From Parvibaculaceae bacterium PLY_AMNH_Bact1 (lineage in GTDB: Bacteria > Pseudomonadota > Alphaproteobacteria > Parvibaculales > Parvibaculaceae), in assembly GCA_032881465.1 (NCBI GenBank), contig CP126168.1, forward strand, positions 558,001 through 622,000: a DNA stretch of 64,000 bases, given 5' to 3'. Positions 1-64,000 of this stretch are shown piece after piece (within the stretch, counting starts at the first letter, position 1; the number at the start of each line of letters is the position of its first letter). Below the pieces are notes generated by a model, which was not told the origin of the DNA, did not search any database, and saw only the letters and a program-made list of their open reading frames with translations. The translations under genes were made by a program, and so were the position numbers.

Positions 1-737
1 ACTGCAAAGATGCCGTAGAGAAGGGGCTGTTCGTGGGCAAAGGAGTAGATCGCCCGCTCCATCCCACTTTTTACAATAAAGAGTGGCGTTGAGGCAGCGT
101 CGGATATTTGTCCGTTCGAAACCAGGTAGACCTTTGCGGTATATAGGCCGTTGGGCACATTGGAAGGAATGTCGACAGTCGCGCGAAAGAGGGAGCGGCC
201 GAGGAAGGCTACACCGCTGGGCTCAGCGCGATAGAGGTTCTGCTTCTGCTTATTCCTCAGCAATGCCTGTGAAAACAGCTTCTGCTCGTCCTCGGTAAGA
301 GATGTTTCAGTGCCCGTCGGCCCGAGGCCAGTTGCAGCGCCAAGGCCAATATGTCGCAGTCCCAGACCTTCAATGGTCCGCGTGTCCAACGAGACCACAC
401 GTGACAAGGGGCGCGTGCTTGAAACAGCATAGAAGGAAGGCACGCGCTCAAACCGAACCGCATCATAGTTGATCCAGATGCCGGCGATCCGGTCTTTGCG
501 ACGAACGGTGACAGGGCCTTCAGGGCCCGTGACCACAACGACGATGTCCCGTTCGGTTGCAAGGTCTGTTGGGTCTTCTGCTTCGACTGCCCCAAAGATC
601 AAGATCTCAGTGCCAGTGAAGTTGGACCGAATGGAGATCTGGTGTTCTGACAGATCTGTGACCAGCTGATCTGCCTGTGCAGACCAGGAGGTGAGTATTG
701 TCAGACAAACGCTGAAAACGAGTGTGGCGGACTTCAT
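1..737 (-). CDS. TIGR02186 family membrane-associated protein, 3' part cut by window edge
   Basis: The reading frame on the minus strand opens at the ATG at 735-737 and stays open to base 1, so the C-terminus is missing. The first 23 residues (MKSATLVFSVC... ending SAQA) look like a signal peptide. The mature part begins DQLVTDLSEHQISI and continues with TGTEILIFGA, GPVTVRRKDRIAGIWIN and later FRATVDIPSNVPNGLY, the pattern of the TIGR02186 family, a periplasmic domain followed by one C-terminal membrane helix. The family habitually sits beside TauE/SafE permeases, as here. Its start overlaps the permease stop codon by four bases (ATGA), so the two are probably translationally coupled. Its biochemical role is unknown to me; partnership with the exporter is inferred from context. 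Confidence 0.8.
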   Translation of the reverse strand, partial: MKSATLVFSVCLTILTSWSAQADQLVTDLSEHQISIRSNFTGTEILIFGAVEAEDPTDLATERDIVVVVTGPEGPVTVRRKDRIAGIWINYDAVRFERVPSFYAVSSTRPLSRVVSLDTRTIEGLGLRHIGLGAATGLGPTGTETSLTEDEQKLFSQALLRNKQKQNLYRAEPSGVAFLGRSLFRATVDIPSNVPNGLYTAKVYLVSNGQISDAASTPLFIVKSGMERAIYSFAHEQPLLYGIFA

Positions 738-1660
738 GGAGCAACTCCCGTTGTCAGGGAGAAAAGTTCGTCCGGTTCAACGACGAGGTCGAAGCCCAGG
801 CGCAAACCAACAAGAAGGACGATAAGGCCGAGAAGCGCCCTCAACTGTTCCCCGCGAAGCCGCTGCCCGGCCCGCGCGCCAAACTGAGCGCCAACCACGC
901 CCCCAAGGAGCAATAGAAATGCCAGCAGGATATCGACAGCCTGGTTTTCAACTGCGTGGAGCACAGTGACCAAGGCTGTAACGAAGATGATCTGAAAAAG
1001 CGATGTGCCAACGACGACATTGGTTGGCATGCGCAGCATGTAGATCATGGCGGGCACCATAACGAAGCCGCCGCTAACGCCCATGATGGCAACGAGGATG
1101 CCGACAAAGGTCCCAATCGCAACAGGTGGGATCGCGCTGATATAAAGTTTCGAGCGCCGAAACCGCATTTTGAGAGGCAGGCCATGCATCCAACTATGGT
1201 GCGATCTGTTGGCAGATGCCGGGCTGCGGCCCTGGCGAACAGCGATGAGCGCTCTGACGCTCTCATTCAGCATCAAACTGCCGATCACACCCAGAAAGAG
1301 CACATAGGAAAGCGAAATCAAGAGATCGACTTGCCCGAGCGCGCGCACAAAGGCAAACAAATAGACACCAGCAAAAGCGCCCATGACGCCGCCGATCAAC
1401 AGCACGCCCCCCATCTTGAAGTCGACGGCACTTCGTCGCCAGTGCGCCACGACGCCTGAGATGGAGGAAGCAACGGTTTGGTTGGCCTGTGTCGCCACGG
1501 CGACTGCCGGCGGGATGCCGGTAAAGATGAGCAGCGGGGTCATCAGGAACCCGCCACCAACACCGAACATGCCGGATAAAAATCCGACAAGACCGCCCAT
1601 CCCTAATATCAGGAAGACGTTTACGGGTAGCTCTGCAATAGGGAGGTAAATTTGGAACAT
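734..1660 (-). CDS. TauE/SafE family anion permease (sulfite/sulfonate-type exporter)
   Basis: 308 residues, strongly hydrophobic, with about eight predicted membrane helices in two similar halves. The glycine-rich family signature occurs in both halves: GMFGVGGGFLMTPLL near residue 32 and IMGVSGGFVMVPAMI near residue 197. Members move sulfite, sulfoacetate or other organic anions out of or across the inner membrane; the substrate cannot be read from sequence. The start at 1660 leaves a normal first helix after a short hydrophilic stretch, although no strong ribosome binding site is visible in front of it. It forms a two-gene unit with the overlapping TIGR02186 gene downstream. No sulfur-oxidation genes lie nearby, so the sulfur link is by family only. 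Confidence 0.88.
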   Translation of the reverse strand: MFQIYLPIAELPVNVFLILGMGGLVGFLSGMFGVGGGFLMTPLLIFTGIPPAVAVATQANQTVASSISGVVAHWRRSAVDFKMGGVLLIGGVMGAFAGVYLFAFVRALGQVDLLISLSYVLFLGVIGSLMLNESVRALIAVRQGRSPASANRSHHSWMHGLPLKMRFRRSKLYISAIPPVAIGTFVGILVAIMGVSGGFVMVPAMIYMLRMPTNVVVGTSLFQIIFVTALVTVLHAVENQAVDILLAFLLLLGGVVGAQFGARAGQRLRGEQLRALLGLIVLLVGLRLGFDLVVEPDELFSLTTGVAP

Positions 1661-1734
1661 TCAACCAGCCCGTCCAGATGCCGCAGTTTGGTGCTGACGG
1701 GCGACGGCAAGTACCGTGTCACGCCGTCGATCGA

Positions 1735-4700
1735 TCACCGGACGTAGGCTTCCAGTGTGCTGAGAAGCTTCGTGTCGACGGCACCGGTGACACTAAGCCC
1801 AGCGGTGCGTTGAAAGTCACTGATGGCATCGCGTGTGCGTGGGCCCATCAACCCGTCTGCAGGGCCTGGCTGATAGCCAAGATCCCGCAGAAGACGTTGT
1901 GCTTTGGCGATCTCTGCGCTGGCCTGTGGAGCGCTTGAGGCACCATCAGTGCTAGTGAGCGACGCATTACTCCAATTGCCAAGCGAGGTGAGGTTGCCGT
2001 TGGCGATTGGATCGCCCCGCTTTGGTGACCAGGTTTGAGCAGCAAGCTTCGCATCCACGAGAGTGTTTGCATCCATCTGCTCAGCAATTGCATCGCGCCG
2101 CGCCGCAGCGCCCTCATCGCCATTTGCAGCGGCGACAGAAAACCACTTGAACGCTTCGGGAAGGTCTTCACTGACACCAAGTCCTCGTTCAAAGAGGACG
2201 GCAACATTGTACTGACTGTCGGCAAGTCCATGGTCCGCAGCCGCCAGGAACCATTGCCCGGCTTTGGCGAAGTCTTGCGGGACCCCTTTACCTTCAGCAT
2301 AAATTACCGCGAGATTGTGCATCGCCTTTACATTGCCAGCCTGTGCAGCACTTTCGTACCAGCTACGCGCTTTCTCCATGTCTTGGGGAACGCCGCGGCC
2401 TTTCTCAAAAAGCGTTGCGAGTCGGTATTGCGCGATTGCCAGGTTTTGTTTGCCCGCAAGCTCAAACCAATACGCTGCCTGCCCATAGTCCTGTGGAACA
2501 CCACCGCCACGAGCATATCGTAAACCGACTTCGTATTGTGCGGCTGAGTTGCCCGCCGCAGCGGCATTGCGCAATGCGTTGCGTGTGCCATTCGGCGCCT
2601 GTGTAACGGGTGTGGTCGGTGCCGCTTCAACAGGCGGCATATCCGCGCTGTTGGGCACGATAGCCCGTGGTGCTGCAGAAGCCGGTGTACGGGGTTCTGG
2701 GAGCGGCGCAGGAGCAGGGCGTTCACTTGTTGCGGGAGAAGAAGGCGTGGACGCTGGAGCAGCAGCCGCATCTGCGGTCCCAGCGTCCTCCGGAATGGCC
2801 TCCGGAATAACAGTCAGATCGTCAAGCGGCGCTGTAGTGTCTGGCACAGTTGCATCCGGCACAGCAGCGGCCAGGTCTTCCAGATCGTTGCCGCCAGGGG
2901 CAGGCTCATCAAGAATAACGTCGATATCTTCCCCGGGAGCCTCAGGTGTTGAGGGCGAGACAAGCCAGTTCACAAGTGTCAGGACAACGATGAGGGCAAC
3001 AACTGCGCCACCGACGATGATGGCGAGGCGTTTGCCGCGGCCTTCTTCCTGGTCTTCAAAGGCTGCGTATCGGTCAGACTGCTCGCCAAAGCCAAGGCTT
3101 GCCGTGTCACCAGTTTGATGCGCGGACTGGGCCGCACGTCTGGCGGCAGCGATGAAATCGCGCGCGGCCTTCTTTTCGTTCATCACCGGCGGTTCCGCGG
3201 GCGCTGCAATTGGCGGCTCCATCGGGGGAGGCGGCGGAAGATCGCCTGGTGCCGGTGGGGCGTCTGCGGTCGCAGGCGGTGCTATTGGACCGATACCTGG
3301 CGGCGGCGGCACGTCTGAAAGTGGTGGTGCCGGCATATCAAGCGACGGCGATGGAGGCGGTGGGGCATCTGCCATTGGAGCGGCGGGCGCTGGTGGCTCA
3401 TCCGCTACCGGCGGCATGGATGGCAAAGGTGGCCCCGATGAGGGGATCGTCACTGGCGATTGCAGCAGATGATCAGGTGCGCGCTCAGCAGCAAATCCTG
3501 GGGGTGGCATGGGCGCACTCGAAAGCGGTGGGGCGGGCATGCCCGCCAGGCCAGCGCCAACGGCAATAGTCGGTGAGAGTGGAAGCCCTGCGCCAGATTC
3601 GATGCTTTCGATCCGCTCATTCACCTGAGCGACCATGGACTGAACAGTCTCTCGTGTTGCCGCATTGCGCTGCTCGGTCACATTCATTGTCTGCGCAAGG
3701 GAGGACAGTGCTTGTTCAACCGAACTGGCAGTCTCTAGAGCACGCGTCTCGCTGTCGGTCACACGGGAGACAACTTGCTCCAGTCGACCATCGAGCTGCT
3801 CCATAACCTGCGGCACGATGTCATCGGCCCGCACTTGAGTTTGCTCAAGCCGATCTACGAAGGCCGTCAGGCTGCCCTCAAGAGTTTTGATTGCGTGGGC
3901 GCTTTGAGCTTCAGACTGGTCGATCCGACCATTCATCTTCTCAATCGAGGATTGCAGCTCTGCCATCTGAGCGCGCTGATTGTCGGAATCGAGCTTGTTT
4001 GAGACGATCTGAACGGCTTCTTCGACGGCCTGACGACGGCCTTGTTCCGCGCTGGCATTTGCCGCGTGGAGCGCCTGCTCAGTTTCCGCCATCCGTTCAG
4101 AAAGGTTTTGCAACGTGTTTCCGAGCGCATCCGTTTTTGCCCGTTCCTGATCGAGTTTATTTGCTTCCTCAGAATTATCGACCCGATCAGCAAGCTCGGA
4201 CAGAAGGTGCCGCATTTCTGCGAATTTTTGTTCGCTTTGGCTGTCGACTGTCTCGAGATGGTCGACCACCGCGTTCATGGTCTTCTCAAGGGTCTGAAAG
4301 GCGAGCCGGTCGCCTGTGTTTTTAGCAAAAGGCAGACGGGCTTTTTCAGCTGCTTCCAGGCGATCGGTAAGCTGTTGAACCTTGCGTTCCATGCCAGAGT
4401 CGGCTGCACCGACAACACCGCCTGAAGCGATCAGCTGTTCTGAGGAGTCAATCCTGCTTGCAAGCGAGTCCAGTGAAGTTTCGAGAAGCCGTTCGTTTGA
4501 ATCAATCCGACGGACCAGGTCGCGCACCGCATCTGTGACCGGCGAAAGGTCAACTTGAGGTTGCGGGGGAGGGCCACCATAGGCGGCGGGCTGCATGCTT
4601 GGTTGCATATAAGGCGCACCAGCCGGTGGTTGTGGCTGGCTGGCGGCAGCGTCCAAGTTTCCATAATTCTGAATGGCGGCGTTGATGTCATCGGTGCCGC

Positions 4701-4824
4701 TTTCCATGATCACCTGATTGAGCCAGGCACCCAGCGTCACACCTGCCCTGCGAGCAGCCTGTTTGGCTGCTTCTCTGGCTTCGGGCTCAATGCCCTTAAC
4801 GCTCCAAGGAACCCCCGGTCTCAT
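1735..4824 (-). CDS. PodJ-like polarity protein with Sel1 repeats and peptidoglycan-binding domain
   Basis: 1029 residues. The N-terminus carries WSVKGIEPEAREAAKQAARR and LGAWLNQVI, the short conserved block at the start of alphaproteobacterial PodJ-type proteins. Then come a long charged coiled-coil region (about 90-420), a proline/alanine-rich linker (about 430-560), one membrane helix near 599-622 (LAIIVGGAVVALIVVLTLVN), a second low-complexity linker, four Sel1/TPR-like repeats (about 748-915, with GVPQDYGQAAYWF and related units) and a C-terminal peptidoglycan-binding domain (about 966-1029, LLRDLGYQPGPADGLMGPRT). The cytoplasmic coiled coil and periplasmic wall-binding part match a polar organiser in the inner membrane. 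Caulobacter PodJ directs flagellar and pilus pole development; that role here is inference. It is monocistronic in appearance. Confidence 0.82.
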   Translation of the reverse strand: MRPGVPWSVKGIEPEAREAAKQAARRAGVTLGAWLNQVIMESGTDDINAAIQNYGNLDAAASQPQPPAGAPYMQPSMQPAAYGGPPPQPQVDLSPVTDAVRDLVRRIDSNERLLETSLDSLASRIDSSEQLIASGGVVGAADSGMERKVQQLTDRLEAAEKARLPFAKNTGDRLAFQTLEKTMNAVVDHLETVDSQSEQKFAEMRHLLSELADRVDNSEEANKLDQERAKTDALGNTLQNLSERMAETEQALHAANASAEQGRRQAVEEAVQIVSNKLDSDNQRAQMAELQSSIEKMNGRIDQSEAQSAHAIKTLEGSLTAFVDRLEQTQVRADDIVPQVMEQLDGRLEQVVSRVTDSETRALETASSVEQALSSLAQTMNVTEQRNAATRETVQSMVAQVNERIESIESGAGLPLSPTIAVGAGLAGMPAPPLSSAPMPPPGFAAERAPDHLLQSPVTIPSSGPPLPSMPPVADEPPAPAAPMADAPPPPSPSLDMPAPPLSDVPPPPGIGPIAPPATADAPPAPGDLPPPPPMEPPIAAPAEPPVMNEKKAARDFIAAARRAAQSAHQTGDTASLGFGEQSDRYAAFEDQEEGRGKRLAIIVGGAVVALIVVLTLVNWLVSPSTPEAPGEDIDVILDEPAPGGNDLEDLAAAVPDATVPDTTAPLDDLTVIPEAIPEDAGTADAAAAPASTPSSPATSERPAPAPLPEPRTPASAAPRAIVPNSADMPPVEAAPTTPVTQAPNGTRNALRNAAAAGNSAAQYEVGLRYARGGGVPQDYGQAAYWFELAGKQNLAIAQYRLATLFEKGRGVPQDMEKARSWYESAAQAGNVKAMHNLAVIYAEGKGVPQDFAKAGQWFLAAADHGLADSQYNVAVLFERGLGVSEDLPEAFKWFSVAAANGDEGAAARRDAIAEQMDANTLVDAKLAAQTWSPKRGDPIANGNLTSLGNWSNASLTSTDGASSAPQASAEIAKAQRLLRDLGYQPGPADGLMGPRTRDAISDFQRTAGLSVTGAVDTKLLSTLEAYVR

Positions 4825-5024
4825 CGAATCACTATGCCCGTTAACGATTCTGGACTGTATCGACCACGTGATTCTGTGTAAACCCGGCGACCATCCACAA
4901 TATCTGGATTCTGTACGTCATTTCCGCGGGTTAGGCGGTGCGAGTTGTCACGACCGCGTAATCGATCTTGCTAAAGCCTTATCAAGCAGGGTTTTGGTAA
5001 ACGCGGGGTTAACTTTTGGGTTCG

Positions 5025-6143
5025 TCAGGGCTGATTTTTGACTCTCAGCCTCAACATTTCGCGTTCAGATGCATCGGCATAGGCGACGGCCTTCGTTCGA
5101 TAGGCCTCATAGGATGCATGGATGCGGGCACAGAGCTCGTTGGCTTCCGACAGGCCTTGTAGGACCTCGTCGGATGTGGCCCGCATCGCAGCAACTACAT
5201 CTTCTGGCCAGGTGTGCACGGTGACACCCAGATCATCCAAGCTCGAGAAGGCCTGGGCGTTGTAGAAAGTGAACTCGCCAAGGCTTTCAAGTGCCGCTGC
5301 TCCCGCAGCTGCTTGGACGATGGCTTGAAGGTCTGGCGGAAGCGCTGCAAAGGCGTCCGCATTCACGAGGCACTCTAGAGCGGGGCCTGGCTCGTGGAAG
5401 GCCGGCAGATAATAATGCTTGGCGACATCTGACAGGCCGAAGGCAATATCGTTCCACGGGCCGACCCACTCCGCTGCATCAATAGCGCCCGATGTCATGG
5501 CACCATAAATGTCGCTTGGCGGGATGAGCGTGACTGTGACGCCGAGCCGTCTCAACACTTCTCCCCCAAGACCCGCAATGCGCATCTTCAGGCCCTGAAA
5601 ATCATCAAGCGAGATGATGGGCTCCCTGAACCAGCCTCCAGCTTGCACCCCGCTGGACCCGGCGAAGAAGGCGCGCACGCCAAAGGGCGCATAGGTTTCG
5701 TCCCAAAGCGCCTGTCCGCCTCCAAATTCAAGCCAGCCAATGCGTTCATGCGCCATGAGGCCAAAAGGCAGCCCGGTGAAATAGCTAAAAGCCGGGTCCT
5801 TGCCGGACCAGAAGTGAGAGGCGCCGTGCCCCATCTCCGCAGTGCCCGACGACACCGCATCAAATACTTCAAAGGGTGGCACCAGCTCGCCGGCGCCATA
5901 GACTGTGACTGTCAGGCGTCCGTCGCTCATCTCGTTGATCTTGGCTGCCAGGCGAGCTGCTGACGTACCGACGCCTGGCGCGCCTTTTGGCCAGGACGTC
6001 ACCATCTTCCAGGTGCGTGGTTCCGCGCCGTGGGCGCGCGTAGCACCCAGCGCCGCACTTGCGCCCGCCACACCCCCTAAGACGGTCCGTCGGTTGGGTG
6101 TTGGGATGGTTGGTCGGGTGTTGGTTTTAGGACGGGTCACCAA
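5025..6143 (-). CDS. TRAP transporter substrate-binding protein, DctP family, Tat-exported
   Basis: 372 residues. The N-terminus has a twin-arginine export signal (NRRTVLGGVAGASAALGATR) suggesting folding before export. The rest matches DctP-type binding proteins: KMVTSWPKGAPGVGTSA, GAGELVPPFEVFDAVSSGTA, SGAIDAAEWVGPWND and FHEPGPALECLVN are typical ligand-contact blocks, and the last resembles the family that binds 2-oxo acids or similar carboxylates. The first codon can be TTG at 6143 or GTG at 6140; both lie within the end of the upstream CAP gene, so the genes overlap by 14-17 bases and are likely cotranscribed. No DctQ or DctM membrane genes are adjacent, so the membrane partners must be encoded elsewhere. 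Confidence 0.87.
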   Translation of the reverse strand: MVTRPKTNTRPTIPTPNRRTVLGGVAGASAALGATRAHGAEPRTWKMVTSWPKGAPGVGTSAARLAAKINEMSDGRLTVTVYGAGELVPPFEVFDAVSSGTAEMGHGASHFWSGKDPAFSYFTGLPFGLMAHERIGWLEFGGGQALWDETYAPFGVRAFFAGSSGVQAGGWFREPIISLDDFQGLKMRIAGLGGEVLRRLGVTVTLIPPSDIYGAMTSGAIDAAEWVGPWNDIAFGLSDVAKHYYLPAFHEPGPALECLVNADAFAALPPDLQAIVQAAAGAAALESLGEFTFYNAQAFSSLDDLGVTVHTWPEDVVAAMRATSDEVLQGLSEANELCARIHASYEAYRTKAVAYADASEREMLRLRVKNQP

Positions 6144-6669
6144 ACACCTGAACCACGTAGATCACATCGCCGCTTTGGGCGACGCCGACACCTGTTGTTG
6201 AAAATCTGTCGCTTTCGAGGAGCGAGCGATGCTGGGGACTGTTGAGCCAGCCTTGCAGAATGAAGGCGGCCATTTGGTCATCTGTATTGCCGCGGCGCTC
6301 AGTACCCATCCAGATATTCTCGCCGACGCGCCCGCGAAAGTTGTCATCAATTGCCAGCACCCGGTCGAGGGGGCCTTGCCCTTCCGGATTGTGATGGCCG
6401 CGATATTGGCGGATCGCCATGTCTTTTGCGTGCACAGCCGCCGCTCGTTGCAGTGTGCTGTTCACGGATAAGGGGGGTGCTGTTCGATAGTTGTTGATTG
6501 CCTGCACAACCGCGCGACCAAGCGGGGTATCGCTGTTGGCGGCGCTCGCGGCTTGCTGGGGCAGGCCGACGCCCTGAAGCGGGGCTGGTGCCCCGGGCCG
6601 ACCGGCCGAACAGGCAGCCAAAAAGGCGCAAGCAAAGGCTAGGCTGGTTATTGAAAACAGGCGTTGCAT
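6127..6669 (-). CDS. CAP/SCP-domain lipoprotein
   Basis: About 180 residues from the ATG at 6669; an ATG 13 codons upstream exists, but the later one gives a clean signal peptide (MQRLFSITSLAFACAFLAAC) with a lipobox LAAC, so the protein is probably an outer-membrane or periplasmic lipoprotein. The mature part is a CAP (cysteine-rich secretory/antigen 5/PR-1) domain: VVQAINNYRTAPPL, LQRAAAVHAKDMAIR, GENIWMG, GWLNSPQHRSLLES and GVGVAQ are its usual blocks, including the His and Glu of the CAP cavity. Bacterial members often bear a role in the envelope, but the exact activity is not known. It precedes and overlaps the TRAP binding-protein gene. Confidence 0.85.
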   Translation of the reverse strand: MQRLFSITSLAFACAFLAACSAGRPGAPAPLQGVGLPQQAASAANSDTPLGRAVVQAINNYRTAPPLSVNSTLQRAAAVHAKDMAIRQYRGHHNPEGQGPLDRVLAIDDNFRGRVGENIWMGTERRGNTDDQMAAFILQGWLNSPQHRSLLESDRFSTTGVGVAQSGDVIYVVQVFGDPS

Positions 6670-6752
6670 CAGAATCTCCCATGTCCTGCGGTTTGGATAC
6701 TTAACCATTCCGGCCAGTGAGGGGCAATAAACCAGCGCGCTCCGACATTCCC

Positions 6753-6800
6753 CTTACGTCAACGGAAAGTATTGACGTTGACGTAAGCGTAAACTAGAGT
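6753..6800 (+). promoter_or_regulatory. Promoter/operator region of the MerR gene
   Basis: A perfect 10-base inverted repeat, CTTACGTCAA at 6753-6762 and TTGACGTAAG at 6778-6787, is followed by a second half-site CGTAAA at 6788-6793. TTGACG at 6772-6777 with TAGAGT 17 bases later could serve as -35/-10. Repeated ACGT cores with AT flanks resemble operators that I recall for MerR-type regulators of branched-chain and fatty acid degradation (LiuR group). Autoregulation by the MerR protein encoded 70 bases downstream is the simplest reading, but it is inference. Confidence 0.5.
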
Positions 6801-6868
6801 CTGGATTATTAAAGAAAACCGCAGAAAACTGCGAATTTGATCCTTACTGCCACCGGGAGTTTTCAGAC

Positions 6869-7324
6869 ATGCAACAGATGAGCACACCAGAATCCGCCGC
6901 CGCCGGTACTTATAAAAACGCTGCAGCAAAAGATGCGCAGGGCGATGCGACCTTCTCGATCACCCAGCTCGCAGATGAGTTCAATGTGACCACCCGCGCA
7001 ATCCGCTTCTATGAAGACAAGGATCTTCTTCATCCATCCCGTCAGGGACAGACCCGGGTCTACCGCCCCCGTGACCGGGCTCGGCTGGCACTGATCGTCC
7101 GTGGCAAGGCTGTTGGTTTCTCGCTAGGCGAAATCAAAGAGCTGATTGACCTCTACGACACTTATGGTGATGAGCGTCAATACCTGATTGCCCAGGAAAA
7201 ATTCCGTGAACAGATCACCAATCTTGAGCAGCAGAAAAAGGATATCGACGTTCAGATCGAGCTGCTTCAGGAAGGCTGTGATCGCATGCTTCAGCTTGCA
7301 AAGCAGGCTGACGGCGAAGCGTAA
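6869..7324 (+). CDS. MerR family transcriptional regulator of acyl-CoA degradation (LiuR-like)
   Basis: 151 residues. After a 28-residue variable N-terminus comes the MerR winged helix-turn-helix: FSITQLADEFNVTTRAIRFY then EDKDLLHPSRQGQTRVY, followed by the dimerisation helix LGEIKELIDLYDTYGDE and a coiled coil (FREQITNLEQQKKDIDVQ). The C-terminus is short with one cysteine, so it is not a metal-sensor type; the layout is that of the subgroup controlling leucine/isovalerate and fatty acid catabolism. The acyl-CoA dehydrogenase gene follows on the same strand after 182 bases, and palindromic sites lie in its own promoter. A GC-rich stem with a T run at about 7340-7372 may end its transcript. 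A CGGGAG ribosome binding site supports the start at 6869. Confidence 0.85.
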   Translation: MQQMSTPESAAAGTYKNAAAKDAQGDATFSITQLADEFNVTTRAIRFYEDKDLLHPSRQGQTRVYRPRDRARLALIVRGKAVGFSLGEIKELIDLYDTYGDERQYLIAQEKFREQITNLEQQKKDIDVQIELLQEGCDRMLQLAKQADGEA

Positions 7325-7506
7325 CAAGTCGAAGCTAGTCGCGCGGGTCGCCGCGCGGCGGGCTCGTTTTTTCATAGTCGAATATGATGCAGCTTTGTGC
7401 TGATGAGGTGAGAGTGCGAGGGCATATGTGCCCTAGCTCTGCCGCTGCACTCGAACACACACATTTCACATTTGGTCCCAAGGGGGGACCTGGGAGTTCA
7501 AATCAG

Positions 7507-8664
7507 ATGTCGGTACTACAAGTCGAAAAACCAGCCTGGATGACGGAAGATGTTGAGATCTTCGCGGATGCGGTTGGGAAGTTTTGCGAGAAGGAACTTG
7601 CTCCCCATGTCGATAGTTGGGAGAAGAACGAAATCGTCGATCGCGACATCTGGTACAAGGCAGGCGAGGCAGGCATTCTCTGTGCGTCTGTTCCCGAGGA
7701 ATATGGCGGTGCCGGTGGGACCTTTGCCCATGAAGCGATGCTGATCGACCAGTTCGGCAAAAAGGGGATCACCGGTTTTGGGGCGTCGCTCCATAACGCC
7801 ATTATCGCGCCCTACATCGTCCACTATGGCTCCGAAGAGCAGAAACAGCGTTGGTTGCCGAAGATGGCGAGCGGAGAGCTCGTCGGCGCCATCGCCATGA
7901 CCGAACCGGGCACTGGATCTGACCTTCAGAACGTGAAGACGACGGCCAAGCTCGATGGCAATGAATATGTGATCAACGGTTCCAAAACCTTCATCACCAA
8001 TGGTCAACAGGCAGGTTTGATCATCGTTGTCTGTAAGACTGATCCAGCAGCAGGTGCCAAGGGCACATCGTTGATCGTTGTGGAAACCGACGAAGCGGAA
8101 GGATTCCGTCGTGGCCGTAACCTCGACAAGATCGGTCAGAAGAGCCAGGACACGTCTGAATTGTTTTTTGACAATGTCCGTGTTCCCACATCCAATCTTC
8201 TGGGAACGGAAGAAGGGCAGGGCTTTATCCAGCTGATGCAGCAGCTCGCTTCCGAACGTCTTCAGATCGGGCTTCAAGGGGTTGCCATGATGGAGGCCGC
8301 TCTTGAGCAGACTGTCGATTACGTGAAGGAGCGCAAAGCCTTCGGCCAGGCTTTGATGGACTTTCAGAACACACAGTTCAAGCTCGCGGAAGCAAAAACC
8401 AAAACAACCGTAGCCCGTGTCTTCACCGACCATTGCACAGGTTTGCTCCTTGAAGGCAAGCTGGATGCTGCGACCGCGTCCATGGCCAAATATTGGGTGT
8501 CGGACATGCAGTGCGAAGTGGTTGACGAATGCCTGCAACTGCATGGCGGATATGGCTACATGAACGAATATCCAATTGCTCGTATGTACCGCGATGCCCG
8601 TGTTCAGAAAATTTACGGTGGCACAAATGAAATTATGAAGGTGCTGATTTCCCGTACGCTCTAA
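7507..8664 (+). CDS. Acyl-CoA dehydrogenase, long-chain/isovaleryl type
   Basis: 385 residues from ATG 7507; an in-frame upstream extension to 7384 lacks family similarity, and GGGACCTGGGAG precedes the chosen start. FAD enzyme that makes trans-2-enoyl-CoA in the first step of beta-oxidation. Visible family blocks: AMTEPGTGSDLQNVKT, INGSKTFITNGQ, RKAFGQALMDFQNTQFKLAE, LHGGYGYMNEYPIARMYRD and YGGTNEIMKVLI at the C-terminus. The C-terminal motif has Gly where medium-chain enzymes carry the catalytic Glu, while Glu250 in ASERLQ occupies the helix-G position used by long-chain and isovaleryl-CoA dehydrogenases. Its upstream MerR gene probably regulates it. A clean terminator follows at 8695. Confidence 0.9.
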   Translation: MSVLQVEKPAWMTEDVEIFADAVGKFCEKELAPHVDSWEKNEIVDRDIWYKAGEAGILCASVPEEYGGAGGTFAHEAMLIDQFGKKGITGFGASLHNAIIAPYIVHYGSEEQKQRWLPKMASGELVGAIAMTEPGTGSDLQNVKTTAKLDGNEYVINGSKTFITNGQQAGLIIVVCKTDPAAGAKGTSLIVVETDEAEGFRRGRNLDKIGQKSQDTSELFFDNVRVPTSNLLGTEEGQGFIQLMQQLASERLQIGLQGVAMMEAALEQTVDYVKERKAFGQALMDFQNTQFKLAEAKTKTTVARVFTDHCTGLLLEGKLDAATASMAKYWVSDMQCEVVDECLQLHGGYGYMNEYPIARMYRDARVQKIYGGTNEIMKVLISRTL

Positions 8665-8694
8665 ACGCATCGGAACAATGATTAGAATGCGCAG

Positions 8695-8725
8695 AGCCTC
8701 GCCGAATTTTCGGCGGGGCTTTTCT
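8695..8725 (+). terminator. Rho-independent terminator after acyl-CoA dehydrogenase
   Basis: A 12-base-pair stem, AGCCTCGCCGAA at 8695-8706 with TTCGGCGGGGCT at 8709-8720 (one G-U pair), is followed by TTTCTTT. It lies 30 bases after the acyl-CoA dehydrogenase stop. Confidence 0.8.
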
Positions 8726-8800
8726 TTGCTGGACAGGCGGCATGCCAAATGTGAAAGTTTGGCTTCAGGGGTACCTAAAAACTGGGAAAGGTATTTGGGG

Positions 8801-9052
8801 ATGAGTGATTGGGTAAAACTATTTGTCGCTGCTCTCGCATTGATGACGCTGCCATTTGTTGGCCTGTCAGGCGCGGCAATGGCGGACGAATATGATGATC
8901 TCGAAGCGGAGCTAGACGAGATTGAAGCCGAAGAAGATTTCGAAGATGAAATGGACGAAATTGAAGAAGATTTCGAAGATGAAATGGACGAGATCGAGGA
9001 AGACTTCGAAGATGAAATGGACGACATCGAAGATGAGATGGACGACTATTGA
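8801..9052 (+). CDS. Small secreted acidic repeat protein
   Basis: 83 residues from ATG 8801; longer in-frame starts would run through the upstream terminator and are rejected. Residues 1-27 form a signal peptide (VKLFVAALALMTLPFVG, cleavage expected after AMA). The mature 56 residues are almost wholly Asp/Glu with periodic Phe, Met and Ile: three 11-residue units DFEDEMDEIEE at DNA 8936-8968, 8969-9001 and 9002-9034, the third ending DIED. At DNA level the units differ only at a few third positions, so the array grew by tandem duplication. The pattern could form an acidic helix binding cations or basic proteins. I do not recognise the family. It is followed by its own strong terminator. Confidence 0.7.
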   Translation: MSDWVKLFVAALALMTLPFVGLSGAAMADEYDDLEAELDEIEAEEDFEDEMDEIEEDFEDEMDEIEEDFEDEMDDIEDEMDDY

Positions 9053-9088
9053 TCGGACCGCTCTTGTCTAGATCGAATTGATCCAATG

Positions 9089-9119
9089 ACCTCCGGGGAC
9101 ATCTGTCCTCGGAGGTTTT
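9089..9119 (+). terminator. Rho-independent terminator after the acidic protein gene
   Basis: A 12-base stem ACCTCCGGGGAC (9089-9100) pairs with GTCCTCGGAGGT (9105-9116), loop ATCT, one G-U pair, then a run of T. It lies 37 bases downstream of the acidic protein stop codon. Its 3' arm and T run are the first unit of the tandem array that follows. Confidence 0.85.
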
Positions 9120-9240
9120 TCATTTCAGACCCCGGAGGTTTTTCATTTCAGACCCCGGAGGTTTTTCATTTCAGACCCCGGAGGTTTTTCATTTCAGACA
9201 GGTTTTTCATTTCAGACCCCGGAGGTTTTTCATTTCAGTT
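9111..9240 (+). repeat. Six tandem 23-base copies of a terminator 3' half
   Basis: Units begin at 9111, 9134, 9157, 9180, about 9200 and 9221, each GGAGGTTTTTCATTTCAGAC followed by CCC. The fifth copy lacks five bases (CCCGG), and the last is cut short. Each later copy carries CCCCGGAGG, the perfect complement of CCTCCGGGG in the single upstream terminator arm, followed by its own T run. An open frame across part of the array is an artefact of the repeat. Confidence 0.9.
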
Positions 9241-9412
9241 GCAAATGCAAATGCGCACTCGACGAATAGGGTAGCGATAACTATTGATAGAGGGCTGAGT
9301 TGACAGTTGGCATACGAAGAGACCCACTCGGGGGAATGGGTCTTATCGTGTGAGGCGCGCTTCACAGCAGCGCCAAGAACCCTCGCTAGGAAACTGGCGG
9401 GGGTTTTTCTTT
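9241..9412 (+). other. Structured intergenic stretch before the cold-shock gene; possible small RNA or leader
   Basis: No plausible protein is seen. Three stem-forming segments occur: AGACCCACTC/GAATGGGTCT (9320-9329 with 9334-9343), GGCGC/GCGCC around 9353-9375, and CCCTCGC/GCGGGGG (9380-9386 with 9397-9403) followed by TTTTTCTTTT. The last is a credible terminator on the plus strand although no protein gene precedes it closely. The segment could be a short non-coding RNA or an attenuated upstream leader of the cold-shock gene 98 bases later. A TTGACA occurs at 9299-9304, but I see no convincing -10 partner. Confidence 0.35.
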
Positions 9413-9510
9413 TCACTTTTTATTTGCGTGCCGTTGTCAAACGCCTGTCACGGACTCGCTCCATTTTCTGACCAAATGTTTGGAACGGTGAAGCGAAGAG
9501 AGACAACAAT

Positions 9511-9720
9511 ATGCCGACGGGAATTGTGAAATGGTTCAACTCAACAAAAGGCTTCGGATTTATTGAACCGGAAGAGGGCGGTAAGGACGCTTTCGTCCAC
9601 ATCACGGCAGTTCAGCAGGCAGGGCTCACAACGCTCAGAGATGGGCAGAAGGTGAGCTATCAACTCGCAGAGACCGACAAAGGTCGCATAGCTGCTCAGG
9701 AAATAACGTTAGAGGGTTGA
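9511..9720 (+). CDS. Cold-shock domain protein (CspA family)
   Basis: 69 residues, the usual length. The single-stranded nucleic-acid-binding motifs are intact: RNP1 KGFGFIEPEEG (residues about 13-23) and RNP2 DAFVHITAV (about 26-34), with the starting block GIVKWFNSTKGFG. It acts as an RNA chaperone in the cytoplasm. AGAGAG lies in front of the ATG at a normal distance. The 98-base segment after the hairpin at 9380-9412 must contain its promoter or a 5' leader; CspA-type genes are often regulated through leader structure, but I cannot demonstrate this here. Confidence 0.93.
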   Translation: MPTGIVKWFNSTKGFGFIEPEEGGKDAFVHITAVQQAGLTTLRDGQKVSYQLAETDKGRIAAQEITLEG

Positions 9721-9813
9721 CGTAGGGTCACGCCAAGTCTGTCTCAGAACAAATCCCTATTTGAGTGTGTGGTATGTTTTCGGTGTGAATGACAAAGTGA
9801 AGATGGACACCAG

Positions 9814-10419
9814 ATGACGACCACCGACTACTATTTCTCGACGCTCTCCACCTGGAGCTATGTCGGGTCAAGGGCCTTCCGCATCCTCACAAAGCGCTAT
9901 GATGTGCAGGTCCATCACAAGCCAACCAATCTCCTTACCTTATTTGAAGCCAGCGGGGGCCTCCCCGCCGGCCAGCGCCCGCCTCAGCGACAAGCATGGC
10001 GGAAGATAGAGATGGCGCGGTGGAGCAAAAAGCGAGGATTGCCCATGAACCTCGACCCGGCACATTGGCCGGTCAATCCACGGTTGGCAGATGGTGCCGT
10101 TATCGTTGCAATCCGGGAACAAGGCGAAGAGGCTGCGGGAGCATTGGCAGACGCATTGATGCGTGCGATTTGGGAAGAAGAGCGCAACATTGCGGAGCCT
10201 GATGTTGTTGTTGCGATTGCAAACGAAAATGGGCTGGAGGGGCATCGGCTTGTTGACGCAGCGTCGCACTCAGATATTTCCGATGTGATAAAGCAAAACA
10301 CCCAGGACGCGATTGACCGTGGCCTGTTTGGCGCGCCGTCTTATTGTCTGCGTGACGAATTTTTCTGGGGCCAGGACAGGCTCGACATGTTGGAAGATGC
10401 GCTTAAAGAGCAGGCGTGA
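9814..10419 (+). CDS. 2-hydroxychromene-2-carboxylate isomerase-like protein (GST kappa/DsbA fold)
   Basis: 201 residues. It begins DYYFSTLSTWSYVGSRAF, the HCCA isomerase form of the DsbA-like thioredoxin fold in which the CxxC is replaced by a serine-containing loop that binds glutathione. Further matches are HHKPTNLLTLFEASGGLP, RWSKKRGLPMNLDPAHWPVN, AIWEEERNIAEPDVV and the C-terminal RGLFGAPSYCLRDEFFWGQD (cis-Pro loop GAPSY and the WGQDRLDML tail). NahD members isomerise 2-hydroxychromene-2-carboxylate in naphthalene catabolism; related proteins serve other aromatic routes. No ring-cleavage genes are adjacent, so the substrate is open. It stands alone, 80 bases before the next operon. Confidence 0.87.
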   Translation: MTTTDYYFSTLSTWSYVGSRAFRILTKRYDVQVHHKPTNLLTLFEASGGLPAGQRPPQRQAWRKIEMARWSKKRGLPMNLDPAHWPVNPRLADGAVIVAIREQGEEAAGALADALMRAIWEEERNIAEPDVVVAIANENGLEGHRLVDAASHSDISDVIKQNTQDAIDRGLFGAPSYCLRDEFFWGQDRLDMLEDALKEQA

Positions 10420-10499
10420 GACCTCTGTGCTACGCGGCTCGCCTTACGCATCAACGCTCGCTACACTTCTCTTAAACAACATATCCTGGGGAGGAACAG

Positions 10500-11300
10500 A
10501 TGACGTACGAACAGATCATCTATGAGACCAAGGGCACCATTGCGCTCATCACCCTGAACCGTCCCGACAGGCTGAATGCCTGGACGCCACAGATGATGGA
10601 AGAACTGGCTCACGCGATTGAGACAGCGAACGAAGACAAAAGCATCGGCTCCATTGTGATGACTGGCGCAGGTCGTGGTTTCTGTGCAGGCGCTGATATT
10701 GAGAGCACATTTAAAACGCGCATCGACGGAGAAGACCCGGGCAACGACACGGCCGGTGGGTCTGGTGGTGTGCCCGCAACCGTAGACTGGATAAAACTTG
10801 TTCGTGAATCCAAACCGCTCATTGCCGCAGTGAACGGCCCCGCTGTCGGGATCGGCGTCACCATGATCCTGCCCTTCGATGTGATCGTGACATCGGACGC
10901 TGCGAAGTTCGGTCTGGTGTTTGTGAAGATGGGCATTGTGCCGGAACTTGCTTCAAGTCACTTCCTCATCTCGCGCATGGGCTGGGGCAAGGCAAGTGAG
11001 ATGATGCTCTCCGCCCGTCTCTATTCAGGGCAAGAGGCAGCGGACTTAGGCCTTGCAGAGCATTGCGTGTCGTCCAACGAATTGTTGGACAAAGCGATTG
11101 CCATTGGCGAGCAGATCGCAACCAATCCGGACACGCAATTACGTATGACCAAAAAGCTGCTGACCGAAAACGCAGTGACAACGGATCTCGATGCGGCGCA
11201 GAAGCTTGAGACCAAGTTCCTGCACGAGTGCTGGGAAACGCCGGAACATGAGGAAGCGGTAAATGCCTTCCTTGAAAAACGGCCCGCCAACTTTCGATAA
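10500..11300 (+). CDS. Crotonase-family enoyl-CoA isomerase/hydratase, ECI2-like
   Basis: 266 residues; GGGGAGGAACAG is a strong ribosome binding site before ATG 10500. Crotonase fold: ITLNRPDRLNAW, GRGFCAGADIE and GPAVGIGVTMILPFD (oxyanion-hole segments). The two glutamates of true enoyl-CoA hydratases are absent, the first being replaced in GIGVT, but MGIVPELASSHF places Glu149 as in the LGQSPEGCSS block of peroxisomal delta3,delta2-enoyl-CoA isomerase. I therefore favour a double-bond isomerase that readies unsaturated acyl-CoAs for beta-oxidation. It is the first gene of a four-gene run with another crotonase and two alpha/beta hydrolases, all codirectional and closely spaced. Confidence 0.85.
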   Translation: MTYEQIIYETKGTIALITLNRPDRLNAWTPQMMEELAHAIETANEDKSIGSIVMTGAGRGFCAGADIESTFKTRIDGEDPGNDTAGGSGGVPATVDWIKLVRESKPLIAAVNGPAVGIGVTMILPFDVIVTSDAAKFGLVFVKMGIVPELASSHFLISRMGWGKASEMMLSARLYSGQEAADLGLAEHCVSSNELLDKAIAIGEQIATNPDTQLRMTKKLLTENAVTTDLDAAQKLETKFLHECWETPEHEEAVNAFLEKRPANFR

Positions 11301-11338
11301 GTCGCCGACAAGAAACCCTTAACCGGAAGGCCAGGCTC

Positions 11339-12217
11339 ATGGCAGATGTCGAGATAGAGGTTGAGCAGGGTCGCATGCGTCTGACGCTGAACCGCCCTGA
11401 AAAACGAAATGCTCTTTCTTATGAGGTGCAACGGCTTTTGAGCGAAGCGCTTTGGGATGCGGACAATGACCGGGATGTCCACTCGGTTATTCTAAGAGGT
11501 GCCGGACAGGATTTTTGTGCCGGCTATGATCTGGCAGGTGCCGCCCCCCGCGATCCGGACCGGAACCTGCGCGGCGCGTCCAGCATTGATGATGATATCT
11601 GGCAGCTCGAGCGCCAGCAGCGGTTTCGCATGGCGATCTTCGATATGCATAAGCCCGTCATCGCGCAACTCCATGGGCGCTGCCTTGCAGGGGGCACTGA
11701 TATCGCCTTCTTGAGCGATATGGTGATTGCCGCGGATGACGCGGTGATTGCCTTTCCACCTGCCCGCGACCTGGGCTCACTGCCCAATCAGATGTGGGTC
11801 TATCATTGCGGTCCGCAATGGGCGAAGCGTCTCCTGCTCACAGGCGACAGCATTTCGGGCAAAGAAGCCCAGGAGATAGGGCTCGTCATGAAGTCAGTAC
11901 CGGCTGACATGCTGGAAGCTGAAGTGGAAGGCCTTGCTGACCGACTGGCGATGATTGATCCGGATCTGCTGACCACTCAAAAACGAGCGGTCAATTTGGG
12001 TCTGGAGCTGATGGGAGCGAGAACCCTTCAGCGCCTGGCATGCGAGAACGACGCTCGCGGCCATTGCGCCAAAGCTGCCGACACATTCAGACAGAATGCC
12101 GCTGAGAAAGGCCTGAAAGTAGCCTTCAAGGAGCGGGATGGAAAATTTGGCGATGGGCGTGTCCGCGTGAACGGTCCCGAAATACGCGATGCAGCTGGTA
12201 ATCTGGTGGAGGACTAA
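11339..12217 (+). CDS. Enoyl-CoA hydratase/isomerase family protein
   Basis: 292 residues. Crotonase motifs LTLNRPEKRNALSYEV, GAGQDFCAGYDLAGA and LHGRCLAGGTDIAFLSDMV are present. In the active-site segments Asp121 (GGTD) stands where hydratases have Glu, and the second glutamate position in PPARDLGSLPNQMW is not acidic, so ordinary hydration is doubtful; a lyase, hydrolase or isomerase role is possible. The C-terminal 60 residues (FRQNAAEKGLKVAFKERDG) match long crotonases often annotated only as enoyl-CoA hydratase. The next gene starts directly after its stop (TAAATG), implying coupling with the alpha/beta hydrolase. Confidence 0.85.
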   Translation: MADVEIEVEQGRMRLTLNRPEKRNALSYEVQRLLSEALWDADNDRDVHSVILRGAGQDFCAGYDLAGAAPRDPDRNLRGASSIDDDIWQLERQQRFRMAIFDMHKPVIAQLHGRCLAGGTDIAFLSDMVIAADDAVIAFPPARDLGSLPNQMWVYHCGPQWAKRLLLTGDSISGKEAQEIGLVMKSVPADMLEAEVEGLADRLAMIDPDLLTTQKRAVNLGLELMGARTLQRLACENDARGHCAKAADTFRQNAAEKGLKVAFKERDGKFGDGRVRVNGPEIRDAAGNLVED

Positions 12218-13399
12218 ATGACAAACGCCACACAACACGAGGTTGACCGCCTTCCCATCTTTCTGCATTGGCAGGAAAAGTCAGCTTTTAAAGAAACCTA
12301 TGCCGGGGCCCTCGATACGATCGTGGTGGAGGGTCAGTACCTGAAGCCAAAGGGCGTGGACTCAGACACAGTTCTCATCTTTATGCATCCCACCGGCACC
12401 ATGAACTTGCTGCCCATGCCCAATGCCCTGGCCGCTGCCGGGATCCACTGTCTGTGTTGTGGAAGCCGCTATCCCCACAATGATACGGCGCTCATCATGG
12501 AAAAGGTCATTCTCGATCTTGGGCAATACATCAAATATGCCAAAGAAAAGCTGGGCTTTAAAAACGTAATCCTGGCCGGATGGTCCGGCGGTGGATCGCT
12601 TTCCATGTTCTACCAGTCCCAGGCGGAAAAACCGACCATCACAGCGACGCCAGCGGGCGACCCTGTCGATGTTGTGGGGGCAGAGCTGATCCCTGCGGAC
12701 GCCGTGCTTCAACTTGCCGCCCATGTAAGCCGGGCGATCATTCTCACCGAGTGGTTGGATGCCTCGATCATTGACGAAACCGATCTGAGTAAACGGGATG
12801 TTGAGCTCAATCTTTATGATCCGGATAATCCGAACCAGCCACCCTATTCTGACGCCTATGTGGAACGCTATCGGGCCGCTCAGGTGGCGCGGTCAAAACG
12901 GATTGATACCTTCGTCTGGAACAAATTGGATGACCTGAAAAAGGCAGGTCTCCCCAATGAGGAGTTCGGCTTCGTGGTTCATGGCACCATGGCCGATCCG
13001 CGATGGTTGGATTTGAATATCGACCCGAATGATCGCAAAGGTCCGAACTGGTGTTTTATGGGTGACCCGAAAACCGTGAACATGATGCCAGCAGGCCTGG
13101 CGCGCTTTTGTTCCTTACGCGCATGGCTCTCCCAATGGTCTATAGAACATTCCCGTGCTAAGGGGCCGGAATGTGCCGGTGATGTGACGGTGCCCATTCT
13201 GGTCATTGAAAACAGTGCGGATGATGGCTGCACACCAAGCCACGCAAAACGTCTGTTAGCCGGTGTACAGCATGACGACAAAGAGTTTCATGTGATCGAC
13301 GGCGCAACTCACTATTATATAGGTCAGCCGGACAAGATGGTGGCCGCGGTTGGCGTCGTCACAGACTGGCTGAGAAGAAAGTCTCTGTTAGAAGCTTGA
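12218..13399 (+). CDS. Alpha/beta hydrolase, probable ester or thioester hydrolase
   Basis: 393 residues. The nucleophile elbow is ILAGWSGGGSLSMF (GWSGG), with a probable acid in VIENSADDGCTP and the histidine in DGATHYYIGQ near the C-terminus, giving a complete triad order Ser-Asp-His. The N-terminal oxyanion block is IFMHPTGTMNLLPMP. A large lid-like insertion (about 170-260, DLSKRDVELNLYDPDN) is charged and lacks membrane segments; no signal peptide is seen, so it is cytoplasmic. It starts directly at the stop of the crotonase gene and precedes another hydrolase by 12 bases. The natural substrate is unknown; the operon suggests an acyl-CoA or ester intermediate. Confidence 0.83.
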   Translation: MTNATQHEVDRLPIFLHWQEKSAFKETYAGALDTIVVEGQYLKPKGVDSDTVLIFMHPTGTMNLLPMPNALAAAGIHCLCCGSRYPHNDTALIMEKVILDLGQYIKYAKEKLGFKNVILAGWSGGGSLSMFYQSQAEKPTITATPAGDPVDVVGAELIPADAVLQLAAHVSRAIILTEWLDASIIDETDLSKRDVELNLYDPDNPNQPPYSDAYVERYRAAQVARSKRIDTFVWNKLDDLKKAGLPNEEFGFVVHGTMADPRWLDLNIDPNDRKGPNWCFMGDPKTVNMMPAGLARFCSLRAWLSQWSIEHSRAKGPECAGDVTVPILVIENSADDGCTPSHAKRLLAGVQHDDKEFHVIDGATHYYIGQPDKMVAAVGVVTDWLRRKSLLEA

Positions 13400-13411
13400 A
13401 AGTACCCCCAC

Positions 13412-14341
13412 GTGAATATGTCGAGTCCCTTATCTGTAGAGCCGGTCCGCACGAGTTTTGAGCGGTCCGAAGGTGCCCAATCCTATCTTGAGTGGAAGGC
13501 AGGTGAAGGCCTGCCGCCGCTCCATTTTGCCCATGCCAATGGCTTCAATGGGTTGACGTATCGGCAGCTCTTGGCGCCTCTTGCGGATCGCTTTCATATC
13601 CGCGCTTGGGATGCGCGCGGTCATGGCCAAACAACGCTCGCCGCTAACCCACGAACGCAACGCAGCTGGTATCGCTACAGCGATGATCTGGTCGCGCTCC
13701 TCGAACGCTTTGCCGAAGAGGCAGGTGGTCCAGTGTTGCTCGCAGGCCATTCCATGGGCGGAACCACGAGCATTCTTGCAGCCGCCCGGCGGCCGGATCT
13801 AGTTCGTGGTCTCGTTCTGCTTGATCCCGTCATGATCCGGCGCAATCAGGGACGCTTACTTCAGTGGATGCGAAAGCTGGGCATTGGGTTAGGCCCTCAC
13901 GATCTGGCAACGGGTGCGGAACGCCGCCGCTCCGTGTTTCCCGATCGCGCAACCATGGTTGAAAAATATACCGGCCGCGGGGCCTTCACCTCGTGGCCCG
14001 TCGATATGATCGCCGACTATGTCGAAGGTGGCACGCGCGACTTGCAAAGTGGTGAGGTGGAACTCACCTGTGCGCCGGCGTGGGAAGCCGCGAATTTTCG
14101 TGGGCATGAGCACGATACATTTGTGGCACTGCACAAAGTAAAATGTCCCATCAGCCTGGTTTACGCAGGGGCGGGGTCGACCTGCCGGGGCGACGCCCCG
14201 CAGATTATTGGGCGACAGGACAAGCAGGCCATCATCTTGCGCCTTGGGACAGCGTCACATTTCCTGCCCATGGAGTTTCCAGACATTGCGCGCCGCGAAA
14301 TAGAGGCCCTCGAAGACAGGGTGAACGCCCAGAAAAGCTGA
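13412..14341 (+). CDS. Alpha/beta hydrolase
   Basis: 309 residues if GTG 13412 is used; ATG 13418 gives a protein two residues shorter. Typical features: LHFAHANGFNGLTYRQLLAPL (oxyanion strand), IRAWDARGHGQT, and the nucleophile elbow LLAGHSMGGTTS (GHSMG), then LVLLDPVMI, with the histidine probably at ATASHFLPME near the end. Soluble and without signal peptide. It is the last gene of the 10500-14341 operon. A perfect 8-base inverted repeat (GAAAACCC/GGGTTTTC, 14344-14368) follows the stop but lacks a T tract. Substrate not predictable. Confidence 0.85.
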   Translation: MNMSSPLSVEPVRTSFERSEGAQSYLEWKAGEGLPPLHFAHANGFNGLTYRQLLAPLADRFHIRAWDARGHGQTTLAANPRTQRSWYRYSDDLVALLERFAEEAGGPVLLAGHSMGGTTSILAAARRPDLVRGLVLLDPVMIRRNQGRLLQWMRKLGIGLGPHDLATGAERRRSVFPDRATMVEKYTGRGAFTSWPVDMIADYVEGGTRDLQSGEVELTCAPAWEAANFRGHEHDTFVALHKVKCPISLVYAGAGSTCRGDAPQIIGRQDKQAIILRLGTASHFLPMEFPDIARREIEALEDRVNAQKS

Positions 14342-14435
14342 CAGAAAACCCAAAAGGTTAGGGTTTTCGGTCGCATTCCTGCCTCAATCCCTCGTCATTC
14401 TGGTGATGGGTACGGATTTGATCTGAGGGTTTTTC

Positions 14436-14864
14436 ATGAACCGGACTGGGCTGGCTCTTGCGTTAAGCACGTGTCTCTTTCTGAGTGGAACAGCATTGGC
14501 CAATGAGGCACGCTATTCCATGACGGAAACAGGCGATGGTTTTCTGCGGCTTGATACGCAAACAGGTGAAGTGTCTCACTGCCGGGAAAAAGCAGGGGGC
14601 TTCAGTTGCGAGTTAGCTGCTGATGAACGTGCAGCGTATGACGCCGAGATTGCCGCTCTGACAGAACGCCTTGAGAAACTGGAAGCAAAAACACCTGCAG
14701 AGCGTGCAGGGGTACCAACGGAAGAAGAGCTCGACGAAGCATTTGGGTTCTTCGAAAAGATGACCAAGCGTTTTGCGAGGGCAGCGCGTATCTTTGGTGA
14801 AGAGATGCAGAGCATGGATGAAGAGCTGCAGCAAAACCCACTGAGAAATGAATCAAACCCGTGA
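14436..14864 (+). CDS. Hypothetical periplasmic coiled-coil protein
   Basis: 142 residues. Signal peptide MNRTGLALALSTCLFLSGTA with cleavage after ALA. The mature N-terminus (YSMTETGDGFLRLDTQTGEV and SHCREKAGGFSCELAADERA) holds two cysteines that could pair in the periplasm; it resembles a short conserved domain seen in small alphaproteobacterial exported proteins of unknown role. Residues about 68-100 form a heptad-like helix (IAALTERLEKLEAKT), followed by an amphipathic helix and an acidic tail. The small gene 14919-15164 lies 54 bases downstream on the same strand. I do not know the function. Confidence 0.75.
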   Translation: MNRTGLALALSTCLFLSGTALANEARYSMTETGDGFLRLDTQTGEVSHCREKAGGFSCELAADERAAYDAEIAALTERLEKLEAKTPAERAGVPTEEELDEAFGFFEKMTKRFARAARIFGEEMQSMDEELQQNPLRNESNP

Positions 14865-14918
14865 ACCCGAATTGAAGACAAGACTGAGCTGGAACAAGAT
14901 AATCAGGAGCGTGACATC

Positions 14919-15164
14919 ATGATTGTGAAGTTCGACGAACCAGATCCGAAACGCGCAGAAAAAGAAGCGGAGATCAAGAAACTTGATGATCGTAGCCTGC
15001 GCAAACTCTACAATGAAACCCGGGCCGCAGCGAGAGCAGCCCGCCGGGCGCTGAACATGGAAGAACTCTACCGCTTGGTGCGAGGGACAAAGACCATTCA
15101 GCGTATCGCAGGTGAGCGTGGCATGATCATTCGCTCCGTTCTGCCGCGCACCGTTCGCTCCTGA
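14919..15164 (+). CDS. Small basic helical hypothetical protein
   Basis: 81 residues; CAGGAGC precedes the ATG. Almost entirely helical by composition with alternating charged blocks (KRAEKEAEIKKLDDRSLRKL, TRAAARAARRALNMEELY) and a basic tail. No signal peptide, membrane segment or known motif seen. It may be cotranscribed with the periplasmic protein before it. No function assigned. Confidence 0.6.
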   Translation: MIVKFDEPDPKRAEKEAEIKKLDDRSLRKLYNETRAAARAARRALNMEELYRLVRGTKTIQRIAGERGMIIRSVLPRTVRS

Positions 15165-15193
15165 GCGGGCTCAAAGCAGACCGTTTAGCGGAT

Positions 15194-16336
15194 TTAAGAC
15201 GCGTACTCTTTCTGGAGAGCAGCTCCGATGCGCTCGTTCATCATTTCGATGGACCCGTCTGTATATCCCGCAATTTTTGCTGAGATGAGATGACGGCCAA
15301 GCCCATGCTCCTCCCGTAGCCCATTCGCACCCATCGCTTGAATGCAAGCCTCAATGAGCGTCACGGCGCGTTCAGTTGCAAATTTTTTGGCCTGCGCCGC
15401 CCGCGTGACGGCGTCCCGCTCTTCATGAATCAAAGTTCCCGCCCAGTGGGTCAGCGCGCGCATCGCTTCCAACTCAGTTGCCACGTCAGCAAGCGACCAT
15501 TTCAACCCTTGGTGTTGAAGCAATGGTTTGTCAAAAGCGGTCCGCACCGCACCATAACTCACAGCTTTTTCGAGAGCATCGGCAACAAGCCCCGCGCACA
15601 TGGCTGCCACATAGACGCGCGCACCATTGACGCCAGACATGGCGGATTTAAAGCCCTCGCCCGGTCCGGCAAGAACATCTTCATCGGCAACGAAGTAGCG
15701 ATCAAGTTTGAAACCGCCAGCGCCAATCCCATGCCCACCGCTGAGCGCATAAGGCTCAACGCGAGAAAAGCCGGGCTTTGTTGCATCGACAAGAAACGAG
15801 CCGACACCTCGCCAGCCACCTTCTGGGTCACCTGACGGTTTGCATTGAGCGTAGGTTACAAACAGGTTGGCAATTCCTGCATTGGTGATCCAGCCTTTTT
15901 CACCCGTGAGCTCCCAACCACCATCCACTTTGGTGGCCCGAGTTGTAATGCCGGCAAAGTCACTTCCGGCCCCAGGCTCGGACAGGGCCGTGGCCGCAAA
16001 CAGATCACCGGACAAGATGCGGGGAACATATTCGGACAAATGCCGTGGGTTTGAGGTGGCGGAAAGCCGTGCCGCCACATTCTGCGTATTGATGAGCGCA
16101 AAGATGAAGGGCATGTCTGCCCGTGACATGTCTTCGCAAAGGGCGAGCTTCGTCAGGAAAGAGAGACCAAAGCCACCGGCCTCAACAGGGGTCTCCAGTC
16201 GCATGAGGCCTGCATCGGCTGCCTGTTTCAGGGCAGCCACTGGTTGTCGTTTCTCTGCTTCCCACCGAGCGGCATTGGGTTCGACAATCTCGCGCCGAAA
16301 GTGGGCAGCTGTTTTGAGATATTCTTCGGCGTTCAT
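15194..16336 (-). CDS. Acyl-CoA dehydrogenase family protein with Asp in the usual catalytic position
   Basis: 380 residues from ATG 16336 (the longer frame to 16384 runs into the upstream thioesterase gene). FAD-dependent dehydrogenase motifs: ATALSEPGAGSDFAGITT, LTGEKGWITNAG, RTAFDKPLLQHQGLKWSLAD and the C-terminal GYTDGSIEMMNERIG. In that last block Asp stands at the position of the medium-chain catalytic Glu, and helix G (NGARVYVA) lacks the alternative Glu, so the base is Asp or lies elsewhere. It is the last gene of a four-gene operon after three double-hotdog thioesterases, separated by only 13 bases; the operon presumably acts on one set of acyl-CoAs. Confidence 0.86.
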   Translation of the reverse strand: MNAEEYLKTAAHFRREIVEPNAARWEAEKRQPVAALKQAADAGLMRLETPVEAGGFGLSFLTKLALCEDMSRADMPFIFALINTQNVAARLSATSNPRHLSEYVPRILSGDLFAATALSEPGAGSDFAGITTRATKVDGGWELTGEKGWITNAGIANLFVTYAQCKPSGDPEGGWRGVGSFLVDATKPGFSRVEPYALSGGHGIGAGGFKLDRYFVADEDVLAGPGEGFKSAMSGVNGARVYVAAMCAGLVADALEKAVSYGAVRTAFDKPLLQHQGLKWSLADVATELEAMRALTHWAGTLIHEERDAVTRAAQAKKFATERAVTLIEACIQAMGANGLREEHGLGRHLISAKIAGYTDGSIEMMNERIGAALQKEYAS

Positions 16337-16349
16337 GAGTGTTCTCCAG

Positions 16350-17267
16350 TTAGACGCCCAATCCTGGCACAACGAACTTCTCAAGACCCGTTTTCATGTC
16401 AGGCGGAATGGGAATGGCTTTGCGGGCCACGAGATCAAGCGCGATGGCGACAGCCTCTGCAGTCGCAACGCAGCTGCCGGTTTCCACATCAAACAGCCAG
16501 TGCGCCCAGGTATAGGTCTTGTCAGTCACTTCCTTGAGGCCGCTTCTGAGTGTCAGAACATCGCTGACCTTGGGTGCGTCCCGATAGACAAAACGGTACT
16601 CTAGCGCCGCACCGCCGGTGGTGCTGTCTTTTGAGCGATCATCGCCGCGGGTCTGCGCCAGCAGATTAGGAATAGAGTCGGATACAATGCCCATAAACCG
16701 GCGTGTCGCCAGAAAGTCTCCCGTCACACACCAGTCGCGCATCACTTCTCCCTGAAAGGTTGTGAGCAGGCCCATTTCTTCAGCATCGCCCAGACTTGGT
16801 GCGGAACGGGGCGGTGTGAGTTCAAGCCCCCGGGGGCTGCCATGCGGCGGCACCTCAACTTTGACAGCCTCTGCTTTCGCAATCATCGCATCGGAGATGG
16901 GAACCTGTGTGCGGTCGGTGTCTGACCGCAGGCTTGCATGTGCAAAGAAGGTCGCCGCCACATCGCCGGACACCGTGTTCAGCATTTCAAAGTAGCAGGT
17001 AAGCCGATTTGCATCCGCCTCCACCACGCCACCTCGAATGAAGATGGGTGCGCCAGGGCGTTGTTCCCGTAAGAATCGAATGTGATGGTCCTCGGCAACA
17101 AGGCGCGCGCCGGTCCGTTCGATCTCATCCCGCCCGTGGCCCAGCTGAAGGCTGAGAGCTGCGAGCGCATTGGTGGCTTTCTCGGAATAGAACTGCACGT
17201 TCATGTGCCCCATCCCGTCGGTTTCCCAGGTCTGCACCGAACTGCGGTAAAGCTCAACTAAACTCAT
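16350..17267 (-). CDS. Double-hotdog acyl-CoA thioesterase family protein, paralogue 3
   Basis: 305 residues holding two hotdog domains. The first has the active-site helix block WETDGMGHMNVQFYSEKAT with the Asp-x-x-Gly-His-Met-Asn pattern of 4-hydroxybenzoyl-CoA thioesterases, then HHIRFLREQRPGAPIFIRGG. The second half starts near residue 170; the equivalent of the active helix is VTGDFLATRRFMGIVSD, where the DxxGHMN pattern has gone, but the strand ending TYTWAHWLFDVETGSCVATA is conserved. So the N-terminal half is probably catalytic and the other structural. It is one of three tandem paralogues; hydrolysis of acyl-CoAs made by the neighbouring dehydrogenase is an inference. Confidence 0.82.
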   Translation of the reverse strand: MSLVELYRSSVQTWETDGMGHMNVQFYSEKATNALAALSLQLGHGRDEIERTGARLVAEDHHIRFLREQRPGAPIFIRGGVVEADANRLTCYFEMLNTVSGDVAATFFAHASLRSDTDRTQVPISDAMIAKAEAVKVEVPPHGSPRGLELTPPRSAPSLGDAEEMGLLTTFQGEVMRDWCVTGDFLATRRFMGIVSDSIPNLLAQTRGDDRSKDSTTGGAALEYRFVYRDAPKVSDVLTLRSGLKEVTDKTYTWAHWLFDVETGSCVATAEAVAIALDLVARKAIPIPPDMKTGLEKFVVPGLGV

Positions 17268-17311
17268 GAAACTCTCCAGTTAATGTGGATAGGTATATGC
17301 GTGTGACGAAC

Positions 17312-18208
17312 TCAACCGAGTCTGTCGCGAATTTCGTGTGGCAGATCGACGGCCTTGCGTGTCTCCCGCGAAATAAGGAGGGCGGTCCCTTCGCTCGCTG
17401 CTGCGGCCTCGCCCGTCTCCGCGTCAAACATCCAGTGCCGATAGCGCAGCGTCTTGGCATCCTGGGCTTCCAGGCCGGTGCGCACAAAGAGCGTCTGTCC
17501 GGCATTGAGTTCCTTAAAATAGGCAAGCCGCATCTCAACCGTGGCAGTTGCAAGGCCTTTGGCTTTTTGTGAATGGCGGTCAAGCCCTGCCGCTGCCCAC
17601 ATATGCCCCTGACACTCAGAAAAGCGCGCGAGATAGAAGCGGGAGTTCATATGGTCGTTGGCATCACACTCCCAGCGATTAACGGCAGAGCGGTTTGTTT
17701 CGTGCATCCCCTTGGTCTCTGCGCGCTGGAGTGACACATCGCGATCCAGAGACCCATCCGGCTGCGAGCGCGGTTGTGCTGCGTCGGGCCGGTCGACCAT
17801 GATTTTTTCAGCCTGGCTGCGCATATGGTCGGTCCAGGGAACGAGCTTGCGTGCATTCAAATCAAAATGTCCTACATCGACGACGAGGGTCGCAGAGAGT
17901 GTATCAGTGAGCGCATTGCGGACTTCCTGATAGATCCGCATCGTTTTTTCATTGAGTGAAAGGACACCTGAGCGCACCGCGACCAGATCGCTCGCGAACA
18001 GTTCTTTGTGAAACCGGATGTGGTGTTCCAGAGCGACATAGGTTGTTCGCTCGGTTTGTTGGTGCTTGTATCCAAGACCCAAAAAGGCTTGTTGATGGAA
18101 GGCGGCATCTGACGTTTTCCCCATATAGAACTGAATGTTCATATGGCCCATCTCATCGCATTCCCACGGGTTCACATAGCCGCGATAAGTGTCGATCATC
18201 TCACCCAT
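17312..18208 (-). CDS. Double-hotdog acyl-CoA thioesterase family protein, paralogue 2
   Basis: 298 residues, two hotdog domains. Both halves keep the catalytic pattern: WECDEMGHMNIQFYMGKTSD near residue 16 and WECDANDHMNSRFYLARFSE near residue 174, each with Asp and His-Met-Asn. Each also has the following strand (HHIRFHKELFASDLVAVRSG; MRLAYFKELNAGQTLFVRTG). This is the only one of the three paralogues in which both halves look active. Its stop lies one base beyond... the start of the neighbouring paralogue unit on the same strand (18210 stop of the gene before it, 18208 start here), so the two are tightly packed in one operon. Substrate unknown. Confidence 0.84.
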   Translation of the reverse strand: MGEMIDTYRGYVNPWECDEMGHMNIQFYMGKTSDAAFHQQAFLGLGYKHQQTERTTYVALEHHIRFHKELFASDLVAVRSGVLSLNEKTMRIYQEVRNALTDTLSATLVVDVGHFDLNARKLVPWTDHMRSQAEKIMVDRPDAAQPRSQPDGSLDRDVSLQRAETKGMHETNRSAVNRWECDANDHMNSRFYLARFSECQGHMWAAAGLDRHSQKAKGLATATVEMRLAYFKELNAGQTLFVRTGLEAQDAKTLRYRHWMFDAETGEAAAASEGTALLISRETRKAVDLPHEIRDRLG

Positions 18209-18209
18209 C

Positions 18210-19061
18210 CTACGTGACCTTCATGAGATAGGGCGTGAGCCTGGCATTCTCTTCATCGCTAAAGGCGACGGTTTTACGGGCATCCAGGTCGAGCATGACA
18301 GCCGCTGCCTCGCCGGTTGCCATCAACGCGCCGGTTGAGGCGTCAAACAGGAAATGCGCAAAGCGCAAGACCCGGCCCATCACCTCGACCATGGCACTTT
18401 TACCCACAAGCACGGTACCGGCACGAACATCTGTCAGTCGGTCAAGCCGCATTTCCAGAACCACCGTGCCCCGCCGCGCTTTGATCATGGTGTCACGATC
18501 AAACCCAACATGTTGCCAAAGGTGGGCCGCGCCATCAGAGAACCGGCCCATGATGTGTTGCTGGCGCATAAGGCCTGTTTCGTCGCAATGCTCTGGATGC
18601 ACGACACCTTGATAGATGGGGATCAGGCTCGAAGCCGCCTGATCATCAAGCTGAAGATGTGGGAGAGAAGAGGCTCCGGGCACACCGCGAGGAAGTGCCA
18701 GGTCCGACGGGCGCGCGTAGGGCCCGGCATCCAAATCTGCGGGAAGGTCAGTCCGGCTGGTAAGCGTTGCAGCAAGGACGCCGGTTGCCGAGTTGCGAAG
18801 CTCATGGGACAGGATGAGTCTTCCCTCATGTGTGCCAGACGTTCCGCTCATCACGGCGAAAATATCGCCTGCCCGTAATTCTCGATGAAAACGAATATGA
18901 TCTCGACTTGATATGACAGGTCCGGTTTGCCCATGAGAGACAGCAAATGCCCGGTTGGCATCGGATGCCGCCGCCACATAGAACTGAACGTTCATATGAC
19001 CCACTTCATCGCAGTTCCATGTGTTGACGATGCTTTGAACTGTCTGGATAGGCTCGGTCAT
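18210..19061 (-). CDS. Double-hotdog acyl-CoA thioesterase family protein, paralogue 1 (first in operon)
   Basis: 283 residues. First hotdog with WNCDEVGHMNVQFYVAAASD (active pattern) and DHIRFHRELRAGDIFAVMSG; second hotdog begins near 150 with EHCDETGLMRQQHIMGRFSD, in which the Asp is kept but His-Met-Asn has become Leu-Met-Arg, suggesting partial loss of activity. The C-terminal strand is FAHFLFDASTGALMATGEAA. It is the promoter-proximal gene of the minus-strand operon 19061-15194. The 121-base gap to the esterase gene upstream holds no gene. The family is often annotated as thioesterase without known substrate. Confidence 0.82.
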   Translation of the reverse strand: MTEPIQTVQSIVNTWNCDEVGHMNVQFYVAAASDANRAFAVSHGQTGPVISSRDHIRFHRELRAGDIFAVMSGTSGTHEGRLILSHELRNSATGVLAATLTSRTDLPADLDAGPYARPSDLALPRGVPGASSLPHLQLDDQAASSLIPIYQGVVHPEHCDETGLMRQQHIMGRFSDGAAHLWQHVGFDRDTMIKARRGTVVLEMRLDRLTDVRAGTVLVGKSAMVEVMGRVLRFAHFLFDASTGALMATGEAAAVMLDLDARKTVAFSDEENARLTPYLMKVT

Positions 19062-19182
19062 GAAAACTCTCAGAAGGGCAGTGCAAGGAATGCAGGACGC
19101 GGCGCACTTTAGAAAGTGCGGGAGAAAAAGTCATATTGTCAGGGGCGAGCGAGGGCGCCCCGACGTTATTTGGTGCTCCGGG

Positions 19183-20151
19183 TCATTTCGTAACCTGGTT
19201 GAGAAACGCATCCATACGTTTCACTGCTGAGGCGGCGAGTTCGCCAGGAAACGCGACAAAACCATGGGCGCCGCCGGGATAGATGGCGAGCTCTGCGTCA
19301 TTCCCCGCCGCTGCCCAGCGGGCATGCATGAACAGACTATCGTCCAGAAGCGCGTCCGCTGTTCCAACACTGAAGAGGGCAGGCGGCATACCTTTAAGGT
19401 CGGCAAACAGTGGCGAGATGTCCGGGGCCGAGGCGTCGGAACCTTTGGGAATAAAACACTCATCAAACTTATGCAGGTCATGGGTGCGCAAAATCAGATA
19501 GGGCTCATCACCAAAGGCGCGAGCACTTGGCGTCCAGCGCAGATCAAATGCCCCGAATACGAGATTGGCCCCAGCAAAGTCCGTATACCCATGGCGGTCG
19601 CGCATTCGCAGTAGTGTGACCGCTGCCAGATGAGCACCGGCACTCTCGCCACCGACGGTCAGCACGTCCGTCCCAAACTCGGTCTTGGCGTTATCGATGA
19701 GCCACTGGGCGGCTGTTTCGCAATCATCAGGTCCGGCAGGATATGGGTGCTCAGGGGCAAGGCGGTATTCAACGCTGACGCAAGCCAGCCCGCAATTGTC
19801 TGCTATCCGCTCAAGCATCGGGTCCTGGCCATCGGCGGAGCCAAATACCCATCCCCCACCGTGAAAATGAAGGTAGACACCCTTGGGATTTTCAGGAGCG
19901 ATGATCCGCAACTCCACGTCGCCGCCTTTGCCGGGGATGGTGCGTGTGACGGCGCGGTCGGATTTGGGAACCAGCGGGAAGGGGCCCTCGCCGCGGTCGC
20001 GACGGGCGCGGGCTTCGGCGACCCCAATGTCCCAATTGTCGTCGGATTTTTCCAACAGCTCAATCAGCGCGTCGTTGATCGCTTTGGTTTCCGCAGATAC
20101 AGCATTTTCGCCAAACAAAGCTGGATCGAATGGATTCGTGTCCGCCATCAT
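19183..20151 (-). CDS. Alpha/beta hydrolase, hormone-sensitive-lipase (HSL) family esterase
   Basis: About 322 residues. The HSL oxyanion motif [14 protein letters not shown] (residues about 95-108), the family block [18 protein letters not shown], the nucleophile elbow [14 protein letters not shown] (GESAG), Asp in [15 protein letters not shown] and His in [13 protein letters not shown] form a complete catalytic set. Cytoplasmic, no signal. Three ATGs are possible (20160, 20151, 20148); GGGGG lies just ahead of the latter two, so I chose 20151. It is on the same strand as the thioesterase operon but 120 bases upstream, probably a separate unit. Acts on short- to medium-chain esters by family. 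Confidence 0.87.
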
Positions 20152-20326
20152 GTCCCCCATATTTCTAATTCTTTGGTCCGCAAGATATAGAAGTGGCTCC
20201 CGGGCGTCTATTTACCAACCAGACGCAACGTAAGCGCGTCCCGAAAGTCTGGCATGGTTGATCCTGGTCAAAGCGGGGGGAGCATGGAGCCGCCACCATG
20301 CAGCCTCGGAGACAAAGGGAGAGAGT

Positions 20327-20533
20327 ATGGAACCCATATGCCGCGACCGCATCGCGTCAGCCCGCCTGATGAGAGAGTATGGCTTGGACAGTGAAGGGGC
20401 AAAGCGCCTCTTTTCACTCAAGAGTTGTGCAATGGCGTCAGACTGCTGCCATCGCGAAGTCTGTCGCGATCTGCTCGAGACAGTCTGGCAGGTGAGAAAC
20501 CCGCCAGACGGATTTTTGTCATCCCCACTTTAG
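20327..20533 (+). CDS. Small cysteine-containing hypothetical protein (DUF6455-like layout)
   Basis: 68 residues from ATG 20327, preceded by AAAGGGAGAGAG at ribosome-binding distance. The sequence has RLMREYGLDSEGAKRLFSLK followed by a short cluster of four cysteines, CAMASDCCHREVCRDLL, a spacing that recalls small proteins of the DUF6455 type (helix, then C-x-x-C-like pairs). Functions of that family are unknown. The prediction rests on the ribosome binding site and composition; a chance frame is possible. Confidence 0.45.
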   Translation: MEPICRDRIASARLMREYGLDSEGAKRLFSLKSCAMASDCCHREVCRDLLETVWQVRNPPDGFLSSPL

Positions 20534-20541
20534 GGGGACGC

Positions 20542-20580
20542 CTAGTGAGCCCAACTAGTGAGCCCAACTAGTGGGCCCGG
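20542..20580. repeat. Three 13-base tandem repeats at the end of the DJ-1/PfpI gene
   Basis: CTAGTGAGCCCAA at 20542-20554 and 20555-20567 is followed by the variant CTAGTGGGCCCGG at 20568-20580. The stop codon of the minus-strand DJ-1/PfpI gene (20568-20570) is the first three bases of the third unit, so the array begins exactly at the gene end. Confidence 0.8.
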
Positions 20581-21251
20581 GGGACCCGGCTAATCCGTTC
20601 AGGAAGAGGGCGTGGTGTGGTTTCGCCGCTGTCCATCGTTGCCGCGACAAGTTCAACAATTTCAGGAGCAGCCGTCGCGACGCTGCCGGAATTAAACGGT
20701 GGTTCGGGTGCGTATTCAATCGCCAACTGAAGAGCTTTGGCATAGTCCTCGCCCGCGAGTTGTGCGGAAAGATAAAGCCCCATATCAATACCTGCTGAGA
20801 CGCCGGCGGCGGTGATAATGTCGCCATGGTCAACCCAGCGCTCGGCAACAGGTGTTGCCCCATAGCCTTCAAGCACATCATAGCGGGCCCAATGGGTCGT
20901 TGCCTTCTTGCCATCGAGTAGCCCAGCGGCAGCCAGAATGAGAGAGCCGGTACAAACAGAAGCATTGATCTTGGTTGTTTTCGCGATTTTGCGAACCCAG
21001 TCCATTTGATGGGGGTCGTTGCGCACGGCTTCATCGGCAAAACCACCGGGAATGAGAAGAATGTCGGCACTATCTACTTCGTCGATGCTCTTGGGCGCAT
21101 AGATGTCGATGAGGCCATTATCATTGGCGACCATGCCAGCTTCTTTGGCAACGAAGGTAACTTCTGCATCCGGTAAGCGGCTGAGAGACTCAAACGGGCC
21201 AATCGCATCAAGCGTTGTGAACCCGTCATAGAGAAAAATCACGATGTGCAT
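20568..21251 (-). CDS. DJ-1/PfpI family protein, isonitrile hydratase-like
   Basis: About 227 residues from ATG 21251, which has GGGAG in front of it; upstream ATGs extend into the intergenic region. Class I glutamine amidotransferase-like fold: IVIFLYDGFTTLDAIGPFE near the start with the conserved Asp15, ILLIPGGFADEA, and the nucleophile elbow NASVCTGSLILAAAG with Cys100. The Asp-Cys separation is close to that of Pseudomonas isonitrile hydratase InhA (Asp17, Cys101). No C-terminal AraC domain is present, so it is an enzyme-type member rather than a GlxA regulator. It lies 104 bases downstream of the styrene-oxide-isomerase-like gene on the same strand. Confidence 0.82.
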   Translation of the reverse strand: MHIVIFLYDGFTTLDAIGPFESLSRLPDAEVTFVAKEAGMVANDNGLIDIYAPKSIDEVDSADILLIPGGFADEAVRNDPHQMDWVRKIAKTTKINASVCTGSLILAAAGLLDGKKATTHWARYDVLEGYGATPVAERWVDHGDIITAAGVSAGIDMGLYLSAQLAGEDYAKALQLAIEYAPEPPFNSGSVATAAPEIVELVAATMDSGETTPRPLPERISRVPRAH

Positions 21252-21355
21252 GTGGTGCACTCCCATGGTTACTGACGAGTGTAACTTAGGGAGTGGTGCG
21301 TTTGGCGGAAATGACATCAATCGGACGGTTTCTGCCAAACGCACTATGTGGGTCA

Positions 21356-21802
21356 CTAGTCGCTGGATTGTGAGAAGGCTACCAGGGCTAGAACGACAAA
21401 TGCAGCAATGACGCCAACGATCGCAATGGAGAAGAGCGTGAAAGTGAGTGTGTTCCAGTCAATGCCTGTGAAAGCGAGACCGCGGCCACCGGTCATGCCA
21501 GAGACAAAAGACGCCAGGATATTACCCCAACCTGTCGCAATGAGGCCCCAGGTAATGATGGATGAACGCCCCTCACTCAAGGTGAGCTGCTTTGCGGCGG
21601 CAGCCACGGCGATCATCATCATGCCATTCAGGGTGCCTTCAAGGTGTGCCATCCGCCAGGCGCGTAGTGCCTCAGCTTCAATTGCGCCACCGCCTGCGGC
21701 AACTGCATCCAGCGCCCACAAAAAGGGGACGCCCGCAGCGAGCCCCAAAATAAAGATAAGGGCTCCATGTCCAATCAGTAAACTGTGATGTCGAGTTGGC
21801 AT
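21356..21802 (-). CDS. Four-helix membrane protein resembling styrene oxide isomerase
   Basis: 148 residues, four predicted membrane helices (about 10-32, 50-72, 82-102, 120-144). The pattern GHGALIFILGLAAGVPFLW, then WRMAHLEGTLNGMMMIAVA and ATGWGNILASFVSGM, follows the layout of styrene oxide isomerases (StyC), small membrane haem proteins that turn epoxides into aldehydes. In particular His53 and Asn59 are spaced as the haem-ligand His and nearby Asn that I recall for the Pseudomonas enzyme. The tyrosine expected in helix 3 is not evident, so activity is uncertain. GGAGG lies before the start. No styrene monooxygenase genes are near. Family resemblance is from memory. Confidence 0.6.
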   Translation of the reverse strand: MPTRHHSLLIGHGALIFILGLAAGVPFLWALDAVAAGGGAIEAEALRAWRMAHLEGTLNGMMMIAVAAAAKQLTLSEGRSSIITWGLIATGWGNILASFVSGMTGGRGLAFTGIDWNTLTFTLFSIAIVGVIAAFVVLALVAFSQSSD

Positions 21803-21891
21803 TGTATTCCTCCGGTGATTGTCTAACGTGTCGGCTTAGAACTGAAAGCCAGGGGCGCGAACCCCTGGAAAAAAAATTGGGAGATACTCAA

Positions 21892-22260
21892 ATGATCGGA
21901 TACGCAACACTTGGATCGAACGACCTTGAAAAGGGTGCGAAGTTTTATGATGACTTCCTTGGTGCCTTTGGCGGCAAACGCGCTTTTGGCATGGACCGCA
22001 TCATTTTCTGGAATGACGCAAAGGGCGGCGCGATGCTTTCTTTGTGTATTCCTTACGACGAGAAAACGGCGACGGCAGGCAATGGCAACATGCTCGCACT
22101 CGCAGCTGAGTCGACAGAAGAAGTCGATGCCATGTACAAAAAGGCGATTGAACTGGGTGCGACAGACGACGGTGAGCCTGGTGCGCGCACCGACAATTTC
22201 TATGGTGCCTATTTCCGGGACCTTGATGGCAACAAGATTTGCTGCTTCAAATTTACTTAA
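21892..22260 (+). CDS. VOC (glyoxalase/bleomycin resistance) superfamily protein
   Basis: 122 residues from ATG 21892 with TTGGGAG upstream; an open frame extends upstream to 21796 through a hairpin and is rejected. A single VOC module with two beta-alpha-beta-beta-beta repeats: MIGYATLGSNDLEKGAKFYD starts the first, and GARTDNFYGAYFRDLDGNKI ends the second, with the typical metal-site region FRDLDGN. A perfect 7-base stem (CCAGGGG/CCCCTGG, 21849-21868) and an A8 run lie in the 5' leader just before the ribosome binding site. Substrate unknown. A clean terminator follows. Confidence 0.83.
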   Translation: MIGYATLGSNDLEKGAKFYDDFLGAFGGKRAFGMDRIIFWNDAKGGAMLSLCIPYDEKTATAGNGNMLALAAESTEEVDAMYKKAIELGATDDGEPGARTDNFYGAYFRDLDGNKICCFKFT

Positions 22261-22288
22261 GACGGTCTCCGTCATTGCAGAACATTCC

Positions 22289-22317
22289 AGCGGGCGTCCA
22301 CGTGGCGCCCGCTTTTT
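22289..22317 (+). terminator. Rho-independent terminator after the VOC gene
   Basis: Perfect 8-base stem AGCGGGCG (22289-22296) and CGCCCGCT (22306-22313), nine-base loop, then TTTTT. It lies 30 bases after the VOC stop and ahead of the convergent flavoprotein gene. Confidence 0.85.
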
Positions 22318-22333
22318 CGTGTGCTGTTCATGG

Positions 22334-23629
22334 TCAATAGGCTCCAGCCCACATGTCCCAGTCTCGTGACAGGCCAGGGCCAGCCAGAGCCCAATTCGGT
22401 CGTGCGCCGATAAGTTTCGCAGCTGTTGCTGGGAAATTGGTCATCATCCGGCATTGGCTCCAATTGAGGAATCGATACCGGTTGAGAGCCTTGTTCATTT
22501 CAGGCACTGGGTCTCGACCACATAGCAAAGCTTCAGCTGCCGCCGTCGCAGCAACAGCAGATCGGACCATGCCGTCGCCGGTAATGATCGGCGCGCCGCC
22601 GTTATAGATGTAAGAAAGATCGAGCGTGTCTTTCTGCCGGTTCTTAAGCCCACGCCAGGGCGAGCAGGGAACAGCGGCCTGCCCCATGGTCTCGTCAATG
22701 TCATGAGGCTCCAGCCCAAGCTCCCCACCAACGCCGATGATTTCGTCGGTGAGTGCTTCATATTCATGGGCTTTGTCAAAGCTTCCTGCTTTGGCGACAC
22801 GATAGAAGATCCCGTAATAGCGAGCGTCTGGTGAGAGCGGGTCCTGGAACGGATAAAGAACCGACATATCAAGTCCGCCGTCCCGGTGGATAAAGGCGCA
22901 GAACGCATCATGGCTTTCAAGCACCCCTTTCGAGGGGCGCGCATTGTCGGTAAACGTAATCTGCGAAGCGAGAACGAACTCTGTGGGGGCAGGTGCTTCC
23001 CAGATTGTTTCCGCATTCTCAAGCGGCTTTGGCTTTGCGTTGACAATTAAAGGTCGGTCACCTGGAGCAAGGGTGCGCAACGCCTGCCAGTCATTTACTT
23101 CTTCTTCGATATGGTTGACGCCCGCGCGCTTCGCGAGAGCGATCAGCGCTCCAGCAAGACGCGAGTTACGCACGCCATAGGCGAGGGGTTCCCGCGTCGA
23201 GCGATCCTTCCGCACGCCCTCACTTGTCATCCAGGTGGTGGGACGGCGAAAACTGTAACTGTCTTGATTGACGTCACACAACGTCGCCTGCTGGCGATAG
23301 GTGATCGCCTGCGTCCAATCCTCTCCATACATTTCCCGCAGAACATCAGCTCGATCGATCCCAAGGGCGGCGGCGTAGTAGTCAATGCTGCGCGCTCTGA
23401 GCGTCACCCCGTTGATGAGACGCCTGCTTTCCGCAACAGGGGGAGCAGCAATCACCACACGTCCTGCAAATTCAGGTGCTCGGTTGAGGCAGGCTGCAAG
23501 CACCGCAGCGCCAATCCCATTGCCACTGATGACAACGCTGTCATAGGCGCAGTCTGCCTGAGGCCGGTTCAACCCTCTCCAGGCAGGCAAATAGGCGTCG
23601 CGCCCTTTGATGGCGAATGTATCAAGCAT
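22334..23629 (-). CDS. FAD/NAD(P)-binding oxidoreductase-like protein of unknown substrate
   Basis: 431 residues. A dinucleotide-binding Rossmann motif VVISGNGIGAAVLAACLNR sits at about 32-50 with the expected Gly-x-Gly-x-x-Gly; the fingerprint near the C-terminus, GGAPIITGDGMVRSAVAATA, matches the second FAD-contact region (Gly-Asp) of flavin monooxygenase and halogenase-like enzymes. Between them lie DWTQAITYRQQATLCDVNQD and SFRRPTTWMT, which I do not recognise. No signal peptide. It is transcribed away from the TetR gene across a region holding two palindromic sites, so it is the likely target of that regulator. Substrate open; an FAD-dependent hydroxylase or dehydrogenase is plausible. 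Confidence 0.7.
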   Translation of the reverse strand: MLDTFAIKGRDAYLPAWRGLNRPQADCAYDSVVISGNGIGAAVLAACLNRAPEFAGRVVIAAPPVAESRRLINGVTLRARSIDYYAAALGIDRADVLREMYGEDWTQAITYRQQATLCDVNQDSYSFRRPTTWMTSEGVRKDRSTREPLAYGVRNSRLAGALIALAKRAGVNHIEEEVNDWQALRTLAPGDRPLIVNAKPKPLENAETIWEAPAPTEFVLASQITFTDNARPSKGVLESHDAFCAFIHRDGGLDMSVLYPFQDPLSPDARYYGIFYRVAKAGSFDKAHEYEALTDEIIGVGGELGLEPHDIDETMGQAAVPCSPWRGLKNRQKDTLDLSYIYNGGAPIITGDGMVRSAVAATAAAEALLCGRDPVPEMNKALNRYRFLNWSQCRMMTNFPATAAKLIGARPNWALAGPGLSRDWDMWAGAY

Positions 23630-23647
23630 GGAGCCCTCTCTTCAAAA

Positions 23648-23686
23648 TTAGAGTTTAAACTCTAAGAAAGTAGAGCTTATACTCAA
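23648..23686. promoter_or_regulatory. Two palindromic operator sites between the flavoprotein and TetR genes
   Basis: TTAGAGTTTAAACTCTAA (23648-23665) is a perfect 18-base palindrome. A second site, TAGAGCTTATACTCAA (23671-23686), matches 13 of 16 positions of its core and is centred 22 bases (two helical turns) away on the same face. The sites lie 19-57 bases before the flavoprotein start and 54-92 before the TetR start, where a TetR dimer would block both promoters. Confidence 0.65.
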
Positions 23687-23739
23687 AAAACTTGACGTCA
23701 AGGGATGACACGAGCGAGTAGGACAGGTATCCAAAGCGT

Positions 23740-24465
23740 ATGGCAAAAACAGCGGCAAACAGAGCATTACTGGGAGAGCGGGGTGCTCCATCCAAGGGAG
23801 CGGCAACCCGAGCGCTGATTGTGGAGACGGCACTCCGTCTCTTTAATGAGGAGAATGCGAGCGACGTCAGCACCAATCAGATTGCCGCTGAAGCGGGCAT
23901 TAGTCCTGGCAACCTCTATTACTATTTTCGCAACAAGGAGGAGATCATCCGTGCTCTCTTCCCAGACATTCGCGATGGCATAGCCGAACCGCTCACCTAC
24001 CCAAAGGGAGAACCGATTTCAGCAGAGCGCATGGCCAACGACTATCTCAGCGCGATTGAGGTGCTCTGGGCTTACCGCTTCTTCTTTGCCGACCTCATCG
24101 GTCTGGGTCAGCGCGATCCGGAGTTGGGCGCCATGATCCAGACGCTGCAAGACGACACGATCATGACCATGGGCAACATGTACAAGGACATCATGGATCA
24201 GGGCGACATGGTGGCTGTCGACAAAAAGACGAATGAGCTTCTGGCGCTCAATTCGTTTCTCGTGTGGTTTAGCTGGGTATCCTTTATGGACCGCGCATCC
24301 GACCCACGTGGAAAGCGTGAGCAGCGATTGGCTGATGGGGCGCTTGCCTGTCTCGCAATCATTGACCCCTATCTGAAACCCACCTACCGCACGGCGGTGC
24401 ATGACGCGCTGGACGCGCTCATGAACCGACGGCAGAAGAAACGCCCAAGAACGGGCAGGCATTAG
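23740..24465 (+). CDS. TetR family transcriptional regulator
   Basis: 241 residues. N-terminal helix-turn-helix with TRALIVETALRLFNEENASD, STNQIAAEAGISPGNLYYYF and RNKEEIIRALF, the standard TetR DNA-binding domain (about 22-70). The C-terminal ligand domain includes WAYRFFFADLIGLGQRDPEL, a block found in TetR proteins with the TetR_C_7-like layout. Divergent from the flavoprotein gene and beside the palindromes at 23648-23686, so it probably represses that gene and itself. The stop overlaps the convergent hydratase gene by three to four bases. Ligand unknown; lipid-derived molecules are likely from the neighbourhood. Confidence 0.85.
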   Translation: MAKTAANRALLGERGAPSKGAATRALIVETALRLFNEENASDVSTNQIAAEAGISPGNLYYYFRNKEEIIRALFPDIRDGIAEPLTYPKGEPISAERMANDYLSAIEVLWAYRFFFADLIGLGQRDPELGAMIQTLQDDTIMTMGNMYKDIMDQGDMVAVDKKTNELLALNSFLVWFSWVSFMDRASDPRGKREQRLADGALACLAIIDPYLKPTYRTAVHDALDALMNRRQKKRPRTGRH

Positions 24466-25316
24466 CCCGCCAGCGTGCACTTCCCATTATTGATGACCAT
24501 GACATCGCGCTCTTTCACGCGGGCCTGGAAGGAGAGCACGTTCCCGTCGCGCCAGGTGTCGACGGTGATGGTTTCTCCTGGATAGACCGGTGACGAGAAG
24601 CGCACATCAAAGCCGGTAATCTGTTTCGGGTCATAGTCACAGACATTGGTGATGATCGCGCGGCAACAAGTACCATAAGTGCAAAGCCCGTGAATAATCG
24701 GTGCGGGGAACCCGACAGCCTTTGCAAACTCAGGGTCCGCATGAAGCGGGTTCCGGTCGCCCGACAATCTGTAGAGTAGCGCCTGGTCTGGTGCCGTGAC
24801 CGCATCAAAGGACTGGTCCGGCGCGCGGTCGGGAATGGCATGTGGTACAGGTGCCCCTTCTGTGGGGCCTCCAAAGCCGCCATCGCCCCGGGCAAAGGTG
24901 GTGGAGAGCATGGTGCAAAGGGCGTCGCCGCTTTCTTTTTCGCGAATGCTCGTTTCGCTTGCAATTACAGCGCCTTTGTCAGCGCCCTTGTCCCATGCAC
25001 CCACCACTTTCGTGTCGACCAGAATGTCGGCGGCTATCGGCAGCGGTTTGTGCATGGTGAGCTTCTGCTCGCCATGAACGACCATGGCATAATTGATGCC
25101 GCTTTTTGCCATCGCCCCTGCACCCCAGGCGATCACGGTGGACATGGTGGGAACCGTCACCAGGTCTTTCTCATAAACAAAGGGCAATTCTTTTGCGTCA
25201 AGTTGATCCCGGCCAAAGCCAACGCCAAGCGCGTAAAGCATGGTCTCCCGGTCGCCATAAGAAAATTCCTGGCCCTCTGTCTTTAGGGTCATCAGTTCAT
25301 CGTAATTGATCGCCAT
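24462..25316 (-). CDS. MaoC-type (R)-specific enoyl-CoA hydratase 2
   Basis: 284 residues with two hotdog domains as in hydratase 2 of peroxisomal multifunctional enzyme 2. The second carries the hydratase 2 signature YRLSGDRNPLHADPEFAKAV (about 183-202), with the catalytic Asp and His of GDRNPLH, followed by IIHGLCTYGTCCRA. The N-terminal part (FVYEKDLVTVPTMSTVIAWG, NYAMVVHGEQKL) matches the non-catalytic substrate-binding half. It hydrates trans-2-enoyl-CoA to (R)-3-hydroxyacyl-CoA, used in bile-acid/sterol side-chain or branched-chain oxidation and in polyhydroxyalkanoate supply. The pathway here is not determined. Convergent with the TetR gene. Confidence 0.9.
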   Translation of the reverse strand: MAINYDELMTLKTEGQEFSYGDRETMLYALGVGFGRDQLDAKELPFVYEKDLVTVPTMSTVIAWGAGAMAKSGINYAMVVHGEQKLTMHKPLPIAADILVDTKVVGAWDKGADKGAVIASETSIREKESGDALCTMLSTTFARGDGGFGGPTEGAPVPHAIPDRAPDQSFDAVTAPDQALLYRLSGDRNPLHADPEFAKAVGFPAPIIHGLCTYGTCCRAIITNVCDYDPKQITGFDVRFSSPVYPGETITVDTWRDGNVLSFQARVKERDVMVINNGKCTLAG

Positions 25317-25398
25317 TTGCGTCTCCCGGTTTTTACTCTGTTGGGGATAGCAAAGCGCGAACGGCGCCAGAGCGCAAGGTGCTTAGAGCGCAAGGTGA

Positions 25399-25992
25399 TT
25401 AGGTGGCAAGGCCTGCAAGCACTGCGTCCACATAGCGCTCGCATTCCTCAATACTCATGGGTTCATGGGCGATGAGGAGCCGGTACCAAAAGGGGGCGAT
25501 AATCAGATCTTCGATCAGACGACGGTCAAGGTCTTCGCGGATGTTCCCACCTGCTATTGCCCGGTCGACAATCTGATTGAGGACAATCTGTCGAAACTCG
25601 GAAAAATGCGCACAAACCTCAACTTTCATGACCGGATCGCTCTGGACCTCAGCAAACATACCCGCCGCCGCCTCTCCGGCGATGGTCCCGCTCATCAATT
25701 CAAGCAGTGATTTCAGATAGGCTTTTAAATCCTCTACGACGTCCCCGTTCGCAGGGTCCGAAATTCGCTCATCCCCAATCGCATCAAAAAGATCGAGCAG
25801 GATGGCGGCTTTAGAAGGCCACCAGCGATAAATAGTGGTCTTGGCAACCCCTGCCTTGGCGGCGATCGCCTCTATGGTGACGCCTGGATAACCGTCGCCG
25901 TCGAGCAGTGCTGCTGCGGCCTCAAGTACTTTGCGGCGCGTCGCGACGGGAGTTTCGCGCGGTTTTTCCTCGAATCGCAGGTGTTCTGACAT
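25399..25992 (-). CDS. TetR/AcrR family transcriptional regulator
   Basis: 197 residues. DNA-binding domain: RRKVLEAAAALLDGDGYPGV, TIEAIAAKAGVAKTTIYRWW, SKAAILLDLF (about 18-65). The Trp-Trp (YRWWPSKA) recognition helix and C-terminal part (EFRQIVLNQIVDRAIAGGNI, APFWYRLLIAHEP) fit the common TetR_C_16/AcrR-like group. It diverges from the old yellow enzyme gene with a palindrome between them (26022-26045), so that gene is its likely target. The downstream gap to the hydratase gene is 80 bases and holds two short direct repeats GAGCGCAAGGTG. Confidence 0.86.
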   Translation of the reverse strand: MSEHLRFEEKPRETPVATRRKVLEAAAALLDGDGYPGVTIEAIAAKAGVAKTTIYRWWPSKAAILLDLFDAIGDERISDPANGDVVEDLKAYLKSLLELMSGTIAGEAAAGMFAEVQSDPVMKVEVCAHFSEFRQIVLNQIVDRAIAGGNIREDLDRRLIEDLIIAPFWYRLLIAHEPMSIEECERYVDAVLAGLAT

Positions 25993-26021
25993 TTGTCCTC
26001 TATATCATAGGTCGAACAAAA

Positions 26022-26045
26022 CGTATCGTATCTATTGACGATACG
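26022..26045. promoter_or_regulatory. Operator-like inverted repeat between TetR and old yellow enzyme genes
   Basis: CGTATCGT (26022-26029) and ACGATACG (26038-26045) are perfect 8-base arms with an 8-base spacer. The right arm overlaps TTGACG (26035-26040), a candidate -35 element for the old yellow enzyme gene starting at 26096. Arms of this size suit a TetR dimer. Confidence 0.6.
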
Positions 26046-26095
26046 CAACGTAGCGATTATCTGTGGGTGAGGACACAGACTGACAGGAGCACTTC

Positions 26096-27409
26096 ATGGC
26101 TGAAACAACCCCTCCGACGATTGCAACGCCCCTTGATCTTCCATGTGGTGCGCGCCTTTCGAACCGCATCGCTAAGGGAGCCATGACCGAAGGCTTGGCC
26201 GACCCCCTGAACCAGGCAACTGATGGCCATGTGGCTCTGTACCGAAAATGGTCTGAGGGCGGGGCAGGCATGCTGCTCACCGGCAATGTGCAGATTGATC
26301 GTCGTTACATGGAGCGTCCAGGCAATGTCGCCATTGATGGTCCGCAATCAAATGAAGCGAAGTCACGGCTTGCAGCTTTTGCTGAAGCGGGAACAATTGC
26401 GGGCAATCATCTCTGGATGCAGATTTCGCACGGTGGTCGCCAAACACCTGTAAGTGTCAACAAACACCCGGTCAGCGCTTCGGACCAACAGGTGGCGCTG
26501 CCGGGCAAGAATTTTGGCAAGCCGCGCGCTTTGGCACATGACGAAATTCTGGACGTGATCGATCGGTTTGTCCATGCCGCGACCATTGCAAAAGAAACCG
26601 GGTTCACCGGGGTGCAGCTTCACGGTGCACACGGATACCTGCTCTCGCAGTTCCTATCCCCTGATGTGAATACACGAACAGATGAATGGGGCGGTTCGCT
26701 GGAAAACCGCGCGAAACTGTTGCTCATGTCTGTGCGCGCTGTTCGCAAAGCTGTCGGCCCGGACTTCCCGATCAGCGTCAAGCTCAATTCGACTGACTTT
26801 CAAAAGGGCGGTTTCTCGACAGAAGACTCCATTACCGTTGCCCAATGGCTTGAGCAGGAAGGGCTGGACCTGCTGGAGGTTTCCGGTGGCACGTATGAGT
26901 CGCCGAAAATGCTGGCAGGCGATGGTCTGACACTTGATGCCGAACGCACACAGACCATGCGTCCGAGCACCATCGCGCGCGAGGCTTACTTCCTGGACTA
27001 CGCCAATGAGATAAGAGGCGCCACCAAGCTGCCGCTCCTTGTGACTGGTGGTTTCAGGTCAACGCAAGGCATGAACGCGGCACTTGCGTCCGGCGCGGCG
27101 GATGCCATCGGCATCGGACGGCCCATGTGCGTGGATACAGATTTGCCCAACCAGTTGCTGCAAGAGAAGATCGCGGAAGCGCCCCGGTATGAAGATGGCC
27201 TGATGCTCGGTAAAGGTTGGCTGCTTGGCCAAAACAGCCCTTCCAAGCTGGTGCGGCTGATCAATGGCATGGGTGCCGCGAACTGGTTCATGTATCAGTT
27301 GCTGCTCCAGGGTCGCGAAGGAAAGCCGAACCCGGAACTGGGTCTCTTCACTGCATTTCGCCGCCTTCAGGCCGATGACAATGCGGCAGGAAAAGCACTG
27401 CAGCGCTAA
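26096..27409 (+). CDS. NADH:flavin oxidoreductase, old yellow enzyme family
   Basis: 437 residues. FMN-dependent TIM barrel: LSNRIAKGAMTEGLADPLNQ at the start, NHLWMQISHGGRQTPVSVNK, GVQLHGAHGYLLSQFLSPDV (with the His-x-x-His-like substrate pair and Tyr), NTRTDEWGGSLENRAKLLL, and LLVTGGFRS and AIGIGRPMCVDTDLP for the phosphate site. No C-terminal iron-sulfur/NADH module is present, so it is a single-domain ene-reductase reducing activated C=C bonds, although the CxxxxC of 2,4-dienoyl-CoA reductases is absent. AGGAGC precedes the ATG. The TetR gene is divergent. Beside a dienoyl-CoA isomerase, a role in unsaturated lipid metabolism is possible. Confidence 0.88.
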   Translation: MAETTPPTIATPLDLPCGARLSNRIAKGAMTEGLADPLNQATDGHVALYRKWSEGGAGMLLTGNVQIDRRYMERPGNVAIDGPQSNEAKSRLAAFAEAGTIAGNHLWMQISHGGRQTPVSVNKHPVSASDQQVALPGKNFGKPRALAHDEILDVIDRFVHAATIAKETGFTGVQLHGAHGYLLSQFLSPDVNTRTDEWGGSLENRAKLLLMSVRAVRKAVGPDFPISVKLNSTDFQKGGFSTEDSITVAQWLEQEGLDLLEVSGGTYESPKMLAGDGLTLDAERTQTMRPSTIAREAYFLDYANEIRGATKLPLLVTGGFRSTQGMNAALASGAADAIGIGRPMCVDTDLPNQLLQEKIAEAPRYEDGLMLGKGWLLGQNSPSKLVRLINGMGAANWFMYQLLLQGREGKPNPELGLFTAFRRLQADDNAAGKALQR

Positions 27410-27461
27410 GCGTTCTCTGTGATAGGCTCCCGTCAGATTTTGAGAATGACGGGAGCCCCAG

Positions 27462-28334
27462 ATGAGCCAAGCAGCTGTAAACGAGAACGATCAGGCGCAC
27501 GAGTGCTTCGACGTAAGTATTGAAAACCACATCGCCCACGTTCAATTGGCCCGGCCCGAAGTGGCCAATGCCATGAACAAACCGTTCTGGAACGAGCTGC
27601 CAGCCATCATCCGCGATATTGACGAAAGTGCCCGCGCCCGGGTGATTGTCATCTCCGCGCTGGGCAAGCATTTCTCCGCCGGCATGGATCTTTCTGTTTT
27701 CGCAGGCGGACCAGACCAGAGCCATATCGAGGCGGGCCGTCGTCGCGAACGCATGATGCAGACGGTCCTCATGCTGCAAAAGACTTTCTCTTGTTTGGAA
27801 GAAGCGCGCATGCCTGTGCTCGCGGCCATCAATGGTGCCTGTGTCGGCGGGGGCATGGATTTCACCAGCGCTGCGGACATGCGTTACTGCACCAAAGATG
27901 CATTCTTCTGCATTGCAGAAATCAACATCGGCATGACCGCTGATGTCGGTACCTTCCCGCGCATGGGCTATGTCATGCCGCAAGGCCTCGTGCGAGAAAT
28001 GGCCTTCACAGGTCGGCGCATGTATGCCGATGAAGCCAAAGCCTGTGGCTTTGTGAACGAAGTGTTTGAGAGCCATGATGACATGATGACGGCCGTCATG
28101 GGCCACGCTGCGGACATCGCCGCTAAGTCGCCATTGGCCATGTGGGGTTCAAAAGAAATGCTGAACTATGGTCGCGACCATTCGGTAGGCGACGCGCTGA
28201 AGCATATCGCCGTTTGGCAGACCGGCATGTTCCAGCCGGGTGATATGGCTGAAAGCTTCACTGCGCAGCAGGAAAAGCGGGATGCAGAGTTTCAGGAACT
28301 CATGCCCATCCCCAAAGGCTTTAAAGACCTGTAG
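27462..28334 (+). CDS. Delta3,5-delta2,4-dienoyl-CoA isomerase (ECH1-like crotonase)
   Basis: 290 residues. Crotonase fold with QLARPEVANAMNKPFWNELP, GKHFSAGMDLSVFAGG and NGACVGGGMDFTSAADMRYC. The active-site acidic residues fit ECH1 rather than hydratase: Asp133 (GGGMD), Glu153 (AEINIG) and Asp161 (TADVGTF) are separated by 20 and 8 residues, the same spacing as Asp176, Glu196 and Asp204 of the rat enzyme. It shifts paired double bonds during oxidation of odd-position unsaturated fatty acids. The gene follows the old yellow enzyme by 52 bases, in an arrangement suited to unsaturated acyl-CoA processing. It ends two bases before a convergent thioesterase gene. Confidence 0.9.
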   Translation: MSQAAVNENDQAHECFDVSIENHIAHVQLARPEVANAMNKPFWNELPAIIRDIDESARARVIVISALGKHFSAGMDLSVFAGGPDQSHIEAGRRRERMMQTVLMLQKTFSCLEEARMPVLAAINGACVGGGMDFTSAADMRYCTKDAFFCIAEINIGMTADVGTFPRMGYVMPQGLVREMAFTGRRMYADEAKACGFVNEVFESHDDMMTAVMGHAADIAAKSPLAMWGSKEMLNYGRDHSVGDALKHIAVWQTGMFQPGDMAESFTAQQEKRDAEFQELMPIPKGFKDL

Positions 28335-28336
28335 GC

Positions 28337-28750
28337 CTACCTGGCGCCCAGCACTTTCCAGAGGCTGGTGGCGGACATCATCGGTTCGTTCCCAACCGAT
28401 ATGGCACCTTCGACAAAGAGGATGGACCGTGTCTTGCGCGTGAAGCGGGCACGACATTCCACCAACTCGCCAAACTTCGGGAAGCGCAAAAAACTCACCT
28501 GCAAAGAAAGTGTGGCGCACGGTGCGTGGTCATTGTCCCAATAGGCGGTGCATCCCATGGACGCATCGGCAAAGGTCATGAGCTGGCCCTCATGGGCATG
28601 GACACCATCATGACCCAGGTGTCGCTCATCCACACGAAAAGCAACAACCCGCTGGCCGTCTTCGTCGCGCTCAAAGAGCGGCCCCACGAATTTCTCAAAC
28701 GGGTCAATGAGCTCCTGTGCGAAGAAGCCTTCCGGGACCGCTGCAGTCAC
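28337..28750 (-). CDS. PaaI-type acyl-CoA thioesterase
   Basis: 137 residues, a single hotdog domain. Family region VDERHLGHDGVHAHEGQLMT and FADASMGCTAYWDN resemble the active helix of PaaI/YbgC-like thioesterases, with the usual HGG changed to HEG; then SLQVSFLRFPKFGELVECRA and the final strand. It starts inside the upstream thioesterase stop (28747-28750, four-base overlap), so the pair is likely an obligate unit and may form a mixed oligomer. Substrate unknown; the pair of divergent hotdog proteins is consistent with hydrolysis of acyl- or aryl-CoA. Confidence 0.83.
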   Translation of the reverse strand: MTAAVPEGFFAQELIDPFEKFVGPLFERDEDGQRVVAFRVDERHLGHDGVHAHEGQLMTFADASMGCTAYWDNDHAPCATLSLQVSFLRFPKFGELVECRARFTRKTRSILFVEGAISVGNEPMMSATSLWKVLGAR

Positions 28751-29124
28751 GACGCGTCTCCAATCCGGTAGACCCCGGTCGCCGTCATCATCAGCTTGTC
28801 GTCGGCCCTGAGTTCTGCAGACGTAAAAAGCACGGTTCGTGTGCGACGGGTAATGGTGGCGGTGCCAACAACTGAAGCACCCTTTGGTCCCGGTCCGACA
28901 AAGTCACAATTGACCGAGAGCGGCGCGGTGGGCGCGCCGTCTGCCGTGGCCCGGGCCAGTTCGCCGAGCACGCCGCTTGCCAGCGTCATCATCATGCCGC
29001 CATGAATGAACCCGTCACCATTCAGATGGTGCTCATCAATTGTGAACGTAAGAGACGCACCATCATCTGAGCGCGTGTAGGAAATGGGGCCGACGTGGGT
29101 TTCAAAAGCGGATTGGGAACTCAT
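28747..29124 (-). CDS. PaaI-type acyl-CoA thioesterase
   Basis: 125 residues from ATG 29124; a GTG four codons upstream is less likely. Single hotdog domain with IDEHHLNGDGFIHGGMMMTL, the PaaI consensus Asn/Gly-His-Gly-Gly plus the following acidic-free helix ASGVLGELARAT, then LSVNCDFVGPGPKGASVVGT and TRTVLFTSAELRADDKLMMT. It is the first of two overlapping thioesterase genes and 130 bases from the divergent YjbQ gene. Cytoplasmic. Probably cleaves a dead-end or product acyl-CoA in the nearby catabolic set (inference). Confidence 0.86.
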   Translation of the reverse strand: MSSQSAFETHVGPISYTRSDDGASLTFTIDEHHLNGDGFIHGGMMMTLASGVLGELARATADGAPTAPLSVNCDFVGPGPKGASVVGTATITRRTRTVLFTSAELRADDKLMMTATGVYRIGDAS

Positions 29125-29254
29125 GTGCGGGCACACTCCATCAAAAAGAAGACTAGCAGGCGGGCATCCCGATCACCCCAATCACCATTGACGCGCGGGG
29201 CCCGTTGGCGCTCTATCTACCCCGTATAGGCGTCTAGCGAAAGAGGAAGAGCAA

Positions 29255-29686
29255 ATGGGCAGAGCGCTGTGGCAGGCACGGGGCCATATAGAAACCACAA
29301 CCGGTGGGTTTTCGGTCCATGACATGACGGGCAAGACCGCCGCCTGGCTGGTGGAAGAAGGCGCGCAGGAAGGTCTTCTGAGTGTTCTCGTTCAACACAC
29401 ATCGGCCTCACTGGTCATTATGGAGAATGCAGATCCAGATGTGATGGCAGATCTGATGGACAGCCTGGCGCAGTTGGCACCCGAAGACCCGTTACGCTAT
29501 CGCCACGGAACGGAAGGGCCCGATGATATGCCCGCGCATATACGCACAGCGCTTACGCAAACCCATTTGAGCCTGCCCGTCACAGACGGTCGGATGGATC
29601 TTGGTATGTGGCAGGGCATCTGGTTGTTGGAACACCGTGCACAGGCACAAAGGCGCACTCTCTCATTGCACTATGTGGGGGTGTAG
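29255..29686 (+). CDS. yjbQ: YjbQ (UPF0047) family secondary thiamine-phosphate synthase-like protein
   Basis: 143 residues, standard family length. The conserved blocks are GLLSVLVQHTSASLVIMENA (His-Thr-Ser-Ala-Ser), DPDVMADLMDSL, YRHGTEGPDDMPAHIRTAL and LDLGMWQGIWLLEHR in the form MDLGMWQGIWLLEHRAQ, with the three histidines thought to hold a metal. E. coli YjbQ has weak thiamine phosphate synthase activity; the physiological role is not settled. GAGGAAGAGC precedes the ATG. It is divergent from the thioesterase pair and followed after 48 bases by a VOC gene. Confidence 0.92.
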   Translation: MGRALWQARGHIETTTGGFSVHDMTGKTAAWLVEEGAQEGLLSVLVQHTSASLVIMENADPDVMADLMDSLAQLAPEDPLRYRHGTEGPDDMPAHIRTALTQTHLSLPVTDGRMDLGMWQGIWLLEHRAQAQRRTLSLHYVGV

Positions 29687-29734
29687 CGCTTAATTGAGGT
29701 GGATATTGTTTCGACCCGTCTCAAAGGAGATTCC

Positions 29735-30121
29735 ATGTCTCGTCCAACTGATCTCGTGCCGCTTCTCAATGTTGCTGATGTCGGCGCGTCCATTGAGTTC
29801 TACGAAGAACTTGGATTTGAAGTTGAGCAGAAGGTAGAGGAAGAGGGCGCCGTCATCTGGGCAAACCTACGCCACGAAGGCGGTGGCGCCTTGATGCTCA
29901 ATGCCAAAGACATCATCAGCCCTTCTGACCGCGCGAAACGTCCCCACTATAGTGACACCGTCTTCTATCTCACCTACCCGTCAGCCCGCGAAATGCATGG
30001 CCGTTTGTCAGGCAGAGGCGTGAACGTCACAGAAGTCGAAAAGCAGCCTTATGGGATCGAAGAGTTTTATGTCCGTGACCCGGATGGGTATGAAATCGCG
30101 ATCGGAAGTCCGATCAGCTGA
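29735..30121 (+). CDS. VOC superfamily protein (bleomycin-resistance/glyoxalase fold)
   Basis: 128 residues from ATG 29735, preceded by AAAGGAG. First module: VPLLNVADVGASIEFYEELG; second: DTVFYLTYPSAREMHGRLSG and ending with EFYVRDPDGYEIAIGSPIS, which carries the Asp-Pro-Asp-Gly turn and Glu metal-ligand region of the superfamily. Single-domain member likely acting as a dimer. Function not inferable. It sits directly after yjbQ and ends two bases before the convergent TetR gene. Confidence 0.85.
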   Translation: MSRPTDLVPLLNVADVGASIEFYEELGFEVEQKVEEEGAVIWANLRHEGGGALMLNAKDIISPSDRAKRPHYSDTVFYLTYPSAREMHGRLSGRGVNVTEVEKQPYGIEEFYVRDPDGYEIAIGSPIS

Positions 30122-30123
30122 AG

Positions 30124-30792
30124 TCAACCCTGGTCTGACACAGACAGGATAGCGGTCGCGGTCCGTACAAGGTGCGAGAGATAGTTTTCGTCTGACAGTT
30201 CTGGGACCTTCCTGCCTCGACCGAGCACATACGTGCGCTCGCACAGACTGCCAATTGAGAAGGTGATCATGTCACTCACCCGCTGGCGCCAGAGCTCATC
30301 ATCTGTTGTCGCCATATGGTCGCGCATGGCGGTGATGATCTCGCCACTGGTCTTGTCATACCTGTCGCGCCAGAGATGCTGATAAGGTGCGCCATGGGCG
30401 GAGACAAGTTGCGCGAGAAGAAGCACATAGTTCCGCCAGGCAGGCTCAGCCAAAACGGCTTCGGCAAGCGGCAGAACCTGCACGTCAACCAGATCCTTGA
30501 GGATAAGGTGCTTCGCCCCTTTGGCACTTTTGATTTCGTCCCAGCGCCTGCGCCGCTCTTCATCGAGTGGGACCATCCGACGGTCTAGAATGGCCTGCAG
30601 CAGGCCTTCCTTATTCTGGAAGTAATATCCGATCGCAGATGTGTTTTTCTGTTTTGCCTTTTGATTGATATCGCGAACAGACGTTGCCTCAATCCCCTTC
30701 CAGCCCATCAGCTCTTCGCCTGCAAGCAGCAGCGCTTCGCGGGTTCGCTCCGACTTGCTGGTTCCAGATGTTTTGATGGCAGGCTTGCTCAA
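30124..30792 (-). CDS. TetR family regulator adjacent to the alkyl sulfatase gene
   Basis: 222 residues. DNA-binding domain SERTREALLLAGEELMGWKG, SVRDINQKAKQKNTSAIGYY, FQNKEGLLQAIL (about 14-66). The C-terminal half (LKDLVDVQVLPLAEAVLAEP, YVLLLAQLVSAHG) follows the TetR pattern seen with YsiA/FadR-like members, though the ligand cannot be read. Its start lies two bases downstream of the alkyl sulfatase stop, so it is the second gene of that operon and probably regulates it through the palindrome at 32586-32599. Confidence 0.84.
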   Translation of the reverse strand: MSKPAIKTSGTSKSERTREALLLAGEELMGWKGIEATSVRDINQKAKQKNTSAIGYYFQNKEGLLQAILDRRMVPLDEERRRRWDEIKSAKGAKHLILKDLVDVQVLPLAEAVLAEPAWRNYVLLLAQLVSAHGAPYQHLWRDRYDKTSGEIITAMRDHMATTDDELWRQRVSDMITFSIGSLCERTYVLGRGRKVPELSDENYLSHLVRTATAILSVSDQG

Positions 30793-30794
30793 TG

Positions 30795-32561
30795 TCAGTC
30801 CCAGTTAAGGTGGTCGAAGAAGGTTTGAAGTTTACCGGAATCGCCGCTGACTGACACAGCATCCCGGTCCAGTATGTTGTCCCATGCCAAGCGGGCATCA
30901 GCAAGCAGGATGAGCGAACGGTGATCAAGCGTGAGGGTCGCGTCGGGTGCCCGCAGTGCCGCCCGGTCGTGGATCATCACACCCTTGGTAAGTGTTAGTT
31001 GGAAGCTTTCCTCTCTGTCGGTTACCTGTACGGCAATGGAGATGTCTTCCTCTATGGGGCGATCAACATCGGAGCGTACCCGCAATTTGCTGATGAAAGA
31101 CGAAGAGGGACCTGCCAGCGCAAGGTCAGGGATCTTCGGCTCGGTAAAAAATTCGGTAACCCGGCTGAATGCCTGTCCAAAGATGATGTTCATGCCAATG
31201 TCACCCAGCATGAGATCAGCTTCGGTCAGAAGGTAATTGCGCTCATTGGCGCTATCGCTTTGGTAGGCAATCCCTCTTAACGAATTGGCTTTGATGGAAA
31301 GCGCCTCTGAGTTGTTCTCGTCCAGGAGGAGAAGCTCAGTTGCAAGTTCTGCAGCCCACCGATAATCGCCATCATTGTAAGCAATCTCCGCCTTTTCAAG
31401 CACGCTATCTGCGCCGCCGAGTGCTTCAATAAGCTTTGAGGCACGGTCTTTGGGTGGGAGAGCAACCAGCTCCAGCGTGTCGCCTCCATACCAGCCCATT
31501 TCTTTGTTGTAGACCCCGCGCACGATCCAGCTGAGGCGATGGTAGTAGTCATCAAACTCTTCTCCGCTGGTGATGCTCGCAGGAATGCGAAGAGCGGCGG
31601 CGGTTTGTTCTGGCGTTGCGCCGGCGTCGATCTGGCGAAGTGTTTCGTCCATGATGTAACGGCCCACAAGCAGCGTGCTGTCGATCAGGGTGCTAACATT
31701 CTCAGCTCCGTTGATCGGCAGGCCATGGCCGCCCACAAGATGGGACGCCCCAAAATCACGGAAATGATTGATGCTGGCGATATAGGCTTCAGCATCCCGT
31801 CCTTTTTCATAACGCGGAGTTGAGAGGATAGGGTGGGTGCGCGTGCCGACAACCGTGTCGCCGGTGGCTAACACACCATCTTCTTCGATCCAGGCACCAA
31901 TGCCATCGTCCAGATCACCCGGCGCATGGAAAAGAGTCACTGTAACGCCCCCCAGATTGATGGTGACTTGGTCGTCAAACAGGTGCGTCGGGGTGAGGTA
32001 GCTCACGGTCCCCCCAAGATGGACAACCGGTCCCCCGCCGGAGCCGACCGTTCCTTCCACACCCTCAGGCAGAATGAGGCCAAGCTGTTGCACGGCCCGC
32101 AAACGGAAAACGTCGGCTGTGGGGGACGTCACATCGCCCAGATACCGGAGCGCGTTGCGGTGGGCATAGAGGGGAATGTCATCTGCCCCCTCTGGGATGA
32201 AGGCGCGAACGCCACCGGTATGATCGCCATGCCCATGTGAGTAGGCGACACCCAAAATGGGTTTGGAAGTTCGGGCCCGCAGCGCCTTGAGCGCCAGTTC
32301 GGCTTTCTCGACCCGCATGCCTGTGTCGAAGATGAAAATCCCCTTGTCACCTTCAATCATCACAATGTTCGACATCGTGTAGCCATAGGCAACGGTCACG
32401 TGTTCCGACACGTCGATCAGCCGTGGCGGCTGAAACACAGATTGATGGGAGAGCAGCTTCTCATTCGCGCTGGCTTCGGGTCTTTCAACAGCTTCTGCAG
32501 ACATAAGACCTGGGCCCAGCAGGGTAGCCAGGCTGAGCGATAGAACGGCGCGGAGGGACAT
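30795..32561 (-). CDS. Alkyl/aryl-sulfatase of the SdsA1 type (metallo-beta-lactamase fold)
   Basis: 588 residues. Signal peptide (SLRAVLSLSLATLLGPGLMS) implies export. The zinc-binding motif SHGHGDHTGGVRAF contains His109, His111, Asp113 and His114; further metal histidines lie in LVGGHGLPIN and LFHAPGDLDDGIGAW. A helical dimerisation region (about 330-440) and a C-terminal sterol-carrier-like domain (about 465-588) match SdsA1, which hydrolyses sodium dodecyl sulfate and other primary alkyl sulfates to alcohol and sulfate. The liberated alcohol could enter the fatty acid pathways encoded nearby. Length is somewhat shorter than Pseudomonas SdsA1. A TetR gene follows by two bases. Confidence 0.9.
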   Translation of the reverse strand: MSLRAVLSLSLATLLGPGLMSAEAVERPEASANEKLLSHQSVFQPPRLIDVSEHVTVAYGYTMSNIVMIEGDKGIFIFDTGMRVEKAELALKALRARTSKPILGVAYSHGHGDHTGGVRAFIPEGADDIPLYAHRNALRYLGDVTSPTADVFRLRAVQQLGLILPEGVEGTVGSGGGPVVHLGGTVSYLTPTHLFDDQVTINLGGVTVTLFHAPGDLDDGIGAWIEEDGVLATGDTVVGTRTHPILSTPRYEKGRDAEAYIASINHFRDFGASHLVGGHGLPINGAENVSTLIDSTLLVGRYIMDETLRQIDAGATPEQTAAALRIPASITSGEEFDDYYHRLSWIVRGVYNKEMGWYGGDTLELVALPPKDRASKLIEALGGADSVLEKAEIAYNDGDYRWAAELATELLLLDENNSEALSIKANSLRGIAYQSDSANERNYLLTEADLMLGDIGMNIIFGQAFSRVTEFFTEPKIPDLALAGPSSSFISKLRVRSDVDRPIEEDISIAVQVTDREESFQLTLTKGVMIHDRAALRAPDATLTLDHRSLILLADARLAWDNILDRDAVSVSGDSGKLQTFFDHLNWD

Positions 32562-32585
32562 GGCTTTATCTCTTTTGGTTGAAAA

Positions 32586-32599
32586 AATACAAATGTATT
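32586..32599. promoter_or_regulatory. Palindrome upstream of the alkyl sulfatase gene
   Basis: AATACAAATGTATT has perfect 6-base arms (AATACA/TGTATT) around AA and lies 25 bases before the sulfatase start codon inside an AT-rich stretch unlike its surroundings. It is a candidate operator for the TetR regulator encoded in the same operon. Confidence 0.5.
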
Positions 32600-32676
32600 A
32601 AATTTGAGCCAAGGAAAAATGTCAAGCACCGAGGGGGAAGGGGTGCCTGACATTGGCTTTTGCGCGAAATCTGCGG

Positions 32677-33135
32677 TCAGATCGCTGAAGCTAAGACGTC
32701 TGTGTCTCTGTCACCGACAACATCTTCGTCTAGTTCGAGCGCCATGACGCGAGCAGGCACGCCATATTCATAAAGAGCGTCATAGACGGCGACGGCCTGG
32801 TCATCATCACCCTGGCTTCTAACGGTCACCGCGACGGCAGCATAGCTCGCTGCTTCATCAGCAAGTGCGCCGAGCGCCACGTCAGCCTCTTCCGTCAACA
32901 CGGTGGCTTGGCGAGAGAAATAGACGGGCATGGTGAACCGGCCAGCCTCATCGGCATAGCCTCGTGAGAGCGGTGAATATTCGACAAGAACGGTTACAGC
33001 GTCAGGACCAGCGGTTTCCCCGGCCTGTGCACTTGTGAGGCCCGCCGCAATGCCCAAGGTTGCCAGGACCAACAGGGCACCCGCGCCAAAAGATGCGAGG
33101 GTTTCGTTGAGGGTCAGTTTGTGCCGTTTGGTCAT
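32677..33135 (-). CDS. Hypothetical periplasmic protein
   Basis: 152 residues from ATG 33135; the frame extends upstream without features and is not used. One N-terminal hydrophobic segment LASFGAGALLVLATLGIAAG acts as signal peptide or anchor, then a mature domain with LVEYSPLSRGYADEAGRFTM and ADVALGALADEAASYAAVAV. The last part (VRSQGDDDQAVAVYDALYEY, GVPARVMALELDE) has the register of OmpA-like C-terminal domains but without their peptidoglycan-contact motif. I do not assign a function. The gene faces the thiolase gene across a 393-base region. Confidence 0.65.
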   Translation of the reverse strand: MTKRHKLTLNETLASFGAGALLVLATLGIAAGLTSAQAGETAGPDAVTVLVEYSPLSRGYADEAGRFTMPVYFSRQATVLTEEADVALGALADEAASYAAVAVTVRSQGDDDQAVAVYDALYEYGVPARVMALELDEDVVGDRDTDVLASAI

Positions 33136-33528
33136 GTCGCTCTCCAGATTCGTTTTCAGCCGCATGAACAATTTGCAGGGTGATTGGGGCTGACCAAGGG
33201 AGAGGGCAGGGCAATGCAGAGGCTGAAATGAGGTTTCTTTGCGACAGCTGCTCAAAAAATGGCAGAAATCCGTTGAAAACGAGCGCTGGAGACCCTTGGG
33301 TTTGACGCTCAATCCCCAATGTTCAGGTGTGAAACACTGCCGTTCGAAATTGATTCCCAATTGCCCCCAAGGGCGGGTATGGTGCCGCCCAATTGGTCCT
33401 TTGGCAGCGCATTCCGTAGCGACAATGATGCGGTTGCTGGCTTTTTGGCAGGAGACGTGCCAAATCAGCGGATGCTAAATGGGACAAAACAAAGTTGCTA
33501 AACAGGTTTGCAAAGCAGGGAGACCTAT
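33136..33528. other. 393-base divergent intergenic region upstream of the thiolase gene
   Basis: No protein-like frame with a ribosome binding site is seen. The region must hold the promoters of the hypothetical periplasmic gene and the thiolase. It includes CCAATTG at 33357 and CCCAATTGG at 33388, and a perfect inverted repeat at 33444-33464 described separately. The stretch near 33470-33528 is AT-rich with TTGCTAAACAGGTTTG and leads to AGGGAGA before the thiolase ATG. Confidence 0.5.
33444..33464. promoter_or_regulatory. 21-base inverted repeat with sigma-54-like spacing upstream of thiolase
   Basis: TTTGGCA (33444-33450) and TGCCAAA (33458-33464) are perfect arms around GGAGACG. Within it GG at 33447 and GC at 33459 are ten bases apart, the spacing of sigma-54 -24/-12 elements, but the -12 half (GTGCC) is not a good match. 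It may instead be a repressor or LysR-type site. It lies 65 bases before the thiolase ATG. Confidence 0.4.
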
Positions 33529-34731
33529 ATGTCTAGAGAAGCAGTAATCGTATCAACCGCCCGTACCGGCCTGGCAAAAGCCGGTCGCGGTGGTTTCAAC
33601 ATCACACATGGTTCTGCCATGGGCGGCCACGCCATCAAGCACGCTGTTGAGCGCGCGGGTATTGAGCCAGGTGACGTTGAAGACGTCATCATGGGCTGTG
33701 GTAACCCAGAAGGCGCAACCGGCATGAATGTCGGTCGTCTGTCCGCACTGGCAGCTGGCTGCCCGGTTACCACATCTGGCACAACCGTCAACCGGTTCTG
33801 CTCATCCGGTCTTCAGACCATTGCCATGGCAGCAAACACTGTTATGAACAATGATGTGCCAATCGCTGTTGGTGCTGGTGTTGAAAGCATCTCGCTCGTT
33901 TCCATGGGCGGCATGAACACCAACAACATCACAGAAGAAAGCCTGATGTCACAGTATCCAGCTCTCTGGATGCCGATGATCGAAACAGCTGACATCGTCG
34001 CACAACGCTATGACGTGAAGCGCGACTATCAGGACGAATATGCACTTCGCTCACAGCAGCGCATTGCAGCAGCTCAGGAAGCTGGCAAGTTCGACGATGA
34101 AATCGTTCCTATGAAAACCAAAATGAAAGTGGTTGATCGGGAAACGAAGGAAGAAAGCATCGTCGACTACACAGTCACAAAAGACGAATGCAACCGTCCA
34201 CAGACAAACATCGAAGGTCTGCAGAGCCTGCAGCCGGTCCGCGGCGAAGGCAACTTCGTAACGGCTGGTAACGCATCGCAGCTTTCTGATGGCGCAGCAG
34301 CTGTTGTTGTGATGGAAGCGGCTGAAGCAGCCAAGCGCGGCGCAGAGCCACTCGGCGCATTCCGCGGTTTCGCGGTTGCAGGGTGTGAGCCAGATGAAAT
34401 GGGCATCGGTCCTGTTTTCGCTGTGCCACGTCTTCTGGAACGCGCTGGCCTCAAGGTTGACGATATCGACCTTTGGGAACTGAACGAAGCCTTCGCATCA
34501 CAGTGCCTCTATGCACGCGACACGCTCGGCATCGACCCTGAGAAATACAACGTCAATGGCGGTTCCATCGCAATTGGTCACCCATTCGGCATGACAGGCG
34601 CCCGTTGCGTTGGTCACATTCTGCTGGAAGGCCGTCGTCGTAAGGCGGAAGGCCAGAACGTCAAATGGGGCGTTGTCACCATGTGTATCGGTGGCGGCAT
34701 GGGCGCAGCAGGTCTCTTCGAGATCTTCTAA
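33529..34731 (+). CDS. Acetyl-CoA acyltransferase (thiolase, FadA type)
   Basis: 400 residues from ATG 33529 with CAGGGAGA ahead. The nucleophilic Cys91 lies in [18 protein letters not shown], the general base histidine in [17 protein letters not shown] and the second active cysteine in [15 protein letters not shown] near the C-terminus; [14 protein letters not shown] supplies the conserved Asn-Glu-Ala-Phe. It cleaves 3-ketoacyl-CoA with CoA in the last beta-oxidation step, or runs in reverse for acetoacetyl-CoA. The gene favours A-ending synonymous codons more than its neighbours, perhaps from high expression. A terminator follows at 34808. It is apparently monocistronic. Confidence 0.92.
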
Positions 34732-34776
34732 GCGTTTCCAGGAAAAGTGGTTGCCGGTTTTCCGTCCGGAAACGCG
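34732..34776. repeat. Rhizobiales-type palindromic intergenic repeat, copy A
   Basis: Begins GCGTTTCC (34732-34739) and ends GGAAACGC (34768-34775), perfect 8-base arms, with GGAAAAGTGG and GGTTTTCCGTCC between. I recall this family (cores AAAAGTG and GGTTTTCCGTCCGGAA) as frequent in intergenic regions of Rhizobiales. It starts directly after the thiolase stop codon. Confidence 0.7.
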
Positions 34777-34807
34777 ACGAGAAAACCCTATTGTGCTTTA
34801 GAATTTG

Positions 34808-34838
34808 AAAGGCCGGGCCCCAGGGTTCGGCCTTTTTT
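34808..34838 (+). terminator. Rho-independent terminator after thiolase
   Basis: AAAGGCCG (34808-34815) and CGGCCTTT (34828-34835) are perfect 8-base arms, followed by TTTT. It lies 76 bases after the thiolase stop, beyond the palindromic repeat. Confidence 0.85.
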
Positions 34839-34888
34839 GTGCCCGGCCTTTTGCTATGGTGCATTTGGAAAACGAATAGAGTAGGCAC

Positions 34889-35329
34889 ATGCGGTATTTT
34901 GACGACTTCGAAGTTGGGGAACGGTGGCCGATTGAGGCGACCTACACGATGAACGAAGAGGAAATTGTCTCCTTTGCAGAGAAGTGGGACCCGCAGCCCT
35001 TCCATGTAGATAAAGACGCTGCGGAGAAATCCATCTACGGCACGCTCACCGCCTGCGGCTCTCACATTCAAAGTGTTGTGTTGCGACTGGCTCAGGGTCT
35101 GCCGCATGAAACGGCTGTCTTGGGCGCGCTCGGCTATGATGAAGTCCGCTTCCACAAAGCCGCCAAGCTGGATGATGTTCTCTCACTTACGATTGAGTGC
35201 ATCGACACCAAACCGAGTTCCTCAAAGGCCGACCGGGGTGTCGTGAAAAACCGCCACATCCTGAAAAACCAGGACGGTGAAACGGTCTTCACCCAAACGA
35301 CAACACTCCTGATTTCTCGGAAGACCTAG
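34889..35329 (+). CDS. MaoC family dehydratase/hydratase
   Basis: 146 residues, one hotdog domain. Start block MRYFDDFEVGERWPIEATYT, the hydratase region ERWDPQ in the form SFAEKWDPQPFHVDKDAAEK with Asp and His of the catalytic pair five residues apart, and TLTACGSHIQSVVLRLAQGL. The C-terminal strand has LGYDEVRFHKAAKLDDVLSL and VVKNRHILKNQDGETV, typical of MaoC-like proteins near acyl-CoA genes. Probable (R)-enoyl-CoA hydratase or a related dehydratase acting in the cytoplasm. Flanked on both sides by copies of the same palindromic repeat, so the gene stands alone between them. Confidence 0.86.
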   Translation: MRYFDDFEVGERWPIEATYTMNEEEIVSFAEKWDPQPFHVDKDAAEKSIYGTLTACGSHIQSVVLRLAQGLPHETAVLGALGYDEVRFHKAAKLDDVLSLTIECIDTKPSSSKADRGVVKNRHILKNQDGETVFTQTTTLLISRKT

Positions 35330-35330
35330 T

Positions 35331-35387
35331 GCCTTTTCAAGAAAAGTGCCAAACCAGAGTTGCTGGTTTTCTGTTCGAAAATGCGGC
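35331..35387. repeat. Rhizobiales-type palindromic intergenic repeat, copy B
   Basis: Diverged copy of the element at 34732-34776: GCCTTTTCAAGAAAAGTGCC, then GCTGGTTTTCTGTTCGAAAA and TGCGG. TTTTC and GAAAA arms remain complementary. It lies in the gap between the MaoC stop and the end of the convergent acyl-CoA dehydrogenase gene. Confidence 0.65.
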
Positions 35388-35394
35388 AAACAAA

Positions 35395-36597
35395 TCAGAG
35401 CCCCAGAACCAGCTTCGCCATAATGTTCCGCTGAACCTCATTGGAGCCGCCATAGATGGAGCCTGCGCGGTTGTTGAGATAGGACGGGACGGCGATCATC
35501 GCATCGGCAGGGCCAATAGGCTCCACATTGGAGCCGGTCATGCGCGCATCCTTCTGATCAGGCGTTGCATAATACTGAATGGCTTCAACCGCGAGCTCAT
35601 CGACCCGCTGACGCATCTCCGTCCCGCAGGTTTTGAGCATTGAGGAGGCAGGGCCCGGGTTTTGTCCCGACGACATGGCGGACAGAATGCGGTGTTCGGT
35701 GATCTCCAGTGCTTTGATGGCGATCTCAGTATCAGCAAGCTTGGCAGCGAAAGCCGGATCATCCATGAGCGAAGCGCCTTTTCCGCTGGCTTCCTTGGAC
35801 GCAAGCGCGCGGACCTTCTGAGCGCCGATCTCAAGCCCGGGTGCAGATGAGCCGCCACGTTCAAACTCAAGTAAATATTTGGCGACCGTCCATCCGTCAT
35901 TTTCTTCGCCGACACGGTTAGCAACCGGCACGCGAACGTCATCAAAGAATACCTGGTTGACCTCATGGTCACCGGCCATGGTGATGATGGGTTCCACTTT
36001 GATGCCTGGCGTATCCATGTCGATCAGGATGAAGGTAATACCTTGCTGCGGCTTGCCGGAATTGTCAGTGCGCACGAGGCAGAACATGCGGTTGGCAAAC
36101 TGGGCATGGGTCGTCCATATCTTCGTGCCATTGATGACATACTCATCACTATCGCGCATCGCTTTGCATTGCAGGCTGGCAAGGTCCGAGCCAGACCCCG
36201 GTTCTGAATAGCCCTGACACCAATAATCTTCGCCGGAGAGGATGCGGGGAAGGTAGAAGTCCTTCTGTTCTTGTGTGCCGTATTTCATCAACACCGGGCC
36301 ACACATGCGCAGCCCCATCGGGGCAAGATGGGGTGTTTCCGCGCGGGCACATTCTGATGCAAAAATGTATTTCTGCATGTCGGTCCAGCCGGTGCCACCA
36401 TATTCTTTCGGCCAGCTGGGCGCGACCCAGCCTTTGGCGTGGAGTGCTTTGTGCCAGGGCATATTGTCGTGATAGTCGGTGAAAACACTGGTGGTGAGAC
36501 GACCCGCCTCGCGCATCGTCTCCGTCAGTGTTTCATCGAGAAAGGCGCGAACCTCATCGCGAAAGGCCGCATCCTCAGGCGCAAGCGCGAGGTCCAT
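35395..36597 (-). CDS. Acyl-CoA dehydrogenase (PimC/FadE-type large subunit family), paralogue B
   Basis: 400 residues, second gene of a tandem pair. N-terminus DLALAPEDAAFRDEVRAFLD, active-site/FAD blocks CQGYSEPGSGSDLASLQCKA, INGTKIWTTHAQFANRMFCL, HEVNQVFFDDVRVPVANRVG, KYLLEFERGGSSAPG and C-terminus YGGSNEVQRNIMAKLVLG. The C-terminal YGGSNEV lacks the medium-chain Glu; the Glu of LEFERG is a candidate base at the helix-G position. The family oxidises dicarboxylyl-CoA, steroid side-chain or other large acyl-CoAs. It follows paralogue A with a 24-base gap, so the two are probably cotranscribed and may form a heteromer. Confidence 0.88.
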   Translation of the reverse strand: MDLALAPEDAAFRDEVRAFLDETLTETMREAGRLTTSVFTDYHDNMPWHKALHAKGWVAPSWPKEYGGTGWTDMQKYIFASECARAETPHLAPMGLRMCGPVLMKYGTQEQKDFYLPRILSGEDYWCQGYSEPGSGSDLASLQCKAMRDSDEYVINGTKIWTTHAQFANRMFCLVRTDNSGKPQQGITFILIDMDTPGIKVEPIITMAGDHEVNQVFFDDVRVPVANRVGEENDGWTVAKYLLEFERGGSSAPGLEIGAQKVRALASKEASGKGASLMDDPAFAAKLADTEIAIKALEITEHRILSAMSSGQNPGPASSMLKTCGTEMRQRVDELAVEAIQYYATPDQKDARMTGSNVEPIGPADAMIAVPSYLNNRAGSIYGGSNEVQRNIMAKLVLGL

Positions 36598-36621
36598 GAA
36601 TTTGCTCCCTACCGCTGAGGC

Positions 36622-37827
36622 TTAAAGCCCAAGCACGGCCTTTGCCATAATGTTGCGCTGAACTTCGTTTGATCCGCCAAAGATCGTGTTGGCGCGCCCG
36701 TTCATATATTTCGGCACCACCATCAACGTGTGGCCGGGCCCGACGGGGGCGACGTTCGACCCCCAGGTCCGGGCTTCCATCACGTGAGGCCCGATATAGT
36801 GGGAAATCGCTTCAACACCGAGCTCTGTGATGGTCTGCGTCATGGTCGAGCCCCGGAGCTTGATCATGGAGGCGGCAGCGCCCGGGTTCTGGCCAGACGA
36901 TAGTGAAGACATGATGCGGTGTTCGGTAAACTCCACCGCCGTCACTTCGACTTCCGCTTCATCAATTTTGCGGCGGAAGGCAGGGTCATCAATAAGAGGG
37001 CTGCCTTCGTCAGAGACTTCCTGTGACGCGATGTTTTTCAGGCGGTTGAGCGCATTGCGCAGATTGGCGCCATGGGCAGAGCCACCGCGCTCAAACTCCA
37101 ACAGATATTTGGCGACCGTCCAACCGTTGTTTTCTTCGCCGATGCGATTGGCCTTGGGCACGCGCACATCGTCAAAGAACACCTGGTTCACTTCATGGTC
37201 GCCGGAAATGGTGATGATGGGTTCAACGGAAATGCCAGGCAGGTCCATCGGGAAGACGATGAAAGAAATGCCCTCTTGGCGCTTACCTTCTGAACTCGTC
37301 CGCACAAGGCAGAACATGTGGTTGGCGAAATGAGCGCCAGTCGTCCAGATCTTCGTTCCGTTGATAATGTAATCGTCGCCGTCAGAAACGGCCTTGGTTT
37401 GCAAGGACGCGAGGTCAGACCCTGAACCTGGCTCAGAATAGCCCTGGCACCACCAATGGGTTCCATCGAGAATTTTGGGAAGATATTTCGCACGCTGCTC
37501 ATCTGTGCCGTGACCCATAAGAGTGGGCCCAACCATGGAAAGACCCATGGAGCTGAGGCCCGGTGCGCCAGCCGCCGCGCACTCGGAAGCAAAGATGAAT
37601 TTCTGCATCACACTCCAGCCGGTGCCGCCAAACTCTTTTGGCCAGCTGGGCGCTGCCCATCCACGTTCATTCAGCGTCTTCAACCATTCAACCCGCAAAG
37701 GATGATCCGTCAGGATACCGCTGGTGAGCCGCGCATGCGCTTTCAGCTGGTCGGTGAGCTTCTCATCAAGAAAGGCACGCACTTCATCACGAAAGGCAGC
37801 TTCTTCGGGTTTCATTGCCAGATCCAT
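36622..37827 (-). CDS. Acyl-CoA dehydrogenase (PimC/FadE-type family), paralogue A
   Basis: 401 residues from ATG 37827, which has GGAGGAG eight to ten bases ahead; a further upstream start at 37845 lacks one. Highly similar to paralogue B block for block: DLAMKPEEAAFRDEVRAFLD, CQGYSEPGSGSDLASLQTKA, INGTKIWTTGAHFANHMFCL, KYLLEFERGGSAHGANLRNA, YGGSNEVQRNIMAKAVLGL. The pair clearly arose by duplication and has diverged mainly in the middle C-terminal helices. FAD flavoprotein of acyl-CoA alpha,beta-dehydrogenation; substrate unknown. It is transcribed away from the SDR gene across a 169-base gap. Confidence 0.88.
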   Translation of the reverse strand: MDLAMKPEEAAFRDEVRAFLDEKLTDQLKAHARLTSGILTDHPLRVEWLKTLNERGWAAPSWPKEFGGTGWSVMQKFIFASECAAAGAPGLSSMGLSMVGPTLMGHGTDEQRAKYLPKILDGTHWWCQGYSEPGSGSDLASLQTKAVSDGDDYIINGTKIWTTGAHFANHMFCLVRTSSEGKRQEGISFIVFPMDLPGISVEPIITISGDHEVNQVFFDDVRVPKANRIGEENNGWTVAKYLLEFERGGSAHGANLRNALNRLKNIASQEVSDEGSPLIDDPAFRRKIDEAEVEVTAVEFTEHRIMSSLSSGQNPGAAASMIKLRGSTMTQTITELGVEAISHYIGPHVMEARTWGSNVAPVGPGHTLMVVPKYMNGRANTIFGGSNEVQRNIMAKAVLGL

Positions 37828-37996
37828 GGATCTCGTCTCCTCCATTTTCGGGTGGGCACTTTGGCCTCTTTTGCCAGAAGTCTAACGCACAAGGGCGAAG
37901 ACACCAAAGAAGCAGTAGGAACCCTCCCTTTCGCCTTTCTGCCCTTGCGTCAAACAGATAGAGTGCGGGCAACTGAAAATCGGAGGAGATATTAAA

Positions 37997-38767
37997 ATGG
38001 ATCTAGGACTTAAAGGTAAGCGCGCGGTGATATTGGGCGGTACGCGCGGTATCGGGCGCGCGATCACCGACCTGTTGGCCGATGAAGGTGCCAATGTCGC
38101 AATTTGCGCTCGTAATCAGGAGCAGATTGACGAAGCAGTGTCCGCGCTTAAGAGCAAAGGCATCAACGCATTTGGAAAGTCTGTCGATATTGCAGATGGG
38201 CCAGCTCTTCAAGCGTGGGTCGGTGAAGCCGCAAAGGATCTCGGCGGGGTCGACATTCTTATATCCAATGCCAGTGCTTTGAGTGCCGGAAATGAAGAAG
38301 TCAACTGGAAAGCAGGCTTTGATGTAGACGTGATGGGTGCACAGCGTTCCATCACGGCAGCACTCCCCCATCTCGAAAAATCAGCAGCAGCTAGCGGCGA
38401 TGCCTCCATCGTCATCATCTCGTCCGTGTCTGCGGCGGAGACCAGCCATCCCAACGCCTATGGGGCGATGAAAGCAGCACTCATCCATGTTGCGAAAGGG
38501 TTTGCAAAGCAATATGCGGACAAACATGTCCGCTGCAATGTGGTGTCACCAGGAACTGTCTATTTCAAAGGGGGTGTCTGGCACATGATCGAAGAAAACA
38601 TGCCGGATGTTTATAAGGACGCCATGTCGAACAACCCGATGGGACGGATGGCATCGCCGGAGGACATCGCCAATGCAACGGTCTTCCTCTCATCGCCACG
38701 ATCGAGCTTCACCACGGGGATCAATATGGTCGTCGATGGCGCGTATACCACCAGGGTGAATTTCTAG
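37997..38767 (+). CDS. Short-chain dehydrogenase/reductase (SDR)
   Basis: 256 residues. Classical SDR layout: cofactor motif RAVILGGTRGIGRAITDLLA (Gly-x3-Gly-x-Gly, with Arg residues nearby), ANVAICARNQEQ, DILISNASALSAGN (Asn-Ala-Ser in place of the usual NAG), catalytic Ser in VIISSVSAAETSHPN and Tyr-x3-Lys in AYGAMKAALIHVAKG, then the C-terminal VVDGAYTTRVNF. Probably NAD(P)-dependent oxidation of a hydroxyacyl-CoA or ketone reduction; the adjacent divergent acyl-CoA dehydrogenase pair favours an acyl-CoA substrate. CGGAGGAGA precedes the ATG. It ends 11 bases before the convergent DUF2336 gene. Confidence 0.9.
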   Translation: MDLGLKGKRAVILGGTRGIGRAITDLLADEGANVAICARNQEQIDEAVSALKSKGINAFGKSVDIADGPALQAWVGEAAKDLGGVDILISNASALSAGNEEVNWKAGFDVDVMGAQRSITAALPHLEKSAAASGDASIVIISSVSAAETSHPNAYGAMKAALIHVAKGFAKQYADKHVRCNVVSPGTVYFKGGVWHMIEENMPDVYKDAMSNNPMGRMASPEDIANATVFLSSPRSSFTTGINMVVDGAYTTRVNF

Positions 38768-38778
38768 GACTTTGACGG

Positions 38779-39969
38779 TTAGGCTGAAGACGGGGCAGCG
38801 CTATCGTCTTCAGACCATCGTGCCGCCTCATGACAAAGGCGGGCGATCACCTGGTCGAGACCGGTTGGCGCAATGCCTCTGTAGAAGCCGACAATCTCAC
38901 GGATGATATCCTGTACAGGTTTCTCAGGTGTGCTGCCATTGGGTTTCCGGTGCTCTTCGGCAATTCGTTTTATGGCAGCGACAAGGGCAAAGCGGAAGTA
39001 GGGTGGAAGTCCGCTCTCTAGATAGAGATCGCCGAGGACTTCGGTGCCCGCGCTATGAAAAGCACGCGCCACCTCATCGTAAGAACGATTTGTGAGGACA
39101 TGGAATGCGGCCATTGAAAAGTCCAGTGAACCGCCACATGTCATGCGCAGTAGGAGAGAAGGCGTCAGGTCGTTGTGGCTATTTAGTGTGGCTGCAAGTC
39201 CAATGAGCTCTTCAGGCGTAACATCAGCGTTTGATGCTGAGCGAGACAGGGCATCTTCCATAGCCGCATTGACGATGGCATCTGCCATCTGCGGGGGAAG
39301 CGCATGGGACTCGATGAGTGTTTGCCGAACCGCCATTCCAATCGCTCGATCAAAGCGATCCGTAAGAATGATCTTGTGGCATTGAGCCACCACAGGGGCG
39401 CTCAGTCCCTGTCGGGCGGACACCAGAGTGAGCATACGTCCATCCAGATCATCCCGTGCAAAGAGAGCGCCATACCCTTCATCATCAATTTTAGCACTTG
39501 TATTTGAGAGGACAGTTTCAACAGCACGGCGTTTGCCGGTTCTTAACAAAGGCCCTGACACAGCTTCCGTTAGGTCGGGCCGCGTTGCAATGCTGATCTG
39601 AGCTTGCTCGTCAGCTGCGCCGCTTTCGATGAGATCAACCAGAAACGTATCTGTCAGAACAGGTGATCGCTCCAACACTGGGCTGGCAACATCAGACACG
39701 TCGGCAGCCAGCTTCTCTGCGACGGCAGCGGGCAGGAAAGGGTAGTCGGCAATTGCACGTGCAACAGACGCGCGAACCTGTTGCTCTGCGTCCAGACTGA
39801 GTGTCGCCAGAATGTCGTGCGCCTGGCGCCGATCATCGTCAGTAAGGTCTGCGCTGACGGTGAGCTCCCCAAGCGCTGCGGCGGCGTACAGTTTGTCGTC
39901 CAAACTGCCTGTCGCATCCGCGCTTAAAGGCTCGGCTCGGCTGCCCGCCGATTTGTCGTCTTTAGCCAT
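38779..39969 (-). CDS. DUF2336 domain protein (alphaproteobacterial HEAT-like)
   Basis: 396 residues, all-helical composition. The region from about 30 on has repeated helical pairs with motifs RASVARAIADYPFLPAAVAE, ADEQAQISIATRPDLTEAVS, FSMAAFHVLTNRSYDEVAR and GLPPYFRFALVAAIKRIAEE, characteristic of DUF2336 proteins, which are HEAT-like and virtually restricted to Alphaproteobacteria. No signal or membrane segment. Biochemical role unknown; some family members take part in cell-cycle or stress signalling, but nothing visible here shows that. The N-terminal 25 residues are polar and disordered. Confidence 0.82.
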   Translation of the reverse strand: MAKDDKSAGSRAEPLSADATGSLDDKLYAAAALGELTVSADLTDDDRRQAHDILATLSLDAEQQVRASVARAIADYPFLPAAVAEKLAADVSDVASPVLERSPVLTDTFLVDLIESGAADEQAQISIATRPDLTEAVSGPLLRTGKRRAVETVLSNTSAKIDDEGYGALFARDDLDGRMLTLVSARQGLSAPVVAQCHKIILTDRFDRAIGMAVRQTLIESHALPPQMADAIVNAAMEDALSRSASNADVTPEELIGLAATLNSHNDLTPSLLLRMTCGGSLDFSMAAFHVLTNRSYDEVARAFHSAGTEVLGDLYLESGLPPYFRFALVAAIKRIAEEHRKPNGSTPEKPVQDIIREIVGFYRGIAPTGLDQVIARLCHEAARWSEDDSAAPSSA

Positions 39970-40146
39970 GAGGCTCTCCAGATAGGAATATCTAGACTGC
40001 CAACCGGGTGTTAAGACCCGCTTAATATTTCACTTGTCTCGCCGAATTTGCGCCCCACCGTCACATAAGTTTTGCACGCAGGGTTAATAAACTTGCCTAG
40101 CTTCCACGAAGCGACAGTCAAAGATCAGAAGACGAGGACATTTCGG

Positions 40147-41676
40147 ATGCGCGCACTTTCATTGGCGGCCCTGATCGCAGGATCAGTGGCTTTGTCGAGC
40201 CCGGCCTGGGGGCGTGACACACTGACCTTCAACCATCTTTCCACGTACGAAACAGGCGCTTTTGACGAAGGCGCAGCGGAAATCGTTGCTTATTCAGTAG
40301 AGACACAAAAGCTCTTTGTTGTGAATGCAGACGCAGGCGACGTAGACGTGCTTGATATCTCCAACCCGGCGTCCCCAACGAAAGTCAGCACATTGTCAAC
40401 AAGCGCTCATGGCAAAGGGGCGAACTCCGTTGCTGTGCACGGTGGTCTTGTCGCCGTCGCTGTGGTTGGCCAGTCAAAACAAGATCCGGGTAAAGTCGTA
40501 TTCTTCGATCTTGATGGCAATGAACAAGGGTCTGTCACGGTCGGCGCCAATCCCGACATGGTGACCTTCACACCCGACGGGGCCTATGCGCTTGTTGCAA
40601 ATGAGGGTGAGCCGTCAAGGGACTACACCAATGATCCAGAAGGGACCGTGAGCGTTATCACAATTGCCGACATGGCCGCGCGCACAGCAGACTTCTCAGG
40701 TTTTGAGACTGTGCCTGAGGGCATGCGAATTGTGAAACCGGGAAGTACTGTCGCCGCCGATGTTGAGCCGGAATATATCGCCGTCTCTGCAGACGGGAAG
40801 ACCGCTTACGTCACACTGCAGGAAAACAACGGCATTGCGGTAGTTGATGTCGCTAAAGCGGAAATCACCAACCTGCTGGGCTTGGGCTACAAAGACCATT
40901 CGCAAGTACCTCTGGACGCATCGAACAAAGATGGTGGCGCCAATATTAAAACCTGGCCTGTTATGGGCATGTATCAGCCGGATTCAATCGTCTCCTTCGA
41001 AGTCGCCGGTCAGACTTATCTGATGACCGCCAATGAAGGCGACGCAAAGGACTATGACGGTTGGTCTGAGGAAACCCGGGTTGCGAAGCTCACGCTTGAT
41101 CCAACCGCCTTTCCTAACGCAGACATGCTGCAGGAAAATGGAAATCTTGGGCGTCTCAAAACGACAACAAGCTTGGGTGACACTGATGGTGATGGGGATC
41201 ATGACGTCATCTATTCTTACGGTGCACGGTCCTTTTCGATCTGGTCGACGTCAGGTGAGTTGGTGTTTGATTCCGCAGATCAGTTTGAGCGCATGACAGC
41301 GGCCCGCCTGGGGGGCGACTTCAACTCCACCAATGACGAGAATGATAAGGGCGACAGCCGCTCCGACGACAAAGGACCCGAACCAGAAGCGCTGACAGTG
41401 GGCCAGATCGGCGGTAAGACGATTGCCTTTATCGGCCTAGAGCGCGTTGGCGGCATCATGGCCTATGACGTGACTGACCCAGCCAATGCTGAGTTCCTTG
41501 GCTACAACAATAATCGGGATTTTTCAGGCAACGCAGAAGCGGGTAAGGCCGGTGACCTCGGACCTGAAGGCATGGCCTTTATTCCAGCCGCACAATCGCC
41601 AAATGGGAAAGATCTGCTTGCGGTCGCAAATGAAGTGAGTGGGACCACCTCAATCTTCGAGATTGTCCTGAACTAA
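40147..41676 (+). CDS. Secreted choice-of-anchor I family beta-propeller protein
   Basis: 509 residues from ATG 40147; the frame opens earlier but this start gives a signal peptide RALSLAALIAGSVALSSPAW. The mature protein carries propeller blades with ETGAFDEGAAEIVAYSVETQ, NADAGDVDVLDISNPASPTK, GANPDMVTFTPDGAYALVAN and EPEYIAVSADGKTAYVTLQE (YVTN-type repeats), TANEGDAKDYDGW and GPEPEALTVGQIGGKTIAFI, then GPEGMAFIPAAQSPNGKDLL at the end. This is the choice-of-anchor I pattern, often found with phosphatase or esterase functions. DTDGDGDHD and related acidic loops suggest calcium binding. No C-terminal anchor is visible. A terminator follows at 41712. Confidence 0.86.
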   Translation: MRALSLAALIAGSVALSSPAWGRDTLTFNHLSTYETGAFDEGAAEIVAYSVETQKLFVVNADAGDVDVLDISNPASPTKVSTLSTSAHGKGANSVAVHGGLVAVAVVGQSKQDPGKVVFFDLDGNEQGSVTVGANPDMVTFTPDGAYALVANEGEPSRDYTNDPEGTVSVITIADMAARTADFSGFETVPEGMRIVKPGSTVAADVEPEYIAVSADGKTAYVTLQENNGIAVVDVAKAEITNLLGLGYKDHSQVPLDASNKDGGANIKTWPVMGMYQPDSIVSFEVAGQTYLMTANEGDAKDYDGWSEETRVAKLTLDPTAFPNADMLQENGNLGRLKTTTSLGDTDGDGDHDVIYSYGARSFSIWSTSGELVFDSADQFERMTAARLGGDFNSTNDENDKGDSRSDDKGPEPEALTVGQIGGKTIAFIGLERVGGIMAYDVTDPANAEFLGYNNNRDFSGNAEAGKAGDLGPEGMAFIPAAQSPNGKDLLAVANEVSGTTSIFEIVLN

Positions 41677-41711
41677 CGGCCCACCAGAGTTGGTAGTCGG
41701 TTGGGTAGAAG

Positions 41712-41741
41712 CGGGGTGGTGCGTATTACCGCCCCGTTTTT
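41712..41741 (+). terminator. Terminator after the choice-of-anchor I gene
   Basis: CGGGGTGGT (41712-41720) and ACCGCCCCG (41728-41736) pair with one G-U, followed by TTTTT. It overlaps the last codons of the convergent amidotransferase gene. Confidence 0.7.
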
Positions 41742-42469
41742 GCGTCCGCACACACATCGAGCCATCGGCGCATCACCCTACGCGCGAAATCTGCCTGCGC
41801 TTCGTGATAAGTGGCGATGTCAGCGTGCATTTGCTCGACATGGGGGGCCGGATCTTCTTTGAGCTCATCTGCATGCAGACCGGCCCAGTTCAGCAGGGTC
41901 GGCTGGTCTAGCTCCAGGTGAAACTGCAAGCCCCAATTCAAATTCCCAATGCTGAAAGCTTGAGCAGGGCAATCCGGTCTTGTGGACAGCGGAAGGGCAT
42001 CATCTGGAAGATCAAACGTATCCCCATGCCACTGCATCAGAGGAAGACCTGGAGTGCTCCCGGCTAGGAGCGCATCTTCCTCTGCGGCCGGCAGCCAGAT
42101 TTGCGGAAGGAAGCCCCACTCTGTGTGACCAAGCGGTTTCACCCGACCTCCATGGGCATCTGCCAGAAGCTGAGCACCGAAACAAACACCCATGACCGGC
42201 TTTTGGGCCGTGTCAAACGCGCGCATCAATTGTCGGGTCGGATGAATAAAGGGATGGTCGGCTTCGTCCAATATGCTCATCGCGCCGCCCAGCACGACGA
42301 GACCGTCAAAGCCATCCGGCGTGGTTGGCACTGCACCGGGCAGCTCCGGATCGTGGCTGATATTTTTGTAAGGCACGAGCACACTTGGCCGATGGCCCAG
42401 CGCTTCTGTCTCTTCCAGGAGAACGCCGGGGGGCGATCCCTCATCATTCATCAGGAAGAGAATACGCAT
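41726..42469 (-). CDS. Class I glutamine amidotransferase-like protein (GMP synthase-type)
   Basis: 247 residues. The triad of class I amidotransferases is present: Cys96 in PVMGVCFGAQLLADAHGG, and His184 and Glu186 in WGLQFHLELDQ. The order and the DGLVVLGGAMSILDEADHPF block match the YfeJ-like GATase group, free-standing proteins related to the GMP synthase glutaminase domain. It may hydrolyse glutamine or gamma-glutamyl compounds. No synthetase partner lies nearby. Codirectional with the carbonic anhydrase gene, 14 bases downstream of it, so likely cotranscribed. Confidence 0.86.
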   Translation of the reverse strand: MRILFLMNDEGSPPGVLLEETEALGHRPSVLVPYKNISHDPELPGAVPTTPDGFDGLVVLGGAMSILDEADHPFIHPTRQLMRAFDTAQKPVMGVCFGAQLLADAHGGRVKPLGHTEWGFLPQIWLPAAEEDALLAGSTPGLPLMQWHGDTFDLPDDALPLSTRPDCPAQAFSIGNLNWGLQFHLELDQPTLLNWAGLHADELKEDPAPHVEQMHADIATYHEAQADFARRVMRRWLDVCADAKTGR

Positions 42470-42482
42470 GACAACTCCTGCA

Positions 42483-43094
42483 TTAATCGCCAGGGCCGGT
42501 GCGAACCAGTAAGTCTTTTAGGATGCCGTTCTGGATACTGTAAACGATACCATGAACGGCAAGCTCTCTGCCTTGAGCCCACGCGTTCTTGATGATGGTC
42601 GTGTTGCAGACATTTGCAGTCTGTTCGATAACATTCAGCTCGCAGAGCCGGTTTTGTCGCTCGGTCTTGTCCGTGATGGCATCGAGCTCTTCTGCATGCA
42701 GCCGATGCACGTCGCGAATATGGTGCAGCCAATTGTCGATAAGGCCATGGTCCTTGTCTTCCATCGACGCGGCGACACCCCCACAGCCATAGTGGCCACA
42801 CACAATTATGTGGCGCACACCCAGCACTTCGACTGCGAATTGAATGACCGAGAGGCAGTTCAAGTCAGACGGCACGACCACATTGGCAATATTGCGATGG
42901 ACGAAGACCTCGCCGGGCGGCAGGCCTGTTATCTGGTTCGCTGGCACGCGACTGTCGGAACAGCCGATCCAGAGCAATTCGGGATGTTGCTGGTCTGCAA
43001 GGTTGGCGAAGAAGTCGGGGTCAACCTGTTTTACTTTGTCAGCCCAGGCTTTGTTCTGTTCAAACAGCCAACTGATGTCTGTGCTGCTACTCAT
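42483..43094 (-). CDS. Beta-class carbonic anhydrase
   Basis: 203 residues. The zinc ligands are Cys45 in LLWIGCSDSRVPANQ, His101 and Cys104 in VCGHYGCGG, with the Asp47-Arg49 dyad in CSDSR as in type I beta enzymes. It interconverts CO2 and bicarbonate in the cytoplasm, supplying carboxylases and pH balance. The N-terminus DISWLFEQNKAWADKVKQVD is the usual start. The gene lies 120 bases downstream from the minus-strand aminopeptidase end and just upstream of the amidotransferase. Confidence 0.94.
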   Translation of the reverse strand: MSSSTDISWLFEQNKAWADKVKQVDPDFFANLADQQHPELLWIGCSDSRVPANQITGLPPGEVFVHRNIANVVVPSDLNCLSVIQFAVEVLGVRHIIVCGHYGCGGVAASMEDKDHGLIDNWLHHIRDVHRLHAEELDAITDKTERQNRLCELNVIEQTANVCNTTIIKNAWAQGRELAVHGIVYSIQNGILKDLLVRTGPGD

Positions 43095-43213
43095 TGGAAG
43101 TCGTGCGCCCCCTTGTTCCGACCGTGTTCTCTATCGATGTCTATACAGTCATTGGGGCTGTTTCGGAAAGCCCCAGGCGGTAGGTATGGTACTTGAGCGT
43201 CGCAAAATGGGGC

Positions 43214-44194
43214 TTACAGTCCCCCGTAGCGGTCGGTGGCGCGGATCATGACATCAACAATTCCCGGTTCTGTCGCGGTATGGCCGGCATCGGGCACGAT
43301 GTTCAGTTTCCCGGTTTCCCAACCTTTGGCGAGGTCCCAGGCTGTAAACATAGGCGTCACCACGTCATAGCGGCCCTGGGCGATGACGCCTGGAATACCA
43401 TTGAGCTTGTGGGCGTTCTGGATCAACTGATCCTGCGGCTCGAAAAATCCTTTGTTTACAAAGTAGTGGCACTCGATCCGCGCAAACGCCAAGGCGAAAT
43501 GGGGATCATCAAAGCGCGCCGCGCGCTCAGGATCTTCCAAAAGGGAAAGCGTTGTTCCTTCCCAGACCGACCAGGCTCGGGCGCAGGCGAGCTTGACCTC
43601 TTCATCCTTGCCGGTAAGGCGCTTGTAATAGGCGGCCATCAGGTCGCCACGCTCGGCTTCCGGGATGGGAGCAATGAACTTTTCCCAAGCGTCGGGATAG
43701 AGGGCGTCGGTTCCCTCTTGGTAAAACCAGTGAAGCTCTCTGGGGCGCAGCGTGAAAATGCCCCGCATGACAAGTTCGCTGACCCGGGTCGGGTGCGTCT
43801 CCGCATAGGCAAGGGCGAGACATGATCCCCAGGACCCCCCGCAGACCTGCCATGTCTCAATCCCTAGATGTTCGCGAAGACGCTCAATGTCAGCGACCAG
43901 GTCCCAGGTCGTGTTGCCTTCGAGCTCGGCGTGGGGGCTTGAGCGGCCACAACCGCGTTGGTCGAACAAAATGATTCGGTACGCGTCAGGGTTGTGGGTG
44001 CGCCGCATTGTCGGGTTGCATCCGCCGCCCGGACCACCGTGCAGGATGACGACCGGTTTGCCATCCGGGTTGCCACACTCTTCATAGAACAGCGTATGGA
44101 CGGGCGATACGGCGAGCATGCCGGACGTGTAGGGGGCGATTTCAGGATAAAGAGGGCGCCGTTCAGCACCGGTGACCGGGTCAGTGAGAGGCAT
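43214..44194 (-). CDS. pip: Prolyl aminopeptidase (proline iminopeptidase)
   Basis: 326 residues from ATG 44194; the upstream in-frame start at 44305 adds residues with no family match. Alpha/beta hydrolase (family S33): HGGPGGGCNPTMRRTHNPDA (oxyanion block), DQRGCGRSSPHAELEGNTTW, nucleophile elbow CGGSWGSCLALAYAETHPTR, the Asp in GRYDVVTPMFTAWDLA and the His in VPDAGHTATEPGI. It removes N-terminal proline from peptides in the cytoplasm. The ATG is preceded by AAGGATAC at weak ribosome-binding spacing. The 362-base gap between this gene and nrdA holds the nrdA control region. Confidence 0.93.
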   Translation of the reverse strand: MPLTDPVTGAERRPLYPEIAPYTSGMLAVSPVHTLFYEECGNPDGKPVVILHGGPGGGCNPTMRRTHNPDAYRIILFDQRGCGRSSPHAELEGNTTWDLVADIERLREHLGIETWQVCGGSWGSCLALAYAETHPTRVSELVMRGIFTLRPRELHWFYQEGTDALYPDAWEKFIAPIPEAERGDLMAAYYKRLTGKDEEVKLACARAWSVWEGTTLSLLEDPERAARFDDPHFALAFARIECHYFVNKGFFEPQDQLIQNAHKLNGIPGVIAQGRYDVVTPMFTAWDLAKGWETGKLNIVPDAGHTATEPGIVDVMIRATDRYGGL

Positions 44195-44323
44195 TTTGAA
44201 CGAGTATCCTTTGCGCGATGAGGGGCATCCACAATGGGCACCCTGGAAACTTTGTGCACCAAAAAACACACAGTGAAAACAGTGCGTTAACCTTTCATTA
44301 ACCAAAAAAATTCGAAACCGTGA

Positions 44324-44370
44324 ACACTACCTGTTGACGCGCGGTTCGCAGCGGATACTATATCTGGACG
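44324..44370 (+). promoter_or_regulatory. Probable pair of NrdR boxes over the nrdA promoter
   Basis: ACACTACCTGTTGACG (44324-44339) and ATACTATATCTGGACG (44355-44370) each fit about 10 of 16 positions of the NrdR box I recall (acaCwAtATaTwGtgt). They are 31 bases apart, the three-turn spacing typical of paired boxes. TTGACG (44334-44339) and ACTATA (44357-44362), 17 bases apart, form a plausible promoter inside the pair. The start of nrdA lies 187 bases downstream. Other parts of the 44195-44556 gap show nothing except GTTAACC-type AT-rich repeats near 44286-44302. Confidence 0.5.
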
Positions 44371-44556
44371 CGCTGCCCACCGCTGGGGCGACCTTCAAGG
44401 CGCAGCGTAATCACAGGATTGAATGCGTTCTGCTCATGTAAAAAGAGCAGCGAGGATTGTGCACATGGGTGCGCGAGCCAGGGACTTTGTGTCTCGAATG
44501 TGGGGTTTTGAATCTGTTTTCGGCGGCGGGAACAGGTCAAGTTGGGGGCAGAATAC

Positions 44557-46611
44557 ATGTTCAATGATACGTCCAAATCGGTCGATCTTTCTGGGGTCGA
44601 GGCCACCGTTTCGGCGATTATTACAGGTGAACGTCAAGCTGTTCGCCGGGTGAAAGGCGCGGACACCGCGGAACCGGAAATGCCATTCGAAGCTGCAGAT
44701 CAGACGGTCCAATATGAAGGCCGTCCATCGGTGAAAGTTGATCGCTCCCGCGATGCACTGCTGACTGAGTTCGGCAAAGCGACTCTGACCGACCGCTATC
44801 TGATGCCGGGTGAAAGCTTCCAGGACCTGTTTGCCCGTGTTGCAAGCTACTACGCCGACAAAGACGATCCGGACCACGCTCAGCGTCTCTATGACTACAT
44901 CTCAAAGCTTTGGTTCATGCCAGCGACCCCCGTTCTCTCGAACGGCGGCACGGAGCGCGGCCTGCCCATTTCCTGCTTCCTGAACGAAGCCAATGACACG
45001 CTGGAAGGGATTGTTGGCCTCTGGAACGAAAATGTCTGGCTCGCAGCTAAGGGCGGCGGCATCGGCTCTTATTGGGGCAACCTTCGCTCCATCGGCGAAA
45101 AAGTCGGCGGCAATGGCAAAACAAGCGGCATCGTGCCTTTCATCCGTGTGATGGATAGCCTGACGCTCGCGATCAGCCAGGGCTCCCTGCGACGTGGCTC
45201 GGCTGCCTGCTACCTGCCGATTGACCACCCGGAAGTCGAAGAGTTCATTGAGATCCGCCGTCCAACAGGTGGCGATCCGAACCGCAAGGCGCTCAACCTC
45301 CACCACGGCATTCTGATTTCTGACGCGTTCATGCGCGCAGTGGAGAATGATGAGGACTGGGCGCTTCTCTCGCCAAAAGACAAGTCGGTTCAGAAGACAG
45401 TCTCTGCCCGCTCGCTCTGGATCCGCATGCTCACTGCTCGGATTGAAACCGGCGAGCCCTACATGATCTTCAAGGACACGGTGAACAATGCGCGCCCTGA
45501 GCAGCAAAAGCTTGCGGGCCTTGAGGTAAAGACTTCAAACCTCTGCGCTGAAATCACCCTGCCCACCGGCATTGACCATCATGGCAAGGCTCGGACCGCG
45601 GTCTGCTGCCTCTCCTCCTTGAATGTTGAAAAGTTCCAGGAGTGGGAAAGCCACCCGCAATTCATCGAAGATGTGATGCGCTTCCTCGACAATGTCATTC
45701 AGGACTTTATCGACCGCGCACCGGACGAAATGGCGCAAGCCAAATATTCCGCCATGCGCGAGCGTTCTGTCGGCCTTGGCGTCATGGGCTTCCACTCCTT
45801 CATGCAGGCCAACATGATCCCGTTTGAGGGCGTGATGGCGAAGGTCTGGAACAAGAAGATCTTCAAGCATATTGATGATCAGGCCGATGCAGCCTCAAAG
45901 AAGCTGGCTGAAGAGCGCGGCGCCTGCCCGGATGCCGCGGACTACGGCATCATGGAACGCTTCTCCAACAAGTCTGCCGTGGCACCAACCGCATCCATCT
46001 CCATCATCTGTGGTGGCACAAGTGCGGGCATTGAGCCCATCGCGGCAAACAGCTTCACGCACAAAACGCTTTCGGGCTCCCACAATGTGCGCAACCGACA
46101 CCTCACCAAATTGCTGGAAGAAAAAGGCCGCAATGATGATGAGACATGGTCGTCCATCGTCACCAATGGCGGCTCTATCGCCCATCTCGATTTTCTGGAT
46201 GATCTGGAGAAAGACGTCTTCAAGACCGCCTTTGAAATCGATCAGCGCTGGGTCATTGAGCATGCAGGTGACCGCGCGCCGATGATTGATCAGGCGCAAA
46301 GCGTGAACCTCTTCGTGCCCGCCAATGTGAACAAGCGCGAGCTGCACCAGCTCCACTTCCAGGCCTGGAAGCAGGGCGTGAAATCGCTTTACTATTGCCG
46401 TTCTCTCTCGATCCAGCGGGCCGAAAGCGATAGCTCGCATCTTGCCAAGGAAGCCGCGAACGCAGCAGAGAAGGCAAGTGGCGCAGCGGACATTCCGCTG
46501 AAGACGCTCACGGAAGTTGCTGTGGAAACACGTCTGACCCAGAACGAGCAGCCTGCGAAGGTGAATCCGGCAGAGATGAACGATTATGACGAGTGTCTCG
46601 CCTGCCAGTAA
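44557..46611 (+). CDS. nrdA: Ribonucleoside-diphosphate reductase class Ia, alpha subunit
   Basis: 684 residues from ATG 44557 (GGGGG eight to twelve bases upstream); a TTG 15 bases earlier is not needed. Catalytic residues are visible: Cys140 (LPISCFL) and Cys351 (VCCLSSLNV) as the redox pair, Cys330 and Glu332 (SNLCAEITLP) at the active site, Tyr612-Tyr613 (SLYYCRS) on the radical path, and the C-terminal CLACQ pair that recharges the enzyme. The N-terminus has no obvious ATP-cone, so allosteric activity regulation may be reduced. It reduces NDPs to dNDPs with NrdB, encoded 151 bases downstream. Expression is probably under NrdR control. Confidence 0.96.
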   Translation: MFNDTSKSVDLSGVEATVSAIITGERQAVRRVKGADTAEPEMPFEAADQTVQYEGRPSVKVDRSRDALLTEFGKATLTDRYLMPGESFQDLFARVASYYADKDDPDHAQRLYDYISKLWFMPATPVLSNGGTERGLPISCFLNEANDTLEGIVGLWNENVWLAAKGGGIGSYWGNLRSIGEKVGGNGKTSGIVPFIRVMDSLTLAISQGSLRRGSAACYLPIDHPEVEEFIEIRRPTGGDPNRKALNLHHGILISDAFMRAVENDEDWALLSPKDKSVQKTVSARSLWIRMLTARIETGEPYMIFKDTVNNARPEQQKLAGLEVKTSNLCAEITLPTGIDHHGKARTAVCCLSSLNVEKFQEWESHPQFIEDVMRFLDNVIQDFIDRAPDEMAQAKYSAMRERSVGLGVMGFHSFMQANMIPFEGVMAKVWNKKIFKHIDDQADAASKKLAEERGACPDAADYGIMERFSNKSAVAPTASISIICGGTSAGIEPIAANSFTHKTLSGSHNVRNRHLTKLLEEKGRNDDETWSSIVTNGGSIAHLDFLDDLEKDVFKTAFEIDQRWVIEHAGDRAPMIDQAQSVNLFVPANVNKRELHQLHFQAWKQGVKSLYYCRSLSIQRAESDSSHLAKEAANAAEKASGAADIPLKTLTEVAVETRLTQNEQPAKVNPAEMNDYDECLACQ

Positions 46612-46630
46612 GACTGGCCTCTAAACAACA

Positions 46631-46736
46631 CCTCACCCTTCGAGACATCGCTTCGCGATCCTCAGGGTGAGGTTTTTTATCCAGCCCTCATCCTGAGGAG
46701 GGCCAAGGGCCCGTCTCGAAGGATGGCGCCAAAGAA
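46631..46736. repeat. Inverted pair of palindromic repeats between nrdA and nrdB
   Basis: The first copy, CCTCACCCTTCGAGAC (from 46631) to CCTCAGGGTGAGG (ends 46672), folds into CCTCACCCT/AGGGTGAGG and is followed by TTTTTTAT. The second copy, CCTCATCCTGAGG (46686-46698) to GTCTCGAAGGATGG (ends 46736), is the reverse complement of the same unit. The cores CTCATCCTGAGGAG and GTCTCGAAGGATG are, from memory, widespread intergenic elements in Rhizobiales. The first stem and T run look like a terminator inside the operon; the two copies could also pair with each other and suppress it. Confidence 0.7.
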
Positions 46737-46762
46737 CAACGAGAAGCCAGAAAGCGGAAACC

Positions 46763-47722
46763 ATGTCCCTTCTTGAAGAACGCGCAACCTACAAGCCCTT
46801 CCGCTACCCCTGGGCCTATGACGCCTGGTTGACCCAGCAGCGCATTCACTGGCTGCCGGAAGAAGTGCCGCTGGCTGACGATGTGAAGGACTGGGCGAAG
46901 GTCCTGACCGAGGGCGACCGCAATCTCTTGACGCAAATTTTCCGCTTCTTCGTGCAGGCCGATGTGGAAGTAAACAATTGCTACATGAAGCACTATTCCC
47001 GTGTCTTCATGCCCACAGAAGTGCAGATGATGCTGGCGGCCTTCTCCAATATTGAGACGGTCCACATCTCCGCCTATTCCCACCTGCTCGACACCATCGG
47101 CATGCCCGAGACGGAGTATGAAGCCTTCCTCAAATATGGGGAGATGAAGGACAAGTACGACTATATGCAGGAATGGGGTGTGGAGACGAAGGCAGACATT
47201 GCCAAGACGCTTGCCGTCTTTGGCGCCTTCACCGAAGGCGTGCAGCTCTTTGCCAGTTTTGCCATCTTGCTCAACTTCCCGCGCTTTAATAAGATGAAGG
47301 GCATGGGCCAGATCATCACCTGGTCCGCGCGCGACGAGTCGCTTCACACAGAAAGTGCCATCAAGCTCTTCCGCACCTTCATTGAGGAAAACCCGGAGCT
47401 CTGGAATGAAGAGCTGCAGAAGGACATCTACAAGGCGTGCGAGACCATCATCACCCACGAGGATGCGTTTATCGATCTCGCTTTTGAAATGGGCTCGGTC
47501 GAAGGCCTCTCAGCAGAAGAAGTGAAAAGCTACATCCGCTGGATCGCCAATCGTAGGCTGACACAGCTCGGACTTCTCCCCATCTACCGGGTCGACAAGA
47601 ACCCGCTGCCCTGGATGGACGAAATGCTGAACGGCATTGAGCACGCAAACTTCTTTGAAAACCGCGCGACGGAATATTCCAAAGCCTCCACGGAAGGCAC
47701 CTGGGAAGAAGCGTTCGATTGA
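46763..47722 (+). CDS. nrdB: Ribonucleoside-diphosphate reductase class Ia, beta subunit
   Basis: 319 residues. Di-iron and radical residues: Asp67 (FFVQADVEV), Glu98, His101 and Tyr105 (NIETVHISAYSHLLD, with the Glu-x2-His-x3-Tyr spacing of E. coli 115/118/122), Glu158 (FTEGVQLF) and Glu192, His195 (ARDESLHTE). The tyrosyl radical generated by the di-iron centre drives NrdA. The C-terminal tail (STEGTWEEAFD) is the acidic peptide that docks to NrdA. It follows nrdA across the repeat pair. Just after it begins the convergent RloC-like gene, 27 bases from its stop. Confidence 0.96.
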   Translation: MSLLEERATYKPFRYPWAYDAWLTQQRIHWLPEEVPLADDVKDWAKVLTEGDRNLLTQIFRFFVQADVEVNNCYMKHYSRVFMPTEVQMMLAAFSNIETVHISAYSHLLDTIGMPETEYEAFLKYGEMKDKYDYMQEWGVETKADIAKTLAVFGAFTEGVQLFASFAILLNFPRFNKMKGMGQIITWSARDESLHTESAIKLFRTFIEENPELWNEELQKDIYKACETIITHEDAFIDLAFEMGSVEGLSAEEVKSYIRWIANRRLTQLGLLPIYRVDKNPLPWMDEMLNGIEHANFFENRATEYSKASTEGTWEEAFD

Positions 47723-47749
47723 GGGGTAGAGGCTACGGTCATTTTTTCA

Positions 47750-50041
47750 CTATTTGTTTAACCTTGCATAGTGATCCGGATCAAGTTTCTCAATAAGCAA
47801 CATCAATGCGACGGCGGAACGCTCAATTTCTTCTATCGTAGGCGTCGACCACTCTATCAGTCGGCTTAAGTCGTCAGAATGAGACTCAAGATGGACCAAT
47901 CGTGTTAGCGCGGACAACTCGGCGTTACTCAAGCCACTACCGGTGACAATTTCATGGGACATTTTGTCGGTGAAGTTCATTTTGGGGAGCTTAAACTCAA
48001 GGAAGAGTTCCAACACTTTTCTCATCGCATTTGGCAGAAGATAGAGAAACTGGAAATCGTGGCGAGGGTCGGAATCTAGATATTCGAGGACAATCGATAC
48101 TAGATACAAGTATTCGGAATCAGCAGAGCGAAGGAGCTTAGGAAGCTTCCGCAACCGGGACCTTCGATGGCCTGTTGTCGGGTCCTGCAGGGTCTCAATG
48201 AAGAAAAATCCGGCTTCAGGAGGTTGTCTTTTGTACTTTGGCCTTAGCCACTTTTTGACTTCGTTCATGAAATGCAGATGGTGGGTGAGAATGAAGACTT
48301 GCGACGCAGTTTCTGTATTCGCCTGAATCAAGCTTAGCGCATGACCAACAGAGCGAGTGTCCAAACTCGATACTGGATCGTCTAGCACAATGATCGAGTC
48401 AGAAATTTTTCTGTCTTGTTCCCTGAGTTTTACGAGAAAATAGCATAGCGCGAACGCCGTTTTTTCTCCCTCGCTTGGTGGTTGGGTGAGCGGCATTCCA
48501 GCGCGGATAATTTGATACCCAAGCTCGGCCGTTCTCAGTTCAAGTTGATTGTGGCCCAGGTATGCAGCCACGAGGGGGTTGATCGCCTCTGCTGCTGCCC
48601 CATGATTTCGCAACTTGGCTCTCAGACTTTCGACAGCTTCGGCAGACCTAACGTATAGCGTTTCCCTTCGTTCCAGCTCAGCGTCAGCCGCTGCCGCCGC
48701 GTCAGACAGTTGTGTGTATTCAGTGCGTTCACGTATTAGCAAGTGCCCCTTTACATCATCGGCTGCCAATTTCTTTGTCGTGCTAAACTTGTCAGCTTGT
48801 TCGTTGTGGTTTTCGATAAGGACATTGATGAGGGCTATCTGTTTGTCAGTTTCTTCTAGAAGCTGCGTGATTGCACTCCGCTCTTTATCGCTAAATGCGA
48901 CTAGTGCCCGATGTGGGGATGTTCTCTTTTCTCCCAACCGGCTGAGCGTTAGGTCCAAATACCCTTTAAGGTCATCAATGTTGGCTTCTAGGTGTGAGCT
49001 TTGCGTTTGAAACACTGCTTGTAGATCGGCGCTCAATTCTGCTGGTGATGGTACAGACAGTTGTAAGCGCTCCATGCTGCTACGCGCTGCAGCTGTGTTC
49101 TCGTCTGCCGTTTGCAAACAAGTTTCCTGTCTTTCAAGCCGCTCATCTATCGATGCCTCGAGTGAAGCGAGACGAGTTTGGGTCAGTTCGCTCCCACAAA
49201 AGAGGCAAGTGTTGAGATGTTTATCAGTGTGATATTTGAAACCTTGCTCTATCCACGGAACCATCAACATGTGTTCCGCCACGTCCTTCAGTGTCGATAC
49301 CGCGAGCGAAAATTTGCAGATTTCTGATGCGTTAGAGAACACTTCTTCTAGATTTTTGTGTTCAAGCATCACCTTTTTCAGTGTTGCCTGTTGTTCTACT
49401 TGGTTAGCAATCTTCTTCTTTGCCAAATAGGTCTCGCTGCTTAGCTCCGTGGTGCCCGAAAGCCCGCTGGCATAGTCAGTAGCGACATTGGTCCCCGTGT
49501 ATGAACGACCCAAGTTTAGTGCCTCGGCGACCTGTCGTCCGACATTACGTTTGAAAAGCGTGAGTTTTTCTTGAGTTTGTTTTTGCTGTTCAGCTGCAGC
49601 TTCCTTTCTGGTCCTCGCTACCTCTCTGTACTGTTCAACTCTCTCGACTGTTAAGGACAGACTTGTCGACTGAGCTCCAAAGAAAACAACTGGAGAGGCG
49701 TCGCCCATCTTCCAGCGAAAGTTGGCTTCAACGAAGTCATCGTTGAACACCGAGATTTTCTCCGATACCGACGCATTTTCGGTGCTGGAGCCCAGTATTG
49801 ATGAATCTGTTAGCTCCATTTGAAAGGAACCACCATCGGGCAGGTCTGCGTCCTTGTCTGAGCTTAGACATCTGAAAATCCGGGATAACGTCGATTTGCC
49901 GGTCCCGTTGAAGCCATAGATGAGATTGAATCTCAGAAAGTCTGGCGTGGCGTCATCGGGAACATAATCGGAAAAAACACCAGGAATTTGAGCTCTTTTT
50001 AGGTTTTTGAACAGTGGTTGGTCTGCCATGAGCGAGCACAT
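47750..50041 (-). CDS. RloC/PrrC-type AAA_13 ATPase, possible tRNA anticodon nuclease
   Basis: 763 residues. The N-terminus has Walker A at 43-51 (GFNGTGKST), a long coiled coil (about 135-500) interrupted by CLFC (Cys279 and Cys282), the zinc-hook motif of RloC proteins, then ABC signature PPSEGEKTAFALCYFL near 520, Walker B IIVLDDPVSSLD near 550 and His-switch LTHHLHFMNE. The C-terminal 150 residues end the ATPase head and continue in LPNAMRKVLELFLEF, with Arg674-x3-Glu678 resembling the Arg-x3-Glu of PrrC/RloC anticodon nucleases; His721 (ESHSDD) may be the third residue. Start could be 50029. Base use is more AT-rich than neighbours, suggesting transfer. No prr/hsd genes adjoin. Confidence 0.75.
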   Translation of the reverse strand: MCSLMADQPLFKNLKRAQIPGVFSDYVPDDATPDFLRFNLIYGFNGTGKSTLSRIFRCLSSDKDADLPDGGSFQMELTDSSILGSSTENASVSEKISVFNDDFVEANFRWKMGDASPVVFFGAQSTSLSLTVERVEQYREVARTRKEAAAEQQKQTQEKLTLFKRNVGRQVAEALNLGRSYTGTNVATDYASGLSGTTELSSETYLAKKKIANQVEQQATLKKVMLEHKNLEEVFSNASEICKFSLAVSTLKDVAEHMLMVPWIEQGFKYHTDKHLNTCLFCGSELTQTRLASLEASIDERLERQETCLQTADENTAAARSSMERLQLSVPSPAELSADLQAVFQTQSSHLEANIDDLKGYLDLTLSRLGEKRTSPHRALVAFSDKERSAITQLLEETDKQIALINVLIENHNEQADKFSTTKKLAADDVKGHLLIRERTEYTQLSDAAAAADAELERRETLYVRSAEAVESLRAKLRNHGAAAEAINPLVAAYLGHNQLELRTAELGYQIIRAGMPLTQPPSEGEKTAFALCYFLVKLREQDRKISDSIIVLDDPVSSLDTRSVGHALSLIQANTETASQVFILTHHLHFMNEVKKWLRPKYKRQPPEAGFFFIETLQDPTTGHRRSRLRKLPKLLRSADSEYLYLVSIVLEYLDSDPRHDFQFLYLLPNAMRKVLELFLEFKLPKMNFTDKMSHEIVTGSGLSNAELSALTRLVHLESHSDDLSRLIEWSTPTIEEIERSAVALMLLIEKLDPDHYARLNK

Positions 50042-50046
50042 CGTTT

Positions 50047-50073
50047 CTGTAAAACACTAGTCGTGTTTTACAG
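50047..50073. promoter_or_regulatory. Perfect inverted repeat in front of the RloC-like gene
   Basis: CTGTAAAACAC (50047-50057) and GTGTTTTACAG (50063-50073) are 11-base perfect arms around TAGTC, ending five bases upstream of the first ATG of the minus-strand gene. TATACT on the minus strand (50077-50072) abuts it as a -10 candidate. It could be an operator or a stem-loop in the mRNA that hides the start. Confidence 0.65.
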
Positions 50074-50195
50074 TATATTTACTCAGCTCTGAAACCAGCG
50101 TTCGTTACCGGGAATGGGATCACAGACATAATCAAAGATTCACACGCGTTGCGGTGTGTTATTGCTCTTCCCGCGAAGTGGCAGGCTGCTCCCGA

Positions 50196-52127
50196 TCAAG
50201 GCGTGTACCAGATCGGCGATGAATAAGCGCGTTCCTGGATCGTGGCCGGGCCTTCGTAGGGCGTTGGTTGCCCGAGCGCGACGGCATCTAATTGCGAATG
50301 CCGGATGGTCGGGATTTGCAGCACCCGCACATAATAGAACGCCCGTTCACTCGCATCGAAACTGGGGTCCGTCCACACGGTGGAGAATTCCGCCGCCCCG
50401 ATAGAGTTTTCAACTGCACCCGTCTGAATGTCGACCGTGTTTCCGACCGGCGGCAGCTTGCCGTCGGCGCCCGGCACCCGATCATCGGACCAGGCCACAT
50501 CAAACACCTGCTCATGTGATTTGCCGTCCGCGTCCACCCAGCCTTTGATCACCTGCACCCGGTCAAGGTTTGCGTCCATCGGGTCCTTGGTGGCCCGGAT
50601 GAGAAGCTGAACGCCTGCGTCTTCGGGCGCGGCACTCAGGTCACCGCCCATAGGTACACCGCCCGCATAGCCGACACCTGCAAGGTCCGTGGCTTCGGCA
50701 GCAGTTGTGTCATAGTTCCAGCCGCCAAACACACGTAGCGTCATGCGCGGGCCGGTGGTCGCATAAGTCTCCCGGCGCGTGAAGGCTTCGAAAATGCTCT
50801 CGCGTGTGTTCTCTTCCGCCCAGACAGCGGCCAAGCCCTGCGCGGAATAGTTCCAGCCGTCAAACGTATCGACGCCTGGCTCATAGCCATCGTCCAGATC
50901 GATCGCGTCTTCGGTGCGCTTGTTTTCCGGGATGGAGTCTTTCCCCATCTTGCCCCAAAAATTGGGTTCTTCCGCAGACGCAATACTCGTATGCGCGTCC
51001 GTCGAGCCAATCACCCCAAACTGGTACGGGTTCACCCCGATTTCCTGTTCAATCTCGAGGCCGCGCCGCAGACCGGATCGCATGAAGTCACCAACCGCTG
51101 CCTGGAAACTGCCGCCCTGCGGTTTGTTCTGCAGATAGAAGTTGAACGGCTCGAAGCCTGCAAACTCATCATCCGGCGACAAAGAAGGCGCCGTCTCGGA
51201 GTCGCCCTTCACCTGTGTCACTTCAACAATCGGCTCCCACTGTGCCCGGGTGCGGGCGAACTCTGCTGTGATGGGTTCGCCATTCAAGCGCGTGGCGCTG
51301 AACATGTAGCCCTTGGAGAGATTGGAATTATGCGGGATCGCCATAAAGCGCGCGCCGGTCTCTTCCTGCAGCGCGGCAAGGCCTTCCCAAAGCTGATGCG
51401 GGTAGGGCGCTTCGCCGGAGCCCACCGGATCAATACTCGCGGCCTGCTCTGCGTTCAAAGTCGACATGACGACGCGGTGGAGGTTCACCCCATTATTCGT
51501 CTGGGTCCATTCCCATCCGATCATGGGTGAGAAGACGCCGGGCTCATAATGCGCGTCGGCAGCGGCAACAGAGCGGCCCCACATGTCCGCGCTGATGGCG
51601 TCGGCCACATCTTTCGGGATGCCGACCACATCGCTCACGGAGATGTTTTGCATGCCGCCGGAGACGACTGGGTCTGCCGTGTCGCCGGGCTCGATCACAT
51701 GCGGCGCGAAACTGCTGACCACACCGGTAAGGTGCGCCGGTTTATCAATAGTGTCGCGTAGGCGGCCAAGCGCGAAAGTCGTGAACCAGCGCTGCCAGAA
51801 CCAGGCCTCATCCATCTCAGGATTGGTACGGAAGATTTCGCCAATGACGCCAAGGGATTCCGCATGGTCCGCCACGACAAGAAAATCGAGCGGCCGTTGC
51901 AGCTGGACCCGCACTCGGTTGAACGGGTGCACCACCGGCTCACCTTTGGCAAGGCGATAAGCCGTGTCCGGGTCGGCAGTCCGGTTCCCGGCAATAAAGG
52001 CATCGGTGGAATAAGACGAGTGAAGATGGGTGTCGCCCCACAGTAGCTGCGTATCAGCGGCGTGGCCGATGGTCGATAGGCTTGTGCTCGCAAGCAGGGT
52101 TACGGTCAAAAATGTTCGGCGCATCAC
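50196..52127 (-). CDS. DUF3604 family secreted protein (PHP-like metal-dependent)
   Basis: 643 residues with a signal peptide (TFLTVTLLASTSLSTIGHA). The start of the mature part, LLWGDTHLHSSYSTDAFIAG, has the metal-binding His-x-His and Asp of PHP-type phosphoesterase folds, as do FLVVADHAESLG, SPMIGWEWTQTNNGVN and NPYQFGVIGSTDAHTSIAS. C-terminal part: ATTGPRMTLRVFGGWNYD, VQLLIRATKDPMDANLDRVQ, and RAFYYVRVLQIPTIRHS. DUF3604 proteins are secreted and predicted metal-dependent hydrolases; the substrate is not known. The downstream RloC-like gene on the same strand starts 154 bases after its stop. The upstream gap to the reductase pseudogene is 120 bases. Confidence 0.88.
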   Translation of the reverse strand: MMRRTFLTVTLLASTSLSTIGHAADTQLLWGDTHLHSSYSTDAFIAGNRTADPDTAYRLAKGEPVVHPFNRVRVQLQRPLDFLVVADHAESLGVIGEIFRTNPEMDEAWFWQRWFTTFALGRLRDTIDKPAHLTGVVSSFAPHVIEPGDTADPVVSGGMQNISVSDVVGIPKDVADAISADMWGRSVAAADAHYEPGVFSPMIGWEWTQTNNGVNLHRVVMSTLNAEQAASIDPVGSGEAPYPHQLWEGLAALQEETGARFMAIPHNSNLSKGYMFSATRLNGEPITAEFARTRAQWEPIVEVTQVKGDSETAPSLSPDDEFAGFEPFNFYLQNKPQGGSFQAAVGDFMRSGLRRGLEIEQEIGVNPYQFGVIGSTDAHTSIASAEEPNFWGKMGKDSIPENKRTEDAIDLDDGYEPGVDTFDGWNYSAQGLAAVWAEENTRESIFEAFTRRETYATTGPRMTLRVFGGWNYDTTAAEATDLAGVGYAGGVPMGGDLSAAPEDAGVQLLIRATKDPMDANLDRVQVIKGWVDADGKSHEQVFDVAWSDDRVPGADGKLPPVGNTVDIQTGAVENSIGAAEFSTVWTDPSFDASERAFYYVRVLQIPTIRHSQLDAVALGQPTPYEGPATIQERAYSSPIWYTP

Positions 52128-52247
52128 AATTCTCCCAGTCTTTTTTCTAGGAGTGAACTATAGGCAAGAATATGGCATCCGTCATGCCATATCTAGCTTA
52201 TTCCTCAGGACGGAATTGTGAGCGAGTATGACTAAGGGCGGCAGAGA

Positions 52248-52826
52248 CTACCGGCGGTAGATCGACATGACAGCCCCGTTGCCGGTCGCTTCTGATTTCG
52301 CAAGCTCCAGGGAAGAGGGGATCGTCCCCGCAGCAAACAATTTCTTGCCAGACCCGACGACGACCGGAAAGGTCCAGAGCCGAAACTCATCAATCAGGTC
52401 GTGTTTCAACAGCGTTTGGATGAGATGGCCGCTGCCATGCACCTGCAGCAGAGGACCGTCCTGCTGTTTGAGCGCGGCAACTTGGCTGGCCACATCGCCA
52501 GAGAGCGCGGTCGTGTTCTGCCACGACGGCTCGGTTAGCGTGGAAGACGCCACATATTATGCGGCAGCGTTCATGCGCACCGCTGCAGGGTCCTCCGGAT
52601 CAGCCTCCGGCCAATGGCCTGCGAACATCTCATACGTCTTGCGCCCAAACAGCATGTCATAAGGCTCGGCCATGGCTTCACGACCGACCTGTTCCATCAC
52701 ACCTTCCCAGCAGGGCTGAGCCCACCCACCTGCGGTGAACCCGCCGGATGGGTCTTCTTCTGGCGATGACGGCCCCTGCATGACACCATCAAGACTAAGG
52801 AAGGTGAGGATCGCAAGCTCTCTCAT
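52248..52826 (-). pseudogene. Dihydrofolate reductase-family protein, broken by one in-frame stop
   Basis: The first 89 codons (MRELAILTFLSLDGVMQG and LFGRKTYEMFAGHWPE) and the next 101 codons (ASSTLTEPSWQNTTALSGDV, HGSGHLIQTLLKHDLIDEFR, FPVVVGSGKKLFAAGTIPSS) are two halves of a YyaP/RibD-C-like dihydrofolate reductase-family protein in the same frame. They are separated by a single TAA at 52557-52559, in the position where intact members usually have a lysine (NAATKYVAS), so one A-to-T change explains it. Halves are otherwise unchanged, implying a recent loss or a sequencing error. No frameshift. Intact length would be 192 residues. Confidence 0.85.
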
Positions 52827-52863
52827 GAGGTTCTCCGTGATGAGGTCGTATTCCGAGGGGGTT

Positions 52864-53337
52864 TTATTTCAGCGCATAGATCTTGTACGCAACGCCTTTT
52901 GCCGTAAGGCGTCCGATGCCAACCGCCACCACATGGTTGAGCCAGGCATAGGGGCTGTCCATGGCCGCCTCAAAAAGCGGATTAGTGCGGAAATAATAGG
53001 TCGATGGATCAAGGGCTTCAGCTGCCGCGCGATCACCCAGCGCGCCCATCTGTTCCGGCGACATGACAATGCGGCCACCATAGTAGACGTAAATATTGTG
53101 GCCATCGTCTGTGGTGAGTGCGGCACGCACATCAATTTTGATGGACCCGTCAGCACGGGCGAGCACCCAGTCACCGCCCGACGCAGGCATTGTGCCTTTG
53201 ATGCGCGGGCCTTCAAACGTGCCGCCTTCAACATGGGCGATCATGCGGCTGCCCTCAGGTACTCTGCCGATCATGAGGTTCGGCTCGCGAAGTTCGGCAT
53301 CAATCTCAAAAAGAAACTCTGTTTCTAGCGTACTCAT
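52864..53337 (-). CDS. DUF3237 domain protein
   Basis: 157 residues from ATG 53337, with GGAGAAAATC in front. The blocks LETEFLFEIDAELREP, VPEGSRMIAHVEGGTFEGPR, IKGTMPASGGDWVLARADGS, KIDVRAALTTDDGHNIYVYY and the end YYFRTNPLFEAAMDSPYAWL-NHVVAV follow the DUF3237 family throughout, at family length. Cytoplasmic, no signal. Function unknown; members occur with catabolic genes. It lies 37 bases before the broken reductase gene and 51 bases after the exporter gene stop on the same strand, so it may be cotranscribed. Confidence 0.86.
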   Translation of the reverse strand: MSTLETEFLFEIDAELREPNLMIGRVPEGSRMIAHVEGGTFEGPRIKGTMPASGGDWVLARADGSIKIDVRAALTTDDGHNIYVYYGGRIVMSPEQMGALGDRAAAEALDPSTYYFRTNPLFEAAMDSPYAWLNHVVAVGIGRLTAKGVAYKIYALK

Positions 53338-53388
53338 GATTTTCTCCTGGTGACGGTGTGACAGGACCTTAAGCGGCAGTGCCACCCG

Positions 53389-54561
53389 CTACAACCGTCG
53401 CGCAAGAACCAAGAGAATGAGACTACCGGACCCAAACGTGAATGTTGCAAGGGCGACGGGCATGAGGCCGTAAGGCGCGAGGAAGGGCGCAACACCGGCT
53501 GCACCGGCACCGGCAAGTGCAACACAGAAAAAGTTCAGAAGTGACGAGGCCCGTGCGCCATGGGTCGGCACTATATCCATCGCCTTTGTAAATCCCGCCC
53601 CACTTCTTATGCCGTGGCCTGCGTCGAAGATCGCAACAAGAAAGGCAACCGCGAGCCAGCCGGGGAGATTTGCCCATACCGCGTACGCCAGCAGGGCCGC
53701 GCCACCGATGAGCTGAGCGATGGAACCGGTCAGAATGAAGTCATCTGTTTTGAAGTGATGCACAAGCAATCCGGTCCCATTCGCACCTGCGATGTACGCG
53801 GAAATAATGATCACCTGCGTAAGCAGAAAGGCGGTGGTGTCACCTCCCAGATGCGCTGTGATGAGATAAGGCGAACTCAAGACAAAGGTGAGCAGCCCCG
53901 CAAATCCCAACGCCTGACTGCCCACATAGGCAAGATATCTGCCGTGACTAAGAAGCCGCCCATAGCCGCGCACCACGGGCCAGAGATCCGTCTCGTGACT
54001 TTCTGGTCGGTCGTTTGGGATGGTGAGGCCCACCGCTGGCACCAGCAGCAGGCCAATGCCTGCGATGAGCCAGAAGATGGACTGCCAGCCCCAGGCAGCG
54101 ATCATCAATGCACCGAGCGCGGGTGCGATCACCGGGATCAACCCAAAGAGGGACGAGAAGATCGACATGGCGCGTACGCTGCGGGCTTCATCATAGAGCG
54201 AGCGAATGAGGGCGGGTGCAACAGAGTTGCCTGACGCTGCCGCGCACCCCTGTAACACCCGCCCTAAGATGAGGATCTCGGGTGTAGTCGCCATGGCGCA
54301 GAGAAGAGATGCAGGTACGAAAATCGCGAGGCCACCCAATAGGACAGCGCGGCGCGAATAGAGGTCCGCGAGTGCCCCGAACATCAGCATTGAGGTTGCA
54401 AAGCCAAATGAAAAGCCAGCGAGCGTCCACTGGGCTTCCACCACGCTGGCCCCAAGCTGTTCAGGCAGCAGTGGAATGGCCGGCAGATGAAAATCAAACG
54501 CAGACCCGCCCAGCATTGCCGTCGCCAGAACAATGGTGACGATCCATCCGGTATGGGTCAC
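53389..54561 (-). CDS. MFS multidrug efflux protein, Bcr/CflA family, second of a pair
   Basis: 390 residues, 12 predicted membrane helices. Bcr/CflA features: DFHLPAIPLLPEQLGASVVE (TM1 exit, D-x-x-L-P-A-x-P), QWTLAGFSFGFATSMLMFGA, LADLYSRRAVLLGGLAIFV (loop 2-3 motif), VAPALIRSLYDEARS. It couples proton influx to export of small drugs or other compounds. Its start overlaps the stop of the preceding exporter by four bases (54558-54561), so both are expressed from the same message. Near the C-terminus APTHGARASSLLNFFC is parallel to the partner, showing they are duplicates. Substrate not predictable. Confidence 0.87.
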   Translation of the reverse strand: MTHTGWIVTIVLATAMLGGSAFDFHLPAIPLLPEQLGASVVEAQWTLAGFSFGFATSMLMFGALADLYSRRAVLLGGLAIFVPASLLCAMATTPEILILGRVLQGCAAASGNSVAPALIRSLYDEARSVRAMSIFSSLFGLIPVIAPALGALMIAAWGWQSIFWLIAGIGLLLVPAVGLTIPNDRPESHETDLWPVVRGYGRLLSHGRYLAYVGSQALGFAGLLTFVLSSPYLITAHLGGDTTAFLLTQVIIISAYIAGANGTGLLVHHFKTDDFILTGSIAQLIGGAALLAYAVWANLPGWLAVAFLVAIFDAGHGIRSGAGFTKAMDIVPTHGARASSLLNFFCVALAGAGAAGVAPFLAPYGLMPVALATFTFGSGSLILLVLARRL

Positions 54562-55769
54562 GGGCTCCCCGCTCTCTCTTTGATGAGCGGCAACACAGCC
54601 AGTGCGGCAAGGCTCATGATCAGCATGGCGGCCCCGGCACTCCAGACACCATCATCAAGGAATGGCGCGACCGCACCGGTGCCAATTGCTGACAGGCCCA
54701 TCGAAAAGAAGATGATGAGGGACGATGCCCGTGCGCCATAAGCAGGCACAGCGTCAATCGCGCGGGAGAAACCTGCACCACCGCGAAGCCCAAGACCGAT
54801 GCAATAAGGCACGCCACCAAACGCAAAGCCCAACCAGTGAACAGGAAAGAGGAGCGCGTAGCCAAGCAATGCAAACGCGCTCACGATTTGGATCGTGTTT
54901 CCAACCCAAATGAGTTGGTCGGCGGTAACGCGTCGCATCAACCGTCCGGTCGTGTTTGCAGCAAGCAGAAACACGCCGACCCACATGATCTGGGAATAGA
55001 CATACTCTGCCGGTCCCCCATCCATATGTGTAACGATCAGCGTTGGGGCGGAAAAGACAACCGCAAGCAAACCCCCGAGTGAAAATCCGTGACTCACCGC
55101 ATAGCCCATAAAGCGCTTGTGCCTGAGCAGGGTGAAGAACCCCATGAGCACTGGCCAGATACTGGTGTGATGACTTTCTGGCCGGTCATCGGGCACCACA
55201 ATCACGGCGGCGATGAGCAGGGGCACGCCTGCAATGACGATGACCCAGAAGTTCGCCTCCCAACCGAACTGGGAAAATATCCAGGCCCCAAGGATCGGAG
55301 CAAAAGCTGGAATGATCGCATCAATCCCGCCAATGACGGAGATGGCATGTACTGCGCGGGCTTCATCGAAGAGGGGTTTGATCATTGGCACGGTCAGGGC
55401 GGCGGAGGCGCTTGCAGAGAAGCCTTGAGCGAAGCGCGCAAGCGCAAGGCTCTCTGCTGTGCCGGAAACGGCGCACCAGAGAGACGCAGGGACGAACACG
55501 AACAGCGAGCCGACCAGCACCCAACGGCGATTCCAGAGATCACCGGCAGCGCCAAAGAGGATCTGCGAGATTGCGAAGCCTGCGCTGAACGTCACCAATG
55601 TGAACTGCACAGCTTCGATAGAAGCGCCGAATATTTCGGGCAGGTACGGAACCGACGGCAAGTAGAGGTCTGTCGCCGCGAGCGCCAGCATGTTGGCGGC
55701 GACAATGGTGATGATGATCGCGAGACGGGTCGTGGGGGAGACCTGGGATGAATTCTCTGACTGAGACAT
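54558..55769 (-). CDS. MFS multidrug efflux protein, Bcr/CflA family, first of a pair
   Basis: 403 residues, 12 membrane helices. ATDLYLPSVPYLPEIFGASI is the classic Bcr/CflA opening (D-x-Y-L-P-x-x-P), followed by QFTLVTFSAGFAISQILFGA, GDLWNRRWVLVGSLFVFVP and MIKPLFDEARAVHAISVIGG. It exports drug-like compounds by proton antiport; chloramphenicol exporters (CmlA) belong to the same family. Only 19 bases separate its start from a terminator hairpin, and a probable leader ORF and promoter lie farther upstream; see the attenuator entries. The ribosome binding site is AGGACA. It overlaps the next exporter gene. Confidence 0.88.
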   Translation of the reverse strand: MSQSENSSQVSPTTRLAIIITIVAANMLALAATDLYLPSVPYLPEIFGASIEAVQFTLVTFSAGFAISQILFGAAGDLWNRRWVLVGSLFVFVPASLWCAVSGTAESLALARFAQGFSASASAALTVPMIKPLFDEARAVHAISVIGGIDAIIPAFAPILGAWIFSQFGWEANFWVIVIAGVPLLIAAVIVVPDDRPESHHTSIWPVLMGFFTLLRHKRFMGYAVSHGFSLGGLLAVVFSAPTLIVTHMDGGPAEYVYSQIMWVGVFLLAANTTGRLMRRVTADQLIWVGNTIQIVSAFALLGYALLFPVHWLGFAFGGVPYCIGLGLRGGAGFSRAIDAVPAYGARASSLIIFFSMGLSAIGTGAVAPFLDDGVWSAGAAMLIMSLAALAVLPLIKERAGSP

Positions 55770-55787
55770 GGATAGCGTGTCCTGGAA

Positions 55788-55813
55788 CGAAAAAAGCCCG
55801 GCAAAACCGGGCT
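55788..55813 (-). terminator. Terminator hairpin in the 5' leader of the exporter genes (attenuator)
   Basis: On the minus strand AGCCCGG (55813-55807), loop TTTTG, CCGGGCT (55801-55795), then TTTTTTCG. It ends about 20 bases before the exporter ATG at 55769. There is no room for another promoter between them, so any message for the exporter must cross the terminator. Confidence 0.8.
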
Positions 55814-55841
55814 CTGACTGAATAGAAGAGGGTGTGGTTTG

Positions 55842-55925
55842 CTATTTTGGAGGCGCGCACGAACGCACGACCGGCTTGCATGCGCCGACCGCGGATTCGA
55901 GATACATATTTTGAAAACCACACAT
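55842..55925 (-). CDS. Probable leader peptide of the exporter operon
   Basis: 27-codon frame starting ATG 55925 and ending TAG 55842. The peptide begins MCGFQNMYLESAVGACK and ends VVRSCAPPK, with three cysteines, and Pro-Pro just before the last Lys, a sequence that can slow ribosomes. It lies about 30 bases after a predicted transcription start and about 29 bases before the attenuator stem. GTGAGA is a weak ribosome binding site. Arrangement suits ribosome-controlled attenuation of the exporters; a chance frame remains possible. Confidence 0.4.
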   Translation of the reverse strand: MCGFQNMYLESAVGACKPVVRSCAPPK

Positions 55926-55960
55926 AAGAGATCTCACACCTATTCGATGAACTGCGTGCG

Positions 55961-55989
55961 ACTATGACGAGCGGGTTGAACCAAGTCAA
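55961..55989 (-). promoter_or_regulatory. Probable sigma-70 promoter of the exporter operon
   Basis: On the minus strand TTGACT (55989-55984) and CATAGT (55966-55961) are separated by 17 bases. The -35 overlaps the end of the thioesterase gene. An inverted repeat GTTGA (55975-55979)/TCAAC (55986-55990) covers the -35 and could be a repressor site. The start of transcription is expected near 55954. Confidence 0.55.
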
Positions 55990-56408
55990 CTGGCCATGAG
56001 GTAGACACCGCGGCCTGACGCAAGAAGTTTTCCATGTCCGCCAAAGACTTTGGTCTCCGCTGTAGAGACTTTGGAGCCAAGTTTGATGATGTTGGCTTCA
56101 GCCGTCATGTCACCCGGTCCGGCAGGACGGTGATAATCGACGCGCAAGTCTACTGTTGCGATTGAGATGCTACCCGTCGTCAGCACAGAGTAGAGGCCGA
56201 GGAGATCAATGACTGATGCCAGGATGCCGCCATGAACCGTCGGTGGATTGGGATTGGAAATTAGGTCTTCTTTCCAGGGCAGAGAAACGCACATACGTCC
56301 CTCATCAACTTCAGTGACCCTAAGGCCTAGCCAGCGCTGAAACGGCGAGACGTCAATACGTTGCTGCCAGGTTTCGAGATTTGCCCGAACTGTTGATTGA
56401 TCCGCCAT
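55986..56408 (-). CDS. PaaI-type acyl-CoA thioesterase
   Basis: 140 residues, one hotdog domain. FQRWLGLRVTEVDEGRMCVS, PNPPTVHGGILASVIDLLGL (active helix with His-Gly-Gly), VDLRVDYHRPAGPGDMTAEA and GHGKLLASGRGVYLM-type end are PaaI family traits. It is the sole protein gene between the exporter operon downstream and the glycosyltransferase upstream (57-base gap). Cytoplasmic; substrate unknown. Confidence 0.87.
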   Translation of the reverse strand: MADQSTVRANLETWQQRIDVSPFQRWLGLRVTEVDEGRMCVSLPWKEDLISNPNPPTVHGGILASVIDLLGLYSVLTTGSISIATVDLRVDYHRPAGPGDMTAEANIIKLGSKVSTAETKVFGGHGKLLASGRGVYLMAS

Positions 56409-56465
56409 TCGCCATCCCCTGTTTTTTGAGGAAGCTTAGACGGGTGTGTCGCCCCCGCCAATCTC

Positions 56466-57716
56466 TCAAATGGCCAATTTCTCAATCAGCTCAACGGCAG
56501 CTGCGACGCCGTCTTCCTTGGCTAGTTCGTGCGCAAGTGTTTCTGCATGGGAGGCAAACGACTTGTCTTTCACAATGCCTCGAAGACCATGGGCGAGTTT
56601 GTCTGCGGTCATCCTTTTTTGCGGCAAGGGCGGCGGGCCCGCGCCCAAATCCGCAACCCGGTGTCCCCAAAAGGGTTGGTCCCCAAAATAGGGCGCGACC
56701 AATTGTGGGCGTCCCGCCCGAAAAGCAGCAGCGGTTGTGCCAGCGCCACCGTGATGCACAACCGCACTCATGAGTGGAAAGAGCTTGTCGTGAGGGGCGC
56801 CATCAATCGCAAAGACGGTGTCCGGTAGATCACCCGCCGTGAGACCTCCCCATCCTGTTGCAATCACACCGCGACATTCGGCTTTGGTAAGCGCCTCAAT
56901 GACCATCCGTGCTTTTGCTACCGGATCTTTATCTGTCATGCTGCCAAAGCCCACATAGACCGGTGGTGACCCCGCATTTAGGAACGCCTGCAGGTCGTCC
57001 GGTGGCGTCCAGCCAGATGTGTCATCAAGGAACCAATAGCCTGTGACATGCGCCGACTCTGGCCAGTCTGTCGGGCGCGGCACCACATGTTGTGAAAAGG
57101 CATGCAGAACAGGGAGCGTTTTGCCTTTTATCTCACCGCCGCGGGCAAAGCGTGGGAGCGGCGCCAGGCCAAGGGTGCCAGTCCGCCAGCTGTTCAGCTG
57201 TTTGGAGAACATGGCGCGCTGTGCGCGGATTGCACTATAGGTCCATCTGTTGAGCCGCCGCCCCAGAATTCCATTTCCAAGCCCTGCAATAGCAAAGTCA
57301 CCGGTGGGCACAATGATCGGCTGCAAAGCCGTTTGAATGACAGGAATGTTGAGCGCTTCCCCGAGGTCCGTCGCGACGGGCACTTTGGGGTGGTAGAGAA
57401 TGAGGTCCGCGCCGTCGCTCGCCTGGGTGCTGCCATCAATGATTTCGGCAGTGATTTTCTGGCTGATTTCGCGAAAGTTGCGAATGATGGCAAAGAGACT
57501 GCCTGAGATCAGGTCGCGGCCCTCTGGTGATTGGAGCAGCGCCTGAAGGTCAAGTCCGCCTGAGACATAGTCAAAACCAAAGCTTTGCACCCATTCAGCA
57601 AAGTTTTCGGGGCCGCTGATCACCACATCATGTCCCGCAGCACGTAGCCCCAACGCCAAGGCGACATAGGGCTGCATATCACCCCGTGTCCCAAGGGTCA
57701 GGATCGCAATCCGCAT
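56466..57716 (-). CDS. Glycosyltransferase, family 1 (UGT-like/MGT)
   Basis: 416 residues from ATG 57716, with GGGAGG eight bases ahead. Two Rossmann domains (GT-B fold). N-terminal: RIAILTLGTRGDMQPYVALA, GLRAAGHDVVISGPENFAEW, as in sterol 3-beta-glucosyltransferases and macrolide-type glycosyltransferases. C-terminal nucleotide-sugar site: PVYVGFGSMTDKDP, and LMSAVVHHGGAGTTAAAFRA followed by PQLVAPYFGDQPFWGHRVA (His-Gly-Gly-x-Gly-Thr and the Asp-Gln pair). Transfers a sugar from a UDP or dTDP donor to a small acceptor, maybe a lipid or terpenoid. No other sugar genes are nearby. Confidence 0.88.
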   Translation of the reverse strand: MRIAILTLGTRGDMQPYVALALGLRAAGHDVVISGPENFAEWVQSFGFDYVSGGLDLQALLQSPEGRDLISGSLFAIIRNFREISQKITAEIIDGSTQASDGADLILYHPKVPVATDLGEALNIPVIQTALQPIIVPTGDFAIAGLGNGILGRRLNRWTYSAIRAQRAMFSKQLNSWRTGTLGLAPLPRFARGGEIKGKTLPVLHAFSQHVVPRPTDWPESAHVTGYWFLDDTSGWTPPDDLQAFLNAGSPPVYVGFGSMTDKDPVAKARMVIEALTKAECRGVIATGWGGLTAGDLPDTVFAIDGAPHDKLFPLMSAVVHHGGAGTTAAAFRAGRPQLVAPYFGDQPFWGHRVADLGAGPPPLPQKRMTADKLAHGLRGIVKDKSFASHAETLAHELAKEDGVAAAVELIEKLAI

Positions 57717-57779
57717 GCTGGCCTCCCAACTCGCCATTCTTGTGGCACCTGAAAGTCTGTCATCAACGCCGCCTGTTGC

Positions 57780-58859
57780 CTAGAGGCCGAACTCACTCAT
57801 GAGTACGGGGCGACCTTCGTCGATGGAGCGGTGCGCTGCAAGCCCCATGGCAACTGCTTTGAGGCCATCTTGCGCCGTAACTTTTGCGGGGGTGCCTTCT
57901 GTAATCGCTTTCTGGAAATCGAGATGCTGGAAATAGCTGGCACCGTGATGGTACCCCGCCTTCAAGACAGCTTCATCAACCGGCACATGAACGGTCTGAA
58001 CGTCTTTTGGGCTCCTAGGCGCTAATGTGACATTGCCATCGGGAATATGGCATTCAGCCTTTCCGACATGGCCGACCGCGCTCAGCTCTTCCTGGTGGCG
58101 GGAGCCTTCAGCAAACATACAGAGATCGTGCATGGCGCGTACACCATTGTCGAAATCCACAATCACAAAAGCATTGTCGAGAATGTCAGGTGTTTCGCCG
58201 CCATAGGTTTCGTCCAGATGGTTCACATCTTGGGCGCCGCTGGCATAGACGCGCACCGGCTCTCCCTGCACCACATGGCGCATCATATCGAAATAGTGAC
58301 AGCTCTTTTCGACCAGCGTTCCACCGGTGTTTCGACTGAACCGGTTCCAATCCCCGATTTTCGGCAAAAATGGAAAACGATGTTCTCGAATCGCGAACAT
58401 TTTGAGCGTGCCAACGGTACCGCCATGCACTTCCTCGACGAACCGTGTCACCGGAGGCATATAGCGATACTCCATCCCGACCCAGAAGACACCCTTGTGG
58501 GAAGCTGCTCGTGTGGTGACCTCCTGGGCATCTTCCAATGTGGTGCAGAGCGGTTTTTCGCAGAGCACATGAAGATCGGTTGCCCAGACGTCCTCCAGGA
58601 CACTTGCATGGGTGAAATTGGGACTTGCAATCACAAGCGCATCAACCTTGTCCGACGCCAGCAGGTCCCGATGATCGGTGAAAACACCCACATCATGAGC
58701 CCCACCTTTTAAGAGTGTTGAGGTGGCCCAGTCTCGTGATCCCTGATGAGGGTCTGAGATTGCGGTGACCACCGCGTCATCCGTAATGGCGATGTTCATG
58801 ATGTGCTCAATGCCCATCATGCCCGTCCCGATGATTCCATACCGCAAGGGGGAGACCAT
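57780..58859 (-). CDS. Gfo/Idh/MocA family oxidoreductase
   Basis: 359 residues. N-terminal NAD(P)-binding fold with RYGIIGTGMMGIEHIMNIA (Gly-x-Gly-x-x-Gly), then VDALVIASPNFTHASVLEDV and the family motif LHVLCEKPLCTTLEDA (Glu-Lys-Pro). C-terminal beta-sheet domain includes YRYMPPVTRFVEEVHGGTVG, DWNRFSRNTGGTLVEKSCHY and FDMMRHVVQGEPVRVYASGA, which matches members acting on cyclitols or sugars (inositol or glucose-fructose type). Substrate not clear. It faces the aldo/keto reductase gene across a 66-base divergent promoter region. Cytoplasmic. Confidence 0.88.
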   Translation of the reverse strand: MVSPLRYGIIGTGMMGIEHIMNIAITDDAVVTAISDPHQGSRDWATSTLLKGGAHDVGVFTDHRDLLASDKVDALVIASPNFTHASVLEDVWATDLHVLCEKPLCTTLEDAQEVTTRAASHKGVFWVGMEYRYMPPVTRFVEEVHGGTVGTLKMFAIREHRFPFLPKIGDWNRFSRNTGGTLVEKSCHYFDMMRHVVQGEPVRVYASGAQDVNHLDETYGGETPDILDNAFVIVDFDNGVRAMHDLCMFAEGSRHQEELSAVGHVGKAECHIPDGNVTLAPRSPKDVQTVHVPVDEAVLKAGYHHGASYFQHLDFQKAITEGTPAKVTAQDGLKAVAMGLAAHRSIDEGRPVLMSEFGL

Positions 58860-58925
58860 GTTGAAAGACCTCTTCTGACCAAATCGTCCCGTGACAGCGG
58901 GGTCAGAGTAGATAAACTCAGGACC

Positions 58926-59858
58926 ATGACTGACTTATCCATTACCCCAGAATTCCGCCTACTCGGCAAGAGCGGCCTGTCTGTTTTTCCCATTGCTTAT
59001 GGCATGTGGCGCTTTGCAGGCACCAGCACGAAAGAGGCGCGCGCGAAAATTGAAGCAGCGCTTGGTGCTGGGATGACCCTGTTCGACACCGCCGACATAT
59101 ATGGAGTGGATGGAGACGGCGCCTTTGGTGACGCTGAGAAACTGTTTGGCGAGGTGCTGAGAGAAACACCCTCTTTGCGGGAGAAGATGGTGATTGCGAG
59201 CAAGGGCGGCATTGTTCTTGGCCTGCCCTATGACTCGAGCACTGACTATCTTGCCTCTGCGTGCGATGCGTCTCTCAAACGCATGGGTGTTGAGCAGATC
59301 GATCTCTACCAGATCCATCGTCCGGACATTCTGGCACATCCCCAGGAAGTGGCAGGCGCTCTCACGAAGCTGCGGGAGCAGGGCAAAATTTCTCACGTGG
59401 GTATCTCCAATCACACCCCGGCACAGTTTGAGGCGTTGCAGGCGCATTTGGATTTCCCGATTGTGACCAACCAGCCAGAGATTTCCTGCTGGGCGCTCGA
59501 CCCTTTCTTTGACGGCACCCTAGATCAATGCATGCAACATGGTGTGACGCCGCTCGCCTGGTCGCCGCTGGCTGGCGGCCGCCTCGCTTTGGCAAAGAAA
59601 GAAGCCTTGAAGGAAGAAGACGGGGATTGCCTCGTTGCGACCCAGGCCCTGCTGGACAACAAAGCGGGTGAAGCGGGGGTCACCCGCGAGGCTGTGGCTC
59701 TTGCCTGGCTGTTGGCGCATCCGGCAGACATCATCCCCATCATTGGTACACAGAACCTGAAACGCATTGCGGCAGCGACAGATGCGTTCAAGGTCACCTT
59801 TGACCGGCAAAGCTGGTATGCCATTTTGCAGGCATCGATGGGGGAGAAACTGCCATGA
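58926..59858 (+). CDS. Aldo/keto reductase
   Basis: 310 residues from ATG 58926, preceded by AACTCAGGACC; the frame extends upstream into the divergent gene and is not used. TIM-barrel family signatures: GMTLFDTADIYGVDGDGAF with Asp and Tyr of the catalytic set, REKMVIASKGGIVLGLPYDS (catalytic Lys), DLYQIHRPDI (His), KISHVGISNHTPAQ and the nucleotide-binding end DIIPIIGTQNLKRIAAATDA. NADPH-dependent carbonyl reduction. It overlaps the following monooxygenase gene by four bases, so the two are coupled. Upstream lies the divergent Gfo/Idh gene, suggesting a shared carbonyl or sugar substrate. Confidence 0.9.
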   Translation: MTDLSITPEFRLLGKSGLSVFPIAYGMWRFAGTSTKEARAKIEAALGAGMTLFDTADIYGVDGDGAFGDAEKLFGEVLRETPSLREKMVIASKGGIVLGLPYDSSTDYLASACDASLKRMGVEQIDLYQIHRPDILAHPQEVAGALTKLREQGKISHVGISNHTPAQFEALQAHLDFPIVTNQPEISCWALDPFFDGTLDQCMQHGVTPLAWSPLAGGRLALAKKEALKEEDGDCLVATQALLDNKAGEAGVTREAVALAWLLAHPADIIPIIGTQNLKRIAAATDAFKVTFDRQSWYAILQASMGEKLP

Positions 59859-60925
59859 CGGGTCCGATGGAAGTGTCCTGGTTTTCTGCCCTGTGTGACG
59901 ATGATTATGAATATTTGGGTGTGCCGGAAGACTGTCTGAAAAGCTCGCTTGCACATTGTGGTGAGATCACACAAGCAGCTGAAAAGGGGGGCTTTGACAA
60001 TATTCTTCTGCCAAGTGGCTATCAGCTCGGCATGGATTCTGTTGCTTTTGCCGGGGCCATGGCAGCGCTCACGAGCAAGATCAATCTTTTGCTTGCGATC
60101 CGCTGTGGGGAGATGTGGCCCCCACAGCTTGCCCGGCAAGTTGCAACCCTTGATCAGATGCTGGGCGGACGCCTCACCATCAACATCATTTCAAGTGATA
60201 TGCCGGGTCAGGTCATGGCATCACCAGAGCGCTACGGCCGTACATTGGAAGTAATGCAGCTTCTGAAATCCTTGCTGGACGGCAAACCGGTGAACCATCA
60301 GGGCGAGCATTATCAGCTGGAGTTGGAGCCACCGCGTATGGGGACAGTGTCGGGAAAATGCCCACCCTTCTATTTTGGTGGTCTTTCTCCGGCAGCAAGA
60401 GACGTCGCCGCGAAAGCAGCAGATGTGTTTCTCATGTGGCCGGACGAAGAGCCCAACGTCGCCGCCATTCTAGACGATATGAAAGCGCGGGCTGCTGAGG
60501 CGGGGCGCACTCTTCGCTATGGCTACCGTGTTCATGTCATTGTCCGCGAAACTGAAGCGCAAGCGCTTGATTATACGCGCACACTGATGAGCAAGCTGGA
60601 CGATGCAGAAGGCGAGGCTATTCGGAAAAAATCTCTGGATGCAGCCTCTGAAGGCGTGCGCCGCCAGGCCGAGATGCGAGACCGTGCCGATGATGATGGT
60701 TTTGCAGAAGAAAACCTCTGGACCGGAATTGGTCGGGCGCGCTCCGGCTGTGGCGCAGCCATTGTCGGTGACCCGGATCAGGTATTGAAGAAGTTGCAGC
60801 GCTATCAGGCGATGGGCTTAGACGCGTTTATCCTGTCAGGCTACCCCCATGCGGCGGAATGCGACCTGTTTGCCCGCTATGTGTTGCCAAACCTCAATCA
60901 CAAGCCCCTAGAGTTTGCTGCATGA
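59855..60925 (+). CDS. LLM class flavin-dependent oxidoreductase (SsuD-like)
   Basis: 356 residues. Luciferase-like monooxygenase fold close to FMNH2-dependent alkanesulfonate monooxygenase: GFDNILLPSGYQLGMDSVAF, INLLLAIRCGEMWPPQLARQ, RLTINIISSDMPGQVMASPE, RYGRTLEVMQLLKSLLDGKP, CPPFYFGGLSPAARDVAAKA and the final segment FILSGYPHAAECDLFARYVL. SsuD splits alkanesulfonates to aldehyde and sulfite, and the adjacent aldo/keto reductase could reduce an aldehyde; there is no SsuE reductase here, so this link is inference. Starts in the aldo/keto reductase stop and overlaps the DUF1028 start. Confidence 0.88.
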   Translation: MTGPMEVSWFSALCDDDYEYLGVPEDCLKSSLAHCGEITQAAEKGGFDNILLPSGYQLGMDSVAFAGAMAALTSKINLLLAIRCGEMWPPQLARQVATLDQMLGGRLTINIISSDMPGQVMASPERYGRTLEVMQLLKSLLDGKPVNHQGEHYQLELEPPRMGTVSGKCPPFYFGGLSPAARDVAAKAADVFLMWPDEEPNVAAILDDMKARAAEAGRTLRYGYRVHVIVRETEAQALDYTRTLMSKLDDAEGEAIRKKSLDAASEGVRRQAEMRDRADDDGFAEENLWTGIGRARSGCGAAIVGDPDQVLKKLQRYQAMGLDAFILSGYPHAAECDLFARYVLPNLNHKPLEFAA

Positions 60926-61722
60926 AGAAGTTTCGAACCTGCCTCTTCCTCGCGCTTGCCATGGTGGCGTCGTCACCTGCATTGGCGACCTGGTCGATTG
61001 TTGCCGTCGATCCGGAGACAGGTGAGGTTGGGATCGCAGCTGCAAGCTGTTCCACGGGTGTTCGGCTTATCGCAGGGCTAGTTCCGGGAAAAGGTGCAGT
61101 CGCCGCTCAGGCAGCGACAAGTTTTCTGGGGCGAGACGTGGCGATGGAGATGATCTCAGATGGGGACCGCGCAGACATCATCGTCCGTAAGCTCGCCGAT
61201 GAGGACCTATATGCGAGCCCAATCAGAATAGGGTTGCAGTGGTTGCAATATGGCCTCGTGACACTCAATCCGTCACCAAAGGCTGGCACCCTTACCGGCT
61301 ATTCAGTGCCGGACGATTGGGGCGCAGTTCATGGGGACGATTATTCAGTGCAAGGCAACACGCTCCGACCAGGTGTCGTTGATGCCGTTGCGACGGCGTG
61401 GCAGCTGGACACGGTTGGAAGTTGCCGAAAGCCGCTGGCGCAAAGGCTGTTGCGTGCGCTTGAAGCCGGAAGAGACGCTGGCGGCGATAATCGCTGTCCG
61501 ATTGAGGCATCCTCCTACGCGGCGTTTCTGTTCGTCGCAAAGCCTGAGGATGATGCGGACGCACCTTCGGTGATGCTGGAAGCACCTCGACACTTTTCTG
61601 GGCTCGAAATGACCTGGCAGATCCCTCTGGGCTTCACGCCGGACCCAAACCTGCCCGAGCCGGTTGCACATCTGCGGCAACTTTATGCTGCTCAAGCCCC
61701 AGAGCGGGCTTGTGGGGAGTGA
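60922..61722 (+). CDS. DUF1028 family protein with signal peptide
   Basis: 266 residues from ATG 60922, four-base overlap with the preceding monooxygenase. Signal peptide KKFRTCLFLALAMVASSPA, cleaved after ALA. The DUF1028 core TWSIVAVDPETGEVGIAAAS resembles Ntn-hydrolase folds, where the Thr immediately after the signal could be the nucleophile; then LVPGKGAVAAQAATSFLGRD and GVVDAVATAWQLDTV. Family members are amidase-like but uncharacterised. An exported member in an operon with cytoplasmic oxidoreductases is unusual. The LOG gene begins 16 bases downstream. Confidence 0.85.
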   Translation: MKKFRTCLFLALAMVASSPALATWSIVAVDPETGEVGIAAASCSTGVRLIAGLVPGKGAVAAQAATSFLGRDVAMEMISDGDRADIIVRKLADEDLYASPIRIGLQWLQYGLVTLNPSPKAGTLTGYSVPDDWGAVHGDDYSVQGNTLRPGVVDAVATAWQLDTVGSCRKPLAQRLLRALEAGRDAGGDNRCPIEASSYAAFLFVAKPEDDADAPSVMLEAPRHFSGLEMTWQIPLGFTPDPNLPEPVAHLRQLYAAQAPERACGE

Positions 61723-61737
61723 GGGGGAGATTGTGAT

Positions 61738-62658
61738 ATGAACAAGAAAGATAAATTCGCGCTGGGCACACAGGCGCCCCAAAAACCCCAGACGCCCCAA
61801 AAATCCCAGACGCCCCAGACGCAATCATCCTCCTTCAGGTTGGGTTTCGAAGACGATGATCTTTTAAAACGTGATGAATTGCGTCCTGTACGGCTGCAGC
61901 TGGAGCTGTTGAAGCCTGATCTCATTCTTGAAGAACTTCAGGTGCGCTCAACCATTGTTGTCTTCGGATCTGCACGGGTGCCGGATCCGGAGACGGTGGA
62001 GCGCGATTGTAAGGCTGCGCGCCAGCGATTGGAGGAGACACCGAACGACCCGGAATGTGCGAAGGACCTCAAACGGGCGGAACGAAAACGCGAGCATTGC
62101 CGCTACTATAGTGAAGCGCGGAAGTTTGCAGAGATTGTGTCGAAGGAAGCGCAGTCAAACACCCATCTTGACTATGTCATCGCGACAGGTGGTGGGCCGG
62201 GAATTATGGAAGCCGCTAATCGTGGCGCGGCAGATGCCGGTGCCATGTCGGTGGGCTTCAATATCGCTTTGCCCCACGAGCAATTTCCCAATCCCTATAT
62301 CTCGCCGGAGCTTTGCTTTCAGTTCCACTACTTCGCGCTCCGGAAAATGCACTTCCTGATGCGCGCCAAAGCGCTTGTCATTTTTCCAGGCGGTTTTGGC
62401 ACATTGGATGAGCTGTTTGAGACACTCACTCTCATCCAGACCGGTAAGATAGACCCTATGCCTGTGCTATTGTTCGGCGAGTCTTACTGGCGCCGTATCG
62501 TCAACTTCGAGGCGATGGCCGAGGAAGGCATGATCGCAGAAGAAGACTTGAGCATTTTCACCTTTGTCGAAAGTGCAGAGCAGGCATGGGCCCACATAAA
62601 CGCCTTCTACGCAGAGGGGGACGCTCCACCTCCCCTGATGCGCTCATCGCCTCTCTGA
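61738..62658 (+). CDS. LOG family protein (TIGR00730, lysine decarboxylase-like) with N-terminal Pro-Gln repeats
   Basis: 306 residues. Core motifs DYVIATGGGPGIMEAANRGA and IFPGGFGTLDELFETLTLIQ (PGGxGTxxE) are those of LOG proteins, which release cytokinin-like free bases or nucleotide-bound bases by phosphoribohydrolysis; the bacterial substrate may be AMP-like. A 60-residue extension contains the short tandem repeat PQKPQTPQKSQTPQT at residues about 12-26, with 18-base DNA units. The helix SARVPDPETVERDCKAARQR is typical of long LOG proteins. It follows the DUF1028 gene by 16 bases and is the last of the run. Confidence 0.86.
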   Translation: MNKKDKFALGTQAPQKPQTPQKSQTPQTQSSSFRLGFEDDDLLKRDELRPVRLQLELLKPDLILEELQVRSTIVVFGSARVPDPETVERDCKAARQRLEETPNDPECAKDLKRAERKREHCRYYSEARKFAEIVSKEAQSNTHLDYVIATGGGPGIMEAANRGAADAGAMSVGFNIALPHEQFPNPYISPELCFQFHYFALRKMHFLMRAKALVIFPGGFGTLDELFETLTLIQTGKIDPMPVLLFGESYWRRIVNFEAMAEEGMIAEEDLSIFTFVESAEQAWAHINAFYAEGDAPPPLMRSSPL

Positions 62659-62813
62659 ATGCTCTCATTAATGATCTTTGTGTTGGGCGAAGCTGTCATT
62701 GCGGGCGGCGATGGCGCTGACTATGTGGCATTTTATGGAGGAGGATGCCGACCCACCAATTTGGGTTGCTAAGTAGAATGGCTGTGCCTAGGCTTTTCTT
62801 CAGGAGGAAGCCG

Positions 62814-63656
62814 ATGAAATACGATCTGATTCATGTGACACCGCTCAATCCGGTGATCGGAGCCGAAATTCACGGTGTAGATCTATCCAAGCCTTTGGGT
62901 GAGGCGACCTTCAAGGAAATTGAATCAGCGCTGCACCAGCATTTGGTTGTCTTTTTCCGTGGTCAGGATCTGAGCCCTGACTCCCACATGGCATTTGCCT
63001 CTCAGTTCGGGGAGCTGGAACCTCCCCATCCCTTCTTCCCGAAGATCGACAGTCATCCGCAGATTTCTGTTCTTGAAAACGACGAAGGCCGACCACCGGA
63101 AACCAACTACTGGCACACCGACGTCACCTGGCGCGATAAGCCGCCTATCGGGTCTGTCCTCTATGGTGCGGACATTCCGCTATCTGGCGGTGACACACTT
63201 TGGGCGAACATGTACGCCGCTTATGACCGGCTCCCCGATGATCTAAAGGCAAAGCTTGAGGACATGCGGACTGTGCATTCCATTGAAGTGTTCGATGCGT
63301 CTCAAAATTATGACAATGCCAAAGACAAGGCAGCGCTTTCAGAGATCCTGAAAAAATACCCGCCCCAATCTCATCCCATCATCCGCACGCACCCGGTCAC
63401 CGGTCGCAAAGCACTGTTCGTTAATGCCACCTTCACGCAACACATTGAAGGCGTGGACACCGCTGAAAGTGATGCGCCTCTTCAAGTCCTCTACGATGTA
63501 GTGAAACTGCCGGAAGTGCAGGTTCGCTTTTCTTGGACCAAGGGGGCGGTCGCAGTTTGGGATAATCGGGCAACGCAGCACTATGCTGTGGCAGACTATT
63601 GGCCGCAATATCGCCGTATGCACCGCATCACAATCAATGGTGACAAGCCGGTCTAA
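62814..63656 (+). CDS. TauD/TfdA family Fe(II)/2-oxoglutarate dioxygenase
   Basis: 280 residues from ATG 62814, with AGGAGGAAG in front; 23 upstream in-frame codons lack family match. Iron site: His101 and Asp103 (YWHTDVTW) and His256 (QHYAVADYWPQYRRMHR), with Arg267 for 2-oxoglutarate. N-terminus LNPVIGAEIHGVDLSKPLGE is standard for TauD. It hydroxylates a substrate such as taurine, alkyl sulfate or a related sulfonate beside the sulfonated carbon, releasing sulfite or sulfate. The alkyl-sulfatase and SsuD-like genes make a sulfur link possible. Followed by the convergent rhodanese. Confidence 0.91.
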   Translation: MKYDLIHVTPLNPVIGAEIHGVDLSKPLGEATFKEIESALHQHLVVFFRGQDLSPDSHMAFASQFGELEPPHPFFPKIDSHPQISVLENDEGRPPETNYWHTDVTWRDKPPIGSVLYGADIPLSGGDTLWANMYAAYDRLPDDLKAKLEDMRTVHSIEVFDASQNYDNAKDKAALSEILKKYPPQSHPIIRTHPVTGRKALFVNATFTQHIEGVDTAESDAPLQVLYDVVKLPEVQVRFSWTKGAVAVWDNRATQHYAVADYWPQYRRMHRITINGDKPV

Positions 63657-63664
63657 GCCGCAAG

Positions 63665-64000
63665 TCAAGCACCCGGATCAATCACGGCGCCCGTTGCTGG
63701 GTCTAGCGTGATAACGGTGAGCCCGGCTTGTTTCCAGGCCGCGATGCCACCGGCCAGATGTTTTGTCTCTCCGCCCAGAAGAGCTGCTGCTTTGTCGGCA
63801 GCCATTGCGGAGCGTTTCCCTGATCCGCATTGAAACACGACCTTTGACGGATCGTCGAGAGGCAGGAAAGCGGGATCAAACGTCGATAGCGGCATATTGA
63901 GGGCCCCGTGGATGCGCTCAACCGCAAACTCCCGAGGCTCACGCACATCAATCAACAGCGCTTTGTGATCTTTAAGAAGGGCATGGGTTTCGTCTGGGCT
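63665..64000 (-). CDS. Rhodanese-like domain protein, 5' end beyond the window
   Basis: The frame is open from 63665 through the window end at 64000 with no start needed inside; 111 codons are visible. Rhodanese fold: ALLIDVREPREFAVERIHGA, LNMPLSTFDPAFLPLDDPSK and the active-site loop VVFQCGSGKRSAMAADKAAA with the catalytic Cys in CGSGKRS, then LAGGIAAWKQAGLTV. It transfers sulfane sulfur or acts as a regulator. It lies eight bases from the end of the convergent dioxygenase gene. The upstream part is unknown. Confidence 0.88.
   Translation of the reverse strand, partial: SPDETHALLKDHKALLIDVREPREFAVERIHGALNMPLSTFDPAFLPLDDPSKVVFQCGSGKRSAMAADKAAALLGGETKHLAGGIAAWKQAGLTVITLDPATGAVIDPGA

Follow-up and report, generated by a model that had tools for sequence, protein, structure and literature searches.

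We find that the gene at positions 47750–50041 of the window (the whole 64,000-nucleotide stretch of DNA that was analyzed, from Parvibaculaceae bacterium PLY_AMNH_Bact1) very likely encodes a stand-alone ATPase and anticodon nuclease of the RloC type, which we predict to serve in defense. Its place in the RloC family, a family already known, is firm as judged from the sequence. Sequence and structure models together give the protein an SMC/Rad50-like ABC head, a coiled-coil insert with a CxxC motif, and, at the C-terminus, a helical domain bearing the RloC/PrrC triad and an Rx6H motif. Cleavage of tRNA by this protein, and its triggering by DNA breaks or phages, would follow the RloCs that have been studied. 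The initial annotation had proposed a stand-alone defense gene acting through translational shut-off, and the family matches and motifs described below favor this as the best reading. The open reading frame list places the gene on the minus strand with an ATG start; its features are as follows.

47750..50041, minus strand: rloC-like gene, 763 aa (open reading frame; Pfam AAA_13, 391 bits; PADLOC PDC-S06, 473 bits; 77 full-length relatives)
49892..49915, minus strand: Walker A GFNGTGKS, residues 43–50 (N45, G48, and K49 identical throughout alignment A2, which has 66 rows)
49196..49207, minus strand: CLFC, predicted zinc hook, residues 279–282, in the loop between the helices of the coiled-coil insert (both Cys in 77/77 relatives)
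48461..48481, minus strand: ABC signature PPSEGEK, residues 521–527 (S523, G525, and E526 invariant in A2)
48359..48394, minus strand: Walker B and D-loop IIVLDDPVSSLD, residues 550–561 (D554, D555, P556, S559, and D561 invariant in A2)
48281..48286, minus strand: switch T586-H587, with the linchpin histidine (T586 and H587 invariant in A2; H587 in 77/77 relatives)
47753..48136, minus strand: C-terminal helical domain, residues 636–763, predicted HEPN-type RNase (model pLDDT 87.0; VIA and Foldseek comparisons)
48020..48022, minus strand: R674, first triad residue (76/77 relatives; rank 3 of 124 C-terminal columns)
48008..48010, minus strand: E678, second triad residue (58 Glu and 19 Asp of 77; rank 17 of 124)
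47900..47902, minus strand: R714, Arg of the Rx6H motif (of 77 relatives, 41 have Arg and 26 Lys; rank 32 of 124)
47879..47881, minus strand: H721, third triad residue, preceded by S720 (His in 76 and Ser in 74 of 77; rank 4 of 124)

The position of the reading frame, the Walker A, CLFC, signature, and Walker B motifs, and the residues R674, E678, and H721 are all present as the initial annotation had described them, and the AAA_13 profile search it suggested returned a full-length match (residues 30–741, against a cut-off of 36 bits) that is far beyond chance. In the 3.74 Mb genome no other protein exceeds the AAA_13 cut-off, a weaker match of 35 bits lying near 2.15 Mb. The candidate family PDC-S06, for which the PADLOC library gives no curated cut-off, matches with 473.3 bits, aligning residues 12–762 with positions 4–735 of 740. 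Among the 25 NCBIfam matches listed there are only families far below their cut-offs, nearly all of them ATP-binding proteins; a phmmer search of PDB sequences with the rloC protein gave one weak ABC match (E 0.092), and a search of the same sequences with a C-terminal profile gave two chance-like matches.

The published description defines RloC as an ABC ATPase that carries a coiled-coil/CXXC insert and, toward its C-terminus, Arg-X3-Glu-X36–52-His, often with Ser before the His; the proteins measure 658–897 aa, and 8 of 73 are linked to type I or III restriction–modification (R-M) systems (Davidov and Kaufmann 2008, PMC2610378). Each of these traits is found here: the triad reads R674-X3-E678-X42-H721 with S720 preceding the His, the insert carries CXXC, the length is 763 aa, and no R-M gene lies among the eight neighbors scanned. 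The third triad residue had been called uncertain on account of the His spacing, a caution that can be dropped: the yardstick is the RloC range of 36–52 and not the PrrC distance of 32, and the 42 residues between E678 and H721 fall within it. In Geobacillus RloC, replacement of R692, E696, or H737 by Ala abolishes tRNA cleavage, according to the same source.

The label "RloC/PrrC-type" survives in its first half, through size, hook insert, and spacing, and loses its second. A PrrC held silent by a type I restriction enzyme would share the triad, and the PADLOC PrrC model does reach 43.7 bits, with its best stretch (523–616) in the ATPase part only; PrrC lacks the hook insert, though, and is about half the size of the query, and the genome holds no HSDR_N match at E ≤ 0.001, so that a type I enzyme is unlikely to silence this protein and the PrrC reading as a whole has a negligible probability. 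For type I enzymes (HSDR_N), the same search bears out the earlier claim that the gene lacks the restriction system PrrC needs. In an RloC the missing R-M linkage is ordinary; HSDR_N was also absent from 14 of the 40 rloC genomes searched (covering 40 of 80 loci, in genomes of unstated completeness), several of the 26 positives being weak. The kinship of the two C-termini is visible in a profile–profile comparison (probability 97.3, E 1.7e-11) in which R674, E678, R714, and H721 lie opposite R-x3-E and R-x6-H, motifs carried by each of the eight PrrC rows used.

Conservation was assessed in two sets of relatives. The first comprises 24 sequences, namely the query, 16 from genomes, 6 from plasmids, and 1 from a phage, with L001, L018 (self), L019, and L035 excluded and the PrrC loci L027–L034 aligned separately. 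Both Cys and the Arg are present in 24/24, with Glu in 21 (2 Asp, 1 Ala) and His in 22; L011 and L023, deposited as RloC, lack the His and are both poorly aligned there. For the second set, a contig scan with the single rloC protein gave no relative, and a scan with the profile of alignment A1 plus Walker A and B patterns gave at least 404 loci, from which the best 80 by similarity to the query were taken. Only Walker A and B patterns and overall similarity to the query thus decided which relatives entered the set, and the C-terminal motifs played no part of their own in the selection. In the 77 full-length members of the best 80 (L062, L070, and L076, with broken frames, excluded), C279 and C282 occur in 77, R674 in 76, S720 in 74, and H721 in 76; column 678 holds 58 Glu and 19 Asp, and column 714 holds Arg in 41, Lys in 26, and another residue or a gap in 10. 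Counting the query, 77 rows possess both Arg and His, and in these the distance from 678 to 721 is 35–47, the value 35 belonging to L065, whose end is poorly aligned; L088 stops before the His and has Trp at column 674. Against a median commonest-residue frequency of 0.33 over the 124 C-terminal columns, R674, Y644, and H721 tie at 0.99 (R674 ranking third and H721 fourth), and E678 ranks only 17th because of the Asp rows. The initial annotation had staked its reading on close relatives keeping Arg, Glu, and His; R674 and H721 are indeed retained, as is E678 or an Asp in its place, and the reading is unrefuted.

Full-length relatives among the best 80 of at least 404 loci are at most 36–37% identical to the query. 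Alignments A2 and A3 use 65 of the 77 relatives, A2 having 66 rows; in the tree, from which L065, L088, L126, and L011 were left out, the query sits on a long branch (1.28) whose nearest kin are alphaproteobacterial. This long branch, the lone position of the gene, and the broken copies seen in relatives would suit a decayed or repurposed, inactive copy, which we consider improbable in view of a 763-aa frame that is open and carries every residue invariant in A2. The pieces of the broken copies L062, L070, and L076 themselves still keep both Cys, the Arg, Glu or Asp (Asp in two), and the His, and the C-terminal piece of L070 is 44% identical to the query.

The acidic column of the triad shows a pattern of its own. 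Asp at 678 falls in the 17-row clade holding the query in 12 of the 19 cases, including most of the nearest relatives, and well-supported branches of the tree force at least nine changes between Glu and Asp. The Glu is needed in the RloC enzyme that was studied, as far as the published account goes (PMC2610378), and 19/77 relatives have Asp in its place; such natural variants would probe the catalytic triad.

RloC is sparsely distributed, being found in 2 of 40 genomes of the order, 6 of 385 of the class, and 11 of a phylum sample of 398 (E ≤ 1e-30 for class and phylum; own genome included). The RloC of the second genome of the order is 25% identical to the query and belongs to another RloC subclade. 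RloC-like genes also occur on plasmids, with matches in 151 of 72,556 records, of which 113 are predicted to be conjugative; some of the plasmid loci L020, L021, L024, L025, and L026 have McrBC-, RadC-, or TIR-type genes nearby. In four Streptococcus prophage records there is a distant relative under the deposited name "translation-disabling ACNase."

In the whole-protein structure model (mean pLDDT 88.1), a helical insert at about residues 123–477 splits the ATPase, and CLFC lies between helices 258–273 and 288–297; the placement of the domains relative to each other is unsure, as pTM is 0.57. The head aligns with Rad50 (5da9_B; Z 17.1, rmsd 4.9, 288 residues aligned), and the 50 matches listed, SMC and Rad50 heads along with ABC-transporter ATPase domains that score about 15, span Z 17.3 to 14.8. 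Foldseek likewise ranks Rad50 best (E 2.3e-7, TM 0.23). A DNA-repair ATPase of the SbcC/Rad50 type, having no nuclease of its own, would show just such a head, coiled coil, and CxxC hook. That the window protein is one is nonetheless very improbable: it has an additional C-terminal domain with invariant Arg and His, no SbcD/Mre11-like gene occurs among the eight neighbors scanned, and the PHROG match to SbcC reaches 34 bits against 168 bits for a family of unknown function.

The 128 C-terminal residues were also modeled alone (pLDDT 87.0). The best VIA match of this model is a HEPN toxin (8xdj_A; Z 8.1, rmsd 3.6, 110 aligned), at a Z score that helical bundles can reach by arrangement alone. 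Of the first 31 VIA matches (Z 8.1 to 5.1), 13 are named HEPN or HepT/HpeT and 6 are Csm6, Las1, or AbiV, where we take Csm6 to be a HEPN protein; the remaining 12 are uncharacterized proteins, toxin–antitoxin pairs, and nucleotidyltransferases, and below Z 5 the matches are mostly unrelated bundles. With Foldseek the best E value was 0.21, two FAT domains ranking first and a HEPN protein third, and a viral structure library gave nothing below E 0.33. Pfam assigned AAA_13 to all 66 C-terminal pieces, and there is no HEPN family among the 25 of 44 families listed. For the structure prediction that had been proposed for this region, HEPN proteins are the nearest folds, at modest scores, and the reading is again unrefuted. 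A 2013 survey assigned the RNase domains of RloC and PrrC to the HEPN superfamily, with the motif Rx4–6H (PMC3710099). The VIA ranking of the model agrees with this assignment without deciding it, and the query carries the motif as R714-x6-H721.

In the RloCs that have been studied, the published accounts describe a Rad50-like part that silences the RNase, DNA breaks and ATP hydrolysis that free it, and excision of the tRNA wobble nucleotide (PMC2610378, PMC3710099). For the window protein, whose anatomy is described above, we infer each step of action by analogy with these enzymes. The RNase would be kept silent by the Rad50-like part; DNA breaks, for instance upon phage attack, together with ATP hydrolysis would release it; it would then excise the wobble nucleotide of a tRNA; and translation would stop, halting the growth of the phage or of the damaged cell. 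By analogy with Rad50, two protomers may be joined through the zinc hook. An RNase with the RloC fold and a HEPN domain could instead cut another RNA (a different tRNA site, mRNA, or rRNA). HEPN domains hit varied targets, according to the 2013 survey (PMC3710099), full-length relatives among the best 80 of at least 404 loci are merely 21–36% identical to the query, and Asp replaces Glu in 19/77; still, triad, spacing, and hook match the values published for the anticodon nucleases studied, and we regard a different RNA target as unlikely. Anticodon cleavage of the RloC type is the reading we retain.

The gene was described as solitary between ordinary genes and richer in AT than its surroundings, and both statements hold: nrdB lies on one side and a DUF3604 gene on the other, and its GC of 0.484, where the window as a whole has 0.56, is lower than in any other stretch of 2,292 bp sampled at 100-base intervals. 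GC at third positions is 0.508, compared with 0.645–0.75 in four neighbors. Pfam found no defense genes among the eight neighbors scanned. The borders of the region, and a palindrome before the start codon, are as follows.

46763..47722, plus strand: nrdB, left border of the slot (Ribonuc_red_sm, 258 bits; DNA homology with five relatives ends at 47722–47726)
50196..52127, minus strand: DUF3604 gene, right border of the slot (DUF3604, 743 bits; homology with three relatives resumes at 50193–50196)
50047..50073, no strand: perfect inverted repeat with 11-bp arms and a 5-base loop, its end 5 bases ahead of the ATG; a candidate for an operator or for a hairpin in the leader

Homology with the five relatives breaks at the nrdB stop codon; in the three that have DUF3604 there, it resumes at the stop codon of that gene. 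None of the six other genus members whose genomes were searched, one of them 88% complete, has a match to rloC. The gene is AT-rich and absent from these genomes, and homology breaks at both of its borders; this fits a horizontal origin, and the gene probably entered in this way a slot behind nrdB that holds cargo across the genus. The slot could be read in six genomes of the genus, our own included; in a seventh, G008, only 418 bases separate nrdB from the contig end. The contents are as follows.

Own genome: rloC
G003: genes of 114 and 351 aa, GC 0.49–0.50
G006: gene of 373 aa, GC 0.48
G005: DUF2441, HTH, reverse transcriptase, and NTase-HEPN genes, GC 0.42–0.53
G007: GIY-YIG gene
G004: gene of 256 aa, within a stretch with Ns

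Four of the six slots end at DUF3604 on the far side. In G005, the PADLOC models HTH_VI (99.5 bits) and RT_VI (259 bits) match, which we take from their naming to denote a type VI retron, so that this cargo is a probable type VI retron (RT and HTH). As a control outside the genus, where 29 genomes have an nrdB match, we examined 20 of these. In the 18 that were readable (the flanks of L133 and L138 being too short) other genes lie behind nrdB, and of those that begin within the first 5.2 kb none is listed with a GC below 0.55, apart from one reading frame running off the start of L131 that has no GC value; the control is rough because gene families were not scanned there and these genomes look richer in GC.

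Several cargo genes deserve mention. The 256-aa gene of G004 (L045:2540-3307), of unknown function, recurs at 72% identity in a different nearby place in G003 (L043:5418-6167), and is probably mobile cargo. Of the two genes in the G003 slot (L043:8430-9826), the 351-aa product matches phrog_7003 with 62.7 bits and the 114-aa product has a weak likeness to Mrr_N below the cut-off. A small gene without a counterpart in the window adjoins DUF3604 in G006 (L044:5223-5675) and G007 (L047:4106-4498).

The palindrome before rloC (CTGTAAAACAC-5-GTGTTTTACAG) is the sole copy in the 3.74 Mb genome, allowing up to 3 mismatches, and its arm was not found in the slot regions of five relatives. Leader and gene start fold better than shuffled sequences (z -4.9; 1 of 200 as good). 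The same palindrome scores as terminator-like on the plus strand; 7 such sites were found and 3.1 expected. No promoter-like sites were found, with 1.7 expected. It may be an operator, a hairpin limiting translation, or chance. RloC is predicted in the published description to be expressed at a low level (PMC2610378). We also considered a conserved leader palindrome, and the idea is unsupported: of 78 upstream regions, 7 contain a palindrome of at least 9 bp, that of the window among them, and the sequences differ. This share exceeds that of base-shuffled sequence (1.7%), and in L087 and L097 palindromes of 11 bp lie 35 and 60 bases ahead of the reading-frame start; there may be a looser tendency toward palindromes upstream of rloC relatives.

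A tentative further reading, which we hold to be possible but doubtful, combines two proposals: that the slot is a defense slot of the genus in which AT-rich modules are swapped, and that rloC is held down by the unique palindrome before its start codon. The defense-slot part draws on two of the six contents, RloC and the probable retron. If it is right, new anti-phage genes may be present in the unnamed cargo. The variable slot is a lead to further defense genes. In one open-access library we found no publication joining nrdB, "defense island," and "hotspot." Established knowledge of RloC is unchanged by these findings, which add an intact-looking member with alphaproteobacterial nearest kin and quantify the conservation of hook and triad.

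Compared with known systems, the window protein resembles Rad50, SbcC, and SMC proteins in its head fold and coiled coil; Rad50 and SbcC are without the C-terminal region of RloC in the published comparison (PMC2610378), and the query has a C-terminal domain. HEPN RNases (HepT, Csm6, Las1, and AbiV) give the nearest structural matches to that domain and have Rx6H in common with it, but Z is modest and no Pfam HEPN match was seen for the C-terminal pieces among the families listed. With PrrC, the R-x3-E, Rx6H, and TH switch align, whereas PrrC as described has no hook insert, measures 341–416 aa, belongs to a linked type Ic R-M locus, and has a Glu–His distance of 32. PDC-S06 of PADLOC covers nearly the whole protein at 473 bits; it is a candidate label whose description, in the part consulted, gives no mechanism, and a PDC-S06 locus forms one table entry in a 2024 study of Streptococcus thermophilus (PMC11514479). 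A 2025 study of the same species lists RloC itself among defense systems without testing it, in the part cited (PMC12322248). Activity has been described for RloC proteins of Geobacillus and Acinetobacter, and it is with these (Geobacillus kaustophilus and Acinetobacter baylyi), compared by their published description, that the query shares architecture, triad pattern, size class, and the rarity of R-M linkage, its Glu–His spacing being X42 against X40 in the G. kaustophilus protein (E696–H737).
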